Below, piece by piece: positions 1 through 39,844 of a stretch of DNA of 39,844 bases. Source of the DNA: Clostridiales bacterium (lineage in GTDB: Bacteria > Bacillota > Clostridia > Lachnospirales > Lachnospiraceae); NCBI GenBank assembly GCA_012523925.1, contig JAAYSQ010000220.1, positions 1 through 39,844 of the forward strand. The letters are read 5' to 3'. The position numbers were made by a program, and so were the translations under genes. Positions within the stretch are counted from its first letter, which is position 1, and the number at the start of each line of letters is the position of its first letter. The notes beneath the pieces were generated by a model that saw only the letters and a program-made list of their open reading frames with translations, did not search any database and had not been told where the DNA came from.

Positions 1-99
1 CAGATTTATAAACTTTCGATATCGGAATAAGATTTTGTCATTTTACTTATTTTTAATTGTTAAATAATTATTCATATTATAGAAGTAGGGAGGGTTATT

Positions 100-1344
100 A
101 TGATAACACAGAGACCGAAGGGAACACAGGACTGGTACGGTGCTCAGATGCACAAACGTACAATCATCGAAGCAGCAGCTAGAAAAATATGCAAGGCTTA
201 TAATATAAAGGAAATTATAACACCAGCATTTGAACATACGATACTTTTTCAAAGAGGTGTCGGTGAGACAACAGATGTTGTTCAAAAGGAAATGTACACT
301 TTTGAGGATAAAGGACATCGTAGTATTACATTAAAACCAGAAGGTACTGCAGGCGCTGTTCGGGCATATCTAGAAAATGGCCTATTTGCAGAGAGTCAAC
401 CAACGAAATTGTTTTATATTACACAGGCATTTCGTTATGAGAATCCGCAAAGTGGAAGACTTCGTCAACATCATCAGTTCGGTATAGAATTCTTCGGATC
501 AGCTAGTCCATTGGCTGAGGTGGAACTGATTACTTTGTTAACTGAGTTCATGAAAGATATCGGACTAAAGGGGGCAAACCTCCATATTAATAGCATTGGC
601 TGTAAGAATTGTAGAAAAACATACAATGAAGCCCTTCTTACCTTCCTAAGGCAACATGAAGAACACTTATGTTCTACCTGTAAGGAAAGAATGCAGAAGA
701 ATCCCTTGCGTGTTCTTGATTGCAAGGTTCCGTCATGCAATGAGATTGTTAAGGATGCACCAAGAACAATAGAATACCTAGATGATGAATGTAAGTCACA
801 TTTCGATGAATTGCAAAGCTTGCTAAATGAGCTTGGTATTTCTTATCAAGTTGATACTGGAATTGTTCGAGGTTTGGATTACTATACCAAGACTGTATTT
901 GAATTTGTTAATGCAGATGGTTTTACCCTCTGCGGTGGCGGTAGATATGACGGACTTATTCATGAGATAGATGAGAAGCAAGATATTCCAGCAGTAGGCT
1001 TTGGATTTGGTATCGAACGTATTATTAATGAGTTGGAGGCTGAAGGAGTAGAATTGGAGCAGGAACCATCTATACAGCTATATGTAGGTATTCTTGGAAA
1101 AGAAGCGAAAGCATCCGCATATAAGATTGTTCATCAACTTCGGAATGCAGGAGTCATCGTTGAGACGGATTATCTGGATAGAAGTGTCAAAGCTCAGATG
1201 AAATATGCCAATAAGATTGGTGCAAAGAATACGGTAATCATTGGTGCAGATGAACTTTCCAATAATACAGCTAGAGTTAAGAATATGGAAACCGGAGAGC
1301 AAACAGAGGTTGCACTGGATAAATTAGTAGAATATTTTCTCTAA
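100..1344 (+). CDS. hisS: Histidyl-tRNA synthetase
   Basis: 414 aa ORF; class II aaRS motifs ([44 protein letters not shown]); upstream purine-rich RBS (gggaggg). Confidence 0.96.
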
Positions 1345-1390
1345 TCTAATTGAATAAATCAGACACCTAAATTATAGAAAAGGTGTATAT

Positions 1391-1437
1391 AAAAAGCTGT
1401 CTTACGTAATGGGAGTTACGATAGACAGCTTTTTTAT
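1391..1437. terminator. Bidirectional intrinsic terminator between convergent hisS and tyrS
   Basis: aaaaagctgtct...agacagctttttt, with inner cgtaa/ttacg pairing and T/A runs on both sides. Confidence 0.85.
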
Positions 1438-1448
1438 TTCCAAAACAT

Positions 1449-2660
1449 TTACTTAATAATCTTAATGAACTTCTTCTTCCCTATCTTTAATACATCATTG
1501 CAGATTAATACATGGTCCAAGTCTCCCACCGTTAGCTTTTCACCGTTTAGCCTTACACCTTCTTGCCTTAAAAGACGAATAAATTCGCTACGACTATTAA
1601 CATAGTCTAACTTTATCAATGCAGGAATAATGTCATTTAAGGTATCATTTTCAAGGTCGATGATCAGCTCGGGTATTTCATCAGGAATTGCTTTCTTAGT
1701 AAAAGCAGTATTATAGAAATCCATTGCTTTCTTAAGATCATCTTCACTGTGGTATAATCCGGTAATAATTTTCGCCAAGTTAAATTTGACGTCACGAGGA
1801 TTTACGCCATTCTCCAGCTGTTCTTTGATTTTATCGATTTCATCAGGATGTTCGTCAGTCGCTAACTCAAAGTAACGGATAATTAACTGATCGGGAACTT
1901 CCATGACCTTCTTAAACATTACCTCTGCTGGTTCGTCAATACCGATGTAATTACCAAGACTTTTACTCATTTTTTGGATGCCATCTAAGCCTTCCAAAAT
2001 GGGCATGAACATGGCAACCTGCTGTTCTTGATCCATCGCCTTCTGCAATGTTCTACCCATCAGGATATTAAAGGTCTGATCCGTTCCACCTAATTCAATA
2101 TCGGCTTTTAATATGATGGAATCATAAGCTTGCATTAATGGATAGAAGAACTCATGAATCCCAATAGGAACTTGATTCTGGTATCTAGTTTGGAAATCAT
2201 CCCTCTCCAACATTCTTGCTACCGTGGTAGTAGAAGCAAGTTTAACAACATCTTCTAAAGTTAGTTTTGCAAGCCACTCACTATTAAAACGTACCTCGGT
2301 CTTATCTTTATCCAATATTTTAAATATCTGATCACAGTAGGTGGCTGCATTTTCTTTTATTTCTTCCTCACTTAGTGCTACCCGTCCTTTCGCTTTACCG
2401 GTTGGGTCGCCTATCTTACCTGTAAAGTCTCCAATAACAATGATAATCTTATGGCCTAAATCTTGCATTTGTTTCATTTTTCTAAGGACAACGGCATGAC
2501 CTAGATGAATGTCCGGCGCGGAAGGATCTAGCCCTAATTTTACAATCAATGGTTTGTTTAACTGACAGGACCTCTCTAGTTTTGCCAGTAGTTCTTCCTT
2601 GTTAACTAAAGTTTGAACGCCTTTTGTTATAATACGAAATTGTTCATTTGCTTTTAACAT
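1449..2660 (-). CDS. tyrS: Tyrosyl-tRNA synthetase
   Basis: 403 aa; LGLDPSAPDIHLGHAVVLRKM (HIGH-like), KMSKS motif, C-terminal S4 domain; upstream T-box. Confidence 0.96.
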   Translation of the reverse strand: MLKANEQFRIITKGVQTLVNKEELLAKLERSCQLNKPLIVKLGLDPSAPDIHLGHAVVLRKMKQMQDLGHKIIIVIGDFTGKIGDPTGKAKGRVALSEEEIKENAATYCDQIFKILDKDKTEVRFNSEWLAKLTLEDVVKLASTTTVARMLERDDFQTRYQNQVPIGIHEFFYPLMQAYDSIILKADIELGGTDQTFNILMGRTLQKAMDQEQQVAMFMPILEGLDGIQKMSKSLGNYIGIDEPAEVMFKKVMEVPDQLIIRYFELATDEHPDEIDKIKEQLENGVNPRDVKFNLAKIITGLYHSEDDLKKAMDFYNTAFTKKAIPDEIPELIIDLENDTLNDIIPALIKLDYVNSRSEFIRLLRQEGVRLNGEKLTVGDLDHVLICNDVLKIGKKKFIKIIK

Positions 2661-2720
2661 AATTCACATCTCCCCTAATATTTTTTAATTAAGAAATAAG
2701 CTAAGCATGAAAGAAGGTAT

Positions 2721-3030
2721 AAAAAAACTCGCCCTTTTGTTTCCAAAAGGACGAGATATCATCTCGTGTTACCACCTTAAGTTTATAAGTAACTCACATT
2801 ACTTACCTTATCAAGTACGTTATGATCAATAGGATCAATAAGATACTTTAGCACTATAACGGGTGCAGGTTCCCGTCGCATCCTACTTAGATTACTGTTC
2901 GGTGCGAAGCTCCAAGATGTATTCACAATTATTATCCATGAGCCTCTCATCAACCGGCATCTTTCTGTAAGTCTTCATAATTGCTACTTTTTCTTATCAT
3001 TGCTTTTTACTTATGCATAGATTTATATGC
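2721..3030 (-). promoter_or_regulatory. T-box leader of tyrS (tyrosine specifier UAC)
   Basis: Minus strand reads ...GTGAATACATCTTGGAG (specifier UAC = + strand 2919-2921), T-box-like AAGGTGGTAACACGAG (complement of about 2764-2779), then terminator CTCGTCCTTTTGGAAACAAAAGGGCGAGTTTTTTT (2721-2756); directly upstream of tyrS. 5' boundary approximate. Confidence 0.92.
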
Positions 3031-3298
3031 ATCTATATTCAATTGCTTTCGATATGAATTGCTAATCAATCCCTACCGAAAATTAAATTAGTAATACTAT
3101 ACGGCAAATTTCCAGATGTGTCAAGAGGATTTTTTAAGTCAGGCAATGTTCACATTGTTAATTAGGCCTGAACTGTTATTTTAATTAATTTAGACAAATA
3201 ACAATATAAATCAAATATTGACATCCCTAGCAATACCATTCATTTCACAGACAACGGTATAATTATCTTATCATACATAGATTGGGGTGTTGTTTATA

Positions 3299-5707
3299 AT
3301 GCAATATGGTTACTTTGATAATGATCATAGGGAATATGTAATTGAGAGAATGGATTTACCTACATCATGGACAAATTACTTAGGAGTTAAAGATATGTGT
3401 GCCGTTGTTAACCATACGGCAGGAGGCTATGTCTTCTATAAATCTCCACAATATCACCGGATTACACGCTTTCGCGCCAACAGTATTCCAATGGATCGGC
3501 CGGGGCATTATGTATACCTTAGGGATGATGAGACAGGCGATTATTGGAGTGTTTCTTGGCAGCCGGTGGGGAAGTCGCTAGAGGAGGCGAAGTATCAGTG
3601 TCGCCATGGTTTATCCTATACGAAATATCTATGTGAATATAGCAATATAAAAGCTGAACAAACTCTATTCATACCTATCGATGACCCAGTTGAATTATGG
3701 GATGTCAAGATACAGAATGCAGATACAAAAGAAAGAAGTTTAAGTATATTTTCATATTGTGAATTTTCATATCATCATATTGACATGGATAATCAAAATT
3801 TTCAGATGAGTAATTATGCGGCTGGCTCTTCCTATGAAGATGGTATTATTGAGCATGATTTATTCTATGAGGAGTTTGGGTATCAGTATTTTACTGCAAA
3901 TGTAATGCCGGATGGATTTGATTGTTTGCGGGATAAATTTATTGGACTTTATCGCACAGAAGATAATCCGATTGCTGTTGAGAAAGGGAATTGCAGCGGT
4001 AGTTTTGAAAAGGGGAATAATCATTGTGGAACTTTACATAAAAAGTTAGTTTTAAAACCAGGCGAAGAAATGCGTATTGTATTTATGTTAGGTGAAGGAA
4101 ATCGTAAAGCAGGGGAGAAAATCCGAAGCAAATATTCGGATCTAGGCAATGTAGATATTGCATTCCAGCAATTAGCGGATTTCTGGACGAAAAAACTTGA
4201 AAAATTTCAGATAAGTACACCGAATGATGGAATGAATACCTTGATTAATCAATGGAATTTATATCAAGCGGAGATTAACGTAATGTTTTCTAGATTTGCC
4301 TCTTTTATAGAGGTTGGTGGTAGAACAGGTCTTGGATATAGGGATACAGCGCAGGATGCAATGACAATTCCTCATTCAAACCCAAGGAAATGCCGTCAGA
4401 GAATTATGGAATTGTTGCGGGCATTAGTATCCAAAGGCTATGGCCTTCATTTATTCCAGCCGGAGTGGTTTGAACCTGACAAGGAAGTAAAGCCATTTAA
4501 GTCACCTACTGTTATACCTGAGCCTAATAAAGATGATATTATCCATGGAATTGATCAAGCATGTTCTGATGACGCTCTTTGGCTAGTTAGTGCTATTGTT
4601 GAATATGTTAAGGAGACCGGCGAACTATCTTTTCTGGATGAAGTGATAACCTATGCCGATGGTGGTAGTGGAACGGTTTATGAGCATATGACTAGAATAC
4701 TTGATTTTTCAGACGAACAAATCGGAGCAAATGGTATATGTAAGGGCCTAAGAGCGGATTGGAATGACTGCTTAAATCTTGGCGGTGGAGAAAGTGCCAT
4801 GGTTTCCTTCCTTCATTATTGGGCTTTAGGGAATTTCATTGAAGTAGCAACTTATCTAGGACGCAAGGAAGATGTCACCAAATATGCTTCCATGCAGGCT
4901 AGGGTCAAAGAAACCTGCGAGAAAGTACTTTGGGATAAAGAATGGTACATTCGAGGTATTACAAAGAATGGCAAAAAGATTGGCACCAGTGAAGACAAAG
5001 AAGGGAAAATCCATCTAGAATCTAATGCCTGGGCGGTACTTTCTGGTCTGGCAACTAAAGAAAGAGGAATAATGGCTATGGATTCCGTTGATCACTATCT
5101 ATATACACCTTATGGAATTATGCTAAATGGTCCTTCTTATACAGTACCCGATGATGATATAGGATTTGTAACCAGGGTTTATCCAGGTTTAAAGGAAAAT
5201 GGTGCAATCTTTAGTCACCCAAATCCATGGGCTTGGGCAGCAGAATGTATATTAGGTCGTGGGGATCGTGCGATGAAGTTTTATGATGCACTATGTCCTT
5301 ATTATCAAAATGATAAGATTGAGATACGAGAGGCGGAACCCTATTCTTATTGTCAATTTATTGTAGGTAAGGATCATACTGCCTTTGGCCGTGCAAGACA
5401 TCCCTTTATGACTGGAACCGCAGGATGGGCATATTTTTCAGCTACAAGGTATCTTCTTGGCATTCGCCCTGAATTAGATTCTCTACGGATTGATCCTTGC
5501 ATACCAGCAGAATGGGAAAAGTTTACGGTTCGTCGTGAATGGAGGGGAGCCTTCTATAATATTACAGTCCTGAATCCAGACAAAGTCATGAAGGGGGTCC
5601 AGTCGATTCAATTAAACGGCACCAATGTAGATCGTATCGATGTACAGCCAAAAGGCAGCGAGAATGAAGTTATTGTAATTATGGGCAATCGTAAGGAGGC
5701 TACCTAA
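3299..5707 (+). CDS. GH94 phosphorylase, probable N,N'-diacetylchitobiose phosphorylase-type
   Basis: About 802 aa from ATG 3299 (track start 3287 is GTG); MQYGYFDNDHREYVI, NHTAGGYVFY, GHYVYLRDDETGDYWSVSWQPV, GYRDTAQDAMTIPHSNP, GLRADWNDCLNLGGGES. These match the ChbP-type GH94 pattern as I remember it rather than the cellobiose phosphorylase GFRDSNQD pattern. Confidence 0.85.
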   Translation: MQYGYFDNDHREYVIERMDLPTSWTNYLGVKDMCAVVNHTAGGYVFYKSPQYHRITRFRANSIPMDRPGHYVYLRDDETGDYWSVSWQPVGKSLEEAKYQCRHGLSYTKYLCEYSNIKAEQTLFIPIDDPVELWDVKIQNADTKERSLSIFSYCEFSYHHIDMDNQNFQMSNYAAGSSYEDGIIEHDLFYEEFGYQYFTANVMPDGFDCLRDKFIGLYRTEDNPIAVEKGNCSGSFEKGNNHCGTLHKKLVLKPGEEMRIVFMLGEGNRKAGEKIRSKYSDLGNVDIAFQQLADFWTKKLEKFQISTPNDGMNTLINQWNLYQAEINVMFSRFASFIEVGGRTGLGYRDTAQDAMTIPHSNPRKCRQRIMELLRALVSKGYGLHLFQPEWFEPDKEVKPFKSPTVIPEPNKDDIIHGIDQACSDDALWLVSAIVEYVKETGELSFLDEVITYADGGSGTVYEHMTRILDFSDEQIGANGICKGLRADWNDCLNLGGGESAMVSFLHYWALGNFIEVATYLGRKEDVTKYASMQARVKETCEKVLWDKEWYIRGITKNGKKIGTSEDKEGKIHLESNAWAVLSGLATKERGIMAMDSVDHYLYTPYGIMLNGPSYTVPDDDIGFVTRVYPGLKENGAIFSHPNPWAWAAECILGRGDRAMKFYDALCPYYQNDKIEIREAEPYSYCQFIVGKDHTAFGRARHPFMTGTAGWAYFSATRYLLGIRPELDSLRIDPCIPAEWEKFTVRREWRGAFYNITVLNPDKVMKGVQSIQLNGTNVDRIDVQPKGSENEVIVIMGNRKEAT

Positions 5708-7141
5708 ATGATAAAGTTTGGAACCGGCGGTTGGAGAGCGGTGATTGGAGACGGATTTACCAAAGCCAATATCCAGAAGCTTTCCAAGGGTTTGGCAATG
5801 AAGATGAAAGATGAAGGAGTAACTGATAAAGGAATCGTACTTGGGTATGATCGTCGTTTTCTATCAAAAGAAGCAATGCGATGGGCAGGGGAAATCTTTG
5901 CTGGGGAAGGAATTGAGGCATATTTAATAAACCGATCATCTCCTACTCCAATGATCATGCACTACGTGATGCATCATAAGTTACCCTATGGAATGATGGT
6001 AACAGCCAGTCATAATCCGGCTATTTACAATGGGATAAAAGTGTTTACCTATGGTGGATGTGATGCAGACGAAATGCAGACGCAAGAAATTGAAAATTAT
6101 ATCGCTGGTGTAGATGATGCAGAAGTTATCGGTATGGATTATGAAAAAGCAAAGGCAAAAGGTCTTATCCATGAGATTAATCCATTAAATGAATACATCG
6201 ACGCCATAGTGAATCGAGTAGATATGCAGGCGATACGCGATAAGGGTTTAAGAATAGCACTGGATCCGATGTACGGTGTTAGTGAAACTTCACTAAAAAC
6301 AATTCTGCTTACCGCAAGGTGCCATGTTGATACCATTCATGATCGGCATGATACACTATTTGGAGGTAAATTACCATCTCCATCTGCTGCTACTTTAAGA
6401 AGTTTGCAAAACCGTGTAATTGATCATAATCTTGACATTGGCATCGCCACAGACGGGGACGCGGATCGAATTGGCGTCATTGACGATACGGGTAAGTTCC
6501 TTCATCCGAATGATATCTTGGTGTTACTCTATTATTACCTTGTAAAGTATAAAGGATGGAGAGGGGCTGTGGTTCGAAATATAGCAACTACACATCTACT
6601 TGACAAAGTGGCCGAAAGCTTTGGCGAGAAATGCTATGAAGTACCCGTTGGTTTTAAACATATTTCATCAAAAATGAATGAAACAAATGCACTCATCGGA
6701 GGAGAATCCTCTGGTGGATTGGCTGTTCGTGGCCATATTAAAGGAAAAGATGGGATTTATGCAGCTACTCTATTAGTAGAGATGCTTGCCGTAATTGGGA
6801 AAAAACTCTCAGAGATTATGAGTGAAATTCATCAAGAATTTGGCTGTTATTATATAGAGGAGAAAGATTATCATTTTGATATTGAAAAGAAAAACGTAAT
6901 TTTTCAAACGGTCTTAGTAGATAAGTTACTTCCAGACTTTCCATATGAGATTCGTAAGATATCATATCTTGATGGATGCAAACTTTATTTTAGCAATGGT
7001 GGTTGGATGGTGATTAGATTTTCTGGTACAGAGCCATTGTTAAGAATATTCTGCGAAATGCCTGAGGAAGAGGAAGTGCAAAACTTATGTGATATCACGG
7101 AGAAATTTCTCGGCTTAAATTCAAGTGAACATAAAGTTTAA
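5708..7141 (+). CDS. Alpha-D-phosphohexomutase (PGM/PMM family), candidate mutase for the phosphorolysis product
   Basis: 477 aa; active-site TASHNP, metal loop DGDADRIGVID, sugar loop GGESSGG, phosphate loop RFSGTEPLLRIF; begins immediately after the GH94 stop. Confidence 0.9.
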   Translation: MIKFGTGGWRAVIGDGFTKANIQKLSKGLAMKMKDEGVTDKGIVLGYDRRFLSKEAMRWAGEIFAGEGIEAYLINRSSPTPMIMHYVMHHKLPYGMMVTASHNPAIYNGIKVFTYGGCDADEMQTQEIENYIAGVDDAEVIGMDYEKAKAKGLIHEINPLNEYIDAIVNRVDMQAIRDKGLRIALDPMYGVSETSLKTILLTARCHVDTIHDRHDTLFGGKLPSPSAATLRSLQNRVIDHNLDIGIATDGDADRIGVIDDTGKFLHPNDILVLLYYYLVKYKGWRGAVVRNIATTHLLDKVAESFGEKCYEVPVGFKHISSKMNETNALIGGESSGGLAVRGHIKGKDGIYAATLLVEMLAVIGKKLSEIMSEIHQEFGCYYIEEKDYHFDIEKKNVIFQTVLVDKLLPDFPYEIRKISYLDGCKLYFSNGGWMVIRFSGTEPLLRIFCEMPEEEEVQNLCDITEKFLGLNSSEHKV

Positions 7142-7208
7142 AAGTTTATAAAAAGCAAAATGATATTTTGCATATATTACAAAGAAATGGTAAAATAGTA
7201 TTAAGTTA

Positions 7209-7235
7209 AGGGTTATCTAAAAGATAACCCTTTTT
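7209..7235 (+). terminator. Intrinsic terminator after the phosphorylase-mutase pair
   Basis: agggttatctaaaagataaccctttttac. Confidence 0.85.
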
Positions 7236-7324
7236 ACCTATATTTTATATATAAGAGGAAATTGCTCTGTAATTAAGGGGGACTAAATTATACAGTAACA
7301 TTTTGCTATATGGGGGTATGGGGA

Positions 7325-9247
7325 ATGGAGCGAAAAGAAAAAAAGATGGGCTTTTTCATAAACCGAAGGGCTGAAGAGGGCGGTAAAGATCTTCATACGA
7401 GCGACACAGAATTAGAACCGGGTAATTCATTCAAAACAAGTATATCACTAAGAAGAAGATTGCTTTTTCTAGTGGTTATTATATGGATTATACCGGTTCT
7501 ATTACTATGCTTTTTTATGATTATGTTTTATCGCAATAATATTATTAAGAAAACAACCACCTTAATGGAAGAAAGTCTAAAAAACTTCACCTATTTTTGT
7601 TCACAACGTATATACGAGTCTATTGATATTTCTAAGAAAACATCCTACGAACAAGTGATTGAAAAAGCATGGAGAAACTATATCTCTGAGGATATTGATC
7701 GAGCGGAGTTATACCGAGAAATCACTGGTAATCTAAAGAGTCGGTTCTATAATGATAATCGTTTTATTATTTCAGTATTCTATCTTAGCGATGAGCCAGA
7801 TCGTATTTATTATACATCTAGAAAAGATAATAACTACATCGATATTTACAAGAATAATGTTGAAGAGGTTGCTCAGAACATTACAAGTAAGGAGACTTCG
7901 GATGCACATGTTCGAATAATTGATGGAAGAATCTATATTATTCGTAATCTTTATACGACAACCAATTATACAAAGTTCGGGACACTGGTATTGGAATTAA
8001 ATAAGGATAAATTAATCGATGGATTTATGTTAAATAAGGATTACGAATTGGGTTTTTATATTAATGATACATCATCAATAATTTCTTATGACGGACGGCT
8101 TAAAGAGGAGGAGCAAAGTAATATCTTAAAAGAACTATCCAAGCAATATTCTAGGCAGATTAATCGCAAAATTATTCAAGTAAATGATAAGCCTTTTACC
8201 GGTTTACTGTATCAACAAAAGTGCGATGATTTTCACATAGGGTCTATCTTGATTTCTAATGATGATGTTATCTTTTCAGAGTTAAAAAATCTTTATTTTG
8301 TCATGTTTGTTATTATGTTAATTATTATACCTGTATTTATCTATATGCTTTATTTCATTGCACACCATATTTCAAAGCCAATGAGTAGAATGATTGCAGC
8401 TACCAAAATCATAGAACAGGGAGATCTTGGAGTGCAAATTGAAGGGGAGCCTATGCCGAATTTAGAATTTAATTTATTAATGATTGCATTTAACCAGATG
8501 TCCTCAGAAATAAAGTATTTGTTTGACTTTGCATATCATGAACAGATTGCTAGAAAAGATGCCAAAATTATGGCGTTACAATCCCAGATAAATCCTCATT
8601 TCCTTAACAACACATTGGAGATGATGAATTGGCAGGCTAGAATGGCTGGAGATATAAAAGTATCAAAAATGATCGAAGCCTTAGGAACATTGCTTAATTA
8701 TAGTATGGATAGATCGAATAGAAAACTCATCGATCTATCGGAAGAATTACGATGCGTTGAGGCTTATCTTTATATAGTTTCTATGCGATTTGGGAAACGA
8801 CTCAAGGTGGAAAAACAAATTGATCAGGATTTATTACAATTGCAAGTTCCTCAACTGATACTTCAGCCTTTAATTGAAAATGCTGTAGTTCATGGGGTTG
8901 AAAAGGTTAAGAATGGCACAATACAGATTAAAATATTTAAAGAGAATCAGAATGTATTATTACAAATTATTAATACTGGTAAAAATATGACAGAGGATGA
9001 TATTAAGCGAGTTGAAGCTTTATTAAACGGCGTTAACCAAGAAGAAAATGGGAAGATCAAGCATAAATCGCTAGGGATACGAAATGTGAATGAACGAATA
9101 AAATTAATCTATGGGAATGAATATGGACTTACAATTCAGCCGATCGCTGAAGGAGAAACGGCATCAACGATAGTTATACCTTATAACATGGATCAAAATA
9201 AGGTTAATAATAATATAACAAAATCCATACGTAATAAACTGAAATAG
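7325..9247 (+). CDS. YesM-type membrane sensor histidine kinase (HAMP + His_kinase + HATPase)
   Basis: Two TM segments, HISKPMSRMIAATKIIEQGDLG (HAMP), QSQINPHFLNNTLEMMNWQARM (H box), LQPLIENAVVHGVE (N box); ORF may start at 7310 or 7325. Confidence 0.9.
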   Translation: MERKEKKMGFFINRRAEEGGKDLHTSDTELEPGNSFKTSISLRRRLLFLVVIIWIIPVLLLCFFMIMFYRNNIIKKTTTLMEESLKNFTYFCSQRIYESIDISKKTSYEQVIEKAWRNYISEDIDRAELYREITGNLKSRFYNDNRFIISVFYLSDEPDRIYYTSRKDNNYIDIYKNNVEEVAQNITSKETSDAHVRIIDGRIYIIRNLYTTTNYTKFGTLVLELNKDKLIDGFMLNKDYELGFYINDTSSIISYDGRLKEEEQSNILKELSKQYSRQINRKIIQVNDKPFTGLLYQQKCDDFHIGSILISNDDVIFSELKNLYFVMFVIMLIIIPVFIYMLYFIAHHISKPMSRMIAATKIIEQGDLGVQIEGEPMPNLEFNLLMIAFNQMSSEIKYLFDFAYHEQIARKDAKIMALQSQINPHFLNNTLEMMNWQARMAGDIKVSKMIEALGTLLNYSMDRSNRKLIDLSEELRCVEAYLYIVSMRFGKRLKVEKQIDQDLLQLQVPQLILQPLIENAVVHGVEKVKNGTIQIKIFKENQNVLLQIINTGKNMTEDDIKRVEALLNGVNQEENGKIKHKSLGIRNVNERIKLIYGNEYGLTIQPIAEGETASTIVIPYNMDQNKVNNNITKSIRNKLK

Positions 9248-9423
9248 TGCTTTAATAAAGCAATATCAACATAACCATTATTAATAATATAGCAAGAATG
9301 AACAAATAATATCAAGTTGAGCCAATGCTTTTTATAATATTTGATTATATAATAATATTGAACCACATAAAGAAAAGAAATACTCTTGTGGGATTATAAT
9401 TATTGTATAAGGAGGACTATTTT

Positions 9424-10782
9424 ATGAAAAAAGTAAAAAGATTGCTATCACTCATTCTTACCTTTGTTTTAGTGATGTCTCTGTTAGCAGCTTGTGGGAA
9501 AGATGCCAAGCAGACGGATACGGATACACCACAAAATAAAGTAGAAGACAGCAAGGACGATGGAGGAGATAAATCAGGTGAAGAGACTACACCAGATCAA
9601 GCGGATACTCCTAATCCGGTAACATTAACAACGGTTTCCATGCATGGTGGTACGGACCCCAATGCAGAAAATTATCAAGCAATTAGCGAACAATTCATGA
9701 AAGATTATCCTTACATAACGATAGAAGATGATTCTCAATCAGCAGATCAAGATTGGAAAACAAAAGTTGCTGCAGATTTTGCAGTTGGTAATGAACCAGA
9801 TGTCATTCAGTATTTTACAGATGCCAATGCTAGTGATGTATTAGCAGCAGATAAGTTTGTATCTATTGAAGAAATCAAAGCAGAATATCCTGATTATGCA
9901 AAAGATACTCTGCTGGCTGCTTTAATAGCGGCACAGAATCCGGACGGAGTGCAAAGAGCGGTTCCTACTACCGGTTACTGGGAAGGCTTATTCTGCAATA
10001 AAGATTTGTTCGATCAATATGGACTAGACTTACCTACTGATTGGGATAAATTATTAACTGCTATTGATACATTTAAGGCCAATGATATTATTCCAATCGC
10101 AGTATCACTTAACAATGTACCTCATTATTGGATTGAATTCTTAATGCTTTCAGCAGCTGGACCAGAAAGCTATACATCTGTTCCAGAAACTGCTCCAGAA
10201 GATTGGTGTAAAGGACTTGAAATGTTCAAAACTTTACGTGACTTAGGTGCATTTCCGGTAGATACGGATACCATTGATAATGATTTTGCTGGCGAGTTAT
10301 TTAAGAACAAGCAAGCTGCAATGCAGTTAGATGGATCTTGGTATGCAGGAGGAATTCCAGATCAAGAGAACACTGTACTTTGCTCCTTCCCTGTAATTCC
10401 TGGCGGTAAAGCACAACCTGGATTTATGGTTGGTGGAATTTCCTCTGGTTTCTATATTACTAAGAAAGCATGGGAAGATCCAGATAAAAGAGATGCAGCT
10501 GTTAAATTTGTAATGGCGCATACGAATAGTGAAGCAGTTACAAAATATTGGGGAGGTAATGGCCAAGCGGCTGCTAAAGTGGAACCGATTGAAAGTATGA
10601 CATCACTTGGTATTTCAGGCTTGGAATATAGTAGCGCTGCAACATCGATTTCATCTCCTACTGACTCTAGAATCTCTCAAGAGGCTTATAATACATTAGT
10701 AGCAGGTATTGTTGATGTATCCACAGGAGCTAGAACCGCGGAAGATCTGTTAAACGAAGTATTACAGATTAACGCTAGGTAG
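9424..10782 (+). CDS. ABC sugar transporter, extracellular substrate-binding lipoprotein (family 1)
   Basis: Start at 9424 with ataaggagg RBS; signal peptide and lipobox LLAAC; solute-binding family 1 features. Confidence 0.9.
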   Translation: MKKVKRLLSLILTFVLVMSLLAACGKDAKQTDTDTPQNKVEDSKDDGGDKSGEETTPDQADTPNPVTLTTVSMHGGTDPNAENYQAISEQFMKDYPYITIEDDSQSADQDWKTKVAADFAVGNEPDVIQYFTDANASDVLAADKFVSIEEIKAEYPDYAKDTLLAALIAAQNPDGVQRAVPTTGYWEGLFCNKDLFDQYGLDLPTDWDKLLTAIDTFKANDIIPIAVSLNNVPHYWIEFLMLSAAGPESYTSVPETAPEDWCKGLEMFKTLRDLGAFPVDTDTIDNDFAGELFKNKQAAMQLDGSWYAGGIPDQENTVLCSFPVIPGGKAQPGFMVGGISSGFYITKKAWEDPDKRDAAVKFVMAHTNSEAVTKYWGGNGQAAAKVEPIESMTSLGISGLEYSSAATSISSPTDSRISQEAYNTLVAGIVDVSTGARTAEDLLNEVLQINAR

Positions 10783-10794
10783 TAATATTGCATT

Positions 10795-10828
10795 AAGGAG
10801 AGGGGGTCTTAGATCCGCCCCTCTCCTT
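10795..10828. other. Strong intercistronic stem-loop between SBP and permease genes
   Basis: AAGGAGAGGGG-GTCTTAGATCCG-CCCCTCTCCTT, 11 bp perfect stem, no following T-run. Confidence 0.8.
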
Positions 10829-10899
10829 TGCTAACTATAATTTTTACGAATTTATACTTACGACACCCACAGTTAAAATTAAAGGAAGGCGAGAAGTCA

Positions 10900-11781
10900 A
10901 TGATTTATAAAAAGAAATCACCTTTATTCATATTTTTATTACCGGGATTACTATTAATGATTGTATTTCTCTACATACCATTTATTGAAAATATCATGAA
11001 TAGCTTTTATGATATGACTTCCGTAGTGAAAATACCAGGGAAAGAGTGGAATTTTATTGGATTTGATAACTATACGAAACTATTAAGTGATCCTAAACTT
11101 AAGATTGCCATTGCTAATTCATTAAAAATGATGGTATTGGCAGTCATCTTTCAAGTAGGAATTGCTTTTATTCTAGCGGTTATGGTCAGCATGATTAAGA
11201 AAGGACAGCAAATCTTTCGGACCGTTTATTTTTTTCCTATTGTAATATCTGCAACGGCAATTGGGTTATTATTTAAATTGTTTTACAACTACAACGGGGG
11301 AATGCTAAACCAGCTCATGCTAGCTTTAGATAAAGAACCGATTAATTGGCTTGCTCCGGAACTTGCCTTTATTATGGTATCAATTCCTACGATATGGAGC
11401 TATGTTGGATTTTACTTTGTCATTATTCTAACTGGTATCAGCGCTATACCAGAAGAACTTTATGAGTCAGCATCCATAGATGGATGTTCGCGATTAAAAC
11501 AAGTTTGGTATATAACAATTCCTATGGTAAGAGGGGTAATGTGTACTTGTATTACTTTGGCGGTTACGGGTGCCTTAAAAGTATTTGATTTACCATGGGT
11601 TATTGTTCCTAAGGGAGCCCCCCAGGGATTAACACATTTTTTGGGTACCTATATGTATGAGCAAACCTTTTTAATCAGCAATATTGATTATGGTTCTACA
11701 TTAGCATTAATCATCGTTATATTAGGTGTGGTCGTTTCTAAAGTAGTATCCAGAATTGTAAAGCCGGATGATAATTTGTAA
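10900..11781 (+). CDS. CUT1 ABC sugar transporter permease (MsmF/UgpA-like)
   Basis: Start at 10900 with aaggaaggcgag RBS; multi-TM; EAA loop EELYESASIDGCSRLKQVWYITIPMVR. Confidence 0.9.
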   Translation: MIYKKKSPLFIFLLPGLLLMIVFLYIPFIENIMNSFYDMTSVVKIPGKEWNFIGFDNYTKLLSDPKLKIAIANSLKMMVLAVIFQVGIAFILAVMVSMIKKGQQIFRTVYFFPIVISATAIGLLFKLFYNYNGGMLNQLMLALDKEPINWLAPELAFIMVSIPTIWSYVGFYFVIILTGISAIPEELYESASIDGCSRLKQVWYITIPMVRGVMCTCITLAVTGALKVFDLPWVIVPKGAPQGLTHFLGTYMYEQTFLISNIDYGSTLALIIVILGVVVSKVVSRIVKPDDNL

Positions 11782-11795
11782 GCGGGGGTGTTGAT

Positions 11796-12644
11796 ATGTC
11801 AATGAGATCAAAACAAAAAAAGAAGTTTAGTTTCATAAATTTAATTCTATATATTATTCTCGGGTTATGGGGAATTACAACTGTTTTTCCTTTTGTATGG
11901 GTAATCAATAATTCGTTTAAACCATCAAGAGAGGTAATTAATTCATCGTTTTCCTTACCAATTGAGTTTACTTTTGAAAATTATGCCAATGCATTTGATA
12001 ATTTAAATATTTTAGTAGCATATAAGAATAGCTTTATTATTTCGGGAAGTGTTACAATAGCAGTAATGATCATTGCGAGTATGATGGCCTTTGCAATGAC
12101 CCGCTATAAATTTAGGGGCAAAGAATTTATCAATTCACTAATTATAGCCAGCCTTATGTTTCCAGTGTTTTCGACCATTATACCAGTATTTCGTATGATG
12201 TCGCAGGCTAATTTGTTAAATAAACCATTGAGTGTAATCCTGCCACAGGTTGCAGGAAACTTGAGTTTTGCAACAGTAGTTTTAATGGGATTTCTAAGGG
12301 GGCTCCCCTTGGAGATGGAGGAAGCGGCTTATATGGAAGGTGCCGGTGTAAGACAGGTATTTACCAGAATTATAATACCATTAAGCAAACCGGCTTTATC
12401 TACTGTGGCAATCTTTTGCTTTCTATGGTCTTATAACGACCTATTTACACAGCTCATTATGATTCGAAGAAGAATTAAATATCCAGTATGTGCACTTTTA
12501 AATGAAATAAGTTCGAAATATGGAACAGATTATGGTTTAATGGCTTCGTCCATTACGATTATCATAATTCCTGTTTTAATTGTATATATATTTCTACAAA
12601 AGAATATTATTAAGGGGTTAACTGCTGGTGCTTTGAAAGGGTAG
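11796..12644 (+). CDS. CUT1 ABC sugar transporter permease (MsmG/UgpE-like)
   Basis: 282 aa multi-TM; EAA loop LEMEEAAYMEGAGVRQVFTRIIIPLSKPAL. Confidence 0.92.
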   Translation: MSMRSKQKKKFSFINLILYIILGLWGITTVFPFVWVINNSFKPSREVINSSFSLPIEFTFENYANAFDNLNILVAYKNSFIISGSVTIAVMIIASMMAFAMTRYKFRGKEFINSLIIASLMFPVFSTIIPVFRMMSQANLLNKPLSVILPQVAGNLSFATVVLMGFLRGLPLEMEEAAYMEGAGVRQVFTRIIIPLSKPALSTVAIFCFLWSYNDLFTQLIMIRRRIKYPVCALLNEISSKYGTDYGLMASSITIIIIPVLIVYIFLQKNIIKGLTAGALKG

Positions 12645-12663
12645 CTTGGGAGGGAGAAAGTAT

Positions 12664-13440
12664 ATGTATAAGGTTGTAATTATTGACGATGAACCTATTA
12701 TCGTAGAAGGCATTTCTAGGATGCTTCCCTGGGGGGATTACGATTGTAGAATTGTGGCTACTGCCAATGATGGATTAGAGGGATTGGATATCATTCGGCA
12801 GCAGCATCCGCATATTGTAATTACAGATATATCTATGCCTGATTTAGATGGTCTGACCATGATTGCAGCACTTAATACCGAGTTCCCTGATATGGAGATT
12901 AGTATACTTACAGGTTATCGTAAGTTTGAGTTTGCACAAAAAGCAATTAACCTAGGCGTTACCAGGTACTTACTTAAGCCTTCCTGCATTGAGGAATTAA
13001 AGGAAGCAATTGAAATTATGATAAGTAATTTAAAGGGGAAAAATATTTTACCGTTAAATGATTTAAAGGAAAAATCAAATGTCAATTTAGTAGATAATGA
13101 AGCAAGCAATTTTATTGTTGCAAATGCTGTAAAATACATAGAGCAGAATTATTCACATAGATTGACTCTTTCAGAAGTTGCTGAGAAAACCTATGTCAGT
13201 CAATGGCATCTTAGTAAATTGTTGAATCGCTATGTTGGCCAAAGCTTTTCTGAGATCTTAAACGGCATACGGATTCGAGAAGCTAAGCAATTATTAACGG
13301 ATCCTTCCCTTCGCATAGGGGATATTGCAGAGATGGTCGGTTTTGTAGATCTTGCACATTTCTCCAGGGTATTCAAAAAGAATGTTGGGGTTTCCGCAAA
13401 TGAATATCGTAATTCTTTATCAAGCTCCTTAACCACCTAA
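12664..13440 (+). CDS. YesN-type response regulator, REC + AraC-type HTH
   Basis: VVIIDDEPIIVEG, ITDISMPDLDGL, LLKPSCIEEL; C-terminal AraC HTH (IGDIAEMVGFVDLAHFSRVFKKNVGVSANEYR); RBS gggagggag before ATG 12664. Confidence 0.93.
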   Translation: MYKVVIIDDEPIIVEGISRMLPWGDYDCRIVATANDGLEGLDIIRQQHPHIVITDISMPDLDGLTMIAALNTEFPDMEISILTGYRKFEFAQKAINLGVTRYLLKPSCIEELKEAIEIMISNLKGKNILPLNDLKEKSNVNLVDNEASNFIVANAVKYIEQNYSHRLTLSEVAEKTYVSQWHLSKLLNRYVGQSFSEILNGIRIREAKQLLTDPSLRIGDIAEMVGFVDLAHFSRVFKKNVGVSANEYRNSLSSSLTT

Positions 13441-13458
13441 AGGTTAGGGAGTTATTTC
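13425..13458 (+). terminator. Probable terminator with the response-regulator stop codon in its loop
   Basis: CTCCTTAACC-acctaaa-GGTTAGGGAG then ttatttctt; weak T-run. Confidence 0.55.
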
Positions 13459-13650
13459 TTATGAATGAATGTATCCATAGGGGAATATAAAAATCTTATG
13501 GACAGAAGGTCTAAAATGGATTAGAATTATAAATTAGAAATGTCGAAATGATGCTATTAACTTGTGTATGTAAAATCGCTATTTATCAAATTCGACTTAT
13601 TACGCATTTGTTAATGTAGAAGATAGGAAAATAAAGGAGATTGAAGAACC

Positions 13651-15444
13651 ATGGCAGAAACAATGAAAGGCTTGCACAGAAGCCATAGATGTGCCGAACT
13701 TTCCAATAAAAATATTGGAGAAATCGCGACTGTGATGGGATGGGTACAAAAAAGCAGGAATAAAGGCGGAATTATCTTTGTTGATTTAAGAGATCGTTCC
13801 GGACTTTTACAAATTATATTTGAAGAAGGCGATGTTGGAAGTGAAGGATTTGCGAAAGCAGAGCACCTTAGAAGCGAGTTTGTTATCGCTGTTACAGGAA
13901 AAGTAGAAGCTCGTTCCGGTGCTGTGAATGAGAATCTTAAAACTGGTGACATAGAAATTCGTGCAACCGATATTCGTATTCTATCGGAGTCCGAGGTGCC
14001 ACCATTCCCAATTGAAGCAGATTCTAAGACAAAGGAAGATCTTCGATTAAAATATCGTTACCTAGATCTTAGAAGACCAGATTTACAAAGAAATATTATA
14101 TTAAGAAGTAAAGTAGCGAATCTAACACGTCAATTTTTATGTGACGAAGGCTTCTTAGAGATTGAGACACCGATGCTTACCAAGAGTACACCGGAAGGAG
14201 CAAGAGATTATCTTGTACCAAGCCGTGTTCATCCAGGTAATTTCTATGCATTACCACAATCTCCACAGCTATTTAAGCAACTATTGATGTGCTCCGGATA
14301 CGATCGCTATTTCCAAATTGCCAAGTGCTTCCGTGATGAGGACCTTCGTGCTGACCGTCAGCCGGAATTTACACAGATTGATATGGAGCTATCCTTTGTT
14401 GACGTGGATGATGTACTGGAAGTCAACGAAAGATTATTACAGAAGATGTTTAAGGAGAGTATCGGTATTAATATTCAACTTCCAATCCAGAGAATGACTT
14501 ATGCGGAGGCAATGGATCGCTTTGGTAGTGATAAACCGGATATTCGTTTTGGTATGGAGCTACAAAATGTATCCGATGTCGTTAAGAATTGTGGCTTTGG
14601 AGTATTTAGCGGAGCATTAGAGAATGGCGGTTCTGTTCGAGGTATCAATGCTAGCGGCCAGGCTGGAATGCCAAGAAAGAAGATTGACGCTCTTGTTAAT
14701 TTAGCTAAGGATTTTGGTGGTAAGGGTCTTGCTTATCTATCGATTAATGATGATGGAACTTACAAGTCTTCCTTTGCAAAGTTCATGACCGAAGAGGAAT
14801 TGGATGCGCTAGTAAAAGCGATGGAAGGTAAACCTGGTGATTTACTATTATTTGCTGCCGATGAAGATGAAATTGTATTTGATGTTCTTGGCAATCTAAG
14901 ACTAGAACTTGCCAAAAATCTAGGATTATTAAATAAAGATGATTATAAGTTCCTCTGGGTGACAGAATTCCCACTTTTTGAGTACTCTAAGGAAGAAAAT
15001 AGATATAAGGCTAAGCATCATCCATTTACTATGCCTATGGAAGAAGATTTACATTTATTAGATTCTGAGCCTGGTAAGGTAAGGGCGAAAGCTTATGATA
15101 TCGTACTTAATGGTACGGAAATTGGAGGAGGATCCGTTAGAATCCATCAAAGTGAAATTCAAGAGAAGATGTTTGAAATCCTGGGCTTTGCCAAAGAAGA
15201 TGCTTATGAGCGTTTTGGCTTCTTGCTAGATGCCTTCAAATATGGAGTACCGCCTCACGCTGGATTGGCTTATGGTCTAGACCGATTAGTAATGCTTATG
15301 GCGAAAGAGGATAGTATCCGTGATGTTATTGCCTTCCCTAAGGTAAAAGATGCATCTTGTCTCATGACGGAAGCACCAAATATTGTTGATGACAAGCAGT
15401 TAAATGAGCTTGGAATTACTATTACACAAGTAGAAGAACAATAA
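13651..15444 (+). CDS. aspS: Aspartyl-tRNA synthetase
   Basis: 597 aa class II aaRS; MGWVQKSRNKGGIIFVDLRDRSG, YFQIAKCFRDEDLRADRQPEFTQIDMELSF, GLAYGLDRLVMLM. Confidence 0.97.
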   Translation: MAETMKGLHRSHRCAELSNKNIGEIATVMGWVQKSRNKGGIIFVDLRDRSGLLQIIFEEGDVGSEGFAKAEHLRSEFVIAVTGKVEARSGAVNENLKTGDIEIRATDIRILSESEVPPFPIEADSKTKEDLRLKYRYLDLRRPDLQRNIILRSKVANLTRQFLCDEGFLEIETPMLTKSTPEGARDYLVPSRVHPGNFYALPQSPQLFKQLLMCSGYDRYFQIAKCFRDEDLRADRQPEFTQIDMELSFVDVDDVLEVNERLLQKMFKESIGINIQLPIQRMTYAEAMDRFGSDKPDIRFGMELQNVSDVVKNCGFGVFSGALENGGSVRGINASGQAGMPRKKIDALVNLAKDFGGKGLAYLSINDDGTYKSSFAKFMTEEELDALVKAMEGKPGDLLLFAADEDEIVFDVLGNLRLELAKNLGLLNKDDYKFLWVTEFPLFEYSKEENRYKAKHHPFTMPMEEDLHLLDSEPGKVRAKAYDIVLNGTEIGGGSVRIHQSEIQEKMFEILGFAKEDAYERFGFLLDAFKYGVPPHAGLAYGLDRLVMLMAKEDSIRDVIAFPKVKDASCLMTEAPNIVDDKQLNELGITITQVEEQ

Positions 15445-15737
15445 TGAGGGAATCAATTGTCTTTGTTGCAGGTGCTTACCTTTGCTTTATGAATTTACTT
15501 GGATTTGCAAGCATGGGAATTGACAAGTACAAAGCTGTTCATAGGCAATGGAGAATACCAGAAAGTACCCTGATACTACTTGCTTTTCTTGGAGGAGGAA
15601 TCGGCTCCTTTATAGGTATGCGGGTTTTTCATCACAAACTTAAGAAACTTAAATTCGTAATTTTACTACCAATTGCGGCAGTGCTTTATATTGTATTAAG
15701 TGGCTATTTGTTAGCGAATTATTTGAATATAAGATAA
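15444..15737 (+). CDS. DUF1294 family small membrane protein
   Basis: 97 aa; NLLGFASMGIDKYKAVHRQWRIPESTLILLAFLGGGIGSFIGMRVFHHKLKKLKF is typical of DUF1294; overlaps aspS stop by 1 nt. Confidence 0.85.
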   Translation: MRESIVFVAGAYLCFMNLLGFASMGIDKYKAVHRQWRIPESTLILLAFLGGGIGSFIGMRVFHHKLKKLKFVILLPIAAVLYIVLSGYLLANYLNIR

Positions 15738-15783
15738 AATGATTTATGATTTTATACCACTATACATTAGATTGATTAAGTAA

Positions 15784-15831
15784 AAGCAACCCGAGTGTTT
15801 TCTTTATGAAAATGCTCTGGGTTGCTTTTTG
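15784..15831 (+). terminator. Intrinsic terminator after DUF1294
   Basis: aagcaacccgagtgttttctttatgaaaatgctctgggttgctttttg. Confidence 0.85.
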
Positions 15832-16032
15832 ATTTAATCTAGAAGATAAAAGAATACTTTACATTATTTTCTTGTTCTATACGATATCATTTGCTATACT
15901 ACCTTTAATTAATCATTTTTCTCTTAAAATGGTTAGGTTTATGATGAATAAGACCATACTATTAATAAAACGCAGGATAGGAATAAATTATAGCTCCAAG
16001 GAATAGAACGATAAAGCAGGAGGATATATCGT

Positions 16033-17331
16033 ATGATATGGAATGAAACCAAAGAGTGCATGAGCCGTGATCAAATTAATAATCTACAAAGTGCTAGATT
16101 AAGAAAAATGGTAAAACGGGCTTATCATAATGTTACCTTTTACCGTAAAAAAATGCAGCAAATAGGATTGGAACCGGGGGATATTAATGGGGTGGAGGAT
16201 CTGCATAAATTGCCCTTTACCACAAAGCAAGATTTGCGGGATAATTATCCTTTTGGATTATTTGCTGTACCGCAGTCGCAAATTGTACGTGTCCATGCTT
16301 CTTCAGGGACAACTGGCAAGGCAACAGTGGTTGGTTATACAAGGAGAGATATTGAAATTTGGCAAGAATGTGTTGCAAGAGTACTTGCTATGGCAGGGGT
16401 TGGTTCCCATGATATTATACAAGTGGCTTATGGATATGGATTATTTACCGGCGGTTTGGGTCTTCATTATGGAGCGGAAAACCTTGGAGCTACTGTTATC
16501 CCTATGTCGACTGGTAACACTCAGAAATTGATTACCTTGATGCAGGATTTTAAAGTAACAGCAATTGCCTGTACTCCGTCCTATCTACTGCATATTGCAG
16601 AAGTACTTGAAGAGGCGGGCCAGATTGATAATACACATTTAAAAGTAGCAATATGTGGTGCAGAACCTTGGACGGATAATATGCGAAAGCAAATTGAGAC
16701 AAAGCTTAATATAAAGGCATATGATATCTATGGCTTAAGTGAGGTTATGGGACCTGGTGTAGCAGCGGATTGTAAATTTCATAAAGGTCTTCATGTCTAT
16801 GAAGATCATTTTATTCCGGAAATTATTCATCCAGAAACCTTAGAACCTTGTAAGGAAGGCGAAGTTGGTGAATTGGTATTTACTCCAATTACAAAAGAAG
16901 CATTACCGTTGATTCGTTACCGAACACGAGATTTGACCAGTATTACTTATGATGAATGTGAATGTGGTAGAACTATAGCTCGTATCTCAAGGTTCAAAGG
17001 ACGTTCTGATGACATGTTAATCATCCGTGGAGTTAATGTATTCCCTTCCCAGGTAGAAGCAGCTCTATTGGAGATGGGCGAAACCAGCCCGCACTATCTT
17101 ATGATTGTAGATCGTATTAATAATCTAGATGTGCTAGAGGTTCAAGTGGAAGTGGAAGAGCGATACTTCTCAGATGAAATTAAGCAATTGGATAGTCTGA
17201 CTAAGAAAATTGCCCGTGCATTGCATACAGCACTTGGTCTATCTGTCAAAGTGAGGCTTGTAGAACCTAGAACGATTGAAAGAAGTCAAGGCAAGGCGAA
17301 ACGAGTTATTGATCGAAGAAAGTTTGATTAG
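16033..17331 (+). CDS. paaK: Phenylacetate-CoA ligase family protein
   Basis: 432 aa; [16 protein letters not shown] (AMP-binding P-loop), [45 protein letters not shown]. Confidence 0.9.
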
Positions 17332-17346
17332 TATAGGAGGGGGATT

Positions 17347-17787
17347 ATGATTATCAAGCAATTATCTGTTTTTATTGAAAATACAGAAGGGATATTAGAG
17401 TGCGTTACAGATACTCTTTGTAAGCATAATATAAATATTGTATCCCTTAGTTTGGTAGATGCTTCGGAATACAGTGTTCTTCGAATGATCGTATCAGACC
17501 CAGAAAGGGGAAGAGAGGTCTTGAAGGAGGAAGGGCTTTTGGCAAAGCTCACTGATGTTATAGCTGTAAAAACTCCGCAAAAGCCAGGAATGCTTCATGA
17601 CATTCTTACGGCTTTTCGAGATGCAAATCTACATGTGAAATATATGTATACCTATTCATCATCTGAGAACTATGCTACAGTTATTATGCGATTATCAAAA
17701 CTTGACACGGCTTTATCCCTAATTAAGCAAAAGGGGTATGAGGTTTGTACAGATAAGGAAGCCTACGAAATCGTCAATTTGAATTAG
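17347..17787 (+). CDS. Tandem ACT-domain protein
   Basis: 146 aa; IIKQLSVFIENTEGILECVTDTLCKHNINIVSLSL and TPQKPGMLHDILTAFRDANLHVKYMYTYSS, two ACT-like repeats; 15 bp after paaK. Confidence 0.85.
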   Translation: MIIKQLSVFIENTEGILECVTDTLCKHNINIVSLSLVDASEYSVLRMIVSDPERGREVLKEEGLLAKLTDVIAVKTPQKPGMLHDILTAFRDANLHVKYMYTYSSSENYATVIMRLSKLDTALSLIKQKGYEVCTDKEAYEIVNLN

Positions 17788-17931
17788 CAAGATAGTAATA
17801 CTTATGTGTAGTGTTTAATTCATAAAATAGCTAACAGTTAAAGCGTGTTAATATATCTTCCTTACGGTTGGAAACACATATTTTTGCCGAAAAATAATTG
17901 GTCATAATATGAATTTGTCGACAAATAATGT

Positions 17932-17960
17932 TTGACAATGCTAAGAAAGAATGTTATGAT
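17932..17960 (+). promoter_or_regulatory. Consensus sigma-A promoter of the csp gene
   Basis: TTGACA (17932-17937), 17 bp spacer, TATGAT (17955-17960). Confidence 0.85.
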
Positions 17961-17966
17961 AACTGT

Positions 17967-17986
17967 GTTGTTGAATAGTCAACAAC
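17967..17986 (+). other. 5'-UTR hairpin of csp mRNA
   Basis: GTTGTTGA-ATAG-TCAACAAC, perfect 8 bp stem with tetranucleotide loop, starting about 7 nt after the -10 box. Confidence 0.75.
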
Positions 17987-18015
17987 CAATTTATTATTTT
18001 TTGGAGGAATTATAC

Positions 18016-18216
18016 ATGAACAAAGGTACAGTTAAGTGGTTTAACAACCAAAAAGGATTTGGATTTATCTCTGATGAATCAGGCAACGATGTATTCGTAC
18101 ACTACACAGGTCTTAACATGGAAGGTTTCAAATCTTTAGAAGAAGGCCAAGAAGTTGAGTTTGAAGTAGTTCAGGGAGCTAAAGGTCCTCAGGCAACTAA
18201 CGTAACAAGACTATAA
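18016..18216 (+). CDS. Cold-shock domain protein (CspA family)
   Basis: 66 aa [36 protein letters not shown] tggaggaa; ATG 18016, since the longer track ORF reads through the promoter. Confidence 0.96.
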
Positions 18217-18315
18217 TCAATATTTGGGTTTACAGTGTACCTTTTTCTGTTATATAGATATGCTTTGTGTAATAAATATATAAAGAAATAAGCTATATTG
18301 TTACGAAATTGATTA

Positions 18316-18366
18316 AAGAGAGCTGTTGTACTATCGGTTGAATAACCATTGTCGCAGCTCTTTTTC
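18316..18366 (+). terminator. Intrinsic terminator after csp
   Basis: agagctg...cagctctttttct. Confidence 0.8.
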
Positions 18367-18404
18367 TAATTCAATAAGCTTCCCGATGGTTAGCTTGTAC
18401 AGAC

Positions 18405-18437
18405 AAAAGCCACCTTATCATTGATAATGTGGCTTTA
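18405..18437 (-). terminator. Intrinsic terminator of the DUF4430/ECF operon
   Basis: Minus strand AAAGCCACATTATCAATGATAAGGTGGCTTTT. Confidence 0.75.
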
Positions 18438-18442
18438 AATAA

Positions 18443-18934
18443 TTATTCTATATATAAAATATTAAGTAACTTATAAATAGGTCGTAATAAAATCAATGCA
18501 ACAAGAAAATTACTAATTGCATGGATAATATCAAAGGGAATACCACTAACCCAATAAGCAAGACCGGTGGGGATACCGCCGGTAAGAAAATAGGGAATGG
18601 AGCATAGCGCTCCGAAGCTTAGACCATAGACTCCGGAGACAATTGCCCAGAAAAGTGGGGAGCTTTTTCTTCGAAAGAGTATCGTTACAATAAATAGAAT
18701 GGTCCATACATATAGGTAATTAATCCACCATAAATGGAATCCATAGATAAAACCTTCCAAGAGGACAAAGATATAGATAATATAAAGTGTTTTATAGCCA
18801 AATACCAAGGTAAATACAATGATAAGTAACGATATAAGTTCTACATTGGGCAGAGGTAGTACAGCCATTGCAACTTGTATCGCAACCATAATTGCACTCA
18901 TCATTCCGATTATTACCACATCTTTTATCTTCAT
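18443..18934 (-). CDS. ECF transporter S-component-like membrane protein
   Basis: 163 aa, about 5-6 TM segments, N-terminal KIKDVVIIGMMSAIMVAIQVAMAVLP and VELISLLIIVFTLVFGYKT typical of ECF S-components; downstream of a cobalamin riboswitch and DUF4430 gene. Confidence 0.8.
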   Translation of the reverse strand: MKIKDVVIIGMMSAIMVAIQVAMAVLPLPNVELISLLIIVFTLVFGYKTLYIIYIFVLLEGFIYGFHLWWINYLYVWTILFIVTILFRRKSSPLFWAIVSGVYGLSFGALCSIPYFLTGGIPTGLAYWVSGIPFDIIHAISNFLVALILLRPIYKLLNILYIE

Positions 18935-19015
18935 CCTTAATTCCTAACTTTTATTACGAAATAAAAATCAATATAAATATAAAATTAATACAATAATAAT
19001 ATTATTCTAGTACAT

Positions 19016-19420
19016 TTAGAAACCAATCATTAATGTTAATTCGAATTTATCTCCATCCTGAATCGGAGTCTCGTCAACGCCAGTAAAGACATCTTCACCG
19101 TCCTTGGTGATACACCACCATTCCTCTTTGGCACCGTCCGCCTCACGGCCATTAACACCTGTGATAAAGAAGCCGTACTCGCTATCAGAACCTTCTATTA
19201 ATTGCTCCTCATCCAATGCCTGGCGAAGGTAATCGGCATCCGTAAATAGGGTGTATTCTTTGGTTTCCTCCTCCGGAATTATTATTTCTATAGTTACTTC
19301 CTTGGAACCCTTTACAGCTTTCGGTTTGAATTGATTATAAACCAATCCCAATACAATAATTAGTGCTGCAAATATAACAACAGCTAGGATTGATTTGGTA
19401 TAATTCTTTTTATTATTCAT
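19016..19420 (-). CDS. Membrane-anchored DUF4430 (transcobalamin-like C-terminal) domain protein
   Basis: 134 aa; N-terminal TM; KEVTIEIIIPEEETKEYTLFTDADYLRQALDEEQLIEGSDSEYGFFITGVNG...EWWCITKDGEDVFTGVDETPIQDGDKFELTLMIGF matches the DUF4430 pattern. Confidence 0.85.
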   Translation of the reverse strand: MNNKKNYTKSILAVVIFAALIIVLGLVYNQFKPKAVKGSKEVTIEIIIPEEETKEYTLFTDADYLRQALDEEQLIEGSDSEYGFFITGVNGREADGAKEEWWCITKDGEDVFTGVDETPIQDGDKFELTLMIGF

Positions 19421-19471
19421 TTTTTCTCCTTTCCTTAAAATAACTTAGTTAATAGCAAAACATAATACTAA

Positions 19472-19504
19472 CAAAAAAACCTTTCTCCACAATAGGAAAA
19501 AGGT
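19472..19504 (-). terminator. Rho-independent terminator of the cobalamin riboswitch expression platform
   Basis: Minus strand ACCTTTTTCC-TATTGT-GGAGAAAGGT-TTTTTT between riboswitch and DUF4430 gene. Confidence 0.85.
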
Positions 19505-19559
19505 CAATAAAATACATCTGTGCACAGATTATTAATTATACCTTTGTCCAAACCTCGTG

Positions 19560-19805
19560 GATCCATGGTATAGATTTTAAGCAGGTATTCTGACTTATGG
19601 ATCATTGCTTCCTTCATAACCTTCCCAGAATAACATTGATTACGATTTCTCGTAAATTAGTTTCCAGTGATTTTTCCAAGGATTTACCTTGTTGAAGGGC
19701 GCTCCCCAATTACAGCGGCGAGACCGTACAGGATTCTAACCTGTTTCCCTATTATGTCGGATACTTGCGGATATGTATAAATATCAACTTTTAGTACCTG
19801 ACCAC
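19560..19805 (-). promoter_or_regulatory. Cobalamin riboswitch
   Basis: Minus strand contains AATAGGGAAACAGGTTAGAATCCTGTACGGTCTCGCCGCTGTAA ... CACTGG ... CTGGGAAGG ... AGTCAGAATACCTGC (B12 box, + strand 19581-19595). Confidence 0.95.
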
Positions 19806-20035
19806 TTAAAATCCACTATATTTTGTTTGGTTTATAGTATATCACTGACCTTTTCGTGAGTCAATCCTAAAATAATTTTACGGTCTTGAAAAGGTTTTAG
19901 CTCTATTGAAAAAGTATATTATAGTCAAAGTAAATAGAAGATAATTTGACCTCAATAATATTTATTATTCTGCTAAAATATGCTATAATCGATTCATTAG
20001 AAATACAAGAATACATGCATAATAAGGAGTTAATA

Positions 20036-21094
20036 ATGAAAATCAATCAAACTTTATTTGGAAAAACAAAAAATGGAGAGGAGGCATACCTATATACTTT
20101 AACAAATCAGAACGGCATGGAGGTTTCCTTTACCAACTATGGCGCTTGCATAGTAAGTATAATCGTTCCGGATGCGAAAGGTGAAAAGGCAGATGTTGCT
20201 TTAGGTTTTAAGAACATAGAAGGTTATGAGGAAAATGAACCAGGATTTGGAGCATTTATCGGAAGATATGCTAATCGCATTAGTGATGGTAAAATTGAGA
20301 TAAATGGCAAAGTTTATGAACTAGAAAAGAACGATGGTGAAAACACTCTTCATGGAGGAGTTAAAGGATATAATAATTTCTTATATGAAACAGAAGTATT
20401 CAGGGATGAGGATATGATTAGCATAGAGTTCTCAAGATTGAGCCCTCATATGGAACAAGGCTTCCCAGGAAACCTTGATATTACGGTAACTTATAGTTTG
20501 ACACAAACGAATGAGTTAATGATTGAATACCATGCGGTATCAGACAAGGATACAGTAATTAATCTAACAAATCACTGCTATTTTAATCTTGCAGGACATA
20601 ATTCTGGTACAATATTAGATCACAATCTGATGATTAAGGCTAATAAATTTACACCAACTAGAGAGGATTTAATTCCTACGGGTGAGATTTGGGATGTTGA
20701 AGGAACGCCAATGGATTTTAGAACCCTAAAACGAATTGGTCAAGATATTAATGCAGATTATGAACCACTTCGCATTGCAGATGGTTACGATCATAATTAT
20801 GTCCTTGATATCAATGGAACGGATGTAGAAAAGGTTGCAGAACTGGTTGAAGAGAATAGCCAAAGGGTTATGGAGGTATTTACAGACCTACCAGGCATGC
20901 AGTTATATACAGCTAATATGTTAACCCCGGTGAAGAATAGTAAAGATGATGCTATTTATAAGAAACAAGATGCAATATGTTTTGAGACACAGTTTTTCCC
21001 GAATTCCTGCAATACCAGTAACTTCTCTTCTAGTTTGTTAAAAGCGGGGCAACCATTTGAATCAGTGACAATTTATAAGTTTTCTACCAAATAA
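20036..21094 (+). CDS. galM: Aldose 1-epimerase
   Basis: About 352 aa from ATG 20036 (aaggag RBS); TNYGACIVSIIVPD, GFGAFIGRYANRI, LHGG, NLTNHCYFNLAG, GYDHNYVLD, CFETQFFPNSCN. Confidence 0.93.
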   Translation: MKINQTLFGKTKNGEEAYLYTLTNQNGMEVSFTNYGACIVSIIVPDAKGEKADVALGFKNIEGYEENEPGFGAFIGRYANRISDGKIEINGKVYELEKNDGENTLHGGVKGYNNFLYETEVFRDEDMISIEFSRLSPHMEQGFPGNLDITVTYSLTQTNELMIEYHAVSDKDTVINLTNHCYFNLAGHNSGTILDHNLMIKANKFTPTREDLIPTGEIWDVEGTPMDFRTLKRIGQDINADYEPLRIADGYDHNYVLDINGTDVEKVAELVEENSQRVMEVFTDLPGMQLYTANMLTPVKNSKDDAIYKKQDAICFETQFFPNSCNTSNFSSSLLKAGQPFESVTIYKFSTK

Positions 21095-21181
21095 TAAGCT
21101 TGCAAGCTAGGGTATGGCTGATAATATCAATCCTTATTACCTAATCGTCTTGATATATTGTCCATGCCTTATACATATCAT

Positions 21182-21230
21182 AATAAAAAGAGCTGCGTAT
21201 TCGAATATAAACTCGAATGCACAGCTCTTG
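21182..21230 (-). terminator. Terminator of upp (between convergent galM and upp)
   Basis: aaaaagagctgcgtattcga...tcgaatgcacagctctt; T-run on minus strand. Confidence 0.8.
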
Positions 21231-21266
21231 TCATTTCACCTTTGATGAATTAATTGGAGTTGCATA

Positions 21267-21896
21267 TTATTTTGTACCGTAGATTCGATCTCCTGCATCT
21301 CCAAGGCCAGGGAGGATGTATCCGTTTTCTGTTAATCTTTCATCCATATTACCAATAAATATATCAACATCAGGGTGCGCTTTTTGTAAACGCTCTACAC
21401 CTTCTGGAGCAGCAATTAAACATAGGAAATGGATTTTCTTTATGCCTCTTTTCTTTAAGATAGTGATGGCAGCTTCTGCAGATCCACCAGTAGCCAGCAT
21501 AGGATCAACAACATATATCTCACGGTTCGCAGCGTCCTGAGGTAGTTTACAGAAATATTCTACGGGCTCTAACGTTTCCTCATTTCTATACAAACCAACA
21601 TGTCCCACTTTTGCATTAGGAATTAGATTTAGCATACCGTCAGCCATATGAAGTCCTGCTCTTAGAATAGGAACGATACAGAGTTTTTTACCTTCAATCT
21701 CACGAACCTTTGTTGTGCAAAGAGGTGTCTCAACTTCTATGTCGGTTAAAGGAAGATTGCGTGTTGCCTCATAACATATCAACATAGCGACCTCGGATAC
21801 TAAATCACGAAATTCTTTAGTCGATGTAGTTTTACGCCTCATAATTCCTATCTTATGCTGTATTAATGGATGGTCCATGATAGTTACATTTGCCAT
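21267..21896 (-). CDS. upp: Uracil phosphoribosyltransferase
   Basis: 209 aa; [60 protein letters not shown]. Confidence 0.97.
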
Positions 21897-22102
21897 TATT
21901 TTACCTCCTGAATTTAAAAGTCGAATTTCCTAAACTCCATTATAACAAAATATAGTGTCATATTAAAGGACTATTTTAATTATTTTTGGCTTTATTTATG
22001 TAATAAATTCAGATAAGGTTCCATTATAAATTCCCCTATTACAATAAGTGAGGATTAAATCCTAGTTTTGGTGGATTATTGTTGAAAAAGGAAGAATAAT
22101 GT

Positions 22103-22849
22103 GTGAAAATATTATTAGTATGCCTCAGCGAAAGGATGGAACATAAAGGAGTTATGGACATAAAAAAAAGCAATGAATATCGACTAGATAGATCAACTAA
22201 CAATAATCGTGCGACAAATAACAAATATTATGGTAAAGATAAAAATAAATGTGCTATATTATTCAAAAATGCGATAAATGAAATTGAAAATACTCTTGCA
22301 TGGATGAATAGAAATAATATTAAAATAAAAAAAGAAAGATTTTTTATAGAGATAAAGAAGCTTAGAAAGTTGTTTTTGGATTTGGGTGAGCAGAAATTAT
22401 TAAAGCAATCTTACTTTATAGAAGCGCTTCTAAAGCAGGAAGATATGTTATGTATTGAAAGCAATCTTACGGAATATATCAATAATATTAAAAACTGTAA
22501 AAAAGAATTGCAGTTTGCATTGAATAATTTTAAAAAGGAAGATAATTGCTGTAATTGCTCATTTATCCTAACGGAAGAAGAATATGAACAACGCTTACGT
22601 AACACCATATATTATATTAGGATAGCAGATTATGATTCAATTATTAATGAATTGGTAATGATGATTAATTTTGGAGATCCAGCATTTAAAGAGGAATTAC
22701 AAAAGGCGCTGGATGACGTTCTAGAATTCGAGTATGATAAAGTATTAAAAAGAATTATTAATGTAAAAGCGATTATGCGTATTAATGCAATTAAGGAAAA
22801 TAGAATTAAAGAGCCTAATAAGGATGATTTAATAGATTGGTTTTTTTAA
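22103..22849 (+). CDS. Hypothetical protein, Lys/Asn/Glu-rich, predicted mostly alpha-helical
   Basis: ORF of up to 248 aa with GTG start at 22103 (alternative ATG 22136/22154); no family recognised. Confidence 0.6.
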   Translation: MKILLVCLSERMEHKGVMDIKKSNEYRLDRSTNNNRATNNKYYGKDKNKCAILFKNAINEIENTLAWMNRNNIKIKKERFFIEIKKLRKLFLDLGEQKLLKQSYFIEALLKQEDMLCIESNLTEYINNIKNCKKELQFALNNFKKEDNCCNCSFILTEEEYEQRLRNTIYYIRIADYDSIINELVMMINFGDPAFKEELQKALDDVLEFEYDKVLKRIINVKAIMRINAIKENRIKEPNKDDLIDWFF

Positions 22850-22917
22850 AAATTTTAAAAATGGAAAAAGTTTTGAAATTATGATTAAAATGAAAAAATA
22901 TACAGAAAAAAGAGGAG

Positions 22918-22957
22918 AAGCCCGGTAGAGGGGGGAGGGTAGCTGCCGGGCTTATTT
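22918..22957. terminator. Stem-loop/terminator with G-rich loop
   Basis: AAGCCCGG-TAGAGGGGGGAGGGTAGCTG-CCGGGCTT then ATTTTAT; T-run also on minus strand (CTCCTCTTTTTT). Confidence 0.7.
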
Positions 22958-23307
22958 TATGAAAAAAATTATCTTGTAAGCAATATTCATTGATTAATTT
23001 CTTAATCTGATTAAATTATATCCGACATTTATGATGATTATATGGATTAATTATGAACAATTTGTTAATAAAATTGCAAAATCAAAAAAAATCGAATAAA
23101 ATCGAATTAAGTATTATACAAATCATTATGATATGCATAGATTTATAAGGAAAGAGTGTCAACAATTGCAGAGTGTTATTTTCTGTTCTCAGAGAATAAT
23201 AGTATTATAAATGATGTTGAATCGCGATATAGACAAATTACAAATAATATGTTATAAAAAGCAAATGGATAGCAAGGGATGGATTATGTTCGAGGAGTGA
23301 TGGTTTT

Positions 23308-23778
23308 ATGGCAAATGTATTTAAAAAATTAATTAGTAAAGAGTTGGGTGAGGTTAATTATCGCCGTTATTCTTCCTATATAAAACGAAACATGGAAAAT
23401 AAAAAGGGAGACAGCCAGATCATTTTCAATGATATGTATGAGAAATTAGCTGTTCGTGATATAAAATCCATAGCAAAGATGCATGAAAGATTAAATGATA
23501 CGATGATATTGGCATTTCGTATAAGCAAAAATTATTTCTTTGCTTTTTTATTTTATCTGGCAGCCTCAGTTTTTCTAATTGCAAAAGAAGTTCAGCCTGA
23601 GCTAACGATTATAGCACTTGTAATTATGAGTGCGTGTTTCATTTATAAAACATATGAATTTATCGTAAATAAATTCTGCTACATCGATGCGCAAATAGTG
23701 CTTGTTTATAAAACAGTCTTGGATCGAATTATTTTAAATGAGCATCGACGAGCCCAAGAAAAGATGAAAAAACGTTAA
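23308..23778 (+). CDS. Hypothetical membrane protein (two TM segments)
   Basis: 156 aa; hydrophobic FFAFLFYLAASVFLIA and LTIIALVIMSACFIY; gaggag RBS upstream. Confidence 0.7.
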   Translation: MANVFKKLISKELGEVNYRRYSSYIKRNMENKKGDSQIIFNDMYEKLAVRDIKSIAKMHERLNDTMILAFRISKNYFFAFLFYLAASVFLIAKEVQPELTIIALVIMSACFIYKTYEFIVNKFCYIDAQIVLVYKTVLDRIILNEHRRAQEKMKKR

Positions 23779-23816
23779 TATACCTTATATTGAAAGATTG
23801 AAAGGAAAATGCTTGC

Positions 23817-24479
23817 ATGAATGTATTTGATGTTATGGGTCCTGTTATGGTAGGACCCTCTAGCTCTCACACAGCAGGAGCTGTAAAGATTGGCTTGACA
23901 GCAAGGAAATTATTACAAGAGGAAGTTCAAGTCGCTGAAGTTCTTCTCCATGGGTCCTTTCTAGCAACAGGTAAAGGACATGGGACAGATATAGCAATAA
24001 TTGCAGGACTCCTTGGCATGAAGCCGGATGATGAAAGAATTCCTAATAGCTTTCGAATCGCTGAAGAGAGTGGAATGGAATTTTCCTTTGGTGGAACGGA
24101 ATTAAGGCATGCCCATCCCAATTCTGTCTTATTAAAGCTTGAGGGTAAAAGCGGCAAAAAACTAGATATCATTGGTTCTTCCCAGGGTGGTGGAGCCATT
24201 AAGATTGATAAAATAGATGGATTAGATGCGAATTTTTGCGCCTGCTACCCGACACTCATTGTTCATAATGTAGACAAGCCAGGTCATGTAGCACTTGTTA
24301 CGACCATGCTTGGTGAGTATTCATTAAATATAGCAACCTTACAGCTCTACCGAGATAAACGAGGAGGACGAGCAGTAATGGTAATTGAATGTGACCAAGA
24401 GGTGCCAGATGAAATGATAGAAAATCTAAGGCAACTAGAAGGCATTTTAAAGGTGACATACCTTAGTATGGAGGAGTAA
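23817..24479 (+). CDS. sdaAB: L-serine dehydratase, iron-sulfur-dependent, beta subunit
   Basis: 220 aa; MNVFDVMGPVMVGPSSSHTAGAVKIG; C-terminal ACT domain. Confidence 0.95.
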   Translation: MNVFDVMGPVMVGPSSSHTAGAVKIGLTARKLLQEEVQVAEVLLHGSFLATGKGHGTDIAIIAGLLGMKPDDERIPNSFRIAEESGMEFSFGGTELRHAHPNSVLLKLEGKSGKKLDIIGSSQGGGAIKIDKIDGLDANFCACYPTLIVHNVDKPGHVALVTTMLGEYSLNIATLQLYRDKRGGRAVMVIECDQEVPDEMIENLRQLEGILKVTYLSMEE

Positions 24480-24480
24480 G

Positions 24481-25353
24481 ATGAGTTTTCGATCACTACA
24501 AGAAATTATAGATAAAAGCGAAGAGACAGGCAGGGCCTTCTGGGAAACAGTCATGGCAGATGATATGAATGAAAGAGCTGTATCTAGCCAAGAATCCTTT
24601 GAAAAAATGAAACAATTATACCTAAAAATGAAAGAAGCAAATGCAGCTTATGAGGAAGATCTACTATCAGCAAGCAAACTTGTCGGAGGAGATGGAGCAA
24701 AAGTTCATCATGCTTTAGAAGAAGGAAAATTACTTAGCGGTTCCTATGTTGGGGAAAGCATATCAAAGGCACTGAAAATGGGTGAGAACAATGCTTGTAT
24801 GAAACGGATTGTTGCAGCACCTACGGCAGGATCCTGTGGTGTACTTCCGGCAGTTCTCTTGACTTATGAAGAACAAAAAGAAGCAGATATTGATAAAATG
24901 GTTGAAGCGATGTTTGTTGCTGCAGGTATTGGCGTTGTTATATCGGTTCGAGCATTTCTTTCTGGCGCTGCAGGAGGATGTCAAGCAGAAATAGGATCGG
25001 CCAGTGCTATGGCAGCAGGTGCTTTAGCATATCTGCAGGGTGGGGACGCTGAAGCGATCGCCCATGCTTGTGCCATGACATTAAAAAATCTACTAGGGTT
25101 GGTATGTGATCCAGTAGCTGGGCTTGTAGAAGTACCTTGTGTTAAGAGAAATGTCGTTGGGTCGGTAAACGCTATTGCCTATGCGGATATGGCAGTTGCA
25201 GGAGTTCGAAGCCAGATTCCTCCGGATGAAGTTATTGATGCAATGAGAGAAATAGGAGAGCAGTTGCCTATAACACTGCGAGAAACGGGAGAAGGTGGAC
25301 TAGCCGCAACTCCAACTGGAGCCGAAATTGCGGAGAGGCTAATACATGAGTAA
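24481..25353 (+). CDS. sdaAA: L-serine dehydratase, iron-sulfur-dependent, alpha subunit
   Basis: 290 aa; VAAPTAGSCGVLPAVLLTYEE, GAAGGCQAEIGSASAMAAGAL, CDPVAGLVEVPCVKRN. Confidence 0.96.
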   Translation: MSFRSLQEIIDKSEETGRAFWETVMADDMNERAVSSQESFEKMKQLYLKMKEANAAYEEDLLSASKLVGGDGAKVHHALEEGKLLSGSYVGESISKALKMGENNACMKRIVAAPTAGSCGVLPAVLLTYEEQKEADIDKMVEAMFVAAGIGVVISVRAFLSGAAGGCQAEIGSASAMAAGALAYLQGGDAEAIAHACAMTLKNLLGLVCDPVAGLVEVPCVKRNVVGSVNAIAYADMAVAGVRSQIPPDEVIDAMREIGEQLPITLRETGEGGLAATPTGAEIAERLIHE

Positions 25354-25366
25354 GGTAATAAAAATG

Positions 25367-25417
25367 GCGTGGGATTATTATCCTTTAGAGATAGGATAAT
25401 AATTCGCACGCTTTTTA
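25367..25417 (+). terminator. Intrinsic terminator after sdaAA
   Basis: gcgtgggattattatcctttagagataggataataattcgcacgctttttatt. Confidence 0.85.
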
Positions 25418-25483
25418 TTAAGATATAAATTAATAAAAAATTCTATGAGGATGATATACTCCATCGTATCTTTAATATTTATA

Positions 25484-26284
25484 TTACAACGGCAAATCGC
25501 GTTTCTGGAATGCTATAAATCCTCCTATATAAGTAGCAACAGCGATTAAAACAAGTGTTATAAATGACAAGATGAAATCATCACCACTAATAATCTTTTG
25601 TGGATCGAATAAGGTATAAATGGTTAGGTACTTTAGAAACTCCGTGCTTTTACCAACATCGGAAATCATCTGCAATACTAGGAAAGCAACCGGAAGACCG
25701 GCTCCAATCGCTAAGGAATTCTTGGTATCATTGAATAAAGCAGAAGCAAAGAAACCGATTCCGGTTAATGCGTAGTATAGAAGTAAGGCTCCGAGATTAA
25801 GAAGGAGAAATCCTGGGATGTCAAGTTCGCCAGGAAACTCAATTTCACTAAGAGTAATACCAATTACCGTTACAAAACCGATTAATATGCTTATGCTAAT
25901 AAAGATAAATAGTGCCTGGGTTCTGGCAATCTTGCTTCTGGTATTCGGTGTTGACAGCAGGTATGCCATAGAACCTTTATCCACAAGGGAAGCAAGGCTG
26001 CGATTACATACGATAACTGAATAGATCATTGGCAGCAATAGGATTAAAAAGCCGTAGAAATAGGTGCCAATAAAACTTAGCAGAGTATTACCAGCTCCGG
26101 TAAATCCCATTGCAGATATCAACTCCTGTGGGAGCATAGCTAACATTTCGTTAAGACTATCTTGTGTAGCAGGGTCGTACATGGTAATGATAATCGGCAG
26201 ATAAAGCATCAGAACCGCAAGTATAATTAAGAATACAATATAGTTTTGTTTGATTGTGGCTTTGAATAAAGGTTTGCTTATCAT
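25484..26284 (-). CDS. ABC-2 type transporter permease
   Basis: 266 aa, six TM-like segments; overlaps the ATPase gene. Confidence 0.85.
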   Translation of the reverse strand: MISKPLFKATIKQNYIVFLIILAVLMLYLPIIITMYDPATQDSLNEMLAMLPQELISAMGFTGAGNTLLSFIGTYFYGFLILLLPMIYSVIVCNRSLASLVDKGSMAYLLSTPNTRSKIARTQALFIFISISILIGFVTVIGITLSEIEFPGELDIPGFLLLNLGALLLYYALTGIGFFASALFNDTKNSLAIGAGLPVAFLVLQMISDVGKSTEFLKYLTIYTLFDPQKIISGDDFILSFITLVLIAVATYIGGFIAFQKRDLPL

Positions 26285-27207
26285 AAGGATCCTCCTTCCT
26301 GATTATCGACTTTTTCTGTAATCTTAGGTACATTATAGTAATGCATGAAGATATCCTCGAGAGTGCTGCTTTCCATGCTCAGATCCAATATACGATAGTT
26401 ACTAAGTGATTGAATAAATGCGGATACATTTCCAAGGACACTTAGTCTAACAACAGCTCCTTCGACGGTCATTTTATCAAAATGTGTATTCTCTTTGTAG
26501 GATTTTGCAGATGTTGGACTGTCAAAGGTAACCACATAAGTTTTCCTTCGTTTCTCCTTTAAGTCATGCATATTCTCTATAGCAACCAATTCGCCACTTC
26601 GGATGATACCAACTCTGTCACAGGTACGTTCGATTTCCTCAAAGCTATGGGAGGACATTAGGATAGTCTTACCCTTTTCTTTTTCCTCCAGGAGCAGGTC
26701 AGAGAATAGCTTTTGCATCAGCGGATCCAGACCGCTAGTAGGTTCATCTAAGATTAGGATTTTCGGATTGTGCATGAAGGCACTGATGATGCCTAGCTTT
26801 TGCTTCATACCTTTGGACATCTTGCGAATCTTGCCTTTGGTATCTAATTGAAACTTCTCAATAAGTTCGTCGCGGTAATTGGTATCCTTTAGCTCGCGCA
26901 TTTCTCCCATGAAATTAAGAAATTGCATTCCATTCATTCCATTAAAAAATGCCATTTCCGCAGGAAGATAGCCAAGATGCTTCATAATGTCGGCGCTCTG
27001 GGTTCTGCAATCCATGGAAAGGATAGAAGCGTCTCCACTATCAGGTGTTAAAAAGCCCATTAAGTGGCGGATGGTCGTAGTCTTGCCAGCGCCATTGGGT
27101 CCGAGATAGCCAAAGATTTCTCCTTCATTAATCTGAAATGACAGGTTAAATATCCCTTTGTGATTACCATAGTCCTTCGTTAATCCATTGATTTCAATAA
27201 CGGACAT
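26281..27207 (-). CDS. ABC transporter ATP-binding protein
   Basis: GPNGAGKTTTIRHLMGFL (Walker A), MSKGMKQKLGII (signature), ILILDEPTSGLDP (Walker B). Confidence 0.95.
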   Translation of the reverse strand: MSVIEINGLTKDYGNHKGIFNLSFQINEGEIFGYLGPNGAGKTTTIRHLMGFLTPDSGDASILSMDCRTQSADIMKHLGYLPAEMAFFNGMNGMQFLNFMGEMRELKDTNYRDELIEKFQLDTKGKIRKMSKGMKQKLGIISAFMHNPKILILDEPTSGLDPLMQKLFSDLLLEEKEKGKTILMSSHSFEEIERTCDRVGIIRSGELVAIENMHDLKEKRRKTYVVTFDSPTSAKSYKENTHFDKMTVEGAVVRLSVLGNVSAFIQSLSNYRILDLSMESSTLEDIFMHYYNVPKITEKVDNQEGGSL

Positions 27208-27542
27208 GAGTAAATCCCCTTTCTTTATTAATTTATTAGATATTAGGTATTGCGTAAGCGATAAATCTCTTGTATTTATTTTATTTTATCAAATATAAAT
27301 CCTATTCTCTACCTTAATAGAAGATTATTTTATTTTTATACAAATAATGGTGGCATAAATTATTAAAAAAGTATCATATGTAACAGATTGTCTATAACCG
27401 ACATTTAATGGGCGAATTATATAAGATAATACATTGGCAATTTCTATGAGTTGTGATATAATTCCTCCGTGCCCTTTTTCGTTTAAAAACAAGGGAAATC
27501 GACAATATAACTGGATAATTATACTACTCTAGGAGATAAAAC

Positions 27543-28571
27543 ATGAGATTTCTTTCTATAGACAAGATTGAACCAGGTTCTTATTTGGCAAAACCCCTCT
27601 ATAGCTCTAAAGGAACAATCTTTCTAAAGGAACATTTTCAATTGACGGAAGTATTGTTAAGTCGATTAAAAAAGTTAGGGGTTCAAGGTTTATATATAGA
27701 GGATGAGATATCCGAGGGGATCATGGTTGATGAAGTTGTCTCAGTGCAGCTTCGTCTTGAGGCATCCGCTAAATTAGAGGATATTATAAAGAATAAAAGC
27801 AATCTAGCTGAAATGCAACCAATCATATCGAATATCGTTGATAGTATTATTGAAAAAAAAGATGTAATTATTCAAATGCAAAAGTTAAATGGCCATCATA
27901 CTTATACCTATACCCATTGTATTAATGTAGGTATTTATTCGATATGTATAGGTGCAAAGATGGGCATGGATAGGGAGCAGTTGATAAAGCTTGGGACTGC
28001 CGGTATTCTGCATGATATTGGTAAGAATAATATTCCTGTTGAAATATTAGATAAGCCTGGTAAATTAACAAAAGATGAATTTGAAATTATTAAAAGTCAC
28101 CCGGTTTTCGGTTACAATATGATAAAAGATAAGATAGAGTTTAGTAGCGTTACAAAGATTGGAGTATTGCAGCACCATGAACGATGTGATGGTTCCGGTT
28201 ATCCACGAGGACTAAAGAAGGATGAAATATCATTGTATGGCAAGATTATTGCAATTGCTGACACTTATGATGCCTTAACTTCGGATCGGTCCTACCGTGC
28301 AGCCTACTCTCCCTTTGAAGCATATGAGTATCTAATGGGGGATAGGGATTCCCAATATGACATCTCAATCATCAATGTATTTGCAAGATGTATTGCTGTA
28401 TATCCTGTAGGAAGTTGCGTTAAACTAAGTGATGGTACTGAGGCTATTGTCATAAAAAATATTGAGGATTGTGCCCTTCGTCCTGTCGTACGAAATATAA
28501 AGACAAATACAATTATTAATTTGGCCCATGACAAGAAATATTTGAACGTTTGTATAACAAAGATGATTTAA
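27543..28571 (+). CDS. HD-GYP domain protein (probable c-di-GMP phosphodiesterase)
   Basis: HDIGKNNIP, HHERCDGSGYPRGL, IADTYDALTSDRSYRA. Confidence 0.92.
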   Translation: MRFLSIDKIEPGSYLAKPLYSSKGTIFLKEHFQLTEVLLSRLKKLGVQGLYIEDEISEGIMVDEVVSVQLRLEASAKLEDIIKNKSNLAEMQPIISNIVDSIIEKKDVIIQMQKLNGHHTYTYTHCINVGIYSICIGAKMGMDREQLIKLGTAGILHDIGKNNIPVEILDKPGKLTKDEFEIIKSHPVFGYNMIKDKIEFSSVTKIGVLQHHERCDGSGYPRGLKKDEISLYGKIIAIADTYDALTSDRSYRAAYSPFEAYEYLMGDRDSQYDISIINVFARCIAVYPVGSCVKLSDGTEAIVIKNIEDCALRPVVRNIKTNTIINLAHDKKYLNVCITKMI

Positions 28572-28619
28572 CTATATTGAGAGTCAATGCTGTCTTTTCA
28601 CTAAATTTATGATATTTTG

Positions 28620-28664
28620 TGACACCTTATCAGATATTAATATTCTGGTATGGTGTCATTTTCC
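28620..28664 (+). terminator. Probable terminator after HD-GYP gene
   Basis: tgacaccttatcagatattaatattctggtatggtgtcattttcc. Confidence 0.65.
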
Positions 28665-28843
28665 ATTCTATTTTCTATTAAAAAACTTCATTTATATAAG
28701 TATACCCACCACTTAACTATTGCCAGAAGAAGAAACAATTACCCTGGTTGCACTTTCAATTTTATGGTACAATTTGTATAGAAAAAACAATTGCGGATGG
28801 GTTTTAAGTAAATTAACTAAGCAGCGCAGAAAAGAGGTTAAAA

Positions 28844-29995
28844 ATGAAACTACTACATACATCCGATTTACATATTGGAAAAAGAGTAAATGAATTTTCC
28901 ATGATCGAAGATCAGGAATACATACTCAATCAGATGCTAGACATTGTGGATGAGCAGAAACCACAGGGCATCTTGATCGCAGGGGATATCTATGATAAAG
29001 GAATTCCAAGTGTAGAAGCAGTAACCCTATTAGATTGGTTTTTGACAGAACTACATAAGAGAAAATCAGCAATATATATGGTAAGTGGCAATCATGATTC
29101 CTCGGAACGAATTGGCTTTGGAGGACGGATTATGGAAGAGAATCAGATTCATATTGCTGGAACTTTTAGTGGTAAGTTGGAAAAGGTAACAGTAACTGAT
29201 GAACATGGTCCATTACATATCTATATGATGCCTTTTATTAAACCTGCCATGGTAAGACGTTACTATCCAGAGGAAGACATTGAGACTTATCAGGAAGCGG
29301 TGGAAGCAATTCTAGGTGCCAGTGATATCGATACTTCCGAGCGGAATATATTGGTTGCACACCAGTTTATCACCAGTGGAGCTATGGAACCGGAGCGAAG
29401 TGATTCGGAAACCATCTCTATAGGTGGATTAGATAATATCGACGCTTCGGTATTTGATGAGTTTGACTATGTAGCTTTAGGACATATCCATGGCCCACAG
29501 CGAATTGGTAGAGATACGATTCGTTATGCCGGATCCCCTTTAAAATATTCTTTCTCTGAAGTAAACCAAATCAAATCAGTCACTATGGTAGAAATGGGTG
29601 AGAAGGGGGATGTAAGCTTTACAAAGATACCACTTGTTCCTGTAAAGGATATGCGTATGATAAAAGGACCGATGGAAGCCTTAATCGATCCGGTAAATTA
29701 TAGTAAAGCAAATACGCTAGATTATATCCATGCAACTTTAACAGATGAGGAAGAAATCTACGACGCTATTGGTAAACTTCGCAGTGTTTACCCCAATATC
29801 ATGCGCCTGGATTTTGAGAATAGTAAATCTATGTGGAATGCCGATGCCAAGATGGCAGCAGTTGATGTAGAGAAGAGGAGTTCTATGGAACTCTTTGAGG
29901 AGTTCTATGAAAATCAGAATAATGTAAAGATGACGGAGCAACAACATGCAATTATGCAGAATTTGTTTGAAGAAATGGCAGGTGAGGAAAATTGA
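28844..29995 (+). CDS. sbcD: Exonuclease SbcCD, D subunit
   Basis: MKLLHTSDLHIGKRVNEFSM, GDIYDKGIPS, SGNHDSSERI, LGHIHGPQ. Confidence 0.95.
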   Translation: MKLLHTSDLHIGKRVNEFSMIEDQEYILNQMLDIVDEQKPQGILIAGDIYDKGIPSVEAVTLLDWFLTELHKRKSAIYMVSGNHDSSERIGFGGRIMEENQIHIAGTFSGKLEKVTVTDEHGPLHIYMMPFIKPAMVRRYYPEEDIETYQEAVEAILGASDIDTSERNILVAHQFITSGAMEPERSDSETISIGGLDNIDASVFDEFDYVALGHIHGPQRIGRDTIRYAGSPLKYSFSEVNQIKSVTMVEMGEKGDVSFTKIPLVPVKDMRMIKGPMEALIDPVNYSKANTLDYIHATLTDEEEIYDAIGKLRSVYPNIMRLDFENSKSMWNADAKMAAVDVEKRSSMELFEEFYENQNNVKMTEQQHAIMQNLFEEMAGEEN

Positions 29996-32900
29996 AACCA
30001 ATAAAATTAGTGATGAGTGCTTTTGGACCCTTCCGAGGATTGGTTGAAATACCTTTTACTGAGTTTGGATCCAGCGGATTATTCTTAATCAATGGAGATA
30101 CTGGAGCTGGTAAAACGACAATCTTTGATGCCATTTCATTTGCCCTTTATGGGAATGCTAGTGGTGAGAATCGCACCACGGATTGCTTCCGTAGTGATTT
30201 TGCAAATGATGATGAACAAACCTATGTAGAGTTAACATTTCTACACAGGAATAGGCAATATGTTGTTTTACGTAATCCCAATTATATAAGAAATAAGAAA
30301 AGAGGAACTGGAACGACAGAGGAGAAGCCTAATGCAACGCTAACCATGCCGGATGGTAGAGTCATCACTGGTTATGCTCCAGTAACAGAAGCTGTGACGG
30401 AATTACTGGGGATCGACTGGAAGCAGTATAAGCAGATTTCCATGATTGCGCAAGGGGAGTTCTTAGAGCTATTGACTGCAGATAGTAATACACGTGGATT
30501 GATTTTTCGTAAAGTGTTTGGAACTCAAATCTACGACTTAATCCAAAGGAAGCTGAAGGAAAAATCCAATAAATTAAAATCTGAATGTGAGGAAATAGAT
30601 AAACGAATTCTGCAGTTCTTAGATGGAATTATATGCAGTGAGGAGAATGCGAATAAAGCAGCCATTGATGAATGGAAGAAGACCAAGGATATTCATCAGG
30701 TACCGAAGATGATGGAGCTATTACTGGTCATATTATCGGAAGATCAGGCCCATTATGATAGCAAGAAGAAAGTAAATGATCAGTTAAGTATTGAGCTTCA
30801 AAAGAAAGCTGAAGAAAAGACCAAGGCTGAACAAATCAATAATTTGTTGGCGATTCTTAAGCGTTCAGAAGAAGAATATCAAAAATTAATGGAAAATGCA
30901 GAAGTGATGAAGCAAGAGGAAGAAAGATATGCTCTTGCAGAAAAGGCATTACATATAGTAAAACCGTCGGAAGATACCTATCTGCGTTCCAAACGGGAAT
31001 TAATGAATCTTAATACTGATGTCAAGCGTGGGAAGGCAGAGAAAGTTCGACTTCAGGAGAGATTAAACATTCTTCTAGAAGAACGCAAACAAAAAGAGAC
31101 ATATAAACCAAGGATTGAGGAGCTAACGGCACAGATTAGCCAGCAGAAAACGGAATTAATAAAGTATGATGTAATCGCAGAGCAGAATAAGCAGAAAACC
31201 TCTTTAGAAGATAAGAAGCAAAAGTTAGAGAAGCTAATTTCCGACTTGACTATTAAGAAAGAGGCTTTAATCAAGGAGCAAGAAGAGAAGCAAACGAAAC
31301 TGGATCAGTATGCGAACCTGGATAAGGATATGATTCTTTGCGAAAATCAGCTACATCGTACGAATGAAACCATCAATCAACTAAATAAGCTCCTATCGGA
31401 TATTCAGAATTTTAAAGCAGAGAAAGAAATTTTAATTCACATGCAAGAAGAATACAAAAAAGCTGAAGCGGAGTATAAGGCGTTAAATGAAGAATACCTC
31501 GAGATGGAAGGTCGCTTCCTTAGAGAACAAGCCGGTATCATAGCATCAAATCTTGAAACCGGTAAACCGTGCCCAGTATGCGGTTCTAGCGAACATCCGA
31601 AGAAAGCTTTCATCACCCAAGGGGCTCCAAGCGAAGAGGAGCTAAAGAGCACAAAAACGAAGTTAGATAAGGCTCATAAGGCAATGATAGTGGCTAGTGG
31701 TAGAAGTGAGAAGCAGAAAACAAGGGTAGGAATGCTTGAGGAGGCATTACAGGAGAACTCTATTATAATCTCTGAAAAAGAGGTTAGCGTAAAGACAAGT
31801 GAAGTTATCGAATTAGTGATTGAAATTAACGAAGAAATCGCAGTTGGAAAAGACGTTGAAGCTGAATATGATGGTGGAGAAGCATCCGGTGTTAAAGGCG
31901 CTAAAGATTTATCGGATAGTAATATAGCAGAACTAAGTGAGATGGTTAAGGATAAATGCCAGCAAATGGTTAAGCAGAAAGCTGATATAGAGCAAAGAAG
32001 TGTGAAGCTTCGGCTGGATATCGAAAGGAAGAAGCTTTGCGTGAAAAGGCTAGAAGAGATAAAAGAAATGTTGCAATCATTAGATGATAATCTATCAACT
32101 AATAAAGAGCAGTTGTCACAGGTGGTAAATACATTAAGCTCTATAAATGCAACTCTGGATACGCTTAAAAAAGATCTGAAATTCACTTCAAAAGAAGAGG
32201 CAGAGAATGCAATTCGTGTAATTGATGAAGAGTGTGGTAAATTGCAGAAGGAATTGAATTTAGTAGAAGAGGCACATCGTAAGTGTGAATTAAACCTTGG
32301 TAATATATCAGCTGTACTGGCAGACAATGTAAATAAACATGATTTGAAAATGAAAGAATATAAGGAACTAAAAGAAACATTTAAGGAAAGGTTAGTTCAG
32401 TGCGGATTTATTGAGAAAACCGCTAGTGATAAAGCAACCATCCAAGCTGCCATCCAAAGGTATAAAGACAATTTGATTACAGAAGATGAACTTGTAGCAC
32501 TTCGGAAGAGTATCGATCTTTATTACAAGAATAAAGAGAATTTAGAAGAAAAGATAAAACAACTGAAACTTGAAACAAAGGATCAGAACGTGAAGGATTT
32601 GGAACAAATAGTCGAAGAACAAAAAGAATTAAAAGGCAAGAAAGACGATTGCGAGGAGCAAATTAGCCGCATCTTTAGCAGACTAAATAATAATAGAGAA
32701 ATCTACAAGCGAGTAAATGAGCAGAATAAGGAACAAGAAAAAGTTCGCCAAGATTATTTGACTTACAGTGATCTTGCCAAAACAGCCAACGGTGAGCTGG
32801 CAGGAAAATCAAAGATCGCTTTCGAGCAATATGTGCAGGCCTTCTACTTTGATAAAGTTATCCATGAGGCAAACAAACGCTTCTATAAAATGTCTAATAA

Positions 32901-33300
32901 TCAGTATGCCCTCATGCGTAAGGAGGATCCAAGTAATCTAAGAAGTTCTACTGGCCTTGAGTTAGAGGTAATGGATTACTACACAGGTAAAGCAAGATCA
33001 ATCAAATCTTTATCAGGTGGTGAATCCTTTAAGGCAGCATTATCCTTAGCTTTAGGCCTATCCGATGTCATCCAAAGCTTTGCCGGAGGTATTGAAGTGG
33101 ATGCCATGTTCATCGATGAGGGCTTTGGTTCCCTTGATAGCGACTCCCTAGAGCAGGCGATTGAGACATTGAATTCTTTAACCACCGGGAATCGCTTGGT
33201 AGGAATTATATCCCATGTGAGTGAGTTGAAGGATCGGATCGATAAGAAGATTTTGATTGAGAAGAGCATGGAGGGAAGTAGCCTGAGGTTGGTGAAGTAA
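29992..33300 (+). CDS. sbcC: Exonuclease SbcCD, C subunit (SMC-like ATPase)
   Basis: 1102 aa; NGDTGAGKTTIFDAISFALYG (Walker A), zinc hook CPVCGSSEHP, SLSGGESFKAALSLALGLSD, FIDEGFGSLD; overlaps sbcD stop. Confidence 0.95.
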   Translation: MKPIKLVMSAFGPFRGLVEIPFTEFGSSGLFLINGDTGAGKTTIFDAISFALYGNASGENRTTDCFRSDFANDDEQTYVELTFLHRNRQYVVLRNPNYIRNKKRGTGTTEEKPNATLTMPDGRVITGYAPVTEAVTELLGIDWKQYKQISMIAQGEFLELLTADSNTRGLIFRKVFGTQIYDLIQRKLKEKSNKLKSECEEIDKRILQFLDGIICSEENANKAAIDEWKKTKDIHQVPKMMELLLVILSEDQAHYDSKKKVNDQLSIELQKKAEEKTKAEQINNLLAILKRSEEEYQKLMENAEVMKQEEERYALAEKALHIVKPSEDTYLRSKRELMNLNTDVKRGKAEKVRLQERLNILLEERKQKETYKPRIEELTAQISQQKTELIKYDVIAEQNKQKTSLEDKKQKLEKLISDLTIKKEALIKEQEEKQTKLDQYANLDKDMILCENQLHRTNETINQLNKLLSDIQNFKAEKEILIHMQEEYKKAEAEYKALNEEYLEMEGRFLREQAGIIASNLETGKPCPVCGSSEHPKKAFITQGAPSEEELKSTKTKLDKAHKAMIVASGRSEKQKTRVGMLEEALQENSIIISEKEVSVKTSEVIELVIEINEEIAVGKDVEAEYDGGEASGVKGAKDLSDSNIAELSEMVKDKCQQMVKQKADIEQRSVKLRLDIERKKLCVKRLEEIKEMLQSLDDNLSTNKEQLSQVVNTLSSINATLDTLKKDLKFTSKEEAENAIRVIDEECGKLQKELNLVEEAHRKCELNLGNISAVLADNVNKHDLKMKEYKELKETFKERLVQCGFIEKTASDKATIQAAIQRYKDNLITEDELVALRKSIDLYYKNKENLEEKIKQLKLETKDQNVKDLEQIVEEQKELKGKKDDCEEQISRIFSRLNNNREIYKRVNEQNKEQEKVRQDYLTYSDLAKTANGELAGKSKIAFEQYVQAFYFDKVIHEANKRFYKMSNNQYALMRKEDPSNLRSSTGLELEVMDYYTGKARSIKSLSGGESFKAALSLALGLSDVIQSFAGGIEVDAMFIDEGFGSLDSDSLEQAIETLNSLTTGNRLVGIISHVSELKDRIDKKILIEKSMEGSSLRLVK

Positions 33301-33448
33301 AAATAAAAATTAAATTTAAGAATAAAACATTCTCTCTCATGTATCAAAGTGTATAGATTGAGGGAAAGATATTTTAGAATAAGATTTAATAATTTTATTA
33401 CTCACAGCAATTTATAGGTGAATTAATTACTTAGAAGGACGGTAATAA

Positions 33449-34315
33449 ATGGACATCAAGAGTAACACTGAAAATCAGACATTATATATCCCTAATTCCG
33501 CCTTTACACATAGCGGAAAGTTTCACGCAGATGATGTATTTGCAGCAGCGTTACTAACCTATATGAATCCCAAGATAACGATTACTCGCGGCAATTCCAT
33601 TCCCGATGGTTTTGATGGCATCGTATTTGATATTGGCGGAGGAGAATTCGATCATCACCAGACAGATAAAAAATTGCGGGAGGATGGTACCCCTTATGCT
33701 GCCTTCGGATTACTTTGGGATAAGTTTGGAGCAGAGATATTAGGTGAAGAGGATGCAAAGCGATTTGAGTATGATATCGTTAAGCCACTGGATATCTGTG
33801 ATAACACGGGCTGCCGTAATACACTTGCCAGTATTATCTCGGATTTTAATCCTCCTTGGGATTCTGACAAAGAGCAAGACGAAGCTTTTGAAGAAGCAAA
33901 AACATTCGCACTTACTATATTAAAAAATCGTTTTGAGGGGATACAATCAGTAAAACGAGCAGAAGGAATGGTTCGAGAAGCACTTGAGGAAATGAAGGAT
34001 AATATTCTAATATTACCAAGATCGGCACCATGGAAAACTTATGTTGCTGATTCTAGTGCTGAGTTTGTAATCTACCCCTCCAATCGAGGTGGTTACAATG
34101 CCCAGGGAGTTCCAACACCAGAGGTGGATGATGATAAGAATAACCTTAAGATCTATTTTCCACAGAATTGGGCAGGATTGCGAGATGAGGAACTGGAAGA
34201 TGCATCTGGTATTCAAGGATTGCGATTTTGTCACAGCTCAAGATTTCTAGTGGCAGCAGATACTATAGAAGCCGCATTAGAGGCATGTAAGTATGCAAAG
34301 AAGGTAAGTATATAG
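33449..34315 (+). CDS. MYG1 family protein (UPF0160, DHH-like metal-dependent hydrolase)
   Basis: FTHSGKFHADDVFAAALL, FDIGGGEFDHHQ, NWAGLRDEELEDASGIQGLRFCHSSRFL. Confidence 0.88.
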   Translation: MDIKSNTENQTLYIPNSAFTHSGKFHADDVFAAALLTYMNPKITITRGNSIPDGFDGIVFDIGGGEFDHHQTDKKLREDGTPYAAFGLLWDKFGAEILGEEDAKRFEYDIVKPLDICDNTGCRNTLASIISDFNPPWDSDKEQDEAFEEAKTFALTILKNRFEGIQSVKRAEGMVREALEEMKDNILILPRSAPWKTYVADSSAEFVIYPSNRGGYNAQGVPTPEVDDDKNNLKIYFPQNWAGLRDEELEDASGIQGLRFCHSSRFLVAADTIEAALEACKYAKKVSI

Positions 34316-34404
34316 GTAGCTGATGACATATAATGATTTATATCTACCAGATAACATATTGATAGTTAGGTTTTGAAGAAAATGCAAAAACCTTTGTTAA
34401 TAGT

Positions 34405-34450
34405 AAAAAGGTTTCCAAGAGTCATTACAGACGTTGGAAGCCTTTTAGTT
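34405..34450 (+). terminator. Probable terminator after MYG1-family gene
   Basis: AAAAGGTTTCCAA...TTGGAAGCCTTTTAGTTT. Confidence 0.6.
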
Positions 34451-34571
34451 TCATCAAGGTGCCATAGGTATCACCTGTTTATATTATGTTTTCAGAGAGA
34501 ATGCTACAATGTCTAGTAGTCTATTACTGTACGCTTAGATCGAGCATAAGTAATTGTAAAATGATATACTA

Positions 34572-35099
34572 CTAAATTCTATATTTTATAATCTCGCAAT
34601 TTTGAACGGTATAGGTAGCAAAATCCTCGTTATCTATATTATTAAAATAAGTATTGATTACTCTACAAATTCCGTTATGAGCTACTACTAGTATATCTTT
34701 ATCATGATGTTTGCTAATGACATCGTCTAAGAAGTTATATACCCTCTGCGCAACCTGCAAGTAGGATTCTCCTTCTGGGTATTTAGCAAAGAATTTGCGT
34801 TTTTCTGTATTGTAGCTCTCGTCGCTTCTTGGTTTTCCTTCATATGTACCGAAATCCATTTCAACTAAGCGTTCATCGATAATGTATGGAATATGATTTT
34901 CATCTGCAATGATTCTGGCAGTTGCTAATGCTCGCTGCAATGGGGATGCTATAATAAGATCTATGTTATCAGGCACCTTTTTTGCCAGCGCTTCAGCTTG
35001 TCCAATTCCTCTTTCGTTTAAGGGGATATCAGTTCTTCCTAGTATTATATCCTGGTAGTTCCATTCGGTTTCTCCATGTCGTGCTATATATAGGTTCAT
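34572..35099 (-). CDS. Histidine phosphatase (phosphoglycerate mutase-like) family protein
   Basis: MNLYIARHGETEWNYQDIILGRTDIPLNERG, ASPLQRALATARII, VVAHNGICR. Confidence 0.93.
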   Translation of the reverse strand: MNLYIARHGETEWNYQDIILGRTDIPLNERGIGQAEALAKKVPDNIDLIIASPLQRALATARIIADENHIPYIIDERLVEMDFGTYEGKPRSDESYNTEKRKFFAKYPEGESYLQVAQRVYNFLDDVISKHHDKDILVVAHNGICRVINTYFNNIDNEDFATYTVQNCEIIKYRI

Positions 35100-35366
35100 G
35101 ATTTTACTCCTTCAAGTTAAGTTGAGATATTATTACGAATAATTACCGTGCTTTAGACTTACATTTCTTATTCTAACCTATGAATTAGGATAATGTCTAT
35201 AATCAATTTGATGGAATAATATTATAATTAGATGAAGATTTTTGTGTAAATATAATTAAGTTCATTTCAATTTGTTATGAAATTTGTTATAATATTAGAT
35301 GGAGTGAATGTATTTTATGTGGATTTATTATTTACGATTGAATTGAAAAAGTGAAAAGGAGACATT

Positions 35367-35972
35367 ATGATAAATACAGTTATTTTAGATATTGGTAACG
35401 TACTGGCACATTTTCGATGGAATGAATATCTAGAAGATTGTGGATATACGGAAGAAGTAATTCGCAAGGTTGGTAAGGCAACGGTTCTTAGTGATCGTTG
35501 GAATGAGCTTGACCGCGGTGCGATTGAAGAGGCTATTTTGATTGATGAATGCTGCAAGGAGGAGCCAAGTGTGGAGAAGGAGATTCGTAAGCTCTTTGAG
35601 GATGCCTCCCAACTGGTGCAAGAATATAGCTATTCTTCCGAATTCATTCAAAGATTAAAGGCGAATGGATATAAGGTATATCTTCTATCAAATTACGCAA
35701 GCTTTAGTTTTCAGTATGCGAAAGAGAATTTTACATTTATAAAACATGTGGATGGCGGTATTATTTCATACCAAGTTAAATGCAATAAGCCGGAGGCTAA
35801 AATTTATCAATTACTTATTGATAAATACAATATTAAGCCTGAGGAAGCAGTATTTTTAGATGATTTGTTAGTGAACTTAGAAGGAGCAAAACCATTTGGT
35901 TTCCATACGATTCAAGTAAAATCCTATGAGCAAATGGTTAATGATTTGCGGGAACTAGGAGTAAGAGTTTAG
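35367..35972 (+). CDS. HAD family hydrolase (HAD-IA)
   Basis: VILDIGNVLAHFRW, LLSNYAS, CNKPEAKIYQLL, AVFLDDLLVNLEGAKPFG. Confidence 0.88.
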   Translation: MINTVILDIGNVLAHFRWNEYLEDCGYTEEVIRKVGKATVLSDRWNELDRGAIEEAILIDECCKEEPSVEKEIRKLFEDASQLVQEYSYSSEFIQRLKANGYKVYLLSNYASFSFQYAKENFTFIKHVDGGIISYQVKCNKPEAKIYQLLIDKYNIKPEEAVFLDDLLVNLEGAKPFGFHTIQVKSYEQMVNDLRELGVRV

Positions 35973-36020
35973 TAATTATAATATTAATTTGCAGGCATTG
36001 ATGAAAGGCATGGTTATAAT

Positions 36021-36449
36021 ATGAATATCGCTTATTTTTTAACTACGAAGAGTGAAGTGGCTTTCCTCTATGATGATTTTACATTACGACAGGCATTGGA
36101 AAAGATGCGCTATCATGGTTATACAGCCATACCGGTACTAAATCGTGAGAATAAATACATAGGAACCGTTAGTGAAGGGGATTTCTTGTGGCATTTGATT
36201 GAAGACGTTGAAGATCGGGAAGAATTATATAAAATCAATATGTGCAGTGTTGAGGATACCATTATCCGTGATGTAATTGCAATTGGAAGTGATCGAAATC
36301 CGCCAGTTAGGATAACGGCTACGATGGGGGAACTTCTAAACCGAGCAATGGATCAAAATTTTATTCCGGTTATAGATGATAGGGAATTTTTCATCGGAAT
36401 TATCCGCCGTAGAGATATTATCAAATACTTTTGCAAGAACCCGGATTAA
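36021..36449 (+). CDS. CBS-domain pair protein
   Basis: 142 aa; TLRQALEKMRYHGYTAIPVLNRENKYIGTVSEGDFL and MGELLNRAMDQNFIPVIDDREFFIGIIRRRDII. Confidence 0.88.
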   Translation: MNIAYFLTTKSEVAFLYDDFTLRQALEKMRYHGYTAIPVLNRENKYIGTVSEGDFLWHLIEDVEDREELYKINMCSVEDTIIRDVIAIGSDRNPPVRITATMGELLNRAMDQNFIPVIDDREFFIGIIRRRDIIKYFCKNPD

Positions 36450-36612
36450 ATAAGTTTAATATCAAGCTTGGTTTAGGATATGTTTTTTAATTTTCAATTT
36501 TATAAAGTAGTAGTTAAGTTTGTTATTATGAATATATGTGGACATACTAAATATAGATTGCTCAAATACAGCTAGTAGAAATCCATTGATGACTAAATAA
36601 GGAGTAACATAT

Positions 36613-36843
36613 ATGGCCAACGATGATAAGACGATGGAAATCATGGATAAAATGACCAAGGTATGTATCTGCAAGAGTATTACAAGAGCTACTATGAAGA
36701 AGGTAATTCGAAATGGTGCACGAACCTTAGAGGAAGTGCAGAAGGCTACTGGAGCCGGTTCGGGTTCATGTGGAGGAAGACGATGTACACCTAAGATTCT
36801 ACAGCTATTAGAAGAGATGAATGATAATCTATCCATGCAATAG
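36613..36843 (+). CDS. BFD-like [2Fe-2S]-binding small protein
   Basis: 76 aa; VCICKSITRATMKKVIRNGARTLEEVQKATGAGSGSCGGRRCTPKI, four Cys in CxC...Cx4C. Confidence 0.85.
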   Translation: MANDDKTMEIMDKMTKVCICKSITRATMKKVIRNGARTLEEVQKATGAGSGSCGGRRCTPKILQLLEEMNDNLSMQ

Positions 36844-36870
36844 TACTTATATGCTATTGCATGGATATTT
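36831..36870 (+). terminator. Terminator overlapping the stop codon of the BFD-like gene
   Basis: ATCCATGCAATAG-TACTTATATG-CTATTGCATGGAT-ATTTTAATT, 13 bp perfect stem. Confidence 0.75.
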
Positions 36871-36968
36871 TAATTACATGTAACTTGACCATTGCTAATA
36901 TTTCGTTCCTAATATAAAATAGGATAGGTATCATTGATAAGCCTGATTAAGAATGAGGATAAATAATA

Positions 36969-37715
36969 ATGAAAGTGATAGCTCATAGAGGATATAGCGG
37001 TAAATTTCCTGAAAATACGATGCTTGCTTTTAAGAAAGCTTATAAAGCAGGAGCGGATGGTATTGAATTAGATGTTCAAATGACGAAAGATCGTAAGTTG
37101 GTCATTATACATGATGAATTCATAGACCGTGTAACTGATGGAACAGGATTAGTAAGAGATTTTACCTTTGAGGAACTACAGAAGTTTAATGTGAATAAGA
37201 AATTTGGCGATAAGCATGGTTTTAACCCAATACCCAGTTTTGAGGAATATCTAAGTTGGGTAAAAAATAAAATGATTACAACCAATATAGAGCTAAAAAC
37301 GGCAAAGTATTATTATGAAGATTTGGAAGAGAAAGTAGTCGATATGATCCGTACTTATGAACTAGAGAATAAGGTAATGTTTTCTTCCTTTAACCATGTT
37401 TCGCTTATTCGCTGCAAGGAACTCATACCAGAGATACCCTGTGGTGTTCTGACATTAAAGGGGGGACTTGGTAATGCTGGTTACTTTGCAAACAAGTATC
37501 AACTTGAATATTATCATCCGGACTTTCGTGGCTTAACAGATGAGCTTGTACAAAACTGCAAAGAATACGGGATAAAGTTAAATGTATGGACGGTAAATAA
37601 TGAGGAAGGTTTACAGAAGCTGTATGACTGGGATTGTGATGGTGTAATCACGAATTATCCGAGGTTATGTAAAAACTGGCTTGAAGTTAGAGTAAAAGAA
37701 GCAGATTTAAATTAA
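36969..37715 (+). CDS. Glycerophosphodiester phosphodiesterase
   Basis: 248 aa; IAHRGYSGKFPENTMLAFKKAYKAGADGIELDVQMTKDRKLVIIHDE. Confidence 0.95.
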   Translation: MKVIAHRGYSGKFPENTMLAFKKAYKAGADGIELDVQMTKDRKLVIIHDEFIDRVTDGTGLVRDFTFEELQKFNVNKKFGDKHGFNPIPSFEEYLSWVKNKMITTNIELKTAKYYYEDLEEKVVDMIRTYELENKVMFSSFNHVSLIRCKELIPEIPCGVLTLKGGLGNAGYFANKYQLEYYHPDFRGLTDELVQNCKEYGIKLNVWTVNNEEGLQKLYDWDCDGVITNYPRLCKNWLEVRVKEADLN

Positions 37716-37815
37716 TATTCAACGAAGTAAATGATAAAATCATGAATAATGTGGATTGTTTCACATAATTTCGTTCGAATTGTGGATTTGTTTTTAATAT
37801 TTAATATGAAGGAGT

Positions 37816-38181
37816 ATGGCGATGGGATGTTTAGGTAATATAATCTGGTTTATCTGTGGTGGATTTATCAGTGGAATCAGCTGGCTGATAATGGGATGTT
37901 TATGGTGTATTACCATTGTTGGGATACCTATTGGTGTACAATGCTTTAAATTTGCTAGTGTATGTTTCTTTCCATTCGGGAAAGAGATTATATATGGTGG
38001 AGGGTTTGGCTCACTACTACTAAATATTATTTGGCTTATCGTATCGGGAATTCCCTTAGCTATTGAGTCAGCGGCGATGGGATTGCTATTATGTATTACC
38101 ATAATTGGAATTCCCTTTGGATTACAGCATTTTAAGATTGCTAAATTGGCATTAATGCCCTTTGGTACTCGAATAGAATAA
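37816..38181 (+). CDS. YccF domain-containing membrane protein
   Basis: 121 aa; repeated YccF pattern (GCLWCITIVGIPIGVQCFKFASVCFFPFGKEI ... GLLLCITIIGIPFGLQHFKIAKLALMPFG). Confidence 0.9.
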   Translation: MAMGCLGNIIWFICGGFISGISWLIMGCLWCITIVGIPIGVQCFKFASVCFFPFGKEIIYGGGFGSLLLNIIWLIVSGIPLAIESAAMGLLLCITIIGIPFGLQHFKIAKLALMPFGTRIE

Positions 38182-38222
38182 GGCGTTTGGGAAGATTAGA
38201 TCTTCCCAAACGCCTTATTTTG
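38177..38222 (+). terminator. 20-bp perfect stem terminator containing the YccF stop codon
   Basis: AATAAGGCGTTTGGGAAGAT-TAG-ATCTTCCCAAACGCCTTATT then TTG. Confidence 0.85.
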
Positions 38223-38457
38223 ATTCTGTGGTATTGTGGATTGTAAATGTTAAAAGTTTAAAGTTATACTAGGTCAAACTTGCAAAATATTAGGATAAAT
38301 AATTGTTAAGAATGTATAAAAACGAATGGTTAAGTGCAAAATAGTAAGGCGAAATCAAGTATGAGAGCAATATTTATTTAGTTATATAAAAATTAATTTG
38401 ATTAAATAAAAATATAGCAAAAATTCGATAGTATTATTTAACGGAAAGAAGGATTTT

Positions 38458-39420
38458 ATGAATAATAACAAGAATATAAAAGTTAAAATTAAGAAAAAGA
38501 AATGGCATAGGGATGATACAGAACTTACGATTTTAGCCTTACCAACCTTTATTTGGTATGTACTATTTAGTTTTTTACCGATGTTTGGTGTTATCATTGC
38601 TTTTAAACGTTATCAAATATTTCCCGGCAAAAGCTTCCTCTATAATATTATATATAGTGAATGGGTGGGTTTCGATAACTTTAAATATCTAATAGAGTCA
38701 AGGAGCCTATATATTTTACTAAGGAATACGATTTTATACAATATGGTTTTTATTATCTTAGGAATTGTGATACCGGTAACCTTAGCGGTTATGATTAGCT
38801 TAATCCATAGCAAGCGCAAATCAAAGGTTTATCAAACGGCAATGTTTTTTCCACATTTCCTTTCTTGGGTAGTAGTAAGCTATTTTGTTTTTGCATTTCT
38901 AAGTTTTGATAAAGGTGTTTTAAATACTATTTTAATAGCACTTGGCAAAGACCCGGTGCAATGGTATATGGAAGCAAAATATTGGCCCTTTATCTTTGTA
39001 TTTATGAATCTATGGAAAACAACCGGTTATAGCACGGTAGTATATCTTGCTAGTATTACCGGTATTGATCCTTCTCTATATGAAGCAGCTGTTGTGGATG
39101 GCGCTTCAAAATGGCAGCAGGTAAAGAATATTACTTTGCCAAGCTTAAGGCCGATCGTTATCATGATGTTTATCTTAAATACAGGTAAGATTTTTTATTC
39201 CGATTTTGGTTTATTTTATCAGGTTACGAGAGGAATTCCGGCATCGCTTTATAATGTTTCATCAACTATTGATACCTATGTATATAATGCATTACTGTCC
39301 TCTACTCCGATCGGTATGACATCAGCAGCAACTGTCTTCCAATCCATTGCATGCTGTATTACTATTTTGCTCGCCAATTGGATTGTTAAGAAAATCGATG
39401 ATGATTATGCAATTATATAG
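38458..39420 (+). CDS. CUT1 ABC transporter permease (LplB/YteP-like)
   Basis: 320 aa multi-TM; MFGVIIAFKRYQIFPG, EAA loop PSLYEAAVVDGASKWQQVKNITLPSLRPI. Confidence 0.92.
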   Translation: MNNNKNIKVKIKKKKWHRDDTELTILALPTFIWYVLFSFLPMFGVIIAFKRYQIFPGKSFLYNIIYSEWVGFDNFKYLIESRSLYILLRNTILYNMVFIILGIVIPVTLAVMISLIHSKRKSKVYQTAMFFPHFLSWVVVSYFVFAFLSFDKGVLNTILIALGKDPVQWYMEAKYWPFIFVFMNLWKTTGYSTVVYLASITGIDPSLYEAAVVDGASKWQQVKNITLPSLRPIVIMMFILNTGKIFYSDFGLFYQVTRGIPASLYNVSSTIDTYVYNALLSSTPIGMTSAATVFQSIACCITILLANWIVKKIDDDYAII

Positions 39421-39434
39421 TAGGAGGAGATTAA

Positions 39435-39844
39435 ATGAAGAATAAACGTAACCAGAATATGGTTAGTAAACTAAATCAAATTAATAAGTCTACAAACTTC
39501 TTGTTCAATATTATTTTTATTATTATTTCCCTTATTAGTATAATACCATTTGTTTTTGTTTTTATGATTTCGATTACCTCAGAATCATCAATCGCAAGAA
39601 ATGGTTATCAATTTATACCCAATGAATTTTCAAACAATGCATACCTATTCCTATGGAATGAAAAGAATATCATTTTTAATGCGCTAGGTGTATCTGTTCT
39701 TGTAACTATTGTTGGTACTATATTAGGAGTTCTTTTAACCACCGCACTAGGGTATGTGCTTTCTAGACCACAGTATAAGTTGAAGGGGTTCCTTACCTGG
39801 GTGGTATTTATCCCCATGATTTTTAACGGCGGTATGGTTGCCTC
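39435..39844 (+). CDS. CUT1 ABC transporter permease (YtcP/YcjP-like), truncated by window end
   Basis: Open frame from ATG 39435 (taggaggag RBS); MKNKRNQNMVSKLNQINKSTNFLFNIIFIIISLISIIPFVFVFMISITSESSI...; adjacent to LplB-like permease. Confidence 0.85.
   Translation, partial: MKNKRNQNMVSKLNQINKSTNFLFNIIFIIISLISIIPFVFVFMISITSESSIARNGYQFIPNEFSNNAYLFLWNEKNIIFNALGVSVLVTIVGTILGVLLTTALGYVLSRPQYKLKGFLTWVVFIPMIFNGGMVA

Follow-up and report, generated by a model that had tools for sequence, protein, structure and literature searches.

The question raised by this locus is what two small proteins encoded behind a cobalamin riboswitch do together, and in particular what a predicted extracellular DUF4430 protein would contribute next to an ECF S-component. 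The operon lies on the minus strand of a stretch of 39,844 nucleotides from Clostridiales bacterium (GCA_012523925.1, contig JAAYSQ010000220.1); this whole stretch was analyzed and is referred to as the window. A first-pass annotation had read the locus as a corrinoid-uptake module with a shared energizing module encoded elsewhere.

The cobalamin riboswitch aptamer (RF00174) matches the full model at positions 19563-19821 with 83.1 bits (E = 3.5e-19), far above the gathering cutoff of 31.5 bits, and it is the sole cobalamin riboswitch detected in this 85% complete genome. The first-pass annotation was thus correct on the presence and strand of the riboswitch; its limit at 19805 was too short, however, as the 5' start of the aptamer is found about 16 nucleotides further, at 19821. 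The intrinsic terminator that had been proposed as the expression platform (19472-19504, minus strand) consists of a 10-bp stem followed by a T run (-13.3 kcal/mol, z = -4.4 relative to shuffles). A predicted antiterminator (19487-19560, minus strand) appears in the minimum-energy fold of 19560-19465 (-22.7 kcal/mol) and would compete with the terminator for its 5' arm. When extra upstream sequence is included in the folding, the terminator prevails: TATACC (19572-19567) pairs with GGTATA (19542-19537), so that the antiterminator is prevented from forming. The predicted folds agree with an OFF switch, in which the ligand would shift the balance between the two structures. Downstream of this leader, the minus strand encodes the 134-aa DUF4430 protein (19016-19420) and, after a spacer of 81 nucleotides, the 163-aa S-component (18443-18934), followed by the operon terminator already noted in the earlier reading (about 18400-18440; -14.0 kcal/mol, z = -4.0). 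Both flanking ORFs, judged by reading to be cold-shock-like (17932-18216) and aldose-epimerase-like (19946-21094), are on the opposite strand; therefore, the riboswitch operon is a two-gene unit. Elsewhere in the window, there is a T-box leader on the minus strand (2744-3009, 117 bits).

The 163-aa membrane protein alone has no match in Pfam or NCBIfam, and Pfam searches across 45 homologues produced weak ECF_trnsprt matches only; the family assignment thus rests on a profile built from these 45 homologues. This profile has one significant PDB chain, 6fnp_A (E = 2.3e-22), matched at profile positions 3-161, i.e., over the full length. The 6FNP structure is that of the S-component of Lactobacillus delbrueckii ECF-CbrT, which moves cobalamin and cobinamide together with the ECF module (PMC5997447). 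A distant homologue in locus L158 exceeds the Pfam ECF_trnsprt cutoff, and the motifs that are kept family-wide and are seen in CbrT include PN(I/V), GFG-W, and YWVSG--FD--H---N. The AlphaFold model of the protein has a pLDDT of 95.8, and the top four matches in Foldseek are all ECF S-components (4huq, 7nnt, 4hzu, and 6zg3), with TM scores of at most 0.72 and weak E-values of at least 0.07; 6FNP is not among the matches listed in that search. By homology, the S gene belongs to the CbrT family, which sharpens the earlier description of an S-component-like membrane protein.

The shared EcfA/T module that was expected elsewhere in the genome is located on contig C27 (L135), where EcfA, EcfA', EcfT, and TruA are encoded in a row (TIGR04520, TIGR04521, CbiQ/EcfT, and TruA); each of the 24 genomes tested has a protein of the EcfT/CbiQ family. 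The host encodes a MetH-type, cobalamin-dependent methionine synthase with B12-binding domains, as well as a B12-binding radical-SAM protein. It should be noted that, because the genome is 85% complete, absences in the host are provisional. With this reservation, CbiD was found neither in the host genome nor in 30 of the 33 congeners, a result that speaks against corrin being made de novo in the host. The sole FecCD locus of the host genome encodes two permeases and a binding protein; we set it aside as a candidate BtuCDF, the binding protein being SstD-like, i.e., of the siderophore type. FecCD permeases were not found in several well-covered congeners that carry the DUF4430-CbrT pair (G005, G010, and G019), and the two well-covered congeners without the pair (G001 and G004) do carry them; small as these numbers are, they fit the earlier suggestion that the pair serves as an alternative to BtuCDF.

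The 134-aa protein matches PF14478 (DUF4430) with E = 3.4e-8, above the curated cutoff, and its predicted structure contains a TM helix at residues 6-31; since a basic N-terminus precedes this helix, the DUF4430 domain is predicted to be outside. The TM-anchored DUF4430 protein of the earlier annotation is therefore retained. In L158 and L165, the N-terminus of the DUF4430 protein resembles, by reading, a lipoprotein signal and not a TM helix, so the membrane tether seems to be conserved, with its type variable among the sequences. A profile built from 43 homologues recovered 3u7z (E = 6.1e-42) and human transcobalamin-1 (4kki, E = 2.9e-4), the latter with an alignment built without 4kki. The structural model (pLDDT 90.5) has 3u7z as its nearest fold (TM 0.96 on the target, 46% identity), followed by 17 chains of transcobalamin (TC), haptocorrin (HC), and intrinsic factor (IF) with E-values from 2.6e-7 to 2.1e-5, whereas unrelated ubiquitin-like proteins enter the list only at E = 0.014. 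Sequence and predicted fold agree in making the domain a homologue of the beta domain found in haptocorrin, transcobalamin, and intrinsic factor (4kki, 5np4, and 2pmv); the first-pass annotation had given its resemblance to the C-terminal domain of transcobalamin as established. Unlike these carriers, the protein studied here is bacterial and membrane-tethered, its proposed partner is an S-component, and the alpha/alpha-toroid (alpha) domain of a complete transcobalamin is absent from the two-gene operon. Among the fold matches is 5np4, a structure of the human TC beta domain on its own with cyanocobalamin; this isolated domain has also been shown with bound cobinamide, and the alpha and beta domains of TC assemble only when cobalamin is present (PMC5599065). 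The alignment of 43 DUF4430 homologues shows invariant G, K, T, L, and W residues but lacks a conserved set of metal ligands, and Pfam detected no wall-binding domain in the 134-aa protein.

The first-pass annotation had suggested comparative genomics of the co-occurrence of riboswitch, DUF4430, and ECF genes. We ran the CbrT profile (threshold >100 bits) and the DUF4430 profile (>77 bits) independently on 195 related genomes, and detected 63 and 62 genes, respectively. All 62 DUF4430 genes directly adjoin a CbrT gene, and 62 of the 63 CbrT genes adjoin a DUF4430 gene; the lone exception (G134) starts about 240 nucleotides from a contig end. In a second collection, in which loci were found with the CbrT protein, DUF4430 is immediately upstream in 45 of 47 cases, and of the two exceptions one is a truncated frame (L047) and the other a divergent gene of Romboutsia (L048). 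A phylum sample of 399 genomes contains DUF4430 at 12 of 13 further CbrT matches above 60 bits; the three sets possibly overlap in species. The DUF4430-CbrT pair is near-obligate. The distance correlation between the two proteins is 0.60, a value that common ancestry by itself could produce, and we therefore give it no weight. A cobalamin riboswitch was found upstream in 18 of 20 same-genus loci (at L072, one of the two misses, the sequence ends a short distance upstream of the gene), and an Rfam-detectable one in about half of the more distant pair loci. The pairs without a riboswitch at the Rfam gathering cutoff are L013, L016, L019, L020, L024, L028-L037, L039, L041, L045, and L046; at L020, a divergent ORF adjoining the pair resembles, by reading, MetF.

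The gene neighborhoods point in the same direction. At L158 (627-2667), a cobalamin riboswitch is followed by a lipoprotein-like DUF4430 gene, the S gene, and a cobalamin adenosyltransferase (PF01923, E = 1.6e-61). Together with the full-length homology to CbrT and the riboswitches of the same-genus loci, this arrangement gives good support to the predicted uptake of corrinoid via the ECF S-component, and the corrinoid-uptake module of the first-pass annotation is upheld to this extent. At L040, the ORF right after the S gene (2678-3217) overlaps it and resembles, by reading, a RamA-type corrinoid-protein activator.

Weaker S matches (28-55 bits) represent a separate subfamily of about 200-235 aa, or S-components fused behind two ATPase domains (770-950 aa). 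The wider regions of this second subfamily bring together DUF4430 (in 12 of 13 cases), an EcfT-like protein, ATPase domains, and the S-component. Such sister operons are found at L136, L138-L141, and L143-L148 (e.g., L138:3674-8479 minus, L141:4495-9405 plus, and L136:4283-9810 minus), and 3 of the 7 sister loci searched (L136, L138, and L140) have cobalamin riboswitches. Several of them encode a separate protein of about 290-340 aa ahead of DUF4430, which matches the prenyltransferase alpha/alpha toroid (PF00432) in L139, L141, and L148 (below the cutoff in L141), and L136 encodes a single 592-aa protein with both a toroid match (below the cutoff) and DUF4430. A toroid half followed by a beta domain is the layout of transcobalamin and intrinsic factor. 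Judged by these domain matches, the toroid-bearing sister operons encode both transcobalamin halves next to a dedicated ECF transporter. With DUF4430 thus linked to two putative B12 S-component subfamilies, a corrinoid role becomes more likely. Fusions of two ABC ATPase domains and a CbrT-like S-component within one polypeptide were seen at L091:1391-3907, L097:3269-5764, and L144:8998-11436. L138 also encodes a surface protein of 1095 aa (270-3557, minus) that combines an SLH domain with DUF4430 and beta-propeller-like repeats; it is located after a cobalamin riboswitch (L138:3456-3623) and could possibly be a surface corrinoid binder.

Taken as a whole, the locus is probably a cobalamin-repressed corrinoid-uptake operon, in which CbrT works with EcfAA'T and a tethered, beta-like DUF4430 domain captures corrinoid and delivers it to the transporter or clamps it there. 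Cobalamin would cause premature transcription termination and turn the operon off; when corrinoid is scarce, the leader would be read through and both proteins would be produced. On the outer face of the membrane, the DUF4430 domain, held by one TM helix, would bind corrinoid with modest affinity and concentrate it there, and would then deliver it to, or clamp it onto, the outward-facing CbrT. The corrinoid-loaded CbrT would dock on the housekeeping EcfAA'T and release corrinoid inside. We infer that DUF4430 binds corrinoid, touches CbrT, and hands the ligand over, much like the TC beta domain, which joins the alpha domain only with B12 present; that the ligand drives the switch is likewise inferred. 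The DUF4430 step is the weak link of this mechanism, because the L. delbrueckii CbrT works in liposomes without DUF4430 (PMC5997447). Two further facts count against the explanation as a whole: the beta domain of TC provides just half of a B12 site, and about half of the distant loci are without an Rfam-detectable cobalamin riboswitch. A bolder idea, which we hold tentatively and lean slightly against, is that the tethered beta domain and CbrT form a B12 clamp like the alpha and beta domains of TC, that the toroid and DUF4430 proteins of the sister operons are a two-part transcobalamin feeding a dedicated ECF transporter, and that the ECF B12 importers of Bacillota thus employ bacterial counterparts of the vertebrate B12 carriers as their extracellular receptors. 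If true, the ECF importer would have a partner that binds its substrate.

The near-obligate pairing is equally expected of a structural subunit, and DUF4430 could be an accessory protein that stabilizes, orients, or gates CbrT and does not itself bind corrinoid; the toppling of S-components in the membrane and the instability of apo-CbrT in detergent (PMC5997447) would be in keeping with such a role. We consider this explanation unlikely, since the homology of DUF4430 is specific to the B12-holding domain of B12 carriers, and since in the sister operons DUF4430 accompanies toroid proteins, a combination that full transcobalamins also show. DUF4430 might instead anchor the transporter at the cell wall or surface and have no part in corrinoid handling; the DUF4430 domain of the large SLH-domain surface protein (L138:270-3557) points to surface roles for some family members. 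However, that same protein sits behind a cobalamin riboswitch, and the 134-aa protein lacks a wall-binding domain, so we find such a role very improbable. Other riboswitch-linked S-components have been proposed to transport precursors of the alpha-ribazole or dimethylbenzimidazole type, which favors import of a corrinoid precursor or a lower-ligand base, and not of whole cobamides, by the present module. CbrT moves cobinamide as well (PMC5997447); however, the S family here is CbrT itself and a free base would hardly benefit a host where corrin synthesis appears to be absent, which leaves this possibility with hardly any weight. Import of cobalt or another metal, with DUF4430 as a metal-binding protein, agrees with the title of 3U7Z and with the location of cobalt transporters under cobalamin riboswitches (PMC3766115), but can practically be dismissed given the match of the S-component to CbrT over its whole length, the lack of CbiD in the host genome searched, and the composition of the invariant DUF4430 residues.

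The preferred explanation, corrinoid uptake with capture by DUF4430, can be compared with known systems. ECF-CbrT of L. delbrueckii (6FNP) shares with the present system the full-length homology of the S-component, the shared EcfAA'T module, and B12 as the inferred substrate; the reconstituted transporter works without DUF4430 (PMC5997447), whereas here DUF4430 is near-obligate and under a cobalamin riboswitch. BtuCDF likewise imports B12 with an extracytoplasmic partner, a likeness that holds if DUF4430 binds corrinoid, but its permease and binding-protein folds are unrelated. The solved bacterial structure 3U7Z (RUMGNA_00854, Ruminococcus gnavus), of the same family as the 134-aa protein, was deposited as a "putative metal binding protein" without a physiological role. 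A proteomic study of L. rhamnosus reported the DUF4430 protein LGG_02295, of unknown function, near rtpR, and a table in the same paper names an "Additional lipoprotein component of putative cobalamin ECF transporter" (PMC9963975); these are likely to be the same protein. The anchor is of the lipoprotein type there and a TM helix here, and the link in that study is an annotation. The connection between DUF4430 and cobalamin ECF transporters is thus already present in annotation. In the openly accessible literature, outside of which most subscription papers lie, we found no experiment on this link and no account of toroid-DUF4430-ECF operons. As far as we found, the CbrT partner is an accessory protein that has already been named and apparently not characterized before.

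ECF importers are described as catching the substrate by the membrane S-component itself, and a near-obligate extracellular partner akin to the domain of human B12 carriers would add a receptor step to this mechanism. Finding the B12 transporters of many gut bacteria has been called an open problem (PMC6593275). Since both proteins of the pair are small, expressible targets, and a crystal structure has already been deposited for one of them (3U7Z), the question can be tested at once. A further DUF4430 relative (53% identity) was seen at OY725838.1:105873-106184, a record of Subdoligranulum variabile in a plasmid collection.
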